Shown here: piece by piece, positions 1 to 64,000 of the stretch
Numbering within the stretch: the stretch's first letter is position 1
Layout of the letters: every line of letters begins with the position of its first letter
Source: Solobacterium sp.
GTDB lineage: Bacteria; Bacillota_I; Bacilli_A; Erysipelotrichales; Erysipelotrichaceae
NCBI GenBank assembly: GCA_017510405.1
Contig: JAFWNG010000021.1
Span: 1-64,000, forward strand
DNA length: 64,000 nucleotides
Reading direction: 5' to 3'
Notes under the pieces: model-generated
Database searches by the model: none
Told to the model about the DNA's origin: nothing
The model's input: the letters and a program-made list of their open reading frames with translations, nothing else
Program-made: the position numbers and the translations under genes

Positions 1-1
1 A

Positions 2-139
2 ATCAGACAGTGTTTTTCAGAGCAGTTAAAGCCTTACTACTGGAAACCTTATTTCTGGAGTCTGTCGTATTTCATCGGTACTGTCAGCGACAAAACTACT
101 GCAGTAGTTAAACATTATATTCAGCATCAAAAAGATTAA
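2..139 (+). CDS. tnpA: IS200/IS605-family transposase TnpA, C-terminal end (cut by window edge)
   Basis: An open frame runs from the window edge to a TAA at 137-139 and encodes about 45 residues. It contains the sequence WKPYFWSLSYFIGTVSD followed by a lysine/histidine-rich helix. This matches the end of Y1 (HUH) transposases of IS200/IS605, where W-x-SYF-x-GTVS is a conserved C-terminal signature. The catalytic HUH and tyrosine lie outside the window, so whether the gene is intact cannot be judged. A strong hairpin follows directly, as expected for the right end of such an element. Confidence 0.75.
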   Translation: MRQCFSEQLKPYYWKPYFWSLSYFIGTVSDKTTAVVKHYIQHQKD

Positions 140-148
140 GGCAATTCA

Positions 149-177
149 TCCACGTCTGATCCAGTCGGTCAGGCGTG
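149..177. repeat. Right-end hairpin of the IS200/IS605 element
   Basis: The arms CCACG-T-CTGA and TCAG-G-CGTGG pair almost perfectly around a short loop, ten bases after the transposase stop. IS200/IS605 elements carry subterminal hairpins recognised by TnpA instead of terminal inverted repeats, so this is probably the right-end recognition structure. The exact element end cannot be fixed without the left end. Confidence 0.55.
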
Positions 178-275
178 GTACTCTTGCCGGATTGATAGAA
201 ATTTTACTATATATCTAAATCTGTCACAATCATAAAATGTTATGCCGGAACGAGTATTCGGAGGTTCTTAAGCAT

Positions 276-301
276 AAAAAACTCTGCTGTTTCCAGCAGA
301 G
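276..301 (-). terminator. Intrinsic terminator of the secA-prfB operon
   Basis: On the minus strand an 8-bp stem (CTCTGCTG/CAGCAGAG, 4-nt loop) is followed by a run of six T. It lies 9 bases past the stop of the VWA gene and closes the minus-strand operon. Confidence 0.85.
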
Positions 302-309
302 CCATTTTC

Positions 310-945
310 TCAGTTGTTGCGGTTTTTGTAGTCTTCGTCGATCCGCATGCTCCATTCGGAACTGAGCTTTCTGCCTCTGCGCAGTTCACTGACAGCGTCA
401 CTCAATACCTCATAGTTCAATGCTGTGCCGACCGAATCGCTTTTGTAGTTCGTCGCATGGTCTGCCGCGATGCCGAAGCGTCCCGCTTCCTTCACTGCGT
501 CCATGTTCGCACCGAGGAACAGGAATTCCCATCCGTGCTTGTTCTGCTTCTTTTCGATCTTCTTTTTGACGTCCGCATAGGTGTACTTGCGGCTGGAATT
601 CTCCATGCCGTCCGTTGTGATCACGAAGACCGTCTTTTCCGGCACCTGTTCTTTCGGCATCTGCTTGTGCAGGTGTCCGATATAGCGGATGGAATCGCCG
701 AGCGCATCCAGAAGCGCTGTACTTCCGCCGGTCCGGTAGTCTTTCGCCGTCATTACCGGGATCTGATCCAGAGGAACACGGTCATAGATCACGCGTGAAG
801 CGGAATTGAACGTCACGACGGAAACCACCGTTTTCTCCGGATCTTTTTTCTGTTTTTCGATCATGGCATTGAAGCCTCCGATCGTATCGGACTCAAGTCC
901 GTGCATGGAACCGCTGTTATCGAGCAGGAATACGAGTTCTGTCAT
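310..945 (-). CDS. Small single-domain VWA (von Willebrand factor A) protein
   Basis: A 211-residue soluble protein that is essentially one VWA domain. The metal-ion-dependent adhesion site is visible at the very N terminus (DNSGS, the D-x-S-x-S motif), with a threonine in GGSTALLDAL and an aspartate in ITTDGMENSS completing the MIDAS. There is no signal peptide or membrane segment, so it is cytosolic and probably binds a protein partner through a bound divalent metal. It is the last gene of the comFA-secA-prfB operon, next to a macro-domain protein; stand-alone VWA proteins often act with AAA or ADP-ribose-related partners, but no such AAA gene is present. Function is not known. Confidence 0.85.
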   Translation of the reverse strand: MTELVFLLDNSGSMHGLESDTIGGFNAMIEKQKKDPEKTVVSVVTFNSASRVIYDRVPLDQIPVMTAKDYRTGGSTALLDALGDSIRYIGHLHKQMPKEQVPEKTVFVITTDGMENSSRKYTYADVKKKIEKKQNKHGWEFLFLGANMDAVKEAGRFGIAADHATNYKSDSVGTALNYEVLSDAVSELRRGRKLSSEWSMRIDEDYKNRNN

Positions 946-1007
946 ATAAATATCCTCCTTGTCTGTACCTGAGTTATAAGGCAGGACAAGGAGGACAAGG
1001 TCGCCTG

Positions 1008-2072
1008 TCAGGAGACATTTCCGATCAGCTGCTGATCGTACAGGAACAGGATCTCATTCAGTTCATAGAGATCATGGTTATCGGTTGTCAGGAAGTATTC
1101 CACAATAACGTCGCTGACACTGGAACGGGACAGCGCATAGCCGGCTGTTGCGAGGAACCTCTTTGTTTCCGCCAGATCCATTCCCAGAGCAAAGGCAAAT
1201 GCGATCACCGTGTTCTTCGACGGCTTATAGTCCGGATTGGAGCGGATCTTGGAAAAGTGCTTGCGGGAAATATTCGCTTTCCGGTACACTTCGGAATCTT
1301 TCATTCCGCTTGCGTCGATCTTCTCCAGCAGGGTCTCGGAGAAGCCTTTTTCTTTCTTCTTCAGAAAGCGCTCCAGGCCTTGCGGACGATGTGCCGACTC
1401 CGGCCGTTCCATCGACGCATTGGGGCGGATGTTCCAGATGGAGCCAACCGTATGGTTTGCGGCTGCCTTTTCCTCCCGACGCTGGCTTTTTCTTTCATGG
1501 ATGTCCGTCGGAGAAACATAAAAGTGTTCCTCTTCTTGCAGGATACCCACATATCTATCATCAATGAACGAACGGACGGAATCCACCAGTTTTTTGGACA
1601 GTCCCAGTGCTTCTTTATCAAAAACGACCAGTTTGATATCCATATCGTTTTCCGCCAGAAAACGGCTGAATTCACTGACGGCGATATTCAGCGCTTCTTC
1701 TTTCGGAAAATGATAGGAACCGGAGGAAAGCAGAGGGAACGCGATCGACTCGCATCCGTTTTCCAGCGCAAGTGCCAGCGCATTGCGGTAGGACTGCCGC
1801 AGCTGTTCTTCTTCATTATGTGTCCCGTCGATATACTGCGGTCCGCACACATGGATGACATAGCGGGCAGGCAGACGGAAACCCGGTGTGATCACAGCGT
1901 CTGTCACTTTCAGTTCTCCGTACTGTTTCCGCGCCTTCATCAGTTCGGGACCGGCTTTAGTATGGATGCGGATATCCACACCGCGGCCGGCAACCGGATA
2001 GGGATTGGCGGTATTTACAACGGCATCGGTATGCATGGACGCAATATCATTGCGCACGATCTCAAACGGCAT
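1008..2072 (-). CDS. Macro domain protein with C-terminal helix-turn-helix-like region
   Basis: Residues 1 to about 160 form a macro (Appr-1''-p processing) domain. The ADP-ribose-binding features are present: DAVVNTANPYPVAGRGVD near the start and the glycine-rich FPLLSSGSYHFP loop. Such domains bind or hydrolyse ADP-ribose or O-acetyl-ADP-ribose. After a charged linker (about 190-240), residues 245-354 resemble an XRE-like helix-turn-helix (SEVYRKANISRKHFSKIRSN). A macro domain fused to a DNA-binding-like module suggests an ADP-ribose-responsive regulator, which is inference. It is four bases downstream of rluA and upstream of the VWA gene, so it is co-transcribed with both. Confidence 0.8.
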   Translation of the reverse strand: MPFEIVRNDIASMHTDAVVNTANPYPVAGRGVDIRIHTKAGPELMKARKQYGELKVTDAVITPGFRLPARYVIHVCGPQYIDGTHNEEEQLRQSYRNALALALENGCESIAFPLLSSGSYHFPKEEALNIAVSEFSRFLAENDMDIKLVVFDKEALGLSKKLVDSVRSFIDDRYVGILQEEEHFYVSPTDIHERKSQRREEKAAANHTVGSIWNIRPNASMERPESAHRPQGLERFLKKKEKGFSETLLEKIDASGMKDSEVYRKANISRKHFSKIRSNPDYKPSKNTVIAFAFALGMDLAETKRFLATAGYALSRSSVSDVIVEYFLTTDNHDLYELNEILFLYDQQLIGNVS

Positions 2073-2075
2073 TAC

Positions 2076-2957
2076 TTACCCCTTTCTCAGCGTTTCCAGC
2101 AGTCTCTCCAGTTCATCCGGCAGCGGTGCCGAACATGTGACCGTACTGCCGTTGAACGGCTGCTTCAGCAGGATGGACGCGCAGTGCAGCGCCGGCCGGT
2201 GCACAGAGCGGTCACCGCCGTACAGCGTATCGCCGAAGAGCGGATGGCCGAAATACGCGAGACCGGCGCGGATCTGATGGGAGCGCCCGGTCCCCAGTGT
2301 GATTTCAAGCAGAGACCAGTCCGATCCGCTTTCGATCACACGGTAATGCGTAACACATTCCTGTCCGCCTTTACCGACGACGCGTGCACGCTGTCCTTCG
2401 ACTTTTTTCAACGTATAGTATAGCGTTCCTTCTTCGTCATCCATGCGGCCCGGTACGATTGCAAGATACTTCTTCTGCAGGTCACCGGTATCCTTCTGCT
2501 TCGATAAACGTGCGGCGGCCGGCTGGTTTTTGGCATACAGCATGACGCCGGACACCGGCAGATCCAGTCTTCCTACAGCCCGTACCGTGAACCGGTTGTC
2601 ATAGTGCGCCGCCAGCAGGGTGCCCATATCGTCTTCCAGATGCATGTGCGATGCGTGACACGGCATGCCGGACGGTTTATTGACGATCACCATATCATCA
2701 TCTTCGTACAGGATGTCCACGTGCCCGGCAAGACGCGCCGCATGCGCTTCATCCTGCTCGGCGAAGACCACGCAGATCACATCCCCGGCATGGACCTGCT
2801 CAGTGATGCGCACCTGTGTTCCGTTGCACGACAATCCGCCGGTGAACTTCAGACGGGAGATCTCCCGGCGGGAAAGGCCGAGCTCCCGGGACAGAATTTT
2901 TTTGACCGGCAGGCCATCCTGCCCGCCGGTCACAGTAAAACTCAGTTCTTTTCTCAT
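2076..2957 (-). CDS. RluA-family 23S rRNA/tRNA pseudouridine synthase
   Basis: A 293-residue RluA-type synthase that isomerises uridine to pseudouridine in structured RNA. Residues 1-70 look like an S4 RNA-binding domain (KKILSRELGLSRREISRLKFTGGLSCNG). The catalytic motif follows in AVGRLDLPVSGVMLYAKN, where the aspartate of RLD is the nucleophile, and GRSHQIRAGLAYFGHPLFGD is the typical C-terminal motif. The ATG overlaps the prfB stop in an ATGA, so translation is coupled. Substrate position (RluD-, RluC- or YjbO-like) cannot be assigned from sequence. Confidence 0.92.
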   Translation of the reverse strand: MRKELSFTVTGGQDGLPVKKILSRELGLSRREISRLKFTGGLSCNGTQVRITEQVHAGDVICVVFAEQDEAHAARLAGHVDILYEDDDMVIVNKPSGMPCHASHMHLEDDMGTLLAAHYDNRFTVRAVGRLDLPVSGVMLYAKNQPAAARLSKQKDTGDLQKKYLAIVPGRMDDEEGTLYYTLKKVEGQRARVVGKGGQECVTHYRVIESGSDWSLLEITLGTGRSHQIRAGLAYFGHPLFGDTLYGGDRSVHRPALHCASILLKQPFNGSTVTCSAPLPDELERLLETLRKG

Positions 2958-4061
2958 TCGCTCTTGATCTGGCTGCGCAGATACGAGTCGATGAATCCGT
3001 CCAGGTCACCGTCCATGACCGACTGGACATTGCCGACTTCATATCCCGTACGCAGATCCTTGACCATCGTATACGGAGCGAATACATAGGAGCGGATCTG
3101 GGAACCCCACTCATTTGCCTTGACTTCGCCGCGCACTGCCGCTGCCCGTTCTTCGTTCTCACGGATCTTCAGCTGGAGCAGTTTGGACTTCAGCATGTTC
3201 ATGCACGCTTCACGGTTCTGCAGCTGCGAACGCTGCGTCTGGCAGAACACGGTGATGCCGGTCGGCTTATGTGTCATGCGGACGGCACTGTCGGTCTTGT
3301 TGATATGCTGACCGCCGGCACCGGACGAACGCATCGTGATGACTTCGAGGTCTTTATCATCGATCTCGATCTCAAGGTCATCCTCGAACTGCGGCATGAT
3401 CTCCACCGACGCAAACGACGTATGACGGCGCGCATTGGAATCAAACGGAGAGATACGCACCAGACGGTGAACGCCGTTTTCCGCTTTCAGGTAGCCGTAC
3501 GCCATATCGCCTTCGATCAGTACGGAACAGGACTTCATGCCGGCTTCTTCACCTTCCTGATAATCCATCAGAGTGATCTTGAAGCCTCTGCGCTCACACC
3601 AGCGCATATACATGCGGTACAGCATGGACGCCCAGTCCATCGCTTCCGTTCCGCCCGCGCCCGGATGAATTTCCAGAATCGCTGCGTGGTTGTCATACGG
3701 TCCGGATAAGAGGACCTGTATTTCAAATTCGTCGAACGTCTTCATGGTGGAGGCATATTCCTCTTCCACGAGCTCGCTCATATCCGGATCATACGAGGAC
3801 GATAATTCCGCAATACTGTCGGACAGGTCCTGCAGAGATCCTTCGAGGGTATCATAACTTGCGACCAGCTTCTTAATGGCATTGGTCTCACGGATCACTT
3901 TCTGCGCTTTCTTCTGGTCGTTCCAGAAGTCGGCACCGGCCATGATTTCTTCATTCTCTTCTATTATCCTGCGTTTAGACGCGAGGTCAAAGAGAGTAGC
4001 CAAGCGACTCCAATTTGGCCTGGCTGCGGGCAACATTCTGCCGCATTTCGAATAATTCCAT
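2954..4061 (-). CDS. prfB: Peptide chain release factor 2, expressed by +1 programmed frameshift
   Basis: RF2 recognises UGA and UAA stops and triggers peptide release. The main frame encodes the SPF anticodon-like tripeptide (RISPFDSNARR) and the catalytic GGQ (SSGAGGQHINKTDS). The main frame alone lacks a proper start. The true start is the ATG at 4061-4059, preceded by AAGGAGG; 24 codons later the frame meets CTT TGA C, and a +1 shift joins it to the main frame, giving 368 residues. This is the classical autoregulation: low RF2 slows UGA decoding and favours the shift. It starts one base after the secA stop. Confidence 0.96.
3986..3992 (-). promoter_or_regulatory. prfB programmed +1 frameshift site (CTTTGAC)
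   Basis: The in-frame TGA at 3989-3987 follows CTT at 3992-3990 and precedes C, giving the universal CTT TGA C slippery stop. Skipping T3989 continues with GAC in the long frame. The internal Shine-Dalgarno-like element that sits three bases upstream of CTT in E. coli is not evident; only a GGAG further upstream is seen. Confidence 0.93.
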
Positions 4062-4062
4062 C

Positions 4063-6423
4063 TTATTCCTCCTTATTGTCTTCTGCACGAGCAACACGGA
4101 TGTTCATGCAGAATGCCACGATCTCTCTTGAGATCGTCTGCATCATTTCTTCAAACAGTTCGTAGCCTTCCTGTACATATGCCTGCAGAGGATTGTTCTG
4201 CGCATAGGAACGCAGGCCGATACCGTCTCTCAGTTTCGACATGATATCGATATGGTTGGACCACGCACGGTCGAACAGGTTCAGAGACACCTGTTTTTCC
4301 AGCGGAAGGATCCGCTCTTTTACCGGTGCGATCCGGTCGTCGTATACCTTCCATGCCCGCTCAAAGGCTGCTTCAGTGACATCCTCGGCAGACTTGCCCT
4401 TGAGGTCGCTGACATCCACGAGATCCTTGAAGCCGAGCTGATCCAGTGATTCCTGCAGACCATTGACGTCGACTTCCCTTGCCCGGGATTCCGGATCCAC
4501 GTTGGACGCGGCCACGTCACTGATGACACGGTGGAACATGTCATGGATGACAGAGTGTACATCATCGTTCTCAAGAATGAAGTTTCTCTGGTCATACATG
4601 ATCTCGCGCTGCTGACGCATGACATCGTCATACTGCAGAAGCTGCTTACGGGCATCGAAGTTGACGCCTTCCACACGTTTCTGGGCATTGGAGATGGACT
4701 TGGTGATCATCTTGGATTCGATCTTCTCATCTCCGAGTTTTTCAAATGTGCCTTCCATTCTCTCGGAACCGAAACGGCGCATCAGATCATCCTGTACGGA
4801 AACATAGAACCGTGACATGCCCGGGTCGCCCTGACGTCCGGAACGTCCGCGCAGCTGGTTGTCGATACGGCGTGATTCATGACGCTCGGAACCAAGGACG
4901 CATAAGCCTCCCAGTTCCCTGACGCCTTCGCCGAGCTTGATATCGGTACCGCGGCCCGCCATGTTGGTGGCAATCGTTACGGAACCCTTCTGACCGGCTT
5001 TTTCAATGATTTCCGCTTCCCGCTTATGGTTCTTCGCATTCAGAACTTCATGACGGATCCCGCGCTTTTTCAGCAGCTGGGAGATCAGTTCGGATGTCTC
5101 AACGGCGATCGTACCGACAAGGATCGGCTGACCCTTCTCATGACGCTCTGCCACTTCGTTGACCAGGGCATCGTACTTCGCCCGCTTCGTTCCGTATACC
5201 GCATCCGGGTAGTCGATACGGATGACCGGCTTGTTCGTCGGCACTTCGACGACATACATGTTGTAGATCTCCAGGAATTCTTCTTCCTCGGTCTTTGCCG
5301 TACCGGTCATGCCGGCCAGCTTGTTGTACAGACGGAAGAAATTCTGGTATGTGATCGTTGCCAGCGTCGTTGTCTCCTGCTTGATGGAGATGCCTTCCTT
5401 GGCTTCGACTGCCTGGTGCAGACCGTCCGACCACTGACGTCCTTTCATCAGACGTCCGGTGTTCGGGTCAACGATCACGATCTCATCGTCCTGTTCGTCG
5501 ACCACATAGTCCACGTCTCTTGCCATGACATAGTTGGCTTTGAGCGCCTGGTTGATGTGATGCAGAAGCTGGATATGATCCTGGTTGTACAGGTTGTCAA
5601 TGCGGAAGACGCGCTCCGCCTTGAACACGCCCTGTTCGCTCAGCTGTACGCTGCGGCTCTTGATGTCGACCTCATAGTCTTCTTCATTCTTCAGGCGCTT
5701 AACAAAGCGGTCTGCCTGCAGATACAGGTTTGCCGTCTGTTTCTGGCCGCCGGAAATGATCAGCGGTGTACGGGATTCATCGATCAGGATCGAGTCGACT
5801 TCGTCCACGAGAGCGAAGTTCAGACCGCGCAGTACACGGTCCTGCACACGCGTGACCATATTGTCGCGCAGATAGTCGAATCCGAGTTCGGAGTTCGTCG
5901 TATAGGTAATGTCGCATGCATAGGCGGCACGCTTCTGCGCCTTGGATTTCTGGCGCAGGTTCAGACCGACAGACAGTCCCAGGAAACGGTGGATCTGTCC
6001 CATCCATTCCGAGTCACGTTCCGACAGATATTCGTTAACAGTAACGACATGCACGCCCTTTCCGGACAGCGCATTCAGATAGACTGCCATGACGGAAGTC
6101 AGTGTTTTACCTTCACCGGTCTTCATTTCGGCAATGTCGCCGTCCTGCATGACAGCAGCACCCATCAGCTGAACTTTATACGGGAACTCACCGATCACGC
6201 GGTAGCACGCTTCTCTTGCGGTCGCGAATGCCTCCGGAAGAATATCATCCAGTGTTTCGCCGTTTGCCAGCCGTTCTTTGAGCAGCGGTGTCTGTGCCTG
6301 CAGCTCTTCATCGGTCATATTACGGTACTTCTGTTCCATATCGAGAACCGGCTGGATGCGCTTTTCGATCTGCTTCAGCCGCCGGCCGTCTTCATTCAGA
6401 ATTCTGGAAAGAAAATTTGCCAT
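4063..6423 (-). CDS. secA: Protein translocase ATPase SecA
   Basis: A 786-residue SecA, the motor that pushes preproteins through SecYEG. Walker A is KTGEGKT (about residues 101-107) and Walker B is VDEVDS; the preprotein cross-linking region and the helicase motif MAGRGTDIKLG with RRIDNQLRGRSGRQGD are also present. It ends in IRVARAEDNKEE and lacks the cysteine-rich zinc-binding SEC-C tail that many SecA proteins use to bind SecB or lipids; this explains its shortness against about 840 residues in Bacillus. It starts directly after the comFC stop and ends one base before the prfB start. Confidence 0.97.
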   Translation of the reverse strand: MANFLSRILNEDGRRLKQIEKRIQPVLDMEQKYRNMTDEELQAQTPLLKERLANGETLDDILPEAFATAREACYRVIGEFPYKVQLMGAAVMQDGDIAEMKTGEGKTLTSVMAVYLNALSGKGVHVVTVNEYLSERDSEWMGQIHRFLGLSVGLNLRQKSKAQKRAAYACDITYTTNSELGFDYLRDNMVTRVQDRVLRGLNFALVDEVDSILIDESRTPLIISGGQKQTANLYLQADRFVKRLKNEEDYEVDIKSRSVQLSEQGVFKAERVFRIDNLYNQDHIQLLHHINQALKANYVMARDVDYVVDEQDDEIVIVDPNTGRLMKGRQWSDGLHQAVEAKEGISIKQETTTLATITYQNFFRLYNKLAGMTGTAKTEEEEFLEIYNMYVVEVPTNKPVIRIDYPDAVYGTKRAKYDALVNEVAERHEKGQPILVGTIAVETSELISQLLKKRGIRHEVLNAKNHKREAEIIEKAGQKGSVTIATNMAGRGTDIKLGEGVRELGGLCVLGSERHESRRIDNQLRGRSGRQGDPGMSRFYVSVQDDLMRRFGSERMEGTFEKLGDEKIESKMITKSISNAQKRVEGVNFDARKQLLQYDDVMRQQREIMYDQRNFILENDDVHSVIHDMFHRVISDVAASNVDPESRAREVDVNGLQESLDQLGFKDLVDVSDLKGKSAEDVTEAAFERAWKVYDDRIAPVKERILPLEKQVSLNLFDRAWSNHIDIMSKLRDGIGLRSYAQNNPLQAYVQEGYELFEEMMQTISREIVAFCMNIRVARAEDNKEE

Positions 6424-7098
6424 TTACTTCCTCCTTTTGCCGGCAGAAGCCGACTTGTTTATTATAGCGATATCAGCAGGAAAAGGCAATTTATCAGGGA
6501 TCGTACGGGGGTTGACCGATATCGTAAAAATACGTATTCTGTGCCGTTTCCGGTCCAGTTTTGAGAGCGCTGCCCGGATCGTCGCACCGGTCGTCATCGT
6601 ATCATCTGCCAGGACGATCCGCCGCGGCAGTCTTATCCCTTCTTTCAGACGGATCAGATTCCGGATATTCTCACGTTCCTCCGCACGCATTGATTTCTGC
6701 GGCGTATCTGTCAGTTTTTCAAAAGCATCCACGACCGGCAGTCCGAGCGGCGCAAAGATCTTCTCCAGGTGATGGAATCCTCTTTCCCGGATCCGCGATG
6801 CCGAGCTCGGCATCAGCACGATCGTATATCCCCGGTACATGCGCCGCAGTTTCTCCTTCAGTCCGTACAGAAATACCGGCGCCAGCGCTTCGTCCATGCA
6901 TTCCTTGTACTGGATGAGACACGAAGAAAACGCTTCGTTGTATACATAGCAGCTGTACAGCGGCACGCCGTCCACTTTGAACCGGATATCCTTTCTCTGC
7001 CACTGACTGCGGCATGTCTGACACAGCGGATCTTCCGACCACAGTGCGTCATAGAGCCCGGTGCGCTCTTTGATCCCGTCACACAGAAGGCACCGCAT
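6424..7098 (-). CDS. comFC: ComFC-like phosphoribosyltransferase-fold protein
   Basis: A 224-residue ComF-family protein. An N-terminal zinc-binding pair CLLCDG and a second pair CQTCRSQW are followed by a phosphoribosyltransferase-like domain with the PRPP-binding motif RRIVLADDTMTTGAT. ComFC is needed for handling incoming single-stranded DNA during transformation in competent Firmicutes. Two ATGs fit; the one at 7098 has a GGAGG at an 8-base spacing, whereas the ATG at 7104 is too close. It overlaps the comFA end by about 20 bases and is followed immediately by secA. Confidence 0.9.
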   Translation of the reverse strand: MRCLLCDGIKERTGLYDALWSEDPLCQTCRSQWQRKDIRFKVDGVPLYSCYVYNEAFSSCLIQYKECMDEALAPVFLYGLKEKLRRMYRGYTIVLMPSSASRIRERGFHHLEKIFAPLGLPVVDAFEKLTDTPQKSMRAEERENIRNLIRLKEGIRLPRRIVLADDTMTTGATIRAALSKLDRKRHRIRIFTISVNPRTIPDKLPFPADIAIINKSASAGKRRK

Positions 7099-8233
7099 GC
7101 GCATTCGCCTCCATGATTTCTTTCTGACATGCCTGGGCAAGATCGCTGTGTTCCAGACACAGGAACAAAACATCCCCTTCCGGTTCTTCAATGCGTCTTC
7201 CCGCTCTTCCCGCCATCTGGATCAGCGCCGCCTCGTCATAAACAGGCGAGTCTGCCTGCCATACCGCGATCTGCACGCCGGTGACCGTCAGTCCTCGCTC
7301 CGCAAGACTTGTGCAGCACAGCACGCTGTCTTTGCTGTTGCGGAACTCCTCCATGACGGCATCCCGCTCCGGCGTCCGGCTCGTGCAGGACATGCACGGA
7401 AGAAACAGCGACAGAAGAAAAGCCATGATCTCCGTTCCCCGCACCGTCGGCACAAAGACCATGCGCGGAGCGTCCGCATGCCCAAACAGCCATTTCAGCA
7501 GCGCAAAGAATGCCGGAATGCGGGAACGCACCCAGATCTCCGGCACCGGCAGCGGCTTCCCGTGCGGACGCTCATACAGCGTGAGATGTTCCAGCGTTCC
7601 ATCTGCGATACGCGCCTTCATCTCTTCGTCCGGTGTCGCTGTCAGATAGATCCGGTGTCCCCGGCACGCCGTCGAGGCAATACCGTGCAGCACGTCGCTG
7701 CCCCGGTACGGGAACGCATCCGGCTCATCCAGGATCAGCAGGTCAAATGCGTTTGTATAGCGGAACAGCTGGTGCGTGGTGCATATGATCAGGTCGCCGT
7801 CCGTCTCTTCCGTATGCCCGCCGCATACCGCCGTCACTTTCGCCTTCGGGAAATACCCGGCAAGCCGTTCCTGCAGTTCCAGAACGACCTGGCGCCGCGG
7901 GATCGCAAAGCCGACTTTTTTCCCTTCTTTCAGCATTTCCGCAATACTCCGGATCACCAGCTCCGTCTTGCCTGCGCCGCATACACAGTGCAGAAGTACG
8001 TCTTTCGTACGCATCGCCGCCGCGCACTGTTCCGATATTTCTTTTTGCTTCGGCGTAAGCGGATACTGCAGGGTATATTCCTCGCTTCCCTGCTGCACTT
8101 CCGCCAGTTCCGCTTCGTTCTCCTCCTCTTCGATCATTGCCCGCTGAAACATAACGCACCGGCGGCAGTACCATCCTGAACTGCCTTTGTAAAAATATTC
8201 CGGATCTGTATTCCGGCATCTTGGACACTGCAT
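7079..8233 (-). CDS. comFA: ComFA-like DNA helicase/translocase
   Basis: A 384-residue superfamily 2 ATPase that drives single-stranded DNA uptake during natural competence. Four cysteines near the N terminus (CPRC and CRRC, about residues 3-26) form the zinc finger typical of ComFA. Walker A is CGAGKTE near residue 100, the DEAD-box equivalent is LDEPDA, and motif VI is MAGRAGRRIEE. The ATG at 8233 is preferred to an upstream GTG at 8251 because GAGGAGG sits 9 bases before it. Only comFA and comFC of the competence set are in the window. Confidence 0.9.
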   Translation of the reverse strand: MQCPRCRNTDPEYFYKGSSGWYCRRCVMFQRAMIEEEENEAELAEVQQGSEEYTLQYPLTPKQKEISEQCAAAMRTKDVLLHCVCGAGKTELVIRSIAEMLKEGKKVGFAIPRRQVVLELQERLAGYFPKAKVTAVCGGHTEETDGDLIICTTHQLFRYTNAFDLLILDEPDAFPYRGSDVLHGIASTACRGHRIYLTATPDEEMKARIADGTLEHLTLYERPHGKPLPVPEIWVRSRIPAFFALLKWLFGHADAPRMVFVPTVRGTEIMAFLLSLFLPCMSCTSRTPERDAVMEEFRNSKDSVLCCTSLAERGLTVTGVQIAVWQADSPVYDEAALIQMAGRAGRRIEEPEGDVLFLCLEHSDLAQACQKEIMEANAHAVPSV

Positions 8234-8234
8234 A

Positions 8235-8290
8235 ACAAAAGACCTCCTCACTGTATCTATTTGCGAAAAGGTCTGCGATCCCCCGTTATT
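8235..8290 (-). promoter_or_regulatory. Hairpin in the comFA leader covering its ribosome binding site
   Basis: In the minus-strand transcript GACCTTTTCGC (8273-8263) can pair over 11 positions, with G-U pairs, with GTGAGGAGGTC (8251-8241), followed by TTTTG. The 3' arm contains the comFA Shine-Dalgarno GAGGAGG. The structure could hide the ribosome binding site or act as a leader terminator. Two closely related sequences occur at 13255-13292 and 14112-14148 as ordinary terminators. The rest of the 8234-8456 gap holds no gene; a possible -10 (TATACT, near 8322) for the plus-strand gene is weak. Confidence 0.5.
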
Positions 8291-8456
8291 TGCGGCTGAT
8301 CTGTTGTCCGCAGGAACCGGTGTATACTACAATATCAATAAGAACACCAGGCAGCCCGGCCCCTCTGCCGGCCTCTGTTTCAGCGCTCATAACAGCTGTT
8401 TCACCAGGATCATCATTTGTTCTGCATACCCATAATTACATGAAGGAGTATTTGCC

Positions 8457-9986
8457 ATGTTCAGAATCCTAGACGCTTCGGAAGCCGCAAAGCTCATAGA
8501 AGACAATTCCGTGATCGCACTGAATTCCTTCGCCGCAATGGCCAATCCGGAGAAACTGCATGATGCGATCGCACTGCGCTTCCACAAAACCGGTCACCCG
8601 AAAGATCTGACGATCATTTCCTCTTCCGGATTCGGTCTTCTGGATCCTTACCGGGGCGCAGAACAGTATATCCGTGAAGGCGCAGTCGGAAAGATCATTT
8701 CCAGCCACTACGGTTTGATGCCCGTTGTCCGCCAAATGGTTCTGGAAGACCGGTTTGAGGCATACAATCTGCCGCTTGGTCCGATGTCTCATGCGATTCG
8801 TGCCCAGGCAGGAGGACATGATGCGTACTATACCAAAGTAGGACTTGGAATATTTGTTGACCCCCGTATTGAAGGACCCGGACTGAATAACCTGTCCCGC
8901 GACGATTCTCTCGTACGCCTCGTGGAGATCGAAGGGGAAGAATACCTGCGCTATCAGCTGCCGTTACCGGACATTGCGCTGATCAAGGCTACAAGTGCGG
9001 ACGCCAACGGCAATATCTCCTTTGAAAATGAATACTGCTCTATTGACGCCCTCTCCCTTGCCCAGCTGACCAGACGCAATCACGGAAAAGTCATTATCCA
9101 GGTCGACCGGCTTCGTTCGGACTTCCGCCGTCCCCGCGACGTCATCATCCCGGCAGCCCTGGTGGACGCCGTAGTCGTCTGTCCTCAGTACAAAAACGAT
9201 GAAGTATTCGGAACACTATCCGGAGACATTCACGTACCGTCTTCGCATATGCAGTACTGGTACAGCCGTCTGGAAGAAGAAAATGCCAAAGCCGGGCATG
9301 AACGCGAAGATCTTCCTTCTTCCGTCATCGGCCGGCGGGCAGCGGATGAACTTTGCAGGGGAGATATCGTCAATATCGGCATCGGTATTCCGGAAAAAGC
9401 CGCCAAATATGCGGCGGCGAAAGGAATACTGCAGGACCTGACCCTGACGGTGGAATCCGGAGGCATGGGCGGACTGCCGGCGGGAGGCCGCCAGTTCGGC
9501 GCGATGATCGGAGCCGGTTCGATCAGCGATATGTCCATGCAGTTTGACTTCTATGACGGCGGCGGTCTTGACCGGTGTTTCATGGGTGCGCTGGAGATCG
9601 ACCGGTACGGCAACGTCAACGCGCACAGAAGCGCAAAGCATTATGCCGGGATCGGCGGCTTCTGCAACATCACCTCCGCCACCAGAAACGTCATATTCTG
9701 TCTGACATTCAGCACCCGCGGACTGGAGATCTCCGAAGATAACGGTCAGATCCATATTGAAAAAGAAGGCAGTATTCCGAAGATCGTGGAGAACGTTCGC
9801 AGTATCAGCTTTTCCGGCAGAAAAGCAGTCGAAAACGGACAGAATGTTCTGTACATTACGGAACGCTGTGTATTTGCGCTTCGTCCCGAAGGCCTGGCAC
9901 TGGTCGAAGTCTATCCGGGAATCGACAAGCAGAAAGATATACTGGAGAAGCTTCCGTTTCCTATATCCGATGAGACCGGACAGTGA
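8457..9986 (+). CDS. Acyl-CoA:acetate/3-ketoacid CoA transferase
   Basis: A 509-residue class I CoA transferase in which the two half-domains (alpha and beta) are fused, as in YdiF and propionate CoA-transferase. It moves CoA between an acyl-CoA and a free carboxylate through a glutamyl-CoA intermediate. The catalytic glutamate is Glu333 in TVESGGMGG, and the glycine-rich NIGIGIPEKAA marks the start of the second half. A good ribosome binding site (GAAGGAG) precedes the ATG. It diverges from comFA and converges on the aldolase gene across a shared terminator. Substrate is not deducible; the neighbours suggest a di- or tricarboxylate pathway. Confidence 0.88.
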   Translation: MFRILDASEAAKLIEDNSVIALNSFAAMANPEKLHDAIALRFHKTGHPKDLTIISSSGFGLLDPYRGAEQYIREGAVGKIISSHYGLMPVVRQMVLEDRFEAYNLPLGPMSHAIRAQAGGHDAYYTKVGLGIFVDPRIEGPGLNNLSRDDSLVRLVEIEGEEYLRYQLPLPDIALIKATSADANGNISFENEYCSIDALSLAQLTRRNHGKVIIQVDRLRSDFRRPRDVIIPAALVDAVVVCPQYKNDEVFGTLSGDIHVPSSHMQYWYSRLEEENAKAGHEREDLPSSVIGRRAADELCRGDIVNIGIGIPEKAAKYAAAKGILQDLTLTVESGGMGGLPAGGRQFGAMIGAGSISDMSMQFDFYDGGGLDRCFMGALEIDRYGNVNAHRSAKHYAGIGGFCNITSATRNVIFCLTFSTRGLEISEDNGQIHIEKEGSIPKIVENVRSISFSGRKAVENGQNVLYITERCVFALRPEGLALVEVYPGIDKQKDILEKLPFPISDETGQ

Positions 9987-10033
9987 TTCGATACTATTCA
10001 CCATCCCCCGTCCATTCAGATAACGCTCACGAC

Positions 10034-10072
10034 AAAAAGAACTGCCTCCCTTAACGGTCAGACAGTTCTTTT
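10034..10072. terminator. Bidirectional terminator between convergent genes
   Basis: A perfect 10-bp stem (AAAAGAACTG/CAGTTCTTTT) with an 18-nt loop, with T runs on both strands, lies between the CoA transferase (plus) and the aldolase (minus). Confidence 0.8.
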
Positions 10073-10104
10073 CAAATACTCTTATTCAGGCTGTGCAGGT
10101 TCTT

Positions 10105-10818
10105 TTACCATTTGGCATATTCGAACTGCTGTTCACCCTTCTTTTCCGCAAGTTTTTCCCACTTCTCCTGATGACGTTTTTCCATGTCATCATTTGTTTC
10201 CGAGCAGAGACGCTTATCCAGTTCAATAAGCTCTTTTTCATGCTTTTCAACAGCCAGCTCTGCAAGCTCTTCCGCCCACTCCGGCCGGATGACGACGATG
10301 CCGTCCTCATCCCCTGCGAGGATATCCCCGGGGAAGACGACCTGACCGCCGCATGCGATCGGAACGTTTATCTCACCCGGCCCGTTTTTATACGGACCCT
10401 GAGGTGTTGTGCCGACTGCATAGAACGGGATCGGTGCATCTTTCAAAGCGCCGCCGTCGCGTACCATACCGTCGATCACAAAGCCGGCTATGCCGCGTCT
10501 TACTGCATAATCGAGCATCATTTCACCCATCAGTGAACGGTGACCGTATCCTTCACCGTCAACTACGATTATATCTCCCGGCTTTGCAAGGTCCAGTGCC
10601 CTGTGCAGCATCAGATTATCACCGGCAGGTACTTTGACGGTAAATGCCGGTCCCAGCAACGGCTTGTCATTAAAGGGAATGATCTCCGGTCTCATGCAGG
10701 AAAGCCTGTTGAGCATGTCGCCGATATTGCTGGAAGGAATTCCTTTAAACTTCTGAATCAGTGCAGAATCAGGGCGTTTGAAATCTTTATATACGCGAAA
10801 TCCGATGTTGTTTTTCAT
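10105..10818 (-). CDS. RraA-family aldolase/decarboxylase
   Basis: A 237-residue member of the RraA / 4-hydroxy-4-methyl-2-oxoglutarate aldolase family. It carries the family signature GDIIVVDGEGYGHRSLMGEMM and the substrate/metal site DGMVRDGGALKD, where the R-D pair is typical of the enzymatic branch; GPGEINVPIACGG is also conserved. Enzymes of this branch cleave 4-hydroxy-4-carboxy acids to pyruvate or decarboxylate oxaloacetate. The last ~40 residues are a charged helix beyond the usual core. It lies 18 bases downstream of the CitMHS transporter gene in the same transcript, so its substrate is probably what that carrier imports. Confidence 0.85.
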   Translation of the reverse strand: MKNNIGFRVYKDFKRPDSALIQKFKGIPSSNIGDMLNRLSCMRPEIIPFNDKPLLGPAFTVKVPAGDNLMLHRALDLAKPGDIIVVDGEGYGHRSLMGEMMLDYAVRRGIAGFVIDGMVRDGGALKDAPIPFYAVGTTPQGPYKNGPGEINVPIACGGQVVFPGDILAGDEDGIVVIRPEWAEELAELAVEKHEKELIELDKRLCSETNDDMEKRHQEKWEKLAEKKGEQQFEYAKW

Positions 10819-10836
10819 ATACAGTGCCTTTCTGAT

Positions 10837-12144
10837 TTATACGACGATCGGCAGTACTCCGAACAGGATAGCGAGTGCCATTTCAATTAAGAAGTAAAGA
10901 ACGAGATACTTCAGACAGAACTTGATGAATACTGTCAGATCCTTGCCGATGAGACCGGGGGCGAGATATGTGACCGGTGATACAGGTGTGATATTGCCCA
11001 GGGCATCGCGCGCCAGCATCATAATGCATGCTAAGCTCATGGTTGTAAAGCCGTAACTTGCACCGACTTCGAGGAACAGCGGGGAGAGTCCGTAATAGAA
11101 ACCGTCTGCACCGAGTGCGAAGGACAGCGGCAGTGAAATGAGACCGACGATGATTCCGTAGAATCTTCTGAAGGATGCCGGGATGATTCCTACGATGACG
11201 TTGGCCATTTCCGTCAGCATGCCTGTACCGCTCATGATGCCTACGAGAACACCGGATGCCAGCATGACCAGAGCGATCGGATATGCTTTTTCAGCCACAT
11301 GCTTGAGAGCAGCGACCTGTTCCTTGGGATTCGGGAAATTGACCATCAGGGCTACCGACAGACCAATCATGAATACAAAGTAACCGGGCAGCGTGCCTTC
11401 GAACATCAGGCCGAGCAGTGCGAATGTTGTAACGAGGTTGACCCAGTATCTCCAGTCGACGTTCACTTCCATCAGGGAAACATCACGGTCTTCCGTATCA
11501 CCGTATTCAGCGGGATCTTTACCCAAGGCGATTCTTCTCTGTTCTCTTTTGCCGAAGATGACAGCGCAGATCAGGTTGTAGATGAGCATACAAACGATGA
11601 TCGGAGCAATGTTGCGGAACATGTCAGCGATATCCAGTCCGGATACCGAGGACATGCGGATCATACCGCCGCCGTGAGGCAGAAGGTTGACGACTGCGAC
11701 GGACTGGGCAAGAAGAAGGAACAGGTATTCCGGCTTGATCTGGAATTTCTTGTACAGCGGCAGCATTGCCGGGATCGTTACAAGGATCGTGCTTGTCATG
11801 CCTGTGTCCATATGAGAGATCGCGGAGATGATAACAGTGATGATCATGATTGCAACAACGTTTCCCCCTGCTTTTTTGGACAGCCAGGAGACGATGGGAT
11901 CAAACAGACCCTTGTCTGTCATGATTGCAAAATACGCAGTTGCGAACAGTGCAAGCGCGGAAGCACTCAGTGTCTTCGGTACGCCTTCTTTGACGAAGTC
12001 ACCAAGCTGTGCCGGTGTAAAGCCGGCCAGCAGGCCGAATATGACAGGCAGAACTACGAACGCTACCACAGGTGTAAGTTTGTTCTTAAGAAGTCCGAAC
12101 ATCATTACAACGACAAGCAGATAGCCCAGGATTGCAAGATACAT
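10837..12144 (-). CDS. CitMHS-family metal-citrate/proton symporter
   Basis: A 435-residue polytopic membrane protein with about 12 hydrophobic segments. It matches the CitMHS family, which imports citrate as a complex with Mg2+ or Ca2+: the SHMDTGMTSTILVTIPAMLPL and LLPHGGGMIRMSS blocks are characteristic. The start has AGGAGG at a good distance. It is the first gene of a two-gene transcript with the RraA-like aldolase, driven by a strong promoter flanked by palindromes probably bound by the RpiR regulator encoded just upstream. Citrate itself or a related hydroxy-tricarboxylate may be the substrate. Confidence 0.85.
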   Translation of the reverse strand: MYLAILGYLLVVVMMFGLLKNKLTPVVAFVVLPVIFGLLAGFTPAQLGDFVKEGVPKTLSASALALFATAYFAIMTDKGLFDPIVSWLSKKAGGNVVAIMIITVIISAISHMDTGMTSTILVTIPAMLPLYKKFQIKPEYLFLLLAQSVAVVNLLPHGGGMIRMSSVSGLDIADMFRNIAPIIVCMLIYNLICAVIFGKREQRRIALGKDPAEYGDTEDRDVSLMEVNVDWRYWVNLVTTFALLGLMFEGTLPGYFVFMIGLSVALMVNFPNPKEQVAALKHVAEKAYPIALVMLASGVLVGIMSGTGMLTEMANVIVGIIPASFRRFYGIIVGLISLPLSFALGADGFYYGLSPLFLEVGASYGFTTMSLACIMMLARDALGNITPVSPVTYLAPGLIGKDLTVFIKFCLKYLVLYFLIEMALAILFGVLPIVV

Positions 12145-12155
12145 GTTTCCTCCTT

Positions 12156-12241
12156 ATGTATTTTATAATACATTTCCTTTTCTAATTGTATAATATCCGA
12201 TATTTTACTATCAGTCAACATAAATGTATTAAATATTACAT
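12156..12241 (-). promoter_or_regulatory. Promoter of the CitMHS operon with two operator-like palindromes
   Basis: The minus-strand promoter is TTGACT (12218-12213), a 17-base spacer, then TATTAT (12195-12190). An inverted repeat ATGTATT-N4-AATACAT lies at 12156-12173, between the start of transcription and the ribosome binding site. A related one (ATGTA-N8-TACAT) lies at 12224-12241, just upstream of the -35. The placement fits repression by the adjacent RpiR-type regulator. Confidence 0.75.
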
Positions 12242-12260
12242 TTTGATCGGACATTGTGTA

Positions 12261-12295
12261 AAAAGAAAAACAGGAGATTGAGGTTTCCCCTGTTT
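12261..12295 (-). terminator. Terminator of the RpiR regulator gene
   Basis: On the minus strand AAACAGG pairs with CCTGTTT around a 14-base loop and is followed by a T-rich run, just past the regulator stop codon. Confidence 0.65.
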
Positions 12296-12303
12296 ACCCC
12301 TGC

Positions 12304-13161
12304 TCAGCGCATATAGTAGCTTCCCTGACGGAAGAACTGTTCGTCATATTCAAGATTGTCCTTTACCCGCTTCGGATTGACCTCGCTGCAGGCTTTGATC
12401 AGCACATCGGCGATCATGATCTGGGACAGAATGGAATTATGGAAATCCACAGACCAGCATTTGCCGATCAGCTGGATGTCGCTCCTGGCCGCAAGCGGTG
12501 AGTCGTAACTGTCGGTGACGCCGATAACGCAGCTGCCCTTCTCCCTGCAGCGGACTGCCGTCTCGCATAATGCCTTATGGTATCTTGAATTGGATATGAC
12601 GATCACGACCGAAGAGGCATCTGCTTTTTTGATCAGGTCGAACTGATCTGAGAGGGCTTCTCCAACATAGACAGTATTCTGGAATATACGGTTGAGGTTG
12701 AAAGTCAGATACTTTGCGGTGCTTTCGCTCGTACGCGCGCCGGTAATGAAGATCTTCTCTGCCTGGTCCAGTCTGATTGCGATATCCTTGAACAGTTCAT
12801 CCGTGAGATTCTGGAAGGTCATGTTCAGGTTCTCTATGCCCTGGCGGAATACGTCACTGGCGATTCCTTCCGGCACATAGTCCGCGTCCTGTGTGTTCAT
12901 GGCAAGCCTGTGGACAGGTGCCGCAGCTGTACGCATGCATTCCTTCAGGTCCTCCTGGAATTCGCTGAATGTACTGTAGCCGACCGTATTGGCGAGGCGT
13001 ATCACGCTGGCAGTGCTGACGCCGGAAGCGTGCGCCAGTTTGTCGATGGTCGAAAAAGCGGCACCGAAGGAATCTGAAATGATCAGGTCGGCTACTTTTT
13101 TCTGGGCGGATGTCATATTCGGGATAAGTGTTTCGATTTTCTTCAACAGATCGTTCTGCAT
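12304..13161 (-). CDS. MurR/RpiR-family transcriptional regulator
   Basis: A 285-residue regulator with an N-terminal HTH_6 domain (about residues 1-77; AHASGVSTASVIRLANTVGYSTFSEFQEDLK) and a C-terminal SIS sugar-phosphate-binding domain (about 125-250; IFITGARTSESTAKYLTFNL and VVIVISNSRYHKALCETA). Members sense phosphorylated sugars or related metabolites. Its position upstream of the CitMHS/aldolase transcript, together with the palindromes at 12156-12241, suggests it controls that operon. An inverted repeat GAATGT-N10-ACATTC at 13174-13195 just ahead of its own start may serve autoregulation. Confidence 0.88.
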   Translation of the reverse strand: MQNDLLKKIETLIPNMTSAQKKVADLIISDSFGAAFSTIDKLAHASGVSTASVIRLANTVGYSTFSEFQEDLKECMRTAAAPVHRLAMNTQDADYVPEGIASDVFRQGIENLNMTFQNLTDELFKDIAIRLDQAEKIFITGARTSESTAKYLTFNLNRIFQNTVYVGEALSDQFDLIKKADASSVVIVISNSRYHKALCETAVRCREKGSCVIGVTDSYDSPLAARSDIQLIGKCWSVDFHNSILSQIMIADVLIKACSEVNPKRVKDNLEYDEQFFRQGSYYMR

Positions 13162-13254
13162 AATGTTCTCCGGGAATGTATGTTTCCTAACATTCTGAAT
13201 TATATATTATTTTTTACATACAGACTATGAAAGAGCGTATCTTTCTCTATACAG

Positions 13255-13292
13255 AAAAAGACCTCCTCACGATGCTTTTTTGTGAAGAAGCC
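13255..13292 (-). terminator. Terminator downstream of hicAB
   Basis: On the minus strand GGCTTCTTCAC pairs over 11 positions with GTGAGGAGGTC and is followed by TTTTTCT. It belongs to the same sequence family as the hairpins at 8241-8273 and 14112-14148. The remaining bases between 13162 and 13407 hold no gene. Confidence 0.7.
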
Positions 13293-13407
13293 CTGATCTC
13301 CTCTGTTTCCTTATGCTCAGTTTTCACCTTTATCGTAAAGAAATCAAAATAAGCTCTCAAATTGTTTTATCTGGTTCTGTTAATGGATCCCTGTCCGGAT
13401 CCGGCTT

Positions 13408-13812
13408 TTATCCCAGCTTCTCGACCAGAGCTTCCTGCAGTACTCTGGAAAAATTGATTCCTGCAGCCTCGGCTTTTTTATTCAGCCACGCAGGGATCGT
13501 GCAGTTCTTTTTTACGGATCTGTTATCCAGTTTTCTTCGATATTCGTCCGTATCAATATCCACAAGAACAGGAGTTCCGGCAGACCATGTAAAATCCTCA
13601 TCATCAGCCTTCTCTCTGGCAATTTGTATTGCTTCTTCTACAGTGGATGGAGACGGCATTTTATGATCCAGACTCCATGTACCGAGAAGGTCTCGAGCCA
13701 TATTGATTGCGTCAAACATTGAACTTCCTTCCGTATTGCGGTCAATATCCGGAATATAAACCAGATAATCATCGCCGTCTTTTGAGATTAAAACAGTATA
13801 AACGTTTTTCAT
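13408..13812 (-). CDS. hicB: HicB-type antitoxin
   Basis: A 134-residue HicB. The N-terminal half is the HicB fold (YTVLISKDGDDYLVYIPDIDRNTEG-like strand pair with the conserved acidic run), and the C-terminal 40 residues form a ribbon-helix-helix domain (RSVKKNCTIPAWLNKKAEAAGINFSRVLQEAL). The first half neutralises HicA and the second binds the operator. It lies 36 bases downstream of hicA, the usual toxin-first order, with no clear ribosome binding site of its own. Confidence 0.87.
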   Translation of the reverse strand: MKNVYTVLISKDGDDYLVYIPDIDRNTEGSSMFDAINMARDLLGTWSLDHKMPSPSTVEEAIQIAREKADDEDFTWSAGTPVLVDIDTDEYRRKLDNRSVKKNCTIPAWLNKKAEAAGINFSRVLQEALVEKLG

Positions 13813-13848
13813 AATGCTGTTCGGATGAAACAGGAGAGGAATCCGGCA

Positions 13849-14022
13849 TCATTTGATGCCGTTTCTTTTCAGGATTGCATTGGCGAGTCTTTCATTGACT
13901 TCTCTGTGCCTTGGAATCGTTTCGATTACATCGCCTTTTTTGTATCTGTCATGACTGGATCCATGATCGTAGAACTCAAAGCCGGCTTTCAGAAGTTTTC
14001 TTACCAGCTCTTTTTGTTTCAC
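13849..14022 (-). CDS. hicA: HicA-type mRNA interferase toxin
   Basis: A 57-residue HicA toxin, a small double-stranded RNA-binding-fold ribonuclease that cleaves mRNA. The sequence KLLKAGFEFYDHGSSHDRYKKGD contains the catalytic histidine in the position normally written GSHHxxY/F; here it reads GSSHDRY. The start is taken as the GTG at 14022, preceded by AAGGAGG; an upstream ATG would add a 29-residue tail with no ribosome binding site. Paired with hicB. Confidence 0.87.
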   Translation of the reverse strand: MKQKELVRKLLKAGFEFYDHGSSHDRYKKGDVIETIPRHREVNERLANAILKRNGIK

Positions 14023-14041
14023 CCTTCCTCCTTGCAAGGTT

Positions 14042-14065
14042 ATTATACGCCTTTTATACGTATAA
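14042..14065 (-). promoter_or_regulatory. hicAB promoter with palindromic operator
   Basis: A consensus -10 TATAAT (minus strand, 14047-14042) lies upstream of hicA. The 12-bp perfect palindrome TTATACGTATAA (14054-14065) sits in the -35/-10 spacer, an ideal position for autorepression by the HicB ribbon-helix-helix domain. The -35 is poor. Confidence 0.65.
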
Positions 14066-14111
14066 CCCATAATAATATGCGCATTAAGTACGTATCCTGA
14101 ACAATTCACTG

Positions 14112-14148
14112 AAAAAAACCTCCCTGCTTATATATTGGCAGGAAGGTC
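14112..14148 (-). terminator. Terminator of the sulfoquinovose operon
   Basis: On the minus strand GACCTTCCTGC pairs over 11 positions with GCAGGGAGGTT, followed by seven T, 19 bases past the isomerase stop. Confidence 0.88.
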
Positions 14149-14166
14149 TCTGATTCCCCGTTATTC

Positions 14167-15513
14167 TTAATACCTCCGGACTTCCGCCCGGAACATATGT
14201 GCAAGGATCTCCAGTTCATCCGCACAGTCGCCGTAGATCACCGCATAATGCGGTTCCCAGCCTTCCAGTACAGAGTTTGTAATGATCGTTTCTGCATCTG
14301 CCTTTGTTTCGATCACCGTGGAAGTGCCGAAGAACTGCTTCGGTCTGTTCAGTGCTCTTCCTTCCGCAATGAAGAAACGGAACGTTCCGTCCGGATTGCG
14401 TCCGATCCGGAAAACGACCGCGTGTTCGCTTTCCTCACAGCCGAATTCCATCGTCGGTCCGATATGCCGGTTGCAGTGTTCACCGATGACTGCACCGGTA
14501 TCTTTTCTTGCCAGTGAGCAGGCGGCGGTGCCGCAGTGCCAGAACGTGATCGTATTCTCTTTTTCATCCAGAGAGACCGGGTCACCGAAGAACACGCTCT
14601 TTCCGCTCAGCTGGATCCCGATCCACATTGACAGGGCGCCGTACATGTCTGCTTCGCAGGCAGCCGCAACGCCGAGATCATTCAGCATCGCAAGCACGGC
14701 GCATACCGGTGTCCCGAAGGAAGTGAAGAAGTCCGGCCAGCATCGCGACGCCACTGCGCCGATGCCGTTTGCTTTGACATATTCTTCATATGCTTTATAC
14801 AGCCTGGCAAAATCAAGGCGGTTTCTTTCCGGTGTTTCCGCTAAGCCGACCGTTCTCTGCAGTGCGTCGTTCAGGTATTCCCGGCATTCCTCATCACTGT
14901 AGGATTTTGCCTTGTTGATCAGTTCTCTGGCTTCAATGGCATCCTGGCGAACGCCGAATGTCTCCAGAAGATCGTTGTCCAGGGCTCTGCCGAAGCCGAA
15001 TCCCTGCGGCGTATGACCGATCGCGCAGACTTTCAGCGACCGCATCGCAAACCGGACTTTCGCTGCTTTGATCATCTTTTCTGCCTTTGCGCGCACCTGT
15101 TCTTCTTCCGGTGATCCGTAAATAAACTCAAACGGCTCTGCCTTGAACTGACGGATCGTATTGGCTGCGGAAAACGCTCCGGTCAGCGCGTTGAGACGCA
15201 GTCTGCCGCCGTCAATGACCGGTTCCCTGAGCGTCCATAGCAGCAGCGGAACATCCCGGAAACGATGCATGATCTCCGATGTATACGCAGCGTTGGCAAA
15301 GGTGAGATTCTGCAAAATGATCAGATCCGGATCCAGTGTATCCAGATATGTACTGAGTGCGTCCACACTCAGGATCTTGTCTTCCGGAACCGTGATGTCT
15401 TCACAGAGTTCCCTCAGCATTCCCACAGATTTCTGAAACTGGTCATCCGCGGAAGGCATGTGGAACGTGCCGACGCCGATGGGAATATATACAGCCTGAA
15501 ATGTCTTACTCAT
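14167..15513 (-). CDS. L-fucose/arabinose isomerase-like sugar isomerase (candidate sulfoquinovose isomerase)
   Basis: A 448-residue protein of the L-fucose/L-arabinose isomerase fold, which interconverts aldoses and ketoses with a Mn2+ site. The N-terminal Rossmann-like part (YIPIGVGTFHM), the central ASRCWPDFFTSFGTPVCAVLAMLNDLGVAAACEADMYGA block with the metal-binding glutamate and aspartate (EAD), and FWHCGTAACSL in the third domain are all present. The start is the ATG at 15513 with GAGGAT upstream, not the longer frame to 15549. In a sulfoquinovosidase operon its likely reaction is sulfoquinovose to sulfofructose; isomerases of this type, rather than YihS, are what I recall from Firmicutes sulfoglycolysis clusters. 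Substrate is inferred from context. Confidence 0.75.
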   Translation of the reverse strand: MSKTFQAVYIPIGVGTFHMPSADDQFQKSVGMLRELCEDITVPEDKILSVDALSTYLDTLDPDLIILQNLTFANAAYTSEIMHRFRDVPLLLWTLREPVIDGGRLRLNALTGAFSAANTIRQFKAEPFEFIYGSPEEEQVRAKAEKMIKAAKVRFAMRSLKVCAIGHTPQGFGFGRALDNDLLETFGVRQDAIEARELINKAKSYSDEECREYLNDALQRTVGLAETPERNRLDFARLYKAYEEYVKANGIGAVASRCWPDFFTSFGTPVCAVLAMLNDLGVAAACEADMYGALSMWIGIQLSGKSVFFGDPVSLDEKENTITFWHCGTAACSLARKDTGAVIGEHCNRHIGPTMEFGCEESEHAVVFRIGRNPDGTFRFFIAEGRALNRPKQFFGTSTVIETKADAETIITNSVLEGWEPHYAVIYGDCADELEILAHMFRAEVRRY

Positions 15514-15523
15514 ATTCTTATCC

Positions 15524-16204
15524 TCAATAATGCAGTTCTTTATTTTCACCGATCAGACCGGGATGCGCTCCCTGATCGATCAGCGGCTTCCGTTCCGGAT
15601 GAGCAAGCACCCATTTGTTTTTCTGCAGAAGCAGTACCGACTCCGGATCTGTATTCGCATCCCGCATTTGTTTTTCCCCGTCTGACAGCGGTGTATTGGT
15701 GCCTTTCGGCAGGACCACGACACAGCGGAATCCCGCGTCATTCGTACGGCATGGCGACAGATGCAGCGTTGTCTGATACATCTCGATCAGTGTTCCTTTC
15801 GGAACATAGAACACCTGCGCGTCTGCCGGAGTGATGGTATTGTTCCGGATCTGCCATACATGCGCAAGCACCAGCATGAAGTCTGTTGCCGCCAGGTTCA
15901 GCTCACTGCCTTTATGGTATTCAAAACCGTTGTAGGTCGTATTGCGGCCGTTGCAGTAACCGATCTGCACGGACATTCCGCCATAGCAGACCGCTTCGAT
16001 TTCTTTCCGCACATCGAATGATTCCATTGCCGGAACCGAAGCGATATATACATTTCCGTTTTCCGGAATGTCCGTGTGGTTCTCCATGTACATGGTCAGT
16101 TCACGGACATCCAGACCTTTCACGACTCTTCCATATGACGCAAACACCGGATCATTGACATCCCGTATCACAACGTCATTGACTTCGTTCAGCCGCTTCA
16201 GCAT
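15524..16204 (-). CDS. DUF4867 family protein
   Basis: A 226-residue protein recognised as DUF4867; it looks like a cupin-type beta-barrel, with motifs GGMSVQIGYCNGRNTTYNGFEYHKGSE and FYVPKGTLIEMYQTTLHLSPCR that resemble the metal-binding histidine/glutamate layout of sugar-binding cupins. It has no signal peptide. It overlaps the dehydrogenase gene by 7 bases and is followed 11 bases later by the isomerase, so it is translated with them. I recall DUF4867 genes in Firmicutes sulfoquinovose clusters with no proven role; a mutarotase- or lyase/isomerase-like role is only a guess. Confidence 0.7.
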   Translation of the reverse strand: MLKRLNEVNDVVIRDVNDPVFASYGRVVKGLDVRELTMYMENHTDIPENGNVYIASVPAMESFDVRKEIEAVCYGGMSVQIGYCNGRNTTYNGFEYHKGSELNLAATDFMLVLAHVWQIRNNTITPADAQVFYVPKGTLIEMYQTTLHLSPCRTNDAGFRCVVVLPKGTNTPLSDGEKQMRDANTDPESVLLLQKNKWVLAHPERKPLIDQGAHPGLIGENKELHY

Positions 16205-17064
16205 GGCTTTCTTTCCTTCACCGCCTTGACGGTCGCTGAGAAATCCTCCGCGCCATAGCCTTTTTCCATCGCTTCGTCATATACACGCACAGCATTTTCT
16301 TCACCCGGCATGTATACACCGCATTCTTCTGCCAGATCCAGGCAGATATGGACATCCTTATGCATGTTGCTTACGGAGAAAGCCGTTGTATAGTCTTCCT
16401 TCGCAATCACATTTTTCTTGGAATCCAGATAGAAATTCTGTCCGCCGCCATAGCTGATCGCCTGCGCAAATGTCAGGATGTCAATGCCGTTGGCCGCCGC
16501 CAGAAGCGACGTTTCATTAACACCGTTCTGGATCTGGGATACCAGCGCATTGTGACAGATCTTCATGACCAGTCCCTTGCCGTTGTCCCCCATGCGGATG
16601 ATGTTTTCCCCCATATAGGAGAGAATGGGCAGAACTCTTTCATAATCTGCTTCACTGCCGCCGACATAGATGCCAAGCTTCCCTGCTTCCGCTGCCGGTC
16701 TGGACTTGACGACCGGAGCGTCCAGGAAGGAAGCACCTGTTTTCTTTACTTTTTCACTGATCTCCACGGAAGCGGACGGTTCAATAGTACTCATATCGAT
16801 CCATGTTTTCGAAGCGTCCAGTACCGGCAGGATCTCCTCCATGACCGCTTTCACATGAATGCTTTTGGGCACCATCGTGATCAGCAGATCTGCCTTCTCA
16901 GCGGTCTCGCGGCAGGAAGTGCAGGCATTCCCGCCTTCTTTCGCCAGAAGATCTGTTTTCTTCTGATCCATATCAAAGACAAATACCGCATCATCGTGTT
17001 TATGAATGATGTTGGCACACATGGCGCTTCCCATGATTCCAAGACCGATAAATCCGATTTTCAT
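16198..17064 (-). CDS. 3-hydroxyisobutyrate dehydrogenase-family reductase (candidate sulfolactaldehyde reductase)
   Basis: A 288-residue beta-hydroxyacid dehydrogenase. The NAD(P)-binding motif GFIGLGIMGSAM opens the protein, the substrate loop is FLDAPVVKSRPAAEAGKL, and the catalytic lysine lies in GKGLVMKICHNALVS. The family includes YihU, which reduces sulfolactaldehyde to dihydroxypropanesulfonate at the end of sulfoglycolysis. The context (sulfoquinovosidase, GPH transporter, isomerase, kinase) makes that the best guess; the arginine in KSR could contact the sulfonate. Glyoxylate-type reductase activity is an alternative. Confidence 0.75.
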   Translation of the reverse strand: MKIGFIGLGIMGSAMCANIIHKHDDAVFVFDMDQKKTDLLAKEGGNACTSCRETAEKADLLITMVPKSIHVKAVMEEILPVLDASKTWIDMSTIEPSASVEISEKVKKTGASFLDAPVVKSRPAAEAGKLGIYVGGSEADYERVLPILSYMGENIIRMGDNGKGLVMKICHNALVSQIQNGVNETSLLAAANGIDILTFAQAISYGGGQNFYLDSKKNVIAKEDYTTAFSVSNMHKDVHICLDLAEECGVYMPGEENAVRVYDEAMEKGYGAEDFSATVKAVKERKPC

Positions 17065-17080
17065 TGTTTTTTCCTTCTTT

Positions 17081-18550
17081 CTATAGTTTCAGGGCATTAC
17101 TGCTGTTCCATAACTGTTCATAGGCGAAGCCGGTCACTTTTTCACAGACTGTTTTTTCTTCCGGTGTGATCGTCGACGTTTCTTCTCCCTTACGGCGGGC
17201 GATCTCTTTCTTGACGATCTCAAATTCTCTCTGCTTCAGCGGGAATTTCATTGCGACCACGATCGTCAGGACCATGAGGATCACCGGCACAAAGATGTAG
17301 ATATACGCGATGCCGCTCTGCACAGAAGCTGCCTGACGCAGTCCGGAGGAAGCCGCGATCTCATCGTATCCGATCATTCCCAGCAGAAGACCGATCACTG
17401 CAGAGGACATGCCGGTCGCAATCTTGCGGATGAAGGTCGCCATACCGGAACATGTGCCCGGTCTTGAGATCGAGGTGATCAGTTCATCCACATCTGCCAT
17501 ATCGGAAAGGATCGCATAGATACTGGTCGAGGAAGCCGCCATGCCGAGACCGACGATAAACGACAGCACAAGAATGATCGTAAAGTTTGCGCCTTCGTGC
17601 GAGAATGCCAGCATCGCCAGTGTTGCGGCAATGCGGATGGGGAATCCAAGCAGGATCGGGAAGGTCTTGCTGGTTCTCTGCATGATCTGTCCGAACAGGA
17701 TCGTACCGGCAAACTGGGCGACCAGCAGGACTCCCATCAGGATCGTGAAATTACCGCCGCCGTAGGCATTTAATACATCATCGACATAATACACCGCCAG
17801 TCCGGTCACGAAGTCCGCCGCACCCTGTCCCAGCAGGAAGATGGCGATAAACATCCGGAACGCCCGTGACTTATACACGGTAAATGACTGGATAAAACTG
17901 TCTTTCAGCGGGATCCGGACCGGTTCCTTCTGCTTTTCCCATGTTCCGAAGAATGTGAAGAGGATCGATGCGGTAAAGATCACACCGAACAGAAGCGCAA
18001 CCGTCAGGTACGGCTTCGGATCGGTATTGTCCTTGATCAGGATCGTCGGGATCAGCCCGGCGAGGATCGCGCCGAACGTGGAGAACATCATCCGTACGGA
18101 ACTGTAGCGGGAACGCTCGGTATAATCATCGACCATGTCCGGCAGAAGTCCGTTATACGGAACCATGACAATGGTGAACCCGGTGCTGAACAGCATGTAC
18201 ATCAGCACATAGAATGTATATTTTGCGCCGGTCGAGCTCAATGGCGCAGTGATCCACATCAGGATGAATGTCAGGGCCGACAGCAGTGAGCCGGTCATGA
18301 TGTAGAAACGCTTCGCCCCGAACCTGGATCTTGTCCGGTCGCAGATATTTCCCATGATGGGATCTGTGACAGCGTCCCAGACCTTGCCGATCAGCGGGAT
18401 CGTTCCCGCCATGGCCGCGGGCATGCCCTGCGCCTTGGTCAGGAATACCGTGTAGAACGTGCTGATCACTACAAACGCACCGCCGCCGTAAATATCCGCG
18501 GCACCGTAAGCCATCCGGCTTACCGGCGTGCTTTTTCTTTCCTGCGTCAT
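17081..18550 (-). CDS. GPH-family sugar:cation symporter (YihO/YihP-like)
   Basis: A 489-residue membrane carrier with about 12 transmembrane segments. It shows the glycoside-pentoside-hexuronide signatures: GKVWDAVTDPIMGNICDRTRSRFGAKRFY near helix 2-3 and MVPYNGLLPDMVDDYTERSRYSSVRM in the central loop. YihO and YihP of sulfoglycolytic bacteria, which import sulfoquinovose and its glyceryl glycoside, belong to this family. Its ATG overlaps the sulfoquinovosidase stop (ATGA), showing translational coupling, so import of sulfoquinovosides is the probable role. Confidence 0.82.
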   Translation of the reverse strand: MTQERKSTPVSRMAYGAADIYGGGAFVVISTFYTVFLTKAQGMPAAMAGTIPLIGKVWDAVTDPIMGNICDRTRSRFGAKRFYIMTGSLLSALTFILMWITAPLSSTGAKYTFYVLMYMLFSTGFTIVMVPYNGLLPDMVDDYTERSRYSSVRMMFSTFGAILAGLIPTILIKDNTDPKPYLTVALLFGVIFTASILFTFFGTWEKQKEPVRIPLKDSFIQSFTVYKSRAFRMFIAIFLLGQGAADFVTGLAVYYVDDVLNAYGGGNFTILMGVLLVAQFAGTILFGQIMQRTSKTFPILLGFPIRIAATLAMLAFSHEGANFTIILVLSFIVGLGMAASSTSIYAILSDMADVDELITSISRPGTCSGMATFIRKIATGMSSAVIGLLLGMIGYDEIAASSGLRQAASVQSGIAYIYIFVPVILMVLTIVVAMKFPLKQREFEIVKKEIARRKGEETSTITPEEKTVCEKVTGFAYEQLWNSSNALKL

Positions 18551-20517
18551 TTCTTCATCTCCTCCATCAGTTCCCGGATCGTTTCACTGCGGATCACCGA
18601 AGGATCCTTCCGGACAAAGACCGGCACTCTTCCGATCGGTGCCTGGATCTCATACGTGCCTTTCCGGTATTCCCGGCCGGTGGCCAGTTCGATCCATATA
18701 TCGTCCGGCAGAGTCACATGCCTCTCATTTCTGCCCTGCTTGTATACCGGGGCAATGAGCAGATCCCGTCCGAGCATATATTCCTTGTCTTCCTGCCACT
18801 GGTCTTCATAGTGATAGAACAGCGGCCGCATCATCGGGATGCCCTTCTGTGCCTCTTTCTCCGTCTCGATCAAATAGGGCTTCAGGATCGTATGGATCCG
18901 CGACTGCTTTGCCAGGTGGGCAAGCAGTGTATCGTTCGCGTCAAACTGCACGTTGCGCGAGGGCTGGTTGCCTTCATGAAGCCGGAAGAGCGGGGAATAG
19001 GCATTCATCTCCTCCCACCGCAGCAGCAGTTCTTCCGACCGCGTCATCTGCATGACCGTGGTATAGCCGCCGGCATCTGAGTGAACGATGGTCTGTCCGC
19101 TCAGGCCGAGCGACAGCGAAGCAGGAATAACGGAAGGAAGACCGTCATCTTCCGTCCAGTCGACATGCTGGTCACCCGTCCACATGCAGGCGGCGTCACG
19201 GACACTGCCGGTATACCCGGCCCGCATGAAGAAGAACACTTCATCCCGGACACCGCATTCCTCGACCGCTTCCCGGTTCAGCTTTGCCCATATGGCTGGC
19301 CACTGGTTATGGAGTTCCTTGGGATCGCCGTCATACAGGACACAGTCCATCGGCAGATATTCGCCGAAGTCCGCCATCCAGCCGGACATGCCGATGCCGA
19401 TCATATTTTCCTTGATCAGATTCTTATACCACGCATAGGCTTCCGGATTGGTAAAGTCGATCATCGCCGCCGGGAAGGTGGTGATGGTCACCATGTAGTC
19501 CTCGCCCTTGCGGTTCTTTACACAGTACCCGTGACTGCTGGCATACGCGTATAGAGGCTTTTCAATGGCCATGAACGGATTGATATAGCCGAGGAAATGC
19601 ACTCCCTTCGCTTTCCATTCCGCGATCTTATTCTTCAGATCCGGATACAGATCCGGATCTGCTTCCCAGTTCCACATGACCTGATAGCCGAAGCCTGTCC
19701 GCCGGCATCCGCACCAGTCCTGCGACCAGACGCCGTTGACTCTGACGCCGGCATCCAGCGCTTTCTGCAGCCGCGCATCCACTGCTTCACAGCCTTCCTG
19801 GATGGCCAGAATAACACCGTCATACAGCCATTCCGGCAGTTTCCCGTAGGAACCGAGCAGCGCCGAAAGCTTTTCGGACACTTCCGCAAATGTCTTGCCG
19901 GATTCCATATGGATCACCGGTCTTTCCTGCAGACGCAGGGAGATCTGATCTTCCTTGCGGAAATCAAATTCTGCATAGCGGACAGTATCCGCATGCAGAT
20001 AATACTTCCGGGAAGAGACGAATGTCGGCTGGGCATAATAGGATTCATAGGCAGAGAAGCGGAGATCTTTTTCCGGATCGGTCCCGACGATCCTGTCTTT
20101 GACGATCTTGCGGGATATCCTTCTCGCGTTCTGGTGTTCCGCCACAAAGATCCGGGCTTTTTCGCCTTTCAGATCAAACCGGGAATACGTCTCTCCGCAG
20201 CCGTAGATGTGCTCATTGGCACCGCACGGCAGCCTCACCCAGAAACGGTTGACGTAGTCGGGACAGCTGCGCATCTCCGCTTTGTAATGCCCGTTCTTCA
20301 CGGTAATATCCATGAAATATTCCCGGTTTTCCTTCTCATCCAGGAATGTCAGGACAAAGCCGTCAGCGGTCTTTTCAAAGCCGGTTCTTTTCAGATCCCG
20401 GCGCCAGCGGACCATTTTCCGGTAATGGAAACTGCCGCGGTTCATGGTGAAATAGTTCTTCCCGTAACCGATGGTCAGGTTCATATTTCTCAGCATGTGA
20501 TGCAGAAGTTTTTCCAT
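18547..20517 (-). CDS. yihQ: Sulfoquinovosidase (GH31, YihQ-like)
   Basis: A 656-residue glycoside hydrolase family 31 enzyme that releases sulfoquinovose from sulfolipid-derived glycosides. The nucleophile block GGWMADFGEYLP of YihQ is nearly identical here (SGWMADFGEYLP), as is the region of the acid/base (MWTGDQHVDW). The sulfonate-binding features of YihQ are kept: QDWCGCRRTGFG for QDWSGIRMTSFG, and HSDAGGYTT containing the conserved tyrosine. This is the strongest substrate indicator of the operon. No signal peptide, so glycosides are cleaved inside the cell. The ATG at 20517 has AAGAGG at good spacing; a GTG at 20523 is less likely. The stop overlaps the transporter start. Confidence 0.92.
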   Translation of the reverse strand: MEKLLHHMLRNMNLTIGYGKNYFTMNRGSFHYRKMVRWRRDLKRTGFEKTADGFVLTFLDEKENREYFMDITVKNGHYKAEMRSCPDYVNRFWVRLPCGANEHIYGCGETYSRFDLKGEKARIFVAEHQNARRISRKIVKDRIVGTDPEKDLRFSAYESYYAQPTFVSSRKYYLHADTVRYAEFDFRKEDQISLRLQERPVIHMESGKTFAEVSEKLSALLGSYGKLPEWLYDGVILAIQEGCEAVDARLQKALDAGVRVNGVWSQDWCGCRRTGFGYQVMWNWEADPDLYPDLKNKIAEWKAKGVHFLGYINPFMAIEKPLYAYASSHGYCVKNRKGEDYMVTITTFPAAMIDFTNPEAYAWYKNLIKENMIGIGMSGWMADFGEYLPMDCVLYDGDPKELHNQWPAIWAKLNREAVEECGVRDEVFFFMRAGYTGSVRDAACMWTGDQHVDWTEDDGLPSVIPASLSLGLSGQTIVHSDAGGYTTVMQMTRSEELLLRWEEMNAYSPLFRLHEGNQPSRNVQFDANDTLLAHLAKQSRIHTILKPYLIETEKEAQKGIPMMRPLFYHYEDQWQEDKEYMLGRDLLIAPVYKQGRNERHVTLPDDIWIELATGREYRKGTYEIQAPIGRVPVFVRKDPSVIRSETIRELMEEMKK

Positions 20518-20526
20518 ATCCACCTC

Positions 20527-21501
20527 TTATTCATTTCTCAGACGAACGGTGATCCCGTTCTCTTCAAGAAGCTGCACGGCGTCTTCCCATGTGCCGGCGG
20601 ACGCATTGGCACCGACAGCCCCGAGAACAGAATAAGACTGCGCCGAGCCGAACGCTGCAGAGGACGGTATATCATATCCTTTCAGCCACGCACTCACAAA
20701 ACCGGCCAGAAAAGCGTCTCCGGCACCGGTGGTGTCCACCGGTCTCTTCCGGTACAGCGTTCCCATGGTCCATTTGTCCCGGAAATCCGTCACAAGCACG
20801 CCCTTTTCTCCGAGCTTGACGCCGAAGATCTTCAGCGGGAACCGGGAGAAGAACGCGCAGATCTCATCCAGGTCCTCACCGCCTGCGTAGATCGAAGCCT
20901 CCTGGAAGCTGGGGATGAAGATATCGCAGTTTTTCAGCGCATCCTCGATGTTTTTCATCCAGTTGCCTTCCCGGTCATACGAGGCATCCATGGAAGTGGT
21001 AAGCCCTTTTGCGTGCGCTCTTGCGAACAGAATGCCGAGCGGTTTCCCATCCAGCCGTTTCAGTACATTTGCGCTGGCCAGGTGCAGATGACGGGACTGA
21101 TCCAGCAGTTCATCACTGACCATGTCCTGCGTAAAGAAATGATTGCCGTTGTCCGGCACCCGGATAATATGGCGTTCCCCTTCCGCATCGACCAGAATGG
21201 CAGGCGACGCCGTATGAACAGCTGCGCTCTGATGCAGAAAAGAGCAGTCCGCCCCCGCTCCTTCCAGTTCATGAATGATCAGTTCTGCCGCACTGTCTTC
21301 GCCAAGAGACGCACAGACGGCAGTCTTTAAGCCGAGCCGCGCCATACTGACGGCAGCGTTGACCGCGTCACCGCCGGAAGAAGCGTAATACCCCTTTGCC
21401 AGGATCCCGTCAATTGCCATCAGATCGCGGTCGACGCCCGTGAACAGCGTATCCCACGTCGCTATGCCCGCACACACGACATCGAATGGTTTATTTTTCA
21501 T
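20527..21501 (-). CDS. PfkB-family sugar kinase (candidate sulfofructose kinase)
   Basis: A 324-residue ribokinase-like kinase. The substrate-binding GGDAVNAAVSMARLG and the catalytic PVDTTGAGDAFLAGF (anion hole plus base aspartate) are intact. As first gene of the sulfoquinovose operon it may phosphorylate sulfofructose at C1, the step done by the PfkB kinase YihV in the sulfo-Embden-Meyerhof pathway. The N-terminal GIATWDTLF is usual for the family. A gluconate or fructose kinase function cannot be excluded. No matching aldolase is in the window. Confidence 0.8.
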   Translation of the reverse strand: MKNKPFDVVCAGIATWDTLFTGVDRDLMAIDGILAKGYYASSGGDAVNAAVSMARLGLKTAVCASLGEDSAAELIIHELEGAGADCSFLHQSAAVHTASPAILVDAEGERHIIRVPDNGNHFFTQDMVSDELLDQSRHLHLASANVLKRLDGKPLGILFARAHAKGLTTSMDASYDREGNWMKNIEDALKNCDIFIPSFQEASIYAGGEDLDEICAFFSRFPLKIFGVKLGEKGVLVTDFRDKWTMGTLYRKRPVDTTGAGDAFLAGFVSAWLKGYDIPSSAAFGSAQSYSVLGAVGANASAGTWEDAVQLLEENGITVRLRNE

Positions 21502-21783
21502 TGTTGTATCCTTTTCTTACCATTTAATCATACAGTAATTTGTTTCTGTCGGATACTGCAGAATACAGTGCTGCGTTTCCCTGCACAGATCGGTACTGCC
21601 AGTTTCCTGACTGTGTTTTTCATCGCACATACCCTGATAAAAAATGCGCGAATCCGATTTTTATCCGTATTGTTTTTGGACGTCTTCCATTACAATAGAA
21701 TAAGATTTCCGGCACCGGCTGCCGGAAGGAAAGGGATCGGCGGCAGTGCTTACCTAAAAGACTGTCCGCTGCAGGTTTGCATT

Positions 21784-23481
21784 ATGAAACTGAAAAAATG
21801 GGTCGTTATCACTCCCGCTGTACTTCTTCTTGCCGGCGGCGGCATCTTCGGATTTATCAAATACCGGGAATACCAGGCAAGACTGGAAGAAGAAAAGAAA
21901 CGCGAAACACTCTATGTCGCTTCGGAAGAGTATACCGTCGAAATTCCTGCGCGTGAAGGCGAAGAAACGCTGACGCTGGTACGCGGCACTCCGGTGGAAA
22001 CACGTGTCGTACCGCTTGTCGTCAAAGAAGACAAAGATGACAAGGAAGGAAAGGAATACCGCCTGGTCTTTATCGATGACAAAGAATATCTCATGACCGA
22101 CGAACAGCTGGTCAGCGATGTAAAAGACGCGGTAAAGGAAAAGAACGGCTTTGTCACCCTGCCCGCAGTTCTCTACCGGGATCCGGAAGGCCCAGCCATT
22201 GCCTCGCAGGCGGAAAAAGGCAGCGAAGCAGAGATCCTGGGATATGCCTCGATCCTTCCCGACGGCAGCGTGGACCGCTATCTGGTTAATGCCGGCGGAC
22301 AGCAGGGATACATCCGCAGTGAATATCTCGCAAAAACAGCCGATGCCGTCGTAGATACCGTTGCGGACGTCCACCGCGACCGGGATGACCGCTGGGGCGG
22401 CGGCGATGCCTATACACTGGAATATCCGATCCTGGAAAAAGGAAACTTCCCGGACAATCCGATGCCGCGGGAAGTGCGTACACTGTATCTGAACAAGGCT
22501 ACGATCGATTATATCGATGATTATATCTCCATCGCCCAGAACAGCGATGTAAATGCATTCATTATTGATGTCAAGGAAAGCGACGGTCCGGCATACAATT
22601 CCCCGGTCATTGCGGAATACAGTCCGACGTCCAATGAACATGCCTTCAATTCCTTTGATTCCTACAAGGCTGCGATCCAGAAATGCAAGGACGCAGGCAT
22701 CTACGTCATCGGCCGTATCGTTACGTTCAAAGATGACTACTATGCGGCTGACCATCCGGAATACGTCCTCACGCATGCCGACTCCGATGATCCGTTCCTG
22801 CTGTCCGGCGCCTACTGGCCGTCTCCGTACCAGCGTGCCGTATGGGAATACAATATCCGTCTGGCGATCGAAGCCGTCGAGGAAATGGGCTTCAACGAAA
22901 TCAACTTCGACTACATCCGTTTCCCTGACCGGATCGATCTGTTCCGGGACAGCATCGACTTCCGCAATTCCTTCGATGAAACGATGGCACAGGCTGTCAA
23001 CCGCTTCCTCTTCTATGCCCGCGACGAGCTGCATGAAAGAGGCGTATATCTCTCCTGCGACGTATTCGGCGAAACATCCAATGACTATGTAGCAGCGTAC
23101 GGTCAGTACTGGCCGATGATGTCCAATATCGCCGATGTCATGTGCGCCATGCCGTATCCGGATCACTTCGCGACTCATGACTACGGCATCCCGCAGGCGG
23201 TATGGGAAGTCCCGTATACCCTTCTGCATTACTGGAGCTACTATGTATGCCAGCGCCAGGATGAAACACCGTGTCCGGCAAAAGTGCGTACATGGATCCA
23301 GGGCTTCGACACCAACTGGAAAGAACCGCATGTGGAATACACGGCACAGAAGATCTCCGAACAGATCGAAGGTCTCTACAGCAACGGTCTCGACGACGGA
23401 TACATGGTCTGGAATTCCCCGTCGGAACTGTGGCGCTACATATCCTACGCACCGGCCATGCATGCGCGTGTCACAGAATAA
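21784..23481 (+). CDS. Membrane-anchored putative glycoside hydrolase (DUF4015/PF13200)
   Basis: A 565-residue protein with an N-terminal membrane anchor (about residues 5-25), a charged region to about 200 that may contain SH3-like beta strands, and a C-terminal (beta/alpha)8 domain. The catalytic-like features are YLNKATIDYIDDYI, NAFIIDVKESDG, EINFDYIRFPD and SCDVFGETSNDY, all typical of the DUF4015 family of putative glycoside hydrolases. Catalytic acids are probably in DVKESDG and NFDYIRFPD. The ATG at 21784 is chosen because the anchor follows directly; an open frame extends upstream without plausible sequence. It probably works on cell-wall or extracellular polysaccharide. Confidence 0.8.
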   Translation: MKLKKWVVITPAVLLLAGGGIFGFIKYREYQARLEEEKKRETLYVASEEYTVEIPAREGEETLTLVRGTPVETRVVPLVVKEDKDDKEGKEYRLVFIDDKEYLMTDEQLVSDVKDAVKEKNGFVTLPAVLYRDPEGPAIASQAEKGSEAEILGYASILPDGSVDRYLVNAGGQQGYIRSEYLAKTADAVVDTVADVHRDRDDRWGGGDAYTLEYPILEKGNFPDNPMPREVRTLYLNKATIDYIDDYISIAQNSDVNAFIIDVKESDGPAYNSPVIAEYSPTSNEHAFNSFDSYKAAIQKCKDAGIYVIGRIVTFKDDYYAADHPEYVLTHADSDDPFLLSGAYWPSPYQRAVWEYNIRLAIEAVEEMGFNEINFDYIRFPDRIDLFRDSIDFRNSFDETMAQAVNRFLFYARDELHERGVYLSCDVFGETSNDYVAAYGQYWPMMSNIADVMCAMPYPDHFATHDYGIPQAVWEVPYTLLHYWSYYVCQRQDETPCPAKVRTWIQGFDTNWKEPHVEYTAQKISEQIEGLYSNGLDDGYMVWNSPSELWRYISYAPAMHARVTE

Positions 23482-23493
23482 TAAATTGTTAGG

Positions 23494-23523
23494 AATAGCG
23501 CGGAACAGTGTTTCCGCGCTATT
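23494..23523 (+). terminator. Terminator after the DUF4015 gene
   Basis: A GC-rich near-perfect stem AATAGCGCGGAA / TTCCGCGCTATT with a short loop, followed by ATTATTATTT, 12 bases past the stop codon. Confidence 0.8.
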
Positions 23524-23553
23524 ATTATTTCAGCAAAGAAAGGGAAATATAAT

Positions 23554-24777
23554 ATGCCGATTCATATAGAGAATGAAGCACAGCGGTGTCTTACATGCAA
23601 AGTACCGATGTGCAGCAAATTCTGCCCGATCCACACCCAGGTCCCCGATGTTATCCGTCTGTTCCGTGAAAAGAAAGTCATGGAAGCCGGTGCCATGCTT
23701 TTCGAAAACAATCCCATGAGCGCGGTATGCGCCATCGTGTGCAACCATGAGGCACAGTGCCGCGGACACTGCGTCCTCGGCCGCAAAGGCACGCCGGTCC
23801 AGTTCCATGAGATCGAAAAGTTCGTTTCCGACGCATACCTTGACCGTTACCGCCCGACCGATATCGAAAAGAAAGGTAAGAGCTGTGCGGTCATCGGCTC
23901 CGGTCCTGCCGGCCTTACTGCCGCGATCGTCCTGGCAAGAAACGGCTACGATGTCACGATCTTCGAACGCAAAAACCAGATCGGCGGTATGCTCCGCTAC
24001 GGTATTCCGGACTTCCGTCTGCACAAGTCTGTGCTGGACCGCTACCAGAGACTTCTGACACGGCTCGGCGTACAGATCCGTCTCAATACGACGATCGGCG
24101 GCGCCCTGCGCATCGACAACCTGTTCCGCGACGGCTATTCCGCGATATTTGTCGGTACCGGTGTATGGCGGCCGAACACCCTCGGTATCGAAGGAGAATC
24201 CCTCGCGAACGCTCACTTCGGCATCTCCTATCTGGAGAATCCGGGCCACCATGACCTCGGCAAGACCGTTGCCGTCATCGGTATGGGAAATGTCGCGATG
24301 GACGTTGCCCGCACAGCATTCCGCAACGGTGCGGAAAGAGTTATGCTGTACTCCCGCGACGGCCACTCAACGGCAAGTTCCCACGAGATGTCCTATACCG
24401 AGCTGGACGGAGCCGAGTTCATCTACGGAAAGTCGATCCGCCGTATTACGCCGGAAGGTCCGGTATTCTGCGATTCCATTCTGGATGAAGAAGGCAACCT
24501 CACCGGCATCAAAGCGGATACTGAAGAACTCGTCAAAGCAGATTCTGTCATCATTGCCATCAGCCAGGGTCCGAAAGACAAGCTGATCATGAGTACCGAG
24601 CATCTGGAAGGAACCAGCAAAGGCCTTCTGATCACGGACGAAAACGGCATGACGACCGTCGAAGGCGTCTTCGCAGCCGGCGACGTCGTCACCGGTCCGC
24701 TGACGGTCGTCCACGCAGCCGAAGAAGCAAAGAAAGCTGCCACGTCCATGATCCGCTACATGGAAGAAAAGAAATAA
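23554..24777 (+). CDS. FAD/NAD(P)-dependent oxidoreductase of the GltD/NfnB type
   Basis: A 407-residue protein with the architecture of the small subunit of glutamate synthase and related NAD(P)H-ferredoxin enzymes. The N-terminal cysteines (CLTCKVPMCSKFCP and CAIVCNHEAQCRGHC) bind iron-sulfur clusters. The first Rossmann fold is CAVIGSGPAGLTAAIVLARNGYDV (FAD), the second VAVIGMGNVAMDVART (NAD(P)), and the C-terminal FAD motif is VEGVFAAGDVVTGP. No large glutamate-synthase subunit is adjacent, so it is a stand-alone electron-transfer flavoprotein whose partner is unknown. A terminator shared with the converging dehydrogenase gene follows. Confidence 0.85.
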   Translation: MPIHIENEAQRCLTCKVPMCSKFCPIHTQVPDVIRLFREKKVMEAGAMLFENNPMSAVCAIVCNHEAQCRGHCVLGRKGTPVQFHEIEKFVSDAYLDRYRPTDIEKKGKSCAVIGSGPAGLTAAIVLARNGYDVTIFERKNQIGGMLRYGIPDFRLHKSVLDRYQRLLTRLGVQIRLNTTIGGALRIDNLFRDGYSAIFVGTGVWRPNTLGIEGESLANAHFGISYLENPGHHDLGKTVAVIGMGNVAMDVARTAFRNGAERVMLYSRDGHSTASSHEMSYTELDGAEFIYGKSIRRITPEGPVFCDSILDEEGNLTGIKADTEELVKADSVIIAISQGPKDKLIMSTEHLEGTSKGLLITDENGMTTVEGVFAAGDVVTGPLTVVHAAEEAKKAATSMIRYMEEKK

Positions 24778-24783
24778 AATTAA

Positions 24784-24814
24784 ATCCCCGTCCGGCATCT
24801 TACCGGGCGGGGAT
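24784..24814. terminator. Bidirectional terminator
   Basis: A stem ATCCCCG-T-CCGG / CCGG-G-CGGGGAT between the converging oxidoreductase (plus) and hydroxyacid dehydrogenase (minus) genes. Confidence 0.82.
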
Positions 24815-24825
24815 CTTCTCTGTTT

Positions 24826-25779
24826 TCAGTTTTTTACGTTCTCCGGCTTTCCTTCCAGATACGCATATACATTGCGGAAAACGATCTCCGCCCTGCGCAC
24901 CATGGCTTCTTCCGAGATGAATCCCTGATGCGGTGTCAAAAGAGTGTTTTTCGCGTGCAGAAGCGGGTAGTCCGCCGGAATGGGCGGTTCCATATCGTAT
25001 ACGTCAATGCAGGCAAAACCGAGCGCATCGCTGTTCAGCGCTTCGGCCAGCGCCGCGTTGTCAACGATCGGTCCCCGGGCACAGTTGATAAATACCGCAT
25101 CGCGCTTCATAAGCGCGATCTTTTCTTTTCCGATCAGGCCTTTTGTTTCCGGCGTATTCGGCAGATTCAGGGAAATGATGTCGCTTTCCCGCAGTACGTC
25201 ATCCAGTGATCTATAGACGATACCGCGCGCTTTCGCTTCTTCCTTCTCGCTGCGGTTATACGCAATGACCCTGGCGCCGAATGCCTGGAACAGTTCGGCA
25301 CAGCGCATGCCGATCGCGCCGAGACCGATAATCCCGACAGTACGTCCGGCGATCTCCCGGCCGCCGATCCCCGCACTTGTTCCGCCTCTGCGTACCGTGT
25401 CATTGGCTTTTGCGACATTGCGCAGAGCGTCAATTGCCATTCCGATGACCAGTTCCGCAACCGTTTCGGTGGAATAACCCGCAGCGTTGCAGATCATGAC
25501 GCCTTTCTGCCGGCAGACATCCTGCGGCACATGGTCGATGCCGGTAAATGCCACATCGATCATCTTCAGGTTCTCCGCACCCAGAACAGCTTCTTCGTAT
25601 ACCGGATGATTGGCAATCATCACGATATCGCTGTCCCGCATGCGTTCTTTCTGTTCTTCCACATCTGCGGAAACACTGTCATAAGACACAAATGTATGTC
25701 CATCCTTTATCATCCGCGCACTGAGGCGTTCGAGCACATCCCCCGGTACGCCAAGCGGTTCGATCAGACTGATTTTCAT
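24826..25779 (-). CDS. D-2-hydroxyacid dehydrogenase
   Basis: A 317-residue D-isomer-specific 2-hydroxyacid dehydrogenase. The NAD-binding motif is TVGIIGLGAIGMRCAELF, and the catalytic triad is arginine in INCARGPIVD, glutamate in DVYDMEPPIP and histidine in LTPHQGF. The family interconverts 2-keto and D-2-hydroxy acids; substrate cannot be told. The ATG at 25779 has AAAGGAG upstream and is preferred to the open frame starting at 25857. Confidence 0.88.
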   Translation of the reverse strand: MKISLIEPLGVPGDVLERLSARMIKDGHTFVSYDSVSADVEEQKERMRDSDIVMIANHPVYEEAVLGAENLKMIDVAFTGIDHVPQDVCRQKGVMICNAAGYSTETVAELVIGMAIDALRNVAKANDTVRRGGTSAGIGGREIAGRTVGIIGLGAIGMRCAELFQAFGARVIAYNRSEKEEAKARGIVYRSLDDVLRESDIISLNLPNTPETKGLIGKEKIALMKRDAVFINCARGPIVDNAALAEALNSDALGFACIDVYDMEPPIPADYPLLHAKNTLLTPHQGFISEEAMVRRAEIVFRNVYAYLEGKPENVKN

Positions 25780-25916
25780 AGCAGTTCTCCTTTTCCTGTA
25801 TTGTATCGGAAATAAACGGTCTGTGTCATTTCTTTTGCCGTTTCCGGCAATACGCATCGATCAGCCCGGAGGAGATCCTCTGTATTGCGGGTATATACAT
25901 ATCGGAGGCAGATCCG

Positions 25917-26855
25917 ATGACAAAAACCCAGCGCGAATACAAAGACCGGCTGTTCAGATTCCTGTTCGGCAGTTCGGAACATAAAGACTGGTCCCTTCAG
26001 CTGTACAACATCCTGATGGGAACGGAGTTTTCTGATCCCGATCAGCTGACGCTGTTTACGCTGGAAAATGTACTGTATAAAACCTGGAAAAATGACATTG
26101 CCATGATCGGTCCGGACGGCCGGCTTCTTCTTGTTGAACAGCAGTCCACCCCTTCGGTAAACCTCCCGGTCCGTATGCTTTCCTATGTATCCCAGAGTCT
26201 GAACAAGTATCTTGCCCTGACCGGGAGGACCTGGTTTGATGCCAGACCAATTGAAATCCCGGCACCTTTCTTCTATACTGTCTATAACGGTACTATACGG
26301 TTATCCGCATATACGATATCCCTGAGTTCCCTGTATTCCGGAACCGTTTCAGAGCAGGCTCTGGACCTGCGTACCGTCTGGATCGATATTAACGGAATAC
26401 AGGAAAATGAAGGTCACGGAAAATGCCGGCCTCTGTATGAATACCAGTGGTTTGTGAAACATGCGCGGCAGAATATGAAAAACATGTCCGGGTATCAGGC
26501 ATTTCGAAAAGCACTGGAAGATATGCCGGAAAACTTTGTCATTCGAAACTATCTGACGGCGAACCAGAAGGAGGTTATTATGCTCAGCCTGTATGAATAC
26601 GATGAAAAACTGGTACGGAAAAATGATGCGGAATACTATTATGAGAACGGTTTTCTGGACGGAGAGCGAAAAGGAAAAAACAAGGGACTAGCGGAAGGAA
26701 AGCTTGAAGGAGAGAGTGCCCAGGTCTGCCGGATGATCTGCAGCATCATGAAGAACCACGGTTTCTCTTTTGACGAAACATGCCGGTTCCTCTGTCTGAC
26801 CGAAGAAGAGATCCGAATCAGCAGGAAACGGCTGGAGGAGAGCGGCGTTCTCTGA
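25917..26855 (+). CDS. Rpn-family recombination-promoting nuclease/putative transposase (PD-(D/E)XK)
   Basis: A 312-residue protein of the Rpn / PDDEXK_2 transposase-like family. The nuclease core is visible as an aspartate in KNDIAMIGPDGRLLLVEQQST, giving the D...ExQ pattern, followed by helix MLSYVSQSLNKYLAL. The C-terminal 90 residues are a charged helical tail with LAEGKLEGESAQ, also common in this family. These proteins are numerous in gut Firmicutes and Bacteroidota and rarely carry terminal repeats; none are seen here. A good ribosome binding site (GGAGG) precedes the ATG. Confidence 0.82.
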   Translation: MTKTQREYKDRLFRFLFGSSEHKDWSLQLYNILMGTEFSDPDQLTLFTLENVLYKTWKNDIAMIGPDGRLLLVEQQSTPSVNLPVRMLSYVSQSLNKYLALTGRTWFDARPIEIPAPFFYTVYNGTIRLSAYTISLSSLYSGTVSEQALDLRTVWIDINGIQENEGHGKCRPLYEYQWFVKHARQNMKNMSGYQAFRKALEDMPENFVIRNYLTANQKEVIMLSLYEYDEKLVRKNDAEYYYENGFLDGERKGKNKGLAEGKLEGESAQVCRMICSIMKNHGFSFDETCRFLCLTEEEIRISRKRLEESGVL

Positions 26856-26860
26856 CAGAA

Positions 26861-26898
26861 ACAGGATCATGCACTGTACAGATGCATGATCCTGTTTT
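26861..26898. terminator. Bidirectional terminator
   Basis: A perfect 13-bp stem ACAGGATCATGCA / TGCATGATCCTGT with a 9-base loop followed by TTTC, between the Rpn gene (plus) and pepD (minus). Confidence 0.85.
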
Positions 26899-26905
26899 CA
26901 TGTAA

Positions 26906-28339
26906 TTACCGGCAGTCCTTCAGGATCTCGCAAAGGATCCTGTACGCATCATCGAATGACTGCAGTTCGAGGCGCTCATCCGGGGAATGGATCGCTTCAC
27001 TGATCGGACCGAATGTGATGATATCCATATCCGGATCCAGGCCTTTGATGATTCCGCACTCCAGTCCGCCGTGGGTCGCCCGTTCTTTATACTCCAGACC
27101 GTTCCGCTCGCATACCGCTCTGTAGATCTCACGCATCCGGCTGTTTTCACTGTACGCCCATCCCGCATATCCGGACGGGACTTCGGCATCCAGATCCAGC
27201 AGGGATGCCAGCGTAACGAGCCGGCTTGAAAGATCGTGACGCGCGCTGTCTTCCGCGGAACGGATCATGATCTCAAACCGCACCGTATCGTCTCTGACCG
27301 ATATAACGCCGAGATTCAGCGATGCGACTGTCAGTCCGTCGATCACCATGGAGCGGTGCTGGAAGCCGTTCGGCATCAGATAGATGCAGTTCAGCAGTGC
27401 GTCGGAGATCTCTTTCTGAATGCGGAAAGTGTATTCAGACGTCTCCTGCAGCACCACTTCCACACCGGGATCGCTGAACAGCAGTTCCCTGCGGATTGCT
27501 TCTGCGGACGCCTGCACAGACGCTTTCACAGCTTCTGCCGCGCTGTCCGACATAAATGTGAATACCGCTTCCCGCGGGATCGCGTTCATTTTCATGCCGC
27601 CTTTCAGCGTGCACAGCGTAATATCCAGATCATTGCCCTGTGCTTCCTTCAGGATGCGCGCCGCCAGCACATTGGCGTTGCCGCGTTCCATGTGGATCTC
27701 ACCGCCGGAATGACCGCCTTTCAGTCCTTTGACCGTCAGGATATACCCCGGCAGCTTACACGACTCATACTGCAGTTTTTTTGAGATGATGACGTCACTG
27801 ACACCGGCGGAACTCGTTGTCGTGCAGGACACCCCGCCGCCGTCCAGGGAAATATACCGGTGTCCGTGCAGGTCTTCTTTTGTCAGATACCCTGCCCCGA
27901 CCAGACCGATCTCCTCCATCGTCGTAAAGATGCACTCGAGCGACGGATGCGCCAGTGTATCGTCTTCCAGGATTGCCAGCATGTACGCCACACCGGTGCC
28001 GTCATCCGCACCCAGCGTCGTTCCCCGGGCATGAAGCCATCCGTCTTCCACATACAGATCCAGCGGATCTTTCTCAAAGTCATGGATCACATCATTATTT
28101 TTCTCACAGACCATATCCATATGCGCCTGCAGGATGACCGGTTCACTGTTTTCATATCCCGGTGATGCCGGCTTATCAATAGTCACGTTCCATACACTGT
28201 CCTGTTTATACGGCAAGCCATGTTTCCGCGCAAATTCGCATACATAGTCGCTGACCGCTTTTTCATTCCTTGATCCGTGCGGGATCTTTGAGATCTCATT
28301 GAAGTAGTAACAATACCGTTTGCCAAGATCGAATTCCAT
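26906..28339 (-). CDS. pepD: Aminoacyl-histidine dipeptidase (M20/PepD family)
   Basis: A 477-residue dizinc peptidase that cleaves Xaa-His and related dipeptides in the cytosol. Metal and catalytic residues are in order: LQAHMDMVCE (His, Asp), LGADDGTGVAYML (bridging Asp), FTTMEEIGLVGAG (catalytic Glu-Glu), YISLDGGG and THGGLECGI near the end. The length equals that of PepD proteins. The gene stands alone between two terminators. Confidence 0.92.
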   Translation of the reverse strand: MEFDLGKRYCYYFNEISKIPHGSRNEKAVSDYVCEFARKHGLPYKQDSVWNVTIDKPASPGYENSEPVILQAHMDMVCEKNNDVIHDFEKDPLDLYVEDGWLHARGTTLGADDGTGVAYMLAILEDDTLAHPSLECIFTTMEEIGLVGAGYLTKEDLHGHRYISLDGGGVSCTTTSSAGVSDVIISKKLQYESCKLPGYILTVKGLKGGHSGGEIHMERGNANVLAARILKEAQGNDLDITLCTLKGGMKMNAIPREAVFTFMSDSAAEAVKASVQASAEAIRRELLFSDPGVEVVLQETSEYTFRIQKEISDALLNCIYLMPNGFQHRSMVIDGLTVASLNLGVISVRDDTVRFEIMIRSAEDSARHDLSSRLVTLASLLDLDAEVPSGYAGWAYSENSRMREIYRAVCERNGLEYKERATHGGLECGIIKGLDPDMDIITFGPISEAIHSPDERLELQSFDDAYRILCEILKDCR

Positions 28340-28414
28340 GGTTAAATCTCCTTTGTTCTCTATTATAAACGCGAAGATCAGCCTTACATCAAAGATGACC
28401 GGGGCTGATCCTGT

Positions 28415-30193
28415 TTACCTGTAGATTTCTTCTTTCAGATGCGGGAACTTGCAGAACACTCTCTGTGAGAGCGCTGCCGAGCATATCATTGCCTTATAGC
28501 GGAAATAACTTGCGGCATAAACACGCGGAAGCTGTTTCAGCTGTTTCTCGCTGATCCGGAATACCGACAGGATCCGGACTGCCATCAGTTCTCCTGTTTC
28601 TATGTCTTTTTCATCCGGAAGATTTTCCCGGCCTTCATAGAAATACTGCTTCATGTTTACGAGTTCCGGCCTCATGAACATCCTGTCGATATCCAGCCAG
28701 ATCTGGGCAAACGTCAAAAGTGCCTTCACGGAAAGTGTTTCCTCCGCAGCGCCATCCTCTTCCTCTTCTTCTTCCGTCACAAACGTATACTGATTCATGG
28801 AACAGCGGATGATCCGGCTGGAATAGATCCTCTCCTTGAAGCGTTCATGCGTCTCGCGGAGTTCTTTCGGAATAAACGGAAGAAGCGCTTCGGAATACTG
28901 CAGATTGTCGCGGATCCATTCCGCCGCCGCAAGCCCCTTTTTATACTCCATGGAATTGGCAGGAAGTTCAGTTCCTTCCATGAAATAACGTTTCAGGCGG
29001 TAATAATCCGGATGATAGAACAGTTCCTCGATCTGCTGCCACAGATCCATGTACGCACTCAGGGCATCCGGTTCTTTTACGACGCGGCGCTTTTTCTTCC
29101 GTTTCCCTGCTTCCGCCGCATAGAGTTCTGCGAGTTTCCCATCGAGTACCTGCAGTGTCGATTCCGGATCCATATCGTGTACATACACATTGCCGTAAAG
29201 CGCATCCGGACAGCACAGCCGGAATCCTCTGGCAGCCATCTTTGCCTCATGTTCCGGCAGGAAAGCCTTGAAATAAATTTTCGCGAAAAAGATGCGTTCC
29301 CGCGCTTTTTTCCTGAGCATGTCAATGAAATGATCCCAGAGCATTTTATAGCTTTCCGCCGACTCGGAAGAAGGAATCACGCTGAGATTCAGAAGGTAGC
29401 CGGTATGCCAGCCGGGACGGTAGAGATTATCCACGGTATCTGCCGAAAGATCCGTATCGATCAGCTGTCCCCTTTTCATCCTGGCTTCGTATTCCCCCGA
29501 AAGCCCGACGATCGAATAGTTCCCGATTATGTGATATTCATCGTCAATGACCAGCGCTGTATAATCCGGGTATCTTCCGATGATCTCAGCCCATTGTTCC
29601 GGCGTGCCCGCCGTTTCTGCCGGCATGCCCGGATACAGATTCATGTCATTCTCGGAAAATGCCCTTTCGGCATCCAGCGGACTGATTTGCTTCGGATCGG
29701 CTTCGGAGAGACCGATCACCCGGCACCGGCTCAGCCGCAGAGACCGCTGCTTTGTCTTCAATGCGTTCTGCACGAATACGCAGATTTCCGAGATCGTATT
29801 CCTGCGGCGGTCGTAGATCTGATGGTAGCGAAGTTCGCGCGGCATTTCTTCCGCAGGAATTCCGTCCACATAAGAAAGAAGCTTTCCGCCAGGTTTCCGG
29901 CTGCTGAGAATATCATTATGAAAACTGCTCCATTCGTACTCCACCCAGTTCGAATGCAGATTTGCTGCGGAGGTACCGACTGCCACCAGCACGCTGCACC
30001 GGTCCAGAGCGTCGTTGATCACCCGGCTGTAGTCCGATTCACCGAGTTTCCGGATCGACTCGCTCGCATAAAAACAGCAGATCCCCTGTGTTGTCAGCGC
30101 ATCGTACAATTCCTCCGCCAGTACGGAATCCGGTGTAAGATCCCCGTTTTCATCCGAATGCTTATAAGATAAAAAGACGTCAAACTCTGCCAT
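28415..30193 (-). CDS. TIR-domain protein with long uncharacterised C-terminal region
   Basis: A 592-residue cytosolic protein. Residues 1-130 form a TIR domain: EFDVFLSYKHSDENGD at the start, CCFYASESI, and SNWVEYEWSSFHND, whose glutamate fits the position of the catalytic residue of NAD-cleaving TIRs. Residues about 170-330 contain LVIDDEYHIIGNYSIVGLSGEYE and GFRLCCPDALYGNV, which look like a GNAT-type acyltransferase fold, though not confirmed. The rest is helical and carries an acidic run (EEEEEEDGAAEE). Start at 30193 with AGAGGAAG. Not in an operon. NAD-dependent defence or signalling is possible but unproven. Confidence 0.75.
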   Translation of the reverse strand: MAEFDVFLSYKHSDENGDLTPDSVLAEELYDALTTQGICCFYASESIRKLGESDYSRVINDALDRCSVLVAVGTSAANLHSNWVEYEWSSFHNDILSSRKPGGKLLSYVDGIPAEEMPRELRYHQIYDRRRNTISEICVFVQNALKTKQRSLRLSRCRVIGLSEADPKQISPLDAERAFSENDMNLYPGMPAETAGTPEQWAEIIGRYPDYTALVIDDEYHIIGNYSIVGLSGEYEARMKRGQLIDTDLSADTVDNLYRPGWHTGYLLNLSVIPSSESAESYKMLWDHFIDMLRKKARERIFFAKIYFKAFLPEHEAKMAARGFRLCCPDALYGNVYVHDMDPESTLQVLDGKLAELYAAEAGKRKKKRRVVKEPDALSAYMDLWQQIEELFYHPDYYRLKRYFMEGTELPANSMEYKKGLAAAEWIRDNLQYSEALLPFIPKELRETHERFKERIYSSRIIRCSMNQYTFVTEEEEEEDGAAEETLSVKALLTFAQIWLDIDRMFMRPELVNMKQYFYEGRENLPDEKDIETGELMAVRILSVFRISEKQLKQLPRVYAASYFRYKAMICSAALSQRVFCKFPHLKEEIYR

Positions 30194-30477
30194 ATGCTTC
30201 CTCTGCCGCCGCAGCACTGCAGTATGCCCGGCTTCCCTGCAAATAGTATATTCAGTATAACATACAGTATTTCCGTTCCTTCGTTCTGTGTAAAAGAAAA
30301 AGGGCCTCTGGCCAAGGCACTCTTTCTATGTCAAACGGGGAGGGAAAGAAAATGATTCTTCTCTTGAGCATATAATACCGAAAAGATGTGTTGAAATTAT
30401 GTAAGACTCGTGAAAGATTCGTGAAATATCACTTATTTCCTGTTTCAGGTGATCCCGCCCCTGTTGAGCCGGAACTG
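30194..30477. other. Non-coding gap upstream of the TIR gene
   Basis: No gene is seen. On the minus strand a small hairpin (GGCC-AGA-GGCC near 30304-30314) is followed by TTTTTC and could be a weak terminator for transcripts entering from the small membrane-protein gene. Confidence 0.4.
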
Positions 30478-30500
30478 AAAAAGCACCGTTTCCGGCGCTT
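30478..30500 (-). terminator. Terminator of the small membrane protein gene
   Basis: On the minus strand AGCGCC pairs with GGTGCT around a 6-base loop and is followed by five T, 27 bases past the stop of the 52-residue gene. Confidence 0.6.
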
Positions 30501-30526
30501 CTGTTTATTATTTTCCGGGCGCAGCG

Positions 30527-30685
30527 TTACTCTTTTTTATTGCGGAGCGATTCCGCCATTACCAGGATGCCGAAAGCCATGATCGTAATATTCAGCACTT
30601 TGACGATCGGACTCAGTTCCATAAAGAATGTAACGATCAGGGCAATGATCATTACCAGCATCAGAATCAGGTTTCTCCAGTTCAT
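30527..30685 (-). CDS. Small (52-residue) membrane protein
   Basis: An ATG at 30685 with a GGAGG ribosome binding site opens 52 codons. The product starts MNWRNLILMLVMIIALIVTFF and has a second hydrophobic stretch (VLNITIMAFGILVMA) before a charged end ESLRNKKE, so it should span the membrane twice as a hairpin. A terminator follows. I do not recognise a family. Confidence 0.65.
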   Translation of the reverse strand: MNWRNLILMLVMIIALIVTFFMELSPIVKVLNITIMAFGILVMAESLRNKKE

Positions 30686-30751
30686 ACTTCCTCCAGATTG
30701 TTAATATCATAGCAGGAACGCCCGCGATTGTGTATAATAATGTCTGCACAC

Positions 30752-30828
30752 GTCCTTGTAGCTCACCTGGATAGAGCGTACGCCTCCTAAGCGTAAGGCA
30801 GTGGGTTCGAGTCCCGCCAAGGACGCCA
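30752..30828 (+). tRNA. tRNA-Arg (CCT anticodon), reads AGG
   Basis: The acceptor arms GTCCTTG and CAAGGAC pair fully, the anticodon stem TACGC/GCGTA encloses the loop CTCCTAA (anticodon CCT), and the T-loop is GGTTCGAGTCC. Discriminator G and CCA are encoded. A TATAAT lies at 30733-30738, a likely -10, with no clear -35. Confidence 0.95.
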
Positions 30829-30834
30829 TTGATC

Positions 30835-30862
30835 ACGGAATCTCACGGGATTCCGTTTTTTT
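30835..30862 (+). terminator. Terminator of tRNA-Arg
   Basis: A perfect 8-bp stem ACGGAATC/GATTCCGT followed by seven T, a few bases after the CCA. It abuts the stop codon of the converging gene. Confidence 0.88.
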
Positions 30863-31934
30863 ATCCGCGGATCAGGTAAGACAGCAGTTCTTCCTTTGAC
30901 ATATTTTCGATGCCGAAGTCCGACAGATCCCTGCCGGTCTTCCAGCAGTCCCGGTTCATGATGGATCCGCCCAGAGTAACCATGGAATCCATGATCGGTG
31001 TATCCACGCCGATCTGTCTGGCCAGTTTGGACCATACTGCCAGACCGAACGGAATATCCTCGGTATAGTAGCGGTAATTAAACGTCGGCGGGATCGCGAT
31101 CTTCGCAAAGGACGGATTCCCCGATACAGCCACACGCACGTCATCCGTCTCAATGGCGGAACCGATCTCATGGGCAACAATATCACTGTGATACCCGAGC
31201 GCTTTCAGGATCGAACAGCGCTCTTCGTCCAGCTGTTCCGTCGCTCTTGCCACACAGTCGCTGAAGCCTTCTGTGTAGTAATAGAACGGTTCTTTCGCAT
31301 ATTCAATACGCCCTGCATTCAGGATGCACCCAGGCACATGAATGATTGGATTGAGGCTGGACAGTCCGCACGCAATAACGCTCTCACAGGCCGTTACACC
31401 CGGGAACAGCTGCGAGATCACAGCGACGGCTTCTTCTGTATGCTCTGCCGGCATCACACCGACTTTGAGCGGTTCAAAGCGGCTCATAACGAGTACCTGT
31501 CCGTCCCCGAGCAGACGCACAGCATACGGCAGCGTATGCGATTCGCCGACAACGATCTGCTTTCCTGCTTTCCGGAATTCCTTATAGAACGTCAGGGATC
31601 CGAAAGTACCCGGAAGAACAAACACATACTGGCCTTCCCGGACTGCTTCCGCCAGTTTTCCGGCCAGTCCGTTATGCACGAACGCCGGTACCGTGACCAG
31701 GATGACTTCGGCATCTTTCACCGCTTCTTCCAGATCACACGTCACGCGGAAGATCTCAGCCGTTCCGCTGCCGATCGCACCTTTATACTCGATCTTATGC
31801 GTGTCAAAGACCGACTGCATATGTGAAACGAAACGTTCGTCTTCATACAGCGTCACTTCAAATCCCTTCACCGAAAGATCTGCGGCTGCAGCGTGTCCGC
31901 CGTTCCCGCCGCCCAGAATTGTAATATGCTTCAT
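30861..31934 (-). CDS. NAD/NADP octopine/nopaline (opine) dehydrogenase-family protein
   Basis: A 357-residue dehydrogenase. The N-terminal Rossmann motif is ITILGGGNGGHAAAADLSVKG; the C-terminal opine-dehydrogenase domain carries the conserved NPIIHVPGCILNAGRIE, containing the catalytic histidine. The family condenses an amino acid with a keto acid, or reduces similar imines, using NAD(P)H. The partner substrates are not inferable. The gene stands alone with AAAGGAG before the ATG. Confidence 0.83.
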   Translation of the reverse strand: MKHITILGGGNGGHAAAADLSVKGFEVTLYEDERFVSHMQSVFDTHKIEYKGAIGSGTAEIFRVTCDLEEAVKDAEVILVTVPAFVHNGLAGKLAEAVREGQYVFVLPGTFGSLTFYKEFRKAGKQIVVGESHTLPYAVRLLGDGQVLVMSRFEPLKVGVMPAEHTEEAVAVISQLFPGVTACESVIACGLSSLNPIIHVPGCILNAGRIEYAKEPFYYYTEGFSDCVARATEQLDEERCSILKALGYHSDIVAHEIGSAIETDDVRVAVSGNPSFAKIAIPPTFNYRYYTEDIPFGLAVWSKLARQIGVDTPIMDSMVTLGGSIMNRDCWKTGRDLSDFGIENMSKEELLSYLIRG

Positions 31935-32006
31935 GATGATATACGCTCCTTTTTTCCTGCTTTCATTATAGCGCTGCCGGATGGACAGGACGCACCGATC
32001 CGCCGG

Positions 32007-32864
32007 TTATGACTTTTCCAGTTCTTCTTTCAGATTGAACAGGATCTCTTCCCGGACCTCCTCCGGCAGTTCAAGAGCATTTGCTGCATCTTCCGGCTTC
32101 AGGCCCAGATTATTTACCAGATCCGCCAGTACCGATACCATGGTATCCATCTGGATCAGGGTGAACATCAGTGCCAGTTCCTCACTGTCTTTTGGAAGAT
32201 CCAGATCATTGATTTTGGAAATGAGCTGCTTTGTTTCCGCCGCAGTATCCGCTTCTTCTTTTTCTTCGTACGGCTCTTCTTTCGGAGCGTCTTCCGGGAT
32301 CGTGAAGGATCCGTTTTCCGGAACCGGGAATGTCATCAGAAATTCATTCATTTCGTCCGGATCAAATTCATACATGTCCGGGTCTCCGGCCCACTCCAGC
32401 AGATCCGGATCCGCATTCTCCGGATCCTTCCAGGCCGCAAGCAGTTCATAGTATCCCCATACACCTCCGACATCTTCGATCAAGTTGTCTCCTTTATGTT
32501 TCTTCAGCACAGCATACGGCACCGCATGTTCTTCCATGATTGCTTCGCGGACGATCTGGAACTCCCAGTTATCGCCGAAATCATACGTGTAGCTGAAACG
32601 GGGATACATTTCGAATTCTTCCAGACTGTGTCTCGCCATGACCAGCATCTGCCGGAACCAGTCCATATCTTCGACCGGATTCTCCTGCAGGCAGATCTCC
32701 GAATTCGGAAAGCTGAACTCCGCCAGATGTCTTCCTTCGAAACCGAACAGCAGCTGGATCACATCGGAAAACTGCTTGAAGCTCATATTTGCCGGTACAT
32801 CAACGCGCCTCCAGATGGGAGGCTTGGAATGTTTCAGTGTGATCTTGAACCGATACGCTTTCAT
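32007..32864 (-). CDS. pRiA4b ORF-3-like (PF07929) protein
   Basis: A 285-residue protein whose first ~170 residues match the plasmid pRiA4b ORF-3 family: YRFKITLKHSKPPIWRRVDVPANMSFKQFSDVIQ opens the domain and YTYDFGDNWEF is its second hallmark, followed by GGVWGYYELL. The family is common on plasmids and IS elements but also chromosomal; function is unknown. The C-terminal ~110 residues are acidic and specific to this protein. The ATG at 32864 with AGGAG is chosen over an in-frame start at 32912. Confidence 0.82.
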   Translation of the reverse strand: MKAYRFKITLKHSKPPIWRRVDVPANMSFKQFSDVIQLLFGFEGRHLAEFSFPNSEICLQENPVEDMDWFRQMLVMARHSLEEFEMYPRFSYTYDFGDNWEFQIVREAIMEEHAVPYAVLKKHKGDNLIEDVGGVWGYYELLAAWKDPENADPDLLEWAGDPDMYEFDPDEMNEFLMTFPVPENGSFTIPEDAPKEEPYEEKEEADTAAETKQLISKINDLDLPKDSEELALMFTLIQMDTMVSVLADLVNNLGLKPEDAANALELPEEVREEILFNLKEELEKS

Positions 32865-32910
32865 GATGATTACTCCTGTACTTCTTTTTTTCATTATAAT
32901 CTGCCGCGTC

Positions 32911-32940
32911 AAAAAAACAGGAGTGAATTGTACTCCTGTT
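32911..32940 (-). terminator. Terminator of the TIR-TPR gene
   Basis: On the minus strand AACAGGAGT/ACTCCTGTT (9 bp, perfect) followed by seven T, overlapping the stop codon of the TIR-TPR gene. Confidence 0.85.
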
Positions 32941-35900
32941 ATCGTTTATCTTTCAGCAGTGCCGCAGCTTTGAGCATTTTGCCGCTTCTGACATAGGCCG
33001 CGTGCAGGTTGTTGAGCGCCGCCTGGGTACGCGGGTGGTTGAGGCCAAGCGTACTGCGGTATCCGGAATACACTTCTTCCCCCAGCTGTACGGAAGTCTT
33101 CCAGTCACCGCTCATGCCGTAATACCACATGAGATTATTGCCGGCAAACAGTGTATCCGGATGATTTTTCCCGTGCAGGCGGACACGTGCTTCGTAGACC
33201 GTCTTCAGGCATTCCACCGCTTTTCCCGGCTGCCCGTTATTGCCGTAGGCCACGGCAAGATTATTCAGCGAGAGCAGCGTGCTCGGATGTTCTTTTCCGA
33301 TCACAGTGCATCGTTTCCGGTAGACCAGTTCTCCCTGCGAGATCGCAAGCCGGTAGCTGCCGTTGTTGAGATGTCCCAGTGCCACTTCGTGCAGCGCTGC
33401 CAGGGTATCAGGATGATCTTCTCCGAACACTTCGCGGCGCAGACTGTAGGAACGCTCCGCCATCTTCAGAGCATTGGCATAGTCTTTCGCGTTGCCGTAG
33501 AAGACCGCCATGTTATTCACGTACAGCATCGTACGCCGGTTCTTTGGACCAAGCTTGCGTTCGGCTGCGCTCAGTGCCTGCGTCTCATAGCGGATCGCGT
33601 CATCATAGCGGCCGAGATTGGAACTGCAGATCGCCAGCATGTTTACGTCTTCGATCGTGTCCATGTGGTCATCCCCAAGCACCTGGCGGCTTGTCCGGTA
33701 CAGCTCCGTGCCGCGTTCGATCGCTTCGCTGTATCGCCCGCATGTATTGAGATAACGCACCAGAGTGCGCAGCGCGCCCAGGGTCTGCACATGCCTGTCG
33801 CCGAACTGACGGACCGTGGCACGGTACGCGATCTCCGCATATTCCAGCGACTTTGCGTAATCACCGGTCTGTTCATAGCTTTCCGCAAGCGCAGTCAGTG
33901 CGCTGATGGTATCCGGATGGTCTTCTCCCAGGATCTCACCGCGGTCGACGTAGACTTCTTCCATCTGTTCGATCGCCTGCGTATAATTGCCGCTTTTGCG
34001 GTTGTATACCGATGTATTGAACAGGGAAAGCAGCGTATTCGGATGTTTCGGGCCTAGATTCTGCCGGCGCCATGCATAGACTTCTTTCATCACCGGCAGC
34101 GCCTCACGGAAGTTTCCCGAATCCCCGAGACATATGCCCAGTGTGCTGCGGTAATTCACCGTCTCAGCATTGTCATCTCCGATGACCCGGCGTCTTCCCT
34201 CGTATGCTTCGCGCGCACAGCGGATGGCTTCGGGATATTTCAAAGCCTTCAGATATGTCTGTGCCAGTCCGTGCAGTGCGGAATAGGTATTCGGATGGTC
34301 ACTGCCGAGAACTGCCTTGCGCTTTTCATATACCTTTCTGCCCAGGGCCTCTGCCTCATCGGTCCTTCTGTCAGCGCGCAGATGTCCGGCAAGAGCAAAC
34401 CACACCTCCCATGTCTTCGGATGATCCTCTCCCAGACGCTTCTCTGAAGCAGCCGCAGCCTGCCGGGAAATATCCAGAGCGCGGATCAGATCCCCGTCAG
34501 CGGAATACGCATCCGCAAGATCCTGCATCGTCCGGATCGTGACCGGATGGTCTTCTCCCAGCAGTTTTTTCTGACCGCGGTATGCTTTCTGCATATAGCT
34601 GAGAGCGGTATGGGGATCTCCGTTCCGGCCGGTGCATTCCGATAATGTCTTCAGACTTCTGTACGTTTCCGGATGGTCTTCCCCCAGTACTTCCCGGTGC
34701 TTCGCGTAGGAAAGATACGCAATGGTAGCGGCCTTGCTGTACTGTCCGTTATTCAGATAGGCATAGGCCAGGTTATTCTGCGTCAGAAGTGTTCGGGAAT
34801 CTTTTTCCCCAACCGTCTTCAGATACAGATGATAGGCTTTCAGCAGATATTCCAGTTCTTTGTCATACATTCCGCAGTCACTGGAATAGACGCCGAGGTT
34901 CTGCAGGGAAATGATCGTCGCCCTGTCCTCTTCACCGAACAGTGCTTTCCGCTTCTCATAGACCTGTTTCCCGTATTCCAGCGCCTTGCGGTAACTGCCG
35001 CACTCGCTGGTATATACCGAGAGGTCGCTCAGGACACGCAGAGCCGTTGCGCTGTCTCTGCCGAAGACCTGTTCATAGGTACTGTACGTATCTTCCAGAA
35101 GCTTCAGCGCCTTCTCATAGGAACCGGCATCGGAGAGAATACTGCAGTATTCCAGCAGTGCCGTAAGATATTCTTCGGATGTATCGCCATGCTCTTTCCG
35201 TTTCTGCTGTACCAGGGCTTCCTGCCATTTTGCAGCTTTGCGGTAATCCAGCACGACGCCGGTACCGTTTTTATACATGGATACGAGCTTGTGCATAGCT
35301 TCGGCAAGACCGCTCTCTGCCGCCTCGGTGATCAGTACGACACCGCGGGAACGGTCGGTCTCCACGTCAATGCCGTCAAGATATGCCAGGCCGATCAGGA
35401 AGGTATGTACAGCGTCCTTGCGGCGTGTCTGCAGCTTCAGCGACGATACCGCGTCCTTCAGCATTTTCCGCAGCTGGGCATCGTTCTTGCCGTCGGTGCA
35501 GTCAGGAATGCCGGGATACTGTTTCTTCAGTTCTTCTTCATCGGTATCCTTCATGGCAACCGGAAAGATCGGCTTTCCCATCGAGTGAGCAGCCGGGTAT
35601 TCGACGTTCTTGACGTAGTTTTCTTCATTGATCAGGTTCGGTGTGACCAGCAGAGTAAACAGTTCGCTCTTATGCAGCGCCTGTTCGATCGTTTCATCGA
35701 ACTTCTCACCGGGAACGAGATACTCATCGTACCAGATCGCGATATCCCGGTATTCATCGTACCGGTGGATCATGCGCATGAGTTCATTGGCATACGTACG
35801 GTCTTTTTTCCGATAGCTCAGGAAGATGTAGAAATCGAACGCTTCCTGGATCCTCTGTACCGTTTCCTCGGATACCAGTACCGACTCCAGATATTTCTTC

Positions 35901-45151: not shown

Positions 45152-46672
45152 TTAAAAGTAGATGATCTGTCCGTCATCCGCAGACAGGATCTTCTTGATC
45201 GAACGCTTCTCACGGACGAATTCGGAAACGACACTGCGGAATCCGAGGGACTGGATCGTGATCAGCGGCGTCATCGCAACCATCGCCACGACGCCGAACG
45301 CGAAGTCCATGATGGCATCTGCGCCGCGCATGGTAACACACGCGCCGATCATCATCGGGAGGATGAAGCTGCTGGTCAGCGGACCGCTTGCCACGCCGCC
45401 GGAATCAAATGCGATGGCGGTGTATAGCTTCGGCACAAAGAACGAAAGTCCGAGTGAGATCAGATAACCTGGGATCAGATAATACAGCAGTGAGAACCCG
45501 TAGATCAGACGTATGACCGAAAGACCGATCGAGACGCCTACGCCCACGGACAGTGCGATCATCATCTGTCTCTGCGTTACAGCGCCGTTGGTGACTTCCT
45601 CGACCTGCTGGTTGAGAACATGAACGGCTGGTTCGGCAAGAACGACGACCATGCCGATAATAAATGCGAACAGGACCAGAAGCAGCGGATTACCGGCGGC
45701 CATTGTCCTTCCGATCTTGTAGCCGACAGGCATGAAGCCGATCGTCACTGCCATTAAGAAGATCACCAGTCCGGTGAATGCAAAGGCTATACCGGTCATG
45801 ATCTGCAGAATTCTCTGTTTCGGAAGATGCAGAACAAACTTCTGCAGGACAGCAAAGAAGCCGACCATCATCACAAGAGACTTTGCCACATCCAGGCACG
45901 TCTCCAGCAGCAGATGCCAGAACGCGCCGCCTCCCTGCACGCCGTAATCCGGCAGCGGGAAATGGATCGCGCTTCCGGCAGCGGACAGACTCAGGATCAG
46001 TACTGCCAGGATCGGACCGGCAGAGCATAGCGCAATGAGTCCGAAACTGTTCTGTCCGGCATTGCGGCCGCCGATCGTCTGGGCGATACCGATGCCGAGC
46101 GCCATGATGAACGGCACCGTGATCGGACCGGTCGTGACGCCGCCGGAATCAAATGCCAGCGGCAGGAACGCCTTGCCGCCCTGTGCGAACATCAGCGAAG
46201 AGAACGCAAACAGCAGCATATAGAAGAACAGCAGCATCGCCGTAAGATCCGTATTTGTAACAATGCGGAGCACCGCCAGCATCAGAAACAGTCCTACGCC
46301 GATCCCTACCGTCATGATCAGTGACAGCGGCTGCACCACTTCGCTGATCTGTCCCGCCAGAACCGAAAGATCCGGTTCCGCAACGGTAATGAGCATACCC
46401 ATCAGGAAACATGCCAGAAAGAGCAGCTTGATCCGTCCCGACTTCGTCATGCCTTCGCCGACATGCCGCCCGATCGGTGACATGGCAAGATCCGCTCCCA
46501 GGTTGAACAGACCGATGCCGAGCACCAGAAACAATGCACAGACCGAGAACCGGATCCGTTCCGGACCGCTCAGCGGCGCAAGCGGCGTAAACGACAGCAC
46601 CAGTACGATCACCAGTACCGGCACGACCGATGTCAGTGCTTCTGTTAATTTGGATAGAAGTGCTTTTTTCAC
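45152..46672 (-). CDS. DUF1538 membrane protein, probable transporter
   Basis: A 506-residue polytopic protein built of two homologous halves; each half carries the motif FDSGGVxxGPxTxxFIxP (LAFDSGGVTTGPITVPFIMA and IAFDSGGVASGPLTSSFILP), the hallmark of DUF1538. About 14 hydrophobic segments suggest an inverted-repeat transporter. The GTG start has GGAGG. Followed by two PII-like genes, an arrangement like AmtB-GlnK or SbtA-SbtB, which implies a carrier gated by PII proteins. The substrate is unknown. Confidence 0.85.
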   Translation of the reverse strand: MKKALLSKLTEALTSVVPVLVIVLVLSFTPLAPLSGPERIRFSVCALFLVLGIGLFNLGADLAMSPIGRHVGEGMTKSGRIKLLFLACFLMGMLITVAEPDLSVLAGQISEVVQPLSLIMTVGIGVGLFLMLAVLRIVTNTDLTAMLLFFYMLLFAFSSLMFAQGGKAFLPLAFDSGGVTTGPITVPFIMALGIGIAQTIGGRNAGQNSFGLIALCSAGPILAVLILSLSAAGSAIHFPLPDYGVQGGGAFWHLLLETCLDVAKSLVMMVGFFAVLQKFVLHLPKQRILQIMTGIAFAFTGLVIFLMAVTIGFMPVGYKIGRTMAAGNPLLLVLFAFIIGMVVVLAEPAVHVLNQQVEEVTNGAVTQRQMMIALSVGVGVSIGLSVIRLIYGFSLLYYLIPGYLISLGLSFFVPKLYTAIAFDSGGVASGPLTSSFILPMMIGACVTMRGADAIMDFAFGVVAMVAMTPLITIQSLGFRSVVSEFVREKRSIKKILSADDGQIIYF

Positions 46673-46780
46673 AATTCAGCCTCCTTCCCCTATCAAACCA
46701 TTATTTCATATTATAATAGATATCGTCTCCCCTGAAGTATAAAGTTCACTTCTGTCAAAGGCCCGTGTTCCCATAAAACC

Positions 46781-46810
46781 TTGGACAAAGACAGCAGAAT
46801 GGGATACAGT
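46781..46810 (+). promoter_or_regulatory. Promoter of tRNA-Pro
   Basis: TTGGAC (46781-46786), 18 bases, then TACAGT (46805-46810), about 20 bases upstream of the tRNA. Confidence 0.55.
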
Positions 46811-46831
46811 AGTAATGTTCGATAGAACGCT

Positions 46832-46905
46832 CGGGATGTAGCGCAGTTTGGTAGCGCACTTGAATGGGGTTCAAGGGGTCGTGGGTTCGAATCCCGTCAT
46901 CCCGA
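46832..46905 (+). tRNA. tRNA-Pro (GGG anticodon)
   Basis: The acceptor stem CGGGATG/CATCCCG pairs fully, the anticodon stem CTTGA/TCAAG encloses loop ATGGGGT (anticodon GGG), and the T-loop is GGTTCGAATCC. The CCA end is not encoded. The C1 start and A discriminator are typical of tRNA-Pro. Confidence 0.94.
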
Positions 46906-46908
46906 CGG

Positions 46909-46935
46909 AAAAGCACCGGCACCGGTGCTTTTTTT
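46909..46935 (+). terminator. Terminator of tRNA-Pro
   Basis: A perfect stem AAGCACCGG/CCGGTGCTT with a 2-base apex followed by seven T, just before the ribosome binding site of the endonuclease V gene. Expression of that gene would need read-through or a separate promoter. Confidence 0.82.
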
Positions 46936-46950
46936 ACCGGAGGAAACAGA

Positions 46951-47631
46951 ATGTACGAAGAAGAGATCCGCCTGCAGAATCGTCTGGCCGGGAAATGTAC
47001 AAAGCATGGTATTAAGATGGAACAGATCCATCGCGTTGCCGGCATCGATACTGCCTACTGGCAGAATGACGATAAGGAATACGGCGTATGCGTCATCTGT
47101 GTTTTTGATCATGCGTCCCGGAAACAGATCGAATGCGTCTGGGCTTCCGGTGAAGTGACGTTCCCATATGTACCGGGTCTTCTGGCATTCCGGGAACTGC
47201 CGCTGGTGGAAGCGGCTTTTGCGAAACTGAAGCACCGTCCGGATCTTCTTGTATTTGACGGCAACGGGCTTCTGCATCCGCGTCATATGGGCATCGCGTC
47301 ACATGCCTCTGTTGTACTGGGCATCCCCGCCATCGGTATTGCCAAGACGTTCTACCACTATGGCGACGGGGAATACCTCCTGCCGGACAACACTCCCGGC
47401 GCTTATACCGATATCGTTGTCAACGGCAGCGTCGACGGCCGCACTCTGCGCACGGAAAAAGACGTCAAGCCGGTCTTTGTGTCCATCGGCAGCGGCATTG
47501 ATCTCGATACCGCTGTTAAGGTCGCCATGTACTACAACAAAAAAGGCAGCCATGTGCCTCTTCCAACCCGCCAGGCGGATCTTGAGACAAAACGGCTGCG
47601 CCGATTACTTAAAGGTGATAGCGCTTTTTGA
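46951..47631 (+). CDS. nfi: Endonuclease V (deoxyinosine 3'-endonuclease)
   Basis: A 226-residue endonuclease V that nicks DNA near deaminated adenine. The catalytic residues fall in VAGIDTAYW (Asp), PDLLVFDGNGLLHPRHMGIASHASV (Asp and the strand-separating loop), and IGIAKTFY (Lys). The ATG at 46951 follows CGGAGG. It converges on and overlaps the next minus-strand gene by 23 bases. Confidence 0.93.
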   Translation: MYEEEIRLQNRLAGKCTKHGIKMEQIHRVAGIDTAYWQNDDKEYGVCVICVFDHASRKQIECVWASGEVTFPYVPGLLAFRELPLVEAAFAKLKHRPDLLVFDGNGLLHPRHMGIASHASVVLGIPAIGIAKTFYHYGDGEYLLPDNTPGAYTDIVVNGSVDGRTLRTEKDVKPVFVSIGSGIDLDTAVKVAMYYNKKGSHVPLPTRQADLETKRLRRLLKGDSAF

Positions 47632-47845
47632 TCTCGTCGTAATGTTCACGGCGCAATTCTTCCACCGTGACTGTTCCGTCTTCCCTCTGCACGAAGGAAA
47701 GCGATACAAAGCCGACGCGGATCCGCAGGATCAGCTGATCCGGAGTCTCATCGATCAGTTCCGTTTCGGAAAGAACTGCTTCTTTGAACTCTGCCAGCGA
47801 ATTCCATTCTCCTTTATATTTGAGCATCCCGGTAAGGGATGCCAT
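47609..47845 (-). CDS. Small conserved-looking hypothetical protein
   Basis: A 78-residue soluble protein (MASLTGMLKYKGEWNSLAEF...) with alternating strands and helices and the charged end EHYDEIKKRYHL. The ATG at 47845 has GGAGAG upstream. It lies 20 bases downstream of the kinase gene, so it is likely co-transcribed with it, and its 3' end overlaps nfi antisense by 23 bases. Not recognised. Confidence 0.65.
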   Translation of the reverse strand: MASLTGMLKYKGEWNSLAEFKEAVLSETELIDETPDQLILRIRVGFVSLSFVQREDGTVTVEELRREHYDEIKKRYHL

Positions 47846-47864
47846 TTTATTTCTCTCCACCCTG

Positions 47865-48785
47865 TTATCCGATCACACTGACCGTAATATCGTCAAACAG
47901 TTCCAGAACATCGTCCAGAGTAACTTCTGCCAGCGTAGCAGATACCGCTCCGGCCAGCGCGCCTGCCCACCGCAGTGCGTCTTCCCTTGCAAGACCGTCG
48001 GTCACCTTGCCGAGGAACGCCGCCAGCATGGCATCGCCCGTACCGACTTTGTTCACCGGTTCCGCCTTCACATAGCTCATGCGGTACATGGCGTCCCGGC
48101 ACATCAGGTAACATCCCTTCTCACCCAGCGGCAGAAGGATCCCGTGCAGGCCTGCGTCTTTTGCCCGCTGCAGATATTCCACGACTCTGCTTTCATCCGC
48201 TTCTTCACCAAGCAGCGCCGCCAGTTCCGCCAGCGTGCGCTTTACCATGTCCGGATGGCATCTGCTCAGTGTTTCCAGAGACAGCTTCTCGGTGTCCAGA
48301 ACGACCTGGACGCCGCGCTGATGCAGCGAATCACACAGCGATACGATGAACTCCGCATCGAATCCTTTCATCATCGATCCCGCGATCACACAGGTATCAT
48401 TTTCCCCTGCTTCCGCGAGCACATTGCGGATCTCTTCGCATACCCGCTCATCCGCGCACGGACCTTCTCCGTTCACAGCGATCAGTGTCCCGTGATCATG
48501 CATTTTGACATTGACGCGGTTGTTTCCTTCAACACGCACTGCCCGCAGATCGATATACCGGTTTCCCTTTACCTGCTGTTCAATAAACTGTCCTGTGAAG
48601 CCGCCGAGCACAGCCACTGCGACAGACGGAATCTTCATGATGCTCAGATCCCGCGAAACATTCAGTCCCTTGCCGGCCGGCTTGAATAATTCATTCTTTG
48701 CGCGGTTTACGCCGTCTTCTTTCAGGTCTCCCTGAATTTCCATGTAATAGTCAATTGCCGGATTCAATGTAAGTGTATAGATCAT
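47865..48785 (-). CDS. 1-phosphofructokinase/tagatose-6-phosphate kinase-like PfkB kinase
   Basis: A 306-residue hexose-phosphate kinase of the FruK/LacC branch: it begins with YTLTLNPAIDYYMEI, typical of FruK and LacC, contains PAGKGLNVSRDLSI (substrate loop) and ends with the catalytic VNKVGTGDAMLAAFLG. It phosphorylates fructose-1-phosphate or tagatose-6-phosphate. No fructose PTS is adjacent, so the sugar is undecided. Confidence 0.85.
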   Translation of the reverse strand: MIYTLTLNPAIDYYMEIQGDLKEDGVNRAKNELFKPAGKGLNVSRDLSIMKIPSVAVAVLGGFTGQFIEQQVKGNRYIDLRAVRVEGNNRVNVKMHDHGTLIAVNGEGPCADERVCEEIRNVLAEAGENDTCVIAGSMMKGFDAEFIVSLCDSLHQRGVQVVLDTEKLSLETLSRCHPDMVKRTLAELAALLGEEADESRVVEYLQRAKDAGLHGILLPLGEKGCYLMCRDAMYRMSYVKAEPVNKVGTGDAMLAAFLGKVTDGLAREDALRWAGALAGAVSATLAEVTLDDVLELFDDITVSVIG

Positions 48786-49170
48786 ATCGGCACCTCTTCC
48801 TTATTATCCAGATGTTATTTGTCATTTCGTTACTCCAAGTGTACCACAAAAACAGTGCTTCCTGACAGATGCAGAGGGTTCCTTCTTCACGGTTTCCTGC
48901 GTCTTTATTTATCAGGCAATTTCATATATCTGTATAGTATCGTGCAAATGCCCATTTCCGGCTCTTCCATCCTGCATGCATACCGGTCTATTAATAGATT
49001 AGTACCCTTACAATTACAGTGATCTGATAATTACCGGAAGAACCAAAAATGACACTTTTGTCAGATACTGCATCTTAAAAGACAGATTATCCCGGACGCC
49101 ATGATTTTTCTTCTTGCAAGAATAACTGTTTTTAATCATGGTTAATGAAAGGAGGTTTTAGTTTCTCGTC
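48786..49170. other. Non-coding gap with two perfect palindromes before the recombinase
   Basis: No gene is seen. It holds the upstream region of the kinase gene on the minus strand, the 12-bp perfect palindromes TCTATTAATAGA (48987-48998) and TTCTTGCAAGAA (49111-49122), and an A/T-rich leader of the recombinase. The recombinase Shine-Dalgarno AAAGGAGG is 13 bases from its ATG, longer than usual. The palindromes could be regulator or recombinase-arm sites; no att core can be fixed. Confidence 0.4.
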
Positions 49171-50169
49171 ATGGGAACAGGAAGTTACACAGAATTATCC
49201 CATCACCCGCCGTCCGGAATACCCGTTCCGGATGATACGGCATCTACTCTCACATTTCGACAGGTCACGGAAATGTGTCTTGAATCGAAAAAAGACACAT
49301 TGAAGCGATCCACATATAATCAGTATTGGAATCAGTGCAACAATCATCTCTTAAATGAGATCGGCGACGAGATCTTCGCAGATCTTACAGAAGAACGTCT
49401 CAACAATCTTCTGAAAACGAAGCTTCAGGAAGGCTATCAGTTCTCTACCGTCATGAATCTCAGGACCATCCTGATGATGATCCTGAGGTACGCTATGCAG
49501 AACCACATACCTACAAACGTCACCGGTCCGCTGTTTACACCGCGATACAGGGCAAAAGAGATGCAGGTATTTACCCGCTGGGAACAGAAGCAGATCGAAG
49601 ACCTGCTCTTCACCCGCAAGGATGACTACATACTTGCCGTATTCCTGTCTATGTACTGCGGACTTCGCATTGGTGAAGTATGTGCCCTTCAGTGGAAGGA
49701 CATACACTTCCGAAATGGTACCCTGTCTGTAACCAAGACACTGTGCCGCATCCAGGATAACGGCACGACGTCCAAAAAGACGTACGTTGCCTCAGTACTC
49801 CCGAAGACACACAGTTCCATACGCACCATACCGATTCCAACATTCCTGATGCCGCTGCTTCGGCAGCATCGAAAAAAAGATACTGATTATGTGATAACCG
49901 GCACTGAATGCAGTATGGAACCACGTACCTGCCTCAGACGCTTCAAGACGATCTTAAAGCACGCCAAAGTATCCAACTATTCGTTTCACGCCCTGCGGCA
50001 CACCTTTGCGACCCGCTGCGTAGAGACCGGCATGGACACCAAATCCCTGAGTGAGATCCTCGGTCATTCCACCGTGAAAATCACTCTGGACCGCTATGTT
50101 CATCCTTCCATGGATTTCAAGCGTGCACAGATCAATCGTTTGAAAAAAGTTACAAAACTTGACGTCTGA
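49171..50169 (+). CDS. Tyrosine recombinase/phage-type integrase
   Basis: A 332-residue site-specific recombinase. Residues 25-125 form the SAM-like core-binding domain (TFRQVTEMCLESKKDTLKRST), and the catalytic domain carries Arg166 (CGLRIGE), His273/Arg276 (HALRHTF), His299 (LGHS) and Tyr309 (TLDRYVH), so it looks active. No excisionase, relaxase or phage gene accompanies it. It stands at the border of a region with different gene content, which suggests it mobilised, or still inverts or moves, the mirrored clusters downstream. Confidence 0.9.
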   Translation: MGTGSYTELSHHPPSGIPVPDDTASTLTFRQVTEMCLESKKDTLKRSTYNQYWNQCNNHLLNEIGDEIFADLTEERLNNLLKTKLQEGYQFSTVMNLRTILMMILRYAMQNHIPTNVTGPLFTPRYRAKEMQVFTRWEQKQIEDLLFTRKDDYILAVFLSMYCGLRIGEVCALQWKDIHFRNGTLSVTKTLCRIQDNGTTSKKTYVASVLPKTHSSIRTIPIPTFLMPLLRQHRKKDTDYVITGTECSMEPRTCLRRFKTILKHAKVSNYSFHALRHTFATRCVETGMDTKSLSEILGHSTVKITLDRYVHPSMDFKRAQINRLKKVTKLDV

Positions 50170-50271
50170 GGCAGGCAAAACCACTCACCTATACCCTCTT
50201 CGGTATGCACCAAATTCGATCTTTTAATAAAACATTAAAGGACATAACCGAAGTAAAACGGAGGGGGAACC

Positions 50272-53200
50272 ATGAAAGAAACAAAAAAAGTCTTTTCATT
50301 CCTGATGGCTGTCATGATGATCCTCGGTATGATCACGACACCAGTACAGGCAAGAGGGGGCGAATCCACTGACGGCTGGGGCTGGCCTTACGGCGGCTGG
50401 TGGTCCTGGTGGGGATGGCAGCAGCCTGAACCGGAGCCGGAACCAGAACCGGTAGTTGAGGAAGAACCTGTAGAGGAGGAAGAAGAGGAAGAAACTCCTG
50501 CAGAAACACCGGCAGAAGAAGCACCGGAGGAGAATTCCGAAGTTGCTCCTGCTGAACAGGCTGAAGAACCGGTTCAGTACGCAGCAGGAACTCTGCCATA
50601 CTCTGATGACAAGTATCAGGTATACGTAGACTGTGATGAAACAGCAGAAATTCCGGTAGGAACTCTGCCGGTAGTGACAGAATTCGCAGAAGGCAGTGAA
50701 GAATATAATGCAGCAAAAGCAGCAGTACTCGGTGATTCCGATAATACAACAGGATTCGCTGCCTTTGATATTTCGCTGTATAACGGTGATACGCTCGATG
50801 AACCGAATCCGAACGGCAATCCTGTAACAGTCACAGTAGAACTGAAGAACCTGCCGGCTGAAGCAATCGCAGCAGCTGACACACTGGAACTCTCTCATAT
50901 CAATGAAGTATCCGGTGAAACAGAAGTTGTCGCGACAGCAGAAGAGATCACCGTTACAGGTGAAGACAGCGCGACAGCAGAGTTCACAGTAGACAGTTTC
51001 TCCACATTCACTCTGACATGGGGAGAGAATGATGAGAACGAAGCAACCATCATCTGGGGATACATGAATGGCGACACATTCACAGAACTGGAAGAAGGAT
51101 CCACAGTAACTCTGGATCAGACAGCGGCTACAGTAAGCATTCTCAACAGTTTTGAAGGATATTTATATCAAGGCGCTGTTTATGTTGCGTCTGGCGGAGA
51201 AATGTCAGAAGGTGTTAGTATCCAGTCCACTCTGAACAAAACAGACGATGGATGGAGCTGTGTTGCCTATAATTCAGAAGATGGCAGTGAAACAGTTACA
51301 CCTATCGCAGATGGAAGCGTTATCTATGTAAACTATTTAGCACCTGGTGAGTATACGCCGCCTACTTCAGGCGCAGGGGAAGCTACAGTTCCGAGCCCGA
51401 CAACGGAAAAGACGGTTACCGATAACGGAGACGGCACATATACAATTCAGTTGGATATCACAGGCGCTTTAGTAACTGAAGACAATTCACATTATGTTAA
51501 TGTGCTGGTTATTCTTGACGCTACCCGCAGTATGAATGGTGCTAAGTGGACCAATGCTAAAGCAGCCATGAAGACATTGATCGAAACAATGACGGAAGGC
51601 GATAACGCTGCGAATGCCGGCAAAATCGATTTTGCTCTTGTAACGTTTGGCCGTTCAGCTACAGTTACACAGAACTGGACGAAGGATAATGCTTCATTTA
51701 AGACTACATGTGCTGGTATAAATATGGTTTCCACATCAGGAACGAACTGGGAAGCTGGTATGCGCGGCGGTCTGTATGGAGTTCTGAATAATCTTCCGGA
51801 CGATGATCCAACATATGTCATCTTCCTGACTGACGGTGATCCGAACGTATATTATTCAAGCGGAGCTGATACGAACTATACCAATACCGGCACTACAAAT
51901 GGTTATAGTCAAAACGCAAATACCTCAGCAAACCATTCTGCGGATGAAGCGAAAGCAATTGCTGCAAAGACAAAACTGTACGGTATCTACTGTGGTGACA
52001 GCGGTTCAACGCCTAGCGGTGAATCATACAATCGTCTTGTCGGTGTTATCACCGGAAATGGACAAGGCGGTGTTAAAACGATTGCAGCTAATGCAGATAC
52101 TATTGAATCTGAGTTCAAAGCAATTGCTGAGACGGCATTAAAAGATGTTGGCGCCTACAATGCTTCCGTTGATGACGGTGTTCCGAGCCTTGCAGGTATC
52201 AGTGCTAACGTTACCGGTCAAGCCGGCGGTTATGAGTATTATAAGAAAGAAAAGAATGAGAGTGAGTTCTCTGAATGGGCTGATGCTCCTGGTGCTGTTT
52301 ACAGCAATGACAATGGTGTCACCTGGGATCTGAGCAAGGTAGGAACACTTCCTGAAGAAACTACATATCGTATTAAGTTTACAGTTTGGCCAAGCCAGGA
52401 CGCGTATGACCTCATTGCCGACCTTAACAATGGACTTAAAGATTATGATGATCTGACAGATAAAGAAAAAGCGGCTGTTACAGGCAACAAGGATGATGGT
52501 TATACACTGGTAACAAATACTCACTTAAACACAAATTATACGGTTAACGGAAAACAGTATTCAGACCAGCCGGATGATCTCCAGTACAAAGCTATGCCGC
52601 TTCCGACGAAGATGATCAAAGTTAAGAAGAACTGGCCGCAAAACCTGCTCGATGGTTACGGTGCTGCAACATACAGAGACGAAAACGGTGTAGAACAGAC
52701 TGCCACAGAGATCACATTAAACCTGCAGAAAGACGGTGCTAATTATCTGCCGGTTACAGTGAAGGCTGATGAAAATTGGGTAAAAGACGATGTCTACGTT
52801 TCCTGCGGTAACATGTCTATCAATGCCGCTGGTGAAGTTACTATTCACGAACCAGGACATGATTATCAGATCGTTGAACCGGCTGCCTTCTCCTATTACT
52901 GGGATCTGATCTCTGATGTATATCATCCGATGGTCATCAACGGAAAAGCTGAAATGCTGATTCTGAATGAAAAACTGACAGCTGAGGATGTTGATAACGA
53001 GACAGTATTTGAAATTAACGGTAAGTTCTACGAAAAATCTGATGCAGATTCAAATACTCTTGAAGCTGACAACTATCGTCGTTCCAACCTGAACCTGACA
53101 AAGGTCGTTTCTACCGAAGGCGGCCAGAATGACTACTTCACATATACTGCGAAAGTTACCGATGCTCAGTCTTCAGATGGATATGTTTGGTTCTCTGCAT

Positions 53201-54273
53201 GGGATCCGGAAGCCGGTGCGACAGTTAAGGCTACTGACTGGGTAGTCAGCGGTGCAACTGCAGAAGACGGCAATACAGGTTACTGGTATGCACAGAATGG
53301 TGCAACTATTACCTTAAAGATCAAAGCAGGATGGAACGTACGTTTCCTGAACCTGTACCATGGATCCACATTCAGCTTCGAAGAAACTGATATGCCGCAG
53401 TTCTATGAGTTTGAGAACGCTGAAGCAGATAAAAAGTATGATTTCGAGGATACAACCATTACTGATGCGGACTGGTATAAAATTGAAGACAAAGTTGTTT
53501 CCGGAAACATTATTGAACCGAATAACAGCTACACAGTTACTTATACCAATAAGTATGAAGCCTTCTATGTATATCATTCCGGTACTGCTGTTGATGGAAA
53601 TCTTGAAGTAATCGGTATGCCTGCAGCAGGAGGTACATATGATCTGACTCAGAATCTGACTCCTAACACGCTCTATGGCGGTTACTATCTGGATTATGCA
53701 GGCAAGGGCGATTATAAAGATGACGGCATCAAGGGAACAACTGGTGTCAAATATACAGGTATGAATTACGAGTGGACCGGAGCACAGACCGTTAAGGGAA
53801 CTGAGATCACTCCTGTTGCCGGTGAAACATATTACATCAAGGAAGTCCCGACATACTATCTGAGAAACTATCATCAGATCAACTACGTGAAGAGCAGCGG
53901 TAAGCTGATGGCGCTTTATCTGATCTCTGCTGTTGATGATCTGAATTATCAGGAAACAGGCTTCTATCTCCAGACAGATGATAAGAATGAGGCAACAAAA
54001 GTATTGTCTTCTCTTAAGTTCAAGAACTACGCGACAAATAAGACAGTTACATTAAAGGCAAACTCAGTATTCAGATCATTAGGAATCACTGAAGAAGGAG
54101 AATACCTGACATATTACGATGCGACGAGTGATACTGATTACTTCAAAGTCGGTAAGTTCACAGTTGAGCCGTATTGGATCACACCGGACAGAATTACTGT
54201 GAGAGGTATCAGTAAGCGTACAATCACGATCTCATCCATGACTAAATCAGGTATTAGCAAATCAGATGACTAA
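50272..54273 (+). CDS. Large secreted VWA-domain surface protein (copy 1)
   Basis: A 1333-residue exported protein. A signal peptide (about 1-28, ending PVQA) is followed by a Trp/Gly stretch (GWGWPYGGWWSWWGW) and an acidic Pro/Glu-rich region to about 100. A VWA domain starts near 410 with the MIDAS Asp416-x-Thr-x-Ser420 and Asp521 in FLTDGDPN. After it come several beta-sandwich, Cna-B/SpaA-like modules (for example KVKKNWPQNL and TVTYTNKYEAFYVYH). The end (SGISKSDD) has no LPxTG motif or membrane anchor. The copy at 61483-64000 is a clear homologue. GGAGGGGG precedes the ATG. A surface adhesin is likely; anchoring is unexplained. Confidence 0.85.
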   Translation: MKETKKVFSFLMAVMMILGMITTPVQARGGESTDGWGWPYGGWWSWWGWQQPEPEPEPEPVVEEEPVEEEEEEETPAETPAEEAPEENSEVAPAEQAEEPVQYAAGTLPYSDDKYQVYVDCDETAEIPVGTLPVVTEFAEGSEEYNAAKAAVLGDSDNTTGFAAFDISLYNGDTLDEPNPNGNPVTVTVELKNLPAEAIAAADTLELSHINEVSGETEVVATAEEITVTGEDSATAEFTVDSFSTFTLTWGENDENEATIIWGYMNGDTFTELEEGSTVTLDQTAATVSILNSFEGYLYQGAVYVASGGEMSEGVSIQSTLNKTDDGWSCVAYNSEDGSETVTPIADGSVIYVNYLAPGEYTPPTSGAGEATVPSPTTEKTVTDNGDGTYTIQLDITGALVTEDNSHYVNVLVILDATRSMNGAKWTNAKAAMKTLIETMTEGDNAANAGKIDFALVTFGRSATVTQNWTKDNASFKTTCAGINMVSTSGTNWEAGMRGGLYGVLNNLPDDDPTYVIFLTDGDPNVYYSSGADTNYTNTGTTNGYSQNANTSANHSADEAKAIAAKTKLYGIYCGDSGSTPSGESYNRLVGVITGNGQGGVKTIAANADTIESEFKAIAETALKDVGAYNASVDDGVPSLAGISANVTGQAGGYEYYKKEKNESEFSEWADAPGAVYSNDNGVTWDLSKVGTLPEETTYRIKFTVWPSQDAYDLIADLNNGLKDYDDLTDKEKAAVTGNKDDGYTLVTNTHLNTNYTVNGKQYSDQPDDLQYKAMPLPTKMIKVKKNWPQNLLDGYGAATYRDENGVEQTATEITLNLQKDGANYLPVTVKADENWVKDDVYVSCGNMSINAAGEVTIHEPGHDYQIVEPAAFSYYWDLISDVYHPMVINGKAEMLILNEKLTAEDVDNETVFEINGKFYEKSDADSNTLEADNYRRSNLNLTKVVSTEGGQNDYFTYTAKVTDAQSSDGYVWFSAWDPEAGATVKATDWVVSGATAEDGNTGYWYAQNGATITLKIKAGWNVRFLNLYHGSTFSFEETDMPQFYEFENAEADKKYDFEDTTITDADWYKIEDKVVSGNIIEPNNSYTVTYTNKYEAFYVYHSGTAVDGNLEVIGMPAAGGTYDLTQNLTPNTLYGGYYLDYAGKGDYKDDGIKGTTGVKYTGMNYEWTGAQTVKGTEITPVAGETYYIKEVPTYYLRNYHQINYVKSSGKLMALYLISAVDDLNYQETGFYLQTDDKNEATKVLSSLKFKNYATNKTVTLKANSVFRSLGITEEGEYLTYYDATSDTDYFKVGKFTVEPYWITPDRITVRGISKRTITISSMTKSGISKSDD

Positions 54274-54290
54274 GTTGAGAGGTGAATAAA

Positions 54291-54536
54291 ATGGCAAAAA
54301 GAAAATATATGAGTCCCGTGTTATTCACACTGGATGACGACGGCGAAGAAATTATCAGTTTCGGTGGTTCTCAGGGCACATCTGGATATGATAGTATGTT
54401 CACTTTTGAGGACGATGGACTGGAAGGTTTGTGCGGGGATTATGACGACGTTGAGCTTGCGGAGATGGCTGGCGACGATCAGTACATTACCTGGGATGAA
54501 TACTATGCTTATTTAGAGCGTCACCCAGAACCGTAA
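54291..54536 (+). CDS. Acidic 81-residue peptide, candidate RiPP precursor (copy 1)
   Basis: The ATG at 54291, with GAGAGG upstream, opens MAKRKYMSPVLFTLDDDG, which holds the YxxPxL motif used by many lasso and related leaders to bind PqqD-type recognition proteins. The rest is strongly acidic with one cysteine (GLCGDYDDVE) and ends YLERHPEP. It starts 17 bases after the VWA gene and is followed by a hairpin, then kinase and PqqD genes, the layout of RiPP precursors. The counterpart at 61226-61474 shares the basic start, the xxP-hydrophobic motif, one cysteine and a terminal PxP. Substrate role is inferred. Confidence 0.65.
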   Translation: MAKRKYMSPVLFTLDDDGEEIISFGGSQGTSGYDSMFTFEDDGLEGLCGDYDDVELAEMAGDDQYITWDEYYAYLERHPEP

Positions 54537-54558
54537 TATAGTTTGATTAATTTGAACA

Positions 54559-54600
54559 GAATTGCGTGAGATTCAAGATTCTCACGCAATTCTTCTGTTT
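54559..54600 (+). terminator. Terminator/attenuator between precursor and kinase (copy 1)
   Basis: GAATTGCGTGAG pairs perfectly with CTCACGCAATTC around a 10-base loop, followed by TTCTGTTTTG. It lies 22 bases past the peptide stop and 36 before the kinase ATG. Partial termination here would give more peptide than enzyme message. The same arrangement recurs at 61173-61209. Confidence 0.78.
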
Positions 54601-54635
54601 TGATGATCTCTATACTTTTGAACAATGGAATTAAT

Positions 54636-55364
54636 ATGTATACATTAAAACTTGGCAGCTGCAGTATTACGCTCTCATTTTTGTATCCGAAAACGCATTT
54701 ATTGTTTGATGACCTGAATCAGACAGATACCATCGTTTTTCCTGATATCTATCTTGATCCGGATTATCTGCTGCGCAACAGATGGCTTGTGGATGGAGAA
54801 GTTCCTGAAGAAACGCTTGAATTCCATTGTCTGATGCTTGCATGTGGTAATTACATCCTTCAATATGATCACGCTCTGTTTCATGGTGCGTGCTTTCTCT
54901 GGAAAGACAAAGCATGGATCTTTACAGCTCCCAGCGGCACCGGAAAAACGACACAGCTGCGCAACTGGATCAGAATGTGGCGTAAAGAGATAAAGATACT
55001 CAACGGTGACAAGCCTGTCATAGAGTGCAGGAAGGATGGGAGCGTCATCGCCTCTTCTTCACCCTGGAAAGGAAAAGAGAATATAGGTAAACCAGGGCTG
55101 TCTGCTCCTCTGGGCGGCATTATTCTTCTATCTCAGGGAAAGACAAATAAGATCAGCAGAATGACAGCCCAGGATAGCGTCATGCCCTTGATCACAGAGT
55201 TTGTCGCCATGCCAGAAACGGATGAGCAGCTGATCCATCAGGGTAACATTCTGAATAAAATGCTGGATGTTACACCTGTCTGGAAACTGGTGAATACTGG
55301 TGATAAGGAATCGGCTATTCTTACGAAAAAGATACTGGAAGAGTATCTGGAGAATGTGTCATGA
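54636..55364 (+). CDS. HPr-kinase-like ATPase (copy 1)
   Basis: A 242-residue protein related to the C-terminal domain of HPr kinase, as in the serine kinases of some lasso-peptide clusters. The P-loop is TAPSGTGKTTQ; the following LNGDKPVIE replaces the HprK acidic motif, and SSSPWKGKENIG with APLGGIILLSQ completes the family pattern. The start is the ATG at 54636 because it aligns with copy 2, although its ribosome binding site is weak. It ends in an ATGA overlap with the first PqqD gene. It probably phosphorylates a Ser/Thr of a peptide or protein bound by PqqD. Confidence 0.8.
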   Translation: MYTLKLGSCSITLSFLYPKTHLLFDDLNQTDTIVFPDIYLDPDYLLRNRWLVDGEVPEETLEFHCLMLACGNYILQYDHALFHGACFLWKDKAWIFTAPSGTGKTTQLRNWIRMWRKEIKILNGDKPVIECRKDGSVIASSSPWKGKENIGKPGLSAPLGGIILLSQGKTNKISRMTAQDSVMPLITEFVAMPETDEQLIHQGNILNKMLDVTPVWKLVNTGDKESAILTKKILEEYLENVS

Positions 55365-55636
55365 ACTATAAAGCAAGAGAAGGTATCGTTCTTCTTGAGA
55401 TACAGGGAGTATTCATTCTCGCAGCCACTGCAGAAGCGAGAGAACACTGCAGATTTGTCAGGAAGATCAATGAGACCGGTGCGTTCATATGGAAACAGAT
55501 CTCGAAAGCAATGTCTGTCAGGGAGATCGAAGACGCAGTGAGGAACCAGTTCAGTATCGATGATGAAATCAATATAAAGACAGATATCGAGAACTATATC
55601 TCCTGTCTTATTGAACAGGGCTATCTCATATCCTGA
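55361..55636 (+). CDS. PqqD-family protein (RiPP recognition element), first of copy 1
   Basis: A 91-residue PqqD-like winged-helix protein: GIVLLEIQGVFILAATAEAREHC (three strands), INETGAFIWKQISKAMSVREIEDAV (helices) and a C-terminal pair with YISCLIEQGYL. Such proteins bind leader peptides and hand them to tailoring enzymes. It overlaps the kinase gene by 4 bases, so they are made together. Confidence 0.87.
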   Translation: MNYKAREGIVLLEIQGVFILAATAEAREHCRFVRKINETGAFIWKQISKAMSVREIEDAVRNQFSIDDEINIKTDIENYISCLIEQGYLIS

Positions 55637-55647
55637 GGATCTATATC

Positions 55648-55929
55648 ATGAATCAGTATTATGAAACGTTACCAGGTATCGTATTGACTTTATCCTGTCA
55701 AGAATACTATCTGATAACGTCTAAAGAACGAATGAGGATCAGTGAAGCAGGTGCTTTTTACTGGTCTTGTATACAGAATGGCATGTCCGTTGAGGAGATG
55801 CACAAAGCAGTGATGGAAGAATTCGAGATATCTGATTCGGAAGAAGCTGAAAAGGATCTGCAGTTCTTTGTAAAACTGCTTCTTGTAAAGAACCTGATCA
55901 GAGAAAGCAGGAAAAAGGTAGATGAATAA
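55648..55929 (+). CDS. Second PqqD-family protein of copy 1
   Basis: A 93-residue PqqD-like protein: LPGIVLTLSCQEYYLITSKE, ISEAGAFYWSCIQNGMSVEEMHKAV and KDLQFFVKLLLVKNLI follow the same layout as its neighbour but with low identity. Copy 2 has only one PqqD, so the second either recognises another substrate or serves the fused glycosyltransferase. It overlaps the next gene by 8 bases. Confidence 0.82.
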   Translation: MNQYYETLPGIVLTLSCQEYYLITSKERMRISEAGAFYWSCIQNGMSVEEMHKAVMEEFEISDSEEAEKDLQFFVKLLLVKNLIRESRKKVDE

Positions 55930-58030
55930 AGCAGAAGAACAGTTTCTCAGAGTATTCCGATGTGCTTTGAATGATCTGCCGCCTGATTCTGTAAAAGACA
56001 TATCCGACAATGAGTGGCCGGCAGTTCTGCGGTTGGCAGATATTCACCGTGTATTCCCGATGATCTTCGAATATTGCTGTGCGCTGCAGGAAAGCAGTCA
56101 TTCGGAAAACAAGGTCTTTCAGAAAAGAAAGCTGAAAGCGGTCAAACTGACCTGTGATCAGGCACAGATGACGGCAGAGTTTCTTGCTTTGTACCGATTC
56201 CTGCTGCGCAAGGGACTTGCGCCTGTCGTGATGAAAGGGATAATCTGCAGGAATCTCTATCCGGAACCTGAGAGAAGATCCTCTTCCGATGAAGACCTTC
56301 TGATCCGACCGGAACAGTTTCATCAGTATCAGGAGGCTTTTCGGGAATATGGTCTCAAACCGGCACTGGAGAACACCGATGAAGAGAAAGCCCATGAAGT
56401 AGCGTACTGCAACAGTAAAGTCTACATAGAACTGCATAAGAGTCCCTTCCCACCGGGATCAGAGGTATTCGGTGACCTGAATCACTATTTTAAAGACGCA
56501 GACGCACATAAAATCACTGAGATGATATACTCGGTACCTGTACGCACAATGGAATATACCGAGCATCTGTTCTATCAGATCTGCCATGCATATAAACATT
56601 TTCTGAACTGCGGGATCGGTATACGGATCGCCAGTGATATCACCTTGTATTCGATCACCTATTACGACAGGATCGACTGGGAACGTATTCTGGAACAGTG
56701 CCGTGAAGTCAAAGCGTATGAGTTTATCCGGGCATTGTATAAGATCGGAAACGTATATCTGTTTCCGGAGACCTTCCCGCAGGAGCTATCCTTAACATTA
56801 AATCTGAATGATGTGGAAGAAGAGTCGATTCTGGAAGATATATTACAGGGAGGCCTGTACGGCACTTCCAGTGAAGACAGGCTGCACAGCAGTAATATCA
56901 CACTGAACGCAGCGGCGACAGATAAGCGCGGGAAAGAAAAAAACGCGGTAATTTCTGCACTGTTTCCTGCGTTCAGCAGTATGAAACACCGTTATCCTTA
57001 TCTGGAGAAGTATCCGATTCTTCTGCCGTTCACCTGGATCCACAGGCTGTTTTCTTACCTGAAGAACAACCGCTCAGGAAGCGGAAGTGCATCAGAAGCA
57101 ATGCGAATCGGAAATGAACGCGTACTTTTGATGAAGAAGTATCAGATGATTGAAGAAAAAGAAAAAGCCGGATTCTTCAAACGCCTGTATCAGAAATCCC
57201 ATCGATCCGCTTTTGCGCCGGTTTTCAGCGTATTATTCATGATCATAAGCAATATAGAGTACTATTTGCTTAATATTTACTGGTCATTTAAAGGGTACGG
57301 GATGCCTTCTGAGAAAGAACAGAAACTGGTCGCAGATAACGTGACATTCGTGTTCAAATCCTTTGAACGGCAGAAGATGGCTCTTGGATTATGCAAATGC
57401 ATATCCCGCTTTTATCCGGGAGTACAGATCCTCGCTGCAGATGACAGCAGTGTCCCGTTTGAATGCATGTTGGACAATGTACAGGTGATCCATCTGCCAT
57501 TCCGCAGCGGATTGAGCGCAGGCCTCAAAGCGGCACTTGAAGAAGTTAAAACGCCGTATCTGGTCCGTATGGATGACGACGAACTTTTAACGAAACGGTC
57601 CAATATCCACAAAGAACTCGCTTATCTGATGAACCATCCAGAGATCGATCTGATCGGACTGGGATTCACGACAGCGATCCGATGCAGGAACGCAAGGAAA
57701 AGCTTTGATGAGTATTACAAACAGACGATGCCTGCGCAAAGAAATGTGATCCCGCACGGAACAGTACTGGATGACACGCATATCGTATTTGAAAAGACTG
57801 CCAATATATACGTGGCAAGAACAGAAAAGATACGGGAAGTCGGATTTGATGAGAATATCAAAGTAATCGATCATCACGATTTCTTCACCCGAGCACAGGG
57901 AATCATCACTTCTGCCGGAGCACTGGATACGGTGGTGTTTCACAGACACAATCCCTATGACCGTCACTACAACAAATACCGTTCAGATTATCTGGACGAT
58001 CTGATCTATCTGAGAAACAGGAAGAAATAG
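55922..58030 (+). CDS. PF14907-type nucleotidyltransferase fused to a family-2 glycosyltransferase (copy 1)
   Basis: A 702-residue two-domain protein. Residues 1-405 form a nucleotidyltransferase-fold protein (NTP_transf_5): VMKGIICRNLYPEPERRSSSDEDLLI carries the GS-like loop and metal-binding D-x-D. Residues about 455-700 resemble a GT-A glycosyltransferase (NVTFVFKSFERQKMALGLCKCI, IQILAADDSS-like strand, LVRMDDDELLTKRS with D-x-D). In lasso-peptide clusters related nucleotidyltransferases add sugar to a phosphorylated residue. The copy 2 homologue has only the first domain. It overlaps the second PqqD gene by 8 bases and is followed by a small membrane-protein gene. Confidence 0.82.
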   Translation: MNKAEEQFLRVFRCALNDLPPDSVKDISDNEWPAVLRLADIHRVFPMIFEYCCALQESSHSENKVFQKRKLKAVKLTCDQAQMTAEFLALYRFLLRKGLAPVVMKGIICRNLYPEPERRSSSDEDLLIRPEQFHQYQEAFREYGLKPALENTDEEKAHEVAYCNSKVYIELHKSPFPPGSEVFGDLNHYFKDADAHKITEMIYSVPVRTMEYTEHLFYQICHAYKHFLNCGIGIRIASDITLYSITYYDRIDWERILEQCREVKAYEFIRALYKIGNVYLFPETFPQELSLTLNLNDVEEESILEDILQGGLYGTSSEDRLHSSNITLNAAATDKRGKEKNAVISALFPAFSSMKHRYPYLEKYPILLPFTWIHRLFSYLKNNRSGSGSASEAMRIGNERVLLMKKYQMIEEKEKAGFFKRLYQKSHRSAFAPVFSVLFMIISNIEYYLLNIYWSFKGYGMPSEKEQKLVADNVTFVFKSFERQKMALGLCKCISRFYPGVQILAADDSSVPFECMLDNVQVIHLPFRSGLSAGLKAALEEVKTPYLVRMDDDELLTKRSNIHKELAYLMNHPEIDLIGLGFTTAIRCRNARKSFDEYYKQTMPAQRNVIPHGTVLDDTHIVFEKTANIYVARTEKIREVGFDENIKVIDHHDFFTRAQGIITSAGALDTVVFHRHNPYDRHYNKYRSDYLDDLIYLRNRKK

Positions 58031-58040
58031 GAGGTTTCTG

Positions 58041-58250
58041 ATGAAGAGAAGAAGACTTAAGAAATCAGCGCTTATCACGATCATAGCAGCGGTCGTTTTA
58101 CTGGCTGTGATCATTTTTGCATGGCCGAAGAAGAACAATAACGACGGAGCCGCTTCCGGGGAATACACCGGTGAGACGACAGGTGTCATCGAGGACGGCG
58201 GTGATCTTGAGATCCTTGTCCCGGAAGATGAGGAAACATTTGGAGAATAG
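58041..58250 (+). CDS. Small single-TM protein with acidic tail (copy 1)
   Basis: A 69-residue protein: basic start MKRRRLKK, one transmembrane segment (about 10-28), then a short Gly/Asn linker and an acidic end with GVIEDGGDLEILVPEDEETFGE. AGGAGG precedes the ATG. The 65-residue counterpart at 59933-60130 shares RRLKK, AASG, GVIE and (I/L)VPED. Because it is kept in both copies it may anchor or act as a substrate of the modification enzymes. No known family. Confidence 0.72.
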   Translation: MKRRRLKKSALITIIAAVVLLAVIIFAWPKKNNNDGAASGEYTGETTGVIEDGGDLEILVPEDEETFGE

Positions 58251-58301
58251 TATTTGAGTATATTCTGAAAAACACATCTTAGAAACAGGCTGTCTTAAAG
58301 G

Positions 58302-58349
58302 AAAAAAAGTACCCGGATTTGCAGCGTAACAGCTCCAGGTGCTTTTTTT
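58302..58349. terminator. Terminator at the end of copy 1
   Basis: AGTACCCGGA pairs with TCCAGGTGCT (one mismatch, one G-U) and a smaller inner helix; seven A precede and seven T follow, so it could act on both strands. Confidence 0.72.
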
Positions 58350-58367
58350 GCTAATTTCGGATAAACG

Positions 58368-58680
58368 GAACGGCAGTTCCGCTTGAACGGTACACCGTTC
58401 CGCCTCAGCGGAACACACTAAATCGTTACAAGCAAAGACTATGCCGAGAAAATTCTTGCCAATGAGTATCCCTCAAATAAACTGAAAGCTGTTGCGCCTA
58501 AAGGCTTGAAAAAGCCTTTATATTCGTCTTTATGGGAGCTTGAGGGATAGAGGCTCGTTGGCAAGAAGGAATTGGAATAGCTTTGCTGTTAATTGTTCCG
58601 TTAATCCGGAATTGTGTTCCGATCTTCCGGAAACTCTGTACCGTTCTTATCGGAATCAACGTACCGTTGAAGCGGATTTT
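58368..58680. repeat. Long imperfect palindrome at the axis between the two mirrored clusters
   Basis: Matching arms flank a centre near 58509. Pairs seen include AAAGGCTT/AAGCCTTT (58500-58507, 58512-58519), CCCTCAA/TTGAGGG (58470-58476, 58540-58546), TTCTTGCCAA/TTGGCAAGAA (58453-58462, 58558-58567), AGCAAAG/CTTTGCT (58431-58437, 58581-58587), CGGAACAC/GTGTTCCG (58409-58416, 58614-58621) and GAACGGTACA/TGTACCGTTC (58385-58394, 58637-58646). The total arm length is about 150 bases with small gaps. No gene is seen in 58251-58711. Confidence 0.75.
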
Positions 58681-58711
58681 GCATTTTTTAATAGATGTGA
58701 CAATAATGTCG

Positions 58712-59923
58712 TTATTCCTGAATAATGCCGTATTCCTTCAGCATCCTGATCCTTTCTCTGCCGATTTCCAGAGTCTTTGCCGCATCTACATTACTGCTGC
58801 TCTGGAAAGCATAGCGATAAATACGCTGTACCCAGGCAGCCGGCAATAGATAAGGATTCTTCTTCAGATAAGGATATGACTTTTTCATGTACCCTAATGA
58901 AGGGAACACTGACTTCATAATGCCGTTTGTTTTCCGGCCTTCTTTATCGGCAGAAATGGCTTTCAGAGTCATTGTTGAACTGTGGAGCCGGTTCTCATCA
59001 TTTGCTCCGTAAACACCGCCGGAAAGAATGTCCAGCAATAACGGTTCCTCATTTACGGATTTCGCCGTAAAGGATATGTTAACAGACTGCATACCAAGGT
59101 ATTTCTCACAAATCAGCAGAATCGCCTGCACAAACTGATCCAGATGATACTGTTTACAGACTTCCGTTACTCTATCCCAGTCTATCTGCTCTCTGTAACT
59201 ATCAATAAACAGAGCAATATCACATATCTGCCGTATGCCGATACCGCTGTAAATCACATGCTTATACGCGTGTGCCAGCATGTAGAGGAAATGATCCGTA
59301 TATCCCAGAGTACGGAAAGCTGTTCCATAGACTAAGATAGTGGCAGGCTCTTCTGGTCTGTCAAAGATCTCGTTCAGATATCCGTAGGACTGATCGTAAG
59401 GAGGAAATAAATGCTTATGTACCTCTATATATAGATGGGAGTCAGAATTCTGATATGAGATTTCATATTCTTTTTCCAGTGAAATATCCGGATCTGTCAA
59501 ATGAAAACCATGGTCAATCAAAAAGGAATGACAGGCATAGATTTCATGCGGCCTGATCAATAAGTCTTCATCCGCAGAAGACCGTAATTCCGGTTCCGGA
59601 TAGAGGTTTCTGCAGATTATTCCCTTTAAAACCAGAGGGGAAAGACCATGTTCAAGCATTTTCTCATACAGCAGGAGAAAAGAAGCGGATTTCTCCGCTT
59701 GCTGAATTGTACGCTTCACCGCTCTGTTTTTGAATTTCTCCGCCAATTCCGGATATGTTTGATACACACCATTCAATACAAGCGGAAGAATCATGTGACC
59801 TGAAGACATATATATGATTTTGTTTATATATTCTTTCAGGAACTCTTCGGATTCTCTGATCGGTCTGTTATGTATGATCTGACACAGCAGACTCAAAAGA
59901 AGTTTCTGATCAACGGCAAGCAT
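58712..59923 (-). CDS. PF14907-type nucleotidyltransferase (copy 2)
   Basis: A 403-residue nucleotidyltransferase-fold protein homologous over its whole length to the first domain of the fused protein at 55922. The same active-site block is present: VLKGIICRNLYPEPELRSSADEDLLI. It also shares GILSGGVYGANDENRLHSSTMTL-like and SYPYLKKNPYLLPAAWVQRIYRY blocks. The glycosyltransferase domain is absent and the protein ends soon after RIRMLKEYGI. Last gene of the minus-strand copy, 9 bases downstream of the small TM protein. Confidence 0.8.
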   Translation of the reverse strand: MLAVDQKLLLSLLCQIIHNRPIRESEEFLKEYINKIIYMSSGHMILPLVLNGVYQTYPELAEKFKNRAVKRTIQQAEKSASFLLLYEKMLEHGLSPLVLKGIICRNLYPEPELRSSADEDLLIRPHEIYACHSFLIDHGFHLTDPDISLEKEYEISYQNSDSHLYIEVHKHLFPPYDQSYGYLNEIFDRPEEPATILVYGTAFRTLGYTDHFLYMLAHAYKHVIYSGIGIRQICDIALFIDSYREQIDWDRVTEVCKQYHLDQFVQAILLICEKYLGMQSVNISFTAKSVNEEPLLLDILSGGVYGANDENRLHSSTMTLKAISADKEGRKTNGIMKSVFPSLGYMKKSYPYLKKNPYLLPAAWVQRIYRYAFQSSSNVDAAKTLEIGRERIRMLKEYGIIQE

Positions 59924-59932
59924 TTGATCTGC

Positions 59933-60130
59933 TTAGAATCCTTCCGATTCCATATCTTCCGGTACAATAATTTCTATAACTCCCTGGTTCTCAATAGCAG
60001 ATCCGCTGCTTCCCGAAGCGGCTTTTTCCTCTTTATTGTTGAATAGTAATTTGCTTCCGGCAAATACGCAAAGCAGAATTACCGCAATCAGGACGATCCA
60101 GACCTGTTTTTTTAGTCTTCTGTGTTTCAT
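59933..60130 (-). CDS. Small single-TM protein with acidic tail (copy 2)
   Basis: A 65-residue protein: MKHRRLKK, one transmembrane segment (about 10-28), AASGSSGSA linker and GVIEIIVPEDMESEGF. It matches the protein at 58041-58250. Its ATG shares a base with the PqqD stop (TAATG), so the two are translationally coupled. In this copy it precedes the nucleotidyltransferase gene instead of following it. Confidence 0.72.
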   Translation of the reverse strand: MKHRRLKKQVWIVLIAVILLCVFAGSKLLFNNKEEKAASGSSGSAIENQGVIEIIVPEDMESEGF

Positions 60131-60417
60131 TATTCAGTATCCTCCTCATACAGCAAATATCCATTCACATGAAGTATTTCCAAGTAATCACTAATGGTTT
60201 TCTCAATATTGATATCAGCGGGAATGTCAAAACTCTGTTTCAGCTCCTCCGCAATTTCAGGAATCGACTGATTATCTGTCAGGCATTCCCATATAAGAGC
60301 TCCGGTATCATTCAGTATCTTTGTATACGGGCAAAACTGTCGTGCTTCATATGCAGCTACAAGAATGTATTCGCCGCATATTTTTGTCAGGACGATGCCG
60401 GGTCTGACTTTTATCAT
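60130..60417 (-). CDS. PqqD-family protein (RiPP recognition element), copy 2
   Basis: A 95-residue PqqD-like protein: RPGIVLTKICGEYILVAAYEAR, LNDTGALIWECLTDNQSIPEIAEEL and YLEILHVNGYLLYEEDTE. It is closest in layout to the first PqqD of copy 1 (R-x-GIVL...ILVAA-x-EAR). It overlaps the kinase gene by 4 bases (ATGA), as in copy 1. Confidence 0.86.
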   Translation of the reverse strand: MIKVRPGIVLTKICGEYILVAAYEARQFCPYTKILNDTGALIWECLTDNQSIPEIAEELKQSFDIPADINIEKTISDYLEILHVNGYLLYEEDTE

Positions 60418-61166
60418 TCGTTAACCTCCAGAGCCAAATAATCCTCGATTGTCTGACGCAGAACCATTGTGGATTCCACAGTGCCGGTGTTTGAAAATAC
60501 CCAGATTGGCACCTCAGCAACGATCCGCTGAATCATATCGGAAAGAATCCTGATCTCCTCTTTAGATTCCGGAATAGCCATAAACTGGCTAAACAGAGTA
60601 AGAATACTTTCTTTTTTATCCGCAAACCGTATAGAATTGCTTTTATCCTGATTCAGGATAATTATTCCGCCAAGTTCTGCAGACACAGCATTACCCATTT
60701 TTTCTTTTCCGTTCCATGGAGAGGGGCAAACCTGTATACTTCTGCCGTGATCCATAGCCAGCACCGGCATATCCCCGGAGATTACAATGATCTCATTCGG
60801 ATGAAGTTGTACCCAGTTCATGTACTGGGTTGTTTTTCCTGTGCCGCTGGGAGCGGTCAGCAGCCATGCTTTTCCTCGAAAAATAAACGAAACAGCGTGA
60901 AAGATACTGCATTGGTAGCGGAGCAGATGTCCAGCCGTATATGGAATCAGTTCTTTATACTCGATATATCCTTTTTTCGTACCTTCTGGATATAGAGCGG
61001 CGCGTCCCGCAATTATTTCTTCCGGCAGCAGAATCTCCTCACTGGTTTCTTCACATTGCTGCGCAAAACTCCCAAAATAACGATATGTGTACGGAATACG
61101 GAACCTGTACACAACAGGATAGCCTGCATATATTGCCTTATATGTATTCGCTAATTCTCTTGTCAT
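60414..61166 (-). CDS. HPr-kinase-like ATPase (copy 2)
   Basis: A 250-residue homologue of the kinase at 54636. P-loop TAPSGTGKTTQYMNW, then VISGDMPVLAM, CPSPWNGKEKMG and AELGGIIILNQDKSN; the order and spacing equal those of copy 1. It is cytosolic. The gene follows the peptide gene after a strong hairpin and is coupled to PqqD. Confidence 0.8.
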   Translation of the reverse strand: MTRELANTYKAIYAGYPVVYRFRIPYTYRYFGSFAQQCEETSEEILLPEEIIAGRAALYPEGTKKGYIEYKELIPYTAGHLLRYQCSIFHAVSFIFRGKAWLLTAPSGTGKTTQYMNWVQLHPNEIIVISGDMPVLAMDHGRSIQVCPSPWNGKEKMGNAVSAELGGIIILNQDKSNSIRFADKKESILTLFSQFMAIPESKEEIRILSDMIQRIVAEVPIWVFSNTGTVESTMVLRQTIEDYLALEVNE

Positions 61167-61172
61167 CTTCTG

Positions 61173-61209
61173 TAAAAAAGTAATTGCGCAGACTAACTGC
61201 GCAATTACT
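61173..61209 (-). terminator. Terminator/attenuator between precursor and kinase (copy 2)
   Basis: On the minus strand AGTAATTGCGCAG pairs perfectly with CTGCGCAATTACT (13 bp, 5-base loop), followed by six T, 17 bases past the peptide stop and 7 bases before the kinase ATG. It mirrors 54559-54600. Confidence 0.88.
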
Positions 61210-61225
61210 CCACGACATTTAGTAA

Positions 61226-61474
61226 TCAGGGCTGTGGTTTTTCGTCGAATTCGATCAGATCATACCAACCTTCACCGCTCATGTATTCGACATAATCATT
61301 CCAATCAGCTTCAGTTGCAGCTGAATAATCAACTCCGTTATCCATGCACCAGTCCATGAAGGAAGGCCACCACTGTTCCTCACCACCCTGACCGGATCCA
61401 GGTCCTTCAACATCGCCAGGTCCTAGTGAAATTCCATCGAAGAATATAATGGGATTATTCCAATTCTTTTTCAT
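61226..61474 (-). CDS. Acidic 82-residue peptide, candidate RiPP precursor (copy 2)
   Basis: The product begins MKKNWNNPIIFFDG, a WxxPxI variant of the YxxPxL leader motif, followed by a Gly/Pro-rich region, Trp-rich segment with a single cysteine (WWPSFMDWCMDNG) and the end FDEKPQP. It is strongly acidic (about 17 Asp/Glu). AGGAGG precedes the ATG, 8 bases after the VWA gene stop. Comparison with the copy 1 peptide: similar length, N-terminal motif, one Cys, terminal PxP, but otherwise diverged, as precursors often are. Confidence 0.65.
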   Translation of the reverse strand: MKKNWNNPIIFFDGISLGPGDVEGPGSGQGGEEQWWPSFMDWCMDNGVDYSAATEADWNDYVEYMSGEGWYDLIEFDEKPQP

Positions 61475-61482
61475 GATTCCTC

Positions 61483-64000
61483 CTAGTCTTCAATCTCAGT
61501 ATCAGTGCTCTTCAGGCCGGTATATACTAATCCATTGCTGTATGTCATCGTGCGTTCATGTGTACCATGGACTTCGATTCCATCCTTAGTCTGCCAGTAC
61601 TGACGTACTACAGTTGTCTTTCCGAGATAACTGTTAACTTCTGCGTATCCCAGATAGCCATCAAGTACACCTTTGGATTTAAATACCTTGCCTGCTGTAA
61701 GAGTGACAGTAGAAGTTCCGTTCGATGCCTTAACATTCATAGCTTCACAGACGATAGCCGGCTTGTTGTCAGTCTGTACTGTGAACCATGCTTTCTGATA
61801 GTTCAGGTCATCGAGATCCAGAATAGACCACATGGAGCCGATCTTCTTGTTTGATTTGTAATATGTGAAATGGGTATACGGACGAAGATATCCGGTAGGT
61901 ACTTCTTTCAGATAATAGGTTTCAAACGCAGCAGGTTCCATGGCGGTACCGATCGTGTCATATCCATCAGCGTATTTCCATGCGGCTTTATTGCTTTCCT
62001 GGATATACTCATAGGAATAAGCTTTACCATCTGTATCGAAATCTTTGCTGTCATCGCTGTAGTCAAGTGCTGCAGAATCATAACCTTCACTCTTTCCTGC
62101 GTAATCGCTGTAATAGCCGCCGTACAGGGTATCAGGATATGTTTCGGCATAGATATCAAATGTACGTTTTTCGTTATTTACAGTGATACGATCATCTGTC
62201 AGGAAGATTCTTTCAACTTCATTATTTGAAGAATGATATACATAGAAGAATCCGAGATACTGGTTCGTATATTCGACAGTATAATCAGTATTTGTCTGAT
62301 TGATCGTGCCGGTAACGACTTCACCGTCAACAGCTGCACCATTATCGGTTTCATCATCCTCGGTTGTTACGATCGGATATCCATCAGCAGGTGTATTTTT
62401 AGCACTATAAAGTGTTTCAGTATTCTTTGCCGAATCAAATATGTATCCATCCGGGACATTGATTTCTTCAATGGAATATGTTGATGTTGTTTCAAGATTC
62501 AGGAAACGAATGTTCCATCCAGCAGCGATCTTTACTGTGAACTCTGTTCCGCTGGCCACTCTATAATAAGTATCGTTGCCAACTACAACTGGCTCAGCGG
62601 TAGTTTCAAGATCATCTCTATACGGTACAGCTCCACCATATGTATTTGCAAAACTTCTGCAGGAGAACATGATATCATTTCCTGTTACAGGCTGTGTAAT
62701 CGTGACTTTATACTCAAACATCGTATCAATTGGTGCTTCATTGCCGGTAACGACTTTGGTCAGGTTCAGCCAGCTGACACGTTCATTAATAGCAGCTAAA
62801 GTTGTACTCTCTTCATCCAGTTTGTAATACTTAGTCACTGTTTCCCCATCAACTGTTTCTGTGACGCTGAAACCACTTGGATCTTCCGTATCTGACTCAA
62901 TGAACATCTTCATTGTTCCATCAACGATCATCGGATGATAAACAGGTGAATTGATTTCCCAGTATTCTGTCTTATCATTCTGCTCATCTTTGCGTTCTTC
63001 AATAACGTAGTAATCATGACCAGTTTCCAGAATCTCTCCGTGAGCTATCATACCGACAGAAATATAGATATCTTCTACCTTCCAATCGTTATCAGAATTC
63101 ACTTCAAGCGGGAGATAAGGTTCACCATTTTTAGTGAGAATGAGTTTCAGCCCATCAATGTCATCTTCTGTTCTGCTGTCCAGGAAGTTATGCCAGATTT
63201 TTTCGACCGAGATCGTTTCTGTCGGCAGCGGCATTGCTTCTTCGCTGTAGTTGATCGGATCGCGGTAATCTGTGCCGTTATATGAGTAAGAAGTAAAGAG
63301 ATGTGTATTTGTCAGAAGTGTATAGCCAGATGTTTTATCCCCGGTAACACCAGCCTTTTCAGCCTCGGAGATTACAATGCCGGATTCCACAGCTTCTTCT
63401 TCAGACAACGCCGGATCAGGATTCGAAGCAAGATAATCTGCATAACTGTAGAAACGAATGCCGTTATTCAAATCTGCAATCAGGTCATAAGCTGCCTGTG
63501 TCGGCCATACATCAAACTCAAGAGAATACGTTGTTCCGTTTGCAAGAACACCGGCTTCCGAAAGATCCCAGGTTACACCATTGCTTGTTGAGTAACCTGC
63601 ACTTGGTGCGTCTTCCCATTCTGTTTCTTCGCCGCCTTCCGGTTTGATGTAATACTTAAATCCGCCTGCGGTACCGCTGACAGCAGCACTGACGTTTGCC
63701 AGTGTCGGAATACCGTCGTCGACTGTAACGTTGCTGGAGCCCAGGTCATTAACGATCGTCGATGCAATGTTTTCAAAGGCGTTATTGATTGCGGATGCGC
63801 TTGTACCATCAATGAATGTTCCATTGACTCTGCCCTGATTTCCGTTATAGTTCATCAGATCCTGCAGATGAACCATGTCAGCTGTGCTGCCGCAGAAAAC
63901 GCCATACAGATTGTAACCGCTGAGGGCGGAAACATTAACTGCATTCGGAATTGCAGCATTATAGGCAGCCTGAACAAACTGACCTGTGCCCTGCTGCTGA
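61483..64000 (-). CDS. Large secreted VWA-domain surface protein (copy 2), N terminus outside window
   Basis: About 839 residues are visible and the frame runs off the window edge, so the signal peptide and VWA MIDAS are missing. The first visible residues (YNLYGVFCGSTADM) align with the end of the VWA domain of copy 1 (KLYGIYCGDSG). The rest matches copy 1 module by module: VDDGIPTLANVSAAVSG, SLEFDVWPTQAAYDLIADLNNG, TVEYTNQYLGFFYVYHS, PDTLYGGYYSDYAGK and DLDDLNYQKAWFTVQTDNK. It also ends in acidic residues (STDTEIED) without LPxTG or a membrane anchor. Confidence 0.85.
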   Translation of the reverse strand, partial: QQQGTGQFVQAAYNAAIPNAVNVSALSGYNLYGVFCGSTADMVHLQDLMNYNGNQGRVNGTFIDGTSASAINNAFENIASTIVNDLGSSNVTVDDGIPTLANVSAAVSGTAGGFKYYIKPEGGEETEWEDAPSAGYSTSNGVTWDLSEAGVLANGTTYSLEFDVWPTQAAYDLIADLNNGIRFYSYADYLASNPDPALSEEEAVESGIVISEAEKAGVTGDKTSGYTLLTNTHLFTSYSYNGTDYRDPINYSEEAMPLPTETISVEKIWHNFLDSRTEDDIDGLKLILTKNGEPYLPLEVNSDNDWKVEDIYISVGMIAHGEILETGHDYYVIEERKDEQNDKTEYWEINSPVYHPMIVDGTMKMFIESDTEDPSGFSVTETVDGETVTKYYKLDEESTTLAAINERVSWLNLTKVVTGNEAPIDTMFEYKVTITQPVTGNDIMFSCRSFANTYGGAVPYRDDLETTAEPVVVGNDTYYRVASGTEFTVKIAAGWNIRFLNLETTSTYSIEEINVPDGYIFDSAKNTETLYSAKNTPADGYPIVTTEDDETDNGAAVDGEVVTGTINQTNTDYTVEYTNQYLGFFYVYHSSNNEVERIFLTDDRITVNNEKRTFDIYAETYPDTLYGGYYSDYAGKSEGYDSAALDYSDDSKDFDTDGKAYSYEYIQESNKAAWKYADGYDTIGTAMEPAAFETYYLKEVPTGYLRPYTHFTYYKSNKKIGSMWSILDLDDLNYQKAWFTVQTDNKPAIVCEAMNVKASNGTSTVTLTAGKVFKSKGVLDGYLGYAEVNSYLGKTTVVRQYWQTKDGIEVHGTHERTMTYSNGLVYTGLKSTDTEIED

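Follow-up and report, generated by a model that had tools for sequence, protein, structure and literature searches.

A putative RiPP-type peptide-modification cassette genetically tied to secreted surface proteins of gut and rumen Bacillota

In several families of gut and rumen Bacillota, an enzyme kit of the type used in linear polyphosphorylated peptide (LPP) and paeninodin pathways occurs in a fixed genetic association with a single type of secreted surface protein and with a small, putative membrane tether. The cassette is characterized by its gene set and conserved order, by a conserved C-terminal domain (CTD) of the surface protein whose occurrence depends on the kinase cassette, by the conserved tail of the tether, by a hairpin after the peptide gene, and by a kinase of predicted PEPCK/HprK fold. 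The original prediction, made from the DNA letters alone, paired a peptide-modifying cassette with a secreted protein of VWA type at the cell surface, and this pairing is real and conserved across loci. Our working interpretation, which we hold at roughly even confidence, is that each cassette is a RiPP pathway resembling that of LPP and placed in the service of its own cell-surface protein. This would be a known type of enzyme kit in a new variant, possibly with a new biological role, and because the kit is locked to the surface protein and tether a testable function presents itself, namely RiPP-type modification for cell-surface architecture.

Layout of the two cassettes

The stretch of DNA analysed here (the window) comprises 64,000 nucleotides, positions 1-64000 of a contig from a 3.27 Mb Solobacterium draft genome. 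It contains two convergent cassettes arranged tail to tail, A at 50272-58250 (+) and B at 65661-58712 (-), whose features are collected in Table 1. Read in its own direction, cassette A encodes a VWA protein, the peptide, the kinase, two successive PqqD proteins, a nucleotidyltransferase fused to a GT2 glycosyltransferase and a small membrane protein, while cassette B encodes a VWA protein, the peptide, the kinase, one PqqD protein, the small membrane protein and a nucleotidyltransferase. All of these ORFs are intact and closely packed in both copies, and together with their Pfam matches they confirm that the same six kinds of gene are present twice in mirrored form.

Table 1. Positions of cassette features in the window
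Feature	Position	Strand	Evidence and remarks
Surface protein A, 1333 aa	50272..54273	+	signal peptide, VWA, DUF7604, weak DUF7601, CTD
CTD of protein A	53533..54270	+	model pLDDT 90.5, motif conservation
Acidic peptide A (start probably 54291)	54282..54536	+	leader-like KYMSPVLF; Gly/Ser/Thr segment GGSQGTSGYDS; then C-terminal half
Hairpin A, peptide/kinase gap	54558..54593	+	z -6.2
PEPCK/HprK-fold kinase A	54600..55364	+	predicted fold, kinase tree
PqqD-type RRE A1	55361..55636	+	PF05402 1.5e-9
PqqD-type RRE A2	55648..55929	+	PF05402 4.9e-8
NTP_transf_5 (PF14907) + GT2 glycosyltransferase fusion, 702 aa	55922..58030	+	Pfam
Putative membrane tether A, 69 aa	58041..58250	+	N-terminal TM, conserved C-tail GDLEILVPEDEETFGE
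NTP_transf_5 B, 403 aa	58712..59923	-	Pfam
Putative membrane tether B, 65 aa	59933..60130	-	C-tail GVIEIIVPEDMESEGF
PqqD-type RRE B	60130..60417	-	PF05402 4.1e-9
PEPCK/HprK-fold kinase B	60414..61166	-	BLASTP vs copy A, kinase tree
Hairpin B, peptide/kinase gap	61179..61209	-	z -5.6
Acidic peptide B	61226..61474	-	leader-like KKNWNNPIIFF; segment GPGSGQGG
Surface protein B, 1392 aa	61483..64000, start at contig 65661 beyond window	-	CTD at 61486-62280
Left arm, 83% inverted repeat of VWA gene 5' ends	50220..50525	.	partner near contig 65661 beyond window

The mirrored arrangement had been read as a duplication, and paired copies do exist, but they are not recent ones. Paired enzymes and membrane proteins of A and B share 33-42% identity by BLASTP (~33% for the kinases, 39% for the nucleotidyltransferases), and the kinases fall into different subclades, A clustering with Solobacterium-type loci (support 100/100) and B with loci L030 and L077 (100/99). 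A recent tandem inverted duplication is thereby ruled out, and the two cassettes are old paralogues. DNA likeness between the two VWA genes is limited to their first ~315 bp (83%; RBS and signal peptide). These 5' ends (50220-50525 and contig ~65360-65720) form a 315-bp, 83% inverted repeat flanking a 15.4-kb segment, possibly a trace of past or present inversion, or of 5' gene conversion. A tyrosine recombinase (PF00589) is encoded at 49171-50169 (+), ~100 bp outside the VWA-A gene. In an Rfam search the sole match was a tRNA.

Surface protein, tether and their recurrence with the kinase

Searching with a kinase alignment yielded 79 loci from named organisms, and the genes around the kinases were annotated by HMM. 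The order [large secreted protein]-peptide-kinase-PqqD-(small membrane protein)-nucleotidyltransferase was found in ~50 examined loci, and the ~50 further loci span Erysipelotrichaceae, Oscillospiraceae, Lachnospiraceae and Christensenellaceae. This recurrence is far above chance and thus answers the concern, raised with the original prediction, that the gene association might be random across relatives.

A secreted VWA protein had been described as part of each unit. In the window this is so, with PF13519 above cut-off in both secreted proteins (A, 2e-8; B, 1.9e-6), but across loci VWA is present only sometimes, and other surface proteins carry List-Bact repeats (PF09479) or Ig domains in its place. 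The constant part is instead the CTD, the last ~250-300 residues common to all of these proteins behind variable N-termini. Its motifs (FYVYHS, LYGGYY, YYxKEVP, DDxNYxxxGF and YWxTPDGxxVxG) reach the C-terminus, and it has no Pfam match. An AlphaFold2 model of the CTD is confident and mostly beta (pLDDT 90.5, pTM 0.87). Foldseek returned no match to it at E <= 0.001, and VIA-align gave middling Ig-like matches (best Z 7.7) to the C-terminal Ig-like lobe only; since this may reflect a common arrangement, we claim no kinship for the CTD.

Because the loci had been recruited with kinases from such clusters, CTD and kinase were also searched separately in two sets of genomes. In the window's family (146 genomes sampled), 13 genomes have kinase relatives and 5 have the CTD, all 5 being among the 13 (P 2.5e-6), and all six CTD copies lie directly upstream of a kinase. 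Similarly, in 200 genomes of one Oscillospiraceae family, 39 have kinase relatives and six have the CTD, all within the 39 (P 4e-5); it is exactly these six genomes whose kinase scores rank highest (E <= 1.9e-68, the next being 5e-47). Counting the handle-searched genomes and the family sample, a same-strand kinase follows within 3 kb downstream of 41 of the 47 CTD copies, the six exceptions being two that lie close to contig ends, two additional copies in tandem before one cassette (G147), one permuted cassette (G150:C12, locus L053) and one lone copy. CTD occurrence therefore depends on the kinase cassette. The permuted cassette reads kinase-PqqD-tether-NTP-CTD protein-peptide-ABC exporter.

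The small membrane protein, 63-190 aa long, carries a TM segment or a lipobox-like site (20 of 40) at its N-terminus, continues through a variable acidic or Pro-rich linker and ends in a conserved C-terminal tail, for example GDIEIIIPTGQASGGL or GELEISVPEDEETFGE. The tail is rich in Ile/Val at positions -14, -12 and -10, acidic at -8, and has Gly at -2 in 30 of 40 cases. With tails scored by column counts, such a protein was recognised in 32 of the 40 loci with enough downstream sequence, leaving eight with no recognisable one, which counts against our working interpretation; a stricter regular expression matched 27 of 50. From these sequence features the small TM protein appears to be a membrane tether with a conserved C-tail. 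CTD proteins have neither LPXTG nor a hydrophobic or TM C-terminal tail (a single regular-expression match, in L075, is not a sorting signal), although the window's genome encodes two sortases. A secreted CTD protein lacking an anchor, encoded next to a constant tail held at the membrane, suggests contact between the two.

This pairing has a bearing on a somewhat unlikely alternative in which the system serves surface-protein anchoring: the CTD would be a sorting domain, the tether's C-tail would be joined to it or complete its beta-sandwich, and the peptide would be a chaperone or lock only. Such a scheme is consistent with a constant CTD behind variable N-termini, with the missing LPXTG, with a membrane tether whose constant C-terminal tail is strand-like, and with locus L049 (G147 C87), where three tandem CTD surface proteins precede one kinase cassette; it is at odds with a cassette that holds no catalytic ligase or transpeptidase.

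Modifying enzymes and their candidate substrate

The identity of the kinase was not settled by sequence: it has no significant Pfam match and P-loop matches below threshold only, hhalign against the genome's own HprK aligned the P-loop alone, and a PDB profile search returned P-loop proteins. It was settled by the predicted fold, the model (pLDDT 94.7) being of PEPCK/HprK type (Foldseek E 7e-6) and comparing with PEPCK at Z 13.9 (231 residues, 3.9 A) and with HprK (3tqf) at Z 11.7 (128 residues, 3.1 A), which bears out the HprK-like kinase named in the original prediction. An IQ-TREE phylogeny places all 48 CTD-linked kinases inside one 100/99-supported group of 65 rows, set apart from SpI-linked and nearly all rSAM-linked kinases. 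L052, L085 and L100 each encode a single protein (~400 aa) that fuses kinase and PqqD. L080 (Bacteroidales UBA4293) has a kinase-PqqD pair with peptides nearby and lies within the CTD-type kinase clade on a Bacteroidota-labelled contig, reflecting either transfer or a binning error. As for the remaining enzymes, PqqD (PF05402) is above cut-off in both cassettes and present in 47 of the 49 CTD-linked loci, and PF14907, matched at 1.1e-37 and 4.3e-47 in the window, is present in 41 of the 49. The PF14907-GT2 fusion of copy A recurs in L048, L050, L070 and L089.

Such enzymes have known activities. The HprK-like kinases PadeK, PsmK and LppK phosphorylate precursor Ser, singly or multiply (PMC9266682, PMC13381572): LppK polyphosphorylates the LPP precursor (Popov et al. 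2026, PMC13381572), and in pseudomycoidin PsmK phosphorylates and PsmN then adds one or two hexoses to the phospho-Ser (PMC9266682). For LppN, no activity was seen in the expression system published for LPP (PMC13381572), which counts against our working interpretation.

The short acidic peptide encoded just before the kinase is the candidate substrate. In 33 of 45 peptides a [Y/F/W/H]xxP motif lies within the first 25 residues, against 8 expected from shuffling, and a YxxP-type motif is what lasso and LPP RREs bind (PMC13381572). About a quarter of the peptides have no YxxP motif, which counts against an LPP-like reading. A Gly-rich Ser/Thr stretch (GxG[ST]/SQ motif) is found in 23 of 36 peptides (2.8 expected from shuffles), and Ser/Thr content peaks 21-25 residues past the aromatic. 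Many peptides end in an EF-hand-, dockerin- or TSP3-like acidic loop with aromatic residues; EF- or TSP3-like loops occur in ~14 of 45 peptides (~2.4 expected from shuffling) and a looser EF-like pattern in 14 of 48 (0.6 expected), statistics that are no more than suggestive. An EF-hand or dockerin reading of the peptide was rejected, Pfam matches being weak only (Dockerin_1 E 0.048) and the loops degenerate in the window's two peptides. A second peptide class, mostly lacking YxxP (L054, L057, L072, L075, L088, L091, L104, L106, L110, L111 and L119), has a [YG]xx[LIV][ST]xxxY-like N-terminus, in some cases with a DxDxDxxPD loop and a C-terminal SQ, and possibly carries a different RRE recognition motif.

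In 37 of 38 loci the gap from the stop codon of the peptide gene to the start of the kinase gene holds a strong hairpin (mean folding z -5.2, against -0.28 in control coding stretches), with compensatory changes at 10/10 consensus pairs. It parts the surface-protein and peptide genes from the enzyme genes, a placement that would suit an attenuator or stabiliser, and it lends support to the view that the peptide is a more abundantly produced product.

In our working interpretation the PqqD-type RRE would bind the N-terminal [Y/W/F]xxP region of the peptide, the kinase would phosphorylate Ser/Thr, most likely in the Gly/Ser/Thr segment (GxG[ST]xQ or SQGTSG), and the PF14907 enzyme, sometimes GT2-fused, would put a sugar or nucleotide on that peptide phosphate. 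Phosphorylation with sugar or nucleotide transfer is the natural prediction for the enzyme set, which to this extent supports the phosphorylation and glycosylation originally suggested. It is very improbable that kinase and transferase act instead on the CTD protein or the tether in the cytoplasm, or that the peptide is an internal regulator, the short ORF then being no RiPP precursor. A quarter of the peptides without YxxP and no leader peptidase would suit such a role, whereas YxxP together with PqqD in most loci, and the hairpin after the peptide gene, would not; moreover, Sec substrates leave the cell unfolded, so an RRE-guided kinase would rarely modify them.

Export, neighbouring genes and comparison with known systems

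Beyond the window, upstream of VWA-B, lie a LytR-CpsA-Psr (LCP) gene at contig 66319-67854 and, beside cassette B, an ABC exporter (ABC_membrane + ABC_tran) at contig 67870-69654, followed by polysaccharide genes. The original prediction had reported no exporter, which holds within the window but not past its edge; an ABC transporter is also near 18 of 24 fully flanked loci, with none seen at L049, L054, L071, L075, L076 and L104. The transporter also borders capsule genes; both this and the six loci without it count against our working interpretation. As we envisage it, the adjacent MsbA-like ABC transporter would carry the modified peptide out, and outside the cell the peptide would be the partner (ligand, linker or lock) of the CTD on a Sec-secreted giant adhesin, with the small TM protein or lipoprotein that bears the conserved C-tail anchoring the complex in the membrane. 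No non-enzymatic partner is more constant than the CTD protein, whose gene lies with that of the peptide on one side of the hairpin, so the peptide, once modified, most likely works at the cell surface together with the CTD protein and the tether. More tentatively, we picture a new bacterial surface-assembly system in which the tether's constant C-tail captures the CTD and the phosphorylated, sugar- or nucleotide-modified peptide serves as structural linker or lock.

The polysaccharide genes raise the quite unlikely alternative of a modified peptide that joins capsule or exopolysaccharide to the adhesin, the phospho-peptide with its sugar being a primer or attachment point. It could be argued from the LCP gene near cassette B and in L030, L034 and L113, from the CpsB, Wzz and BY-kinase genes that often come after the ABC gene, and from the GT2 fusions. 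However, capsule genes are absent from view at some loci, and published LPP and lasso clusters also lie within capsule loci with no linkage shown (PMC13381572).

Cassette-type loci were likewise inspected for the other genes of RiPP pathways, which the original prediction had listed as absent. No lasso macrolactam cyclase was found in 49 loci by SGGxDS scan (an L093 match is an unrelated protein), and no B2 leader protease (PF13471) was above cut-off genome-wide, weak matches falling on other contigs. A motif scan detected a SpI (SipW-like) leader peptidase at none of the 49 CTD-linked loci (one false match was inspected) and at 11 of the 29 other kinase loci (P 4e-6); the lack of a leader peptidase at the former counts against our working interpretation. 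Radical SAM genes were absent from the window cassettes and from 47 of the 49 CTD loci; the one in L031 is part of a separate downstream PqqD-rSAM-peptide-kinase group and that in L108 lies past an opposite-strand gene. These absences, now extended from the window to homologous clusters for the cyclase and SpI peptidase, rule out a lasso peptide pathway, which would need cyclase and B2.

They also touch on the possibility, in our view unlikely, of a free LPP-type RiPP, antimicrobial or signal, for which the adhesin acts as immunity protein, receptor or delivery platform. The enzyme kit and exporter do match LPP and phospho-lasso pathways and the distribution is patchy, but the most constant of the non-enzymatic parts is the surface protein, whose gene immediately precedes the peptide gene and shares its side of the hairpin, and neither an immunity gene nor a leader peptidase was found. 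The roles of paeninodin and LPP peptides themselves are stated as unknown in the 2026 paper (PMC13381572).

Two further groups of loci were seen. In L038, L043 (G121), L042 and L044, related loci with radical SAM, PqqD, HprK-like kinase and YxxP-type peptides form a parallel rSAM version; G121 additionally encodes giant surface proteins, though these lack the CTD, and a TM protein that resembles the tether and begins KKRRRLKK. In L117, L120, L121 and L124-L126, kinase relatives occur with an S26/S24-type peptidase, PqqD and mostly NTP_transf_5 and ABC genes; these resemble published LPP clusters and are also found in Bacteroidales.

Under the interpretation of an LPP-like pathway harnessed to a surface protein, the conserved cassette suggests an undescribed route to build or decorate the cell surface in gut and rumen bacteria, for which the CTD and tether tail are usable search handles. 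To our knowledge, a RiPP pathway that builds or anchors a surface protein would be the first such use. A search of the open-licence PMC literature returned no paper tying such kinases or PqqD to VWA proteins.

Several known systems invite comparison. With LPP RiPPs the cassette has in common a discrete RRE, HprK-like kinase, NTP transferase and MsbA-like exporter, as well as a YxxP-type leader, no cyclase and a frequent capsule-locus setting (PMC13381572). LPP, however, also includes a leader peptidase of the SipW-like SpI type, and its precursors carry the motif YxxPxVLxHQxIxFETxxS, of which our peptides have [Y/W/F]xxP only, the HQ and FET parts being absent. Because these two defining features are lacking we do not file the cassette as LPP; in addition, CTD loci carry the CTD surface protein and C-tailed membrane tether, and their kinases form a separate clade. 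Phosphorylated or glycosylated lasso peptide pathways (paeninodin, pseudomycoidin; PMC9266682) use the same PqqD (B1), HprK-like kinase and nucleotidyltransferase, whereas here there is no macrolactam synthetase or B2 protease and the peptide is longer, its C-terminal half often Ca-binding-like.

On the surface-protein side, Gram-positive VWA/Cna-B-type adhesins and sortase pilins likewise combine a signal peptide, VWA, DUF7601/DUF7604 and repeat domains, and the proteins described here differ in having no LPXTG, a CTD with no Pfam match and a genetic tie to a peptide-modifying cassette. In C-terminal sorting-domain systems such as exosortase/PEP-CTERM and type IX CTD, variable surface proteins share a constant C-terminal handle that is served by dedicated helpers. 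Although its components are unrelated to theirs and neither a transpeptidase nor a secretion channel was found here, the present cassette resembles these systems in joining a constant C-terminal handle on variable surface proteins to a dedicated helper set.
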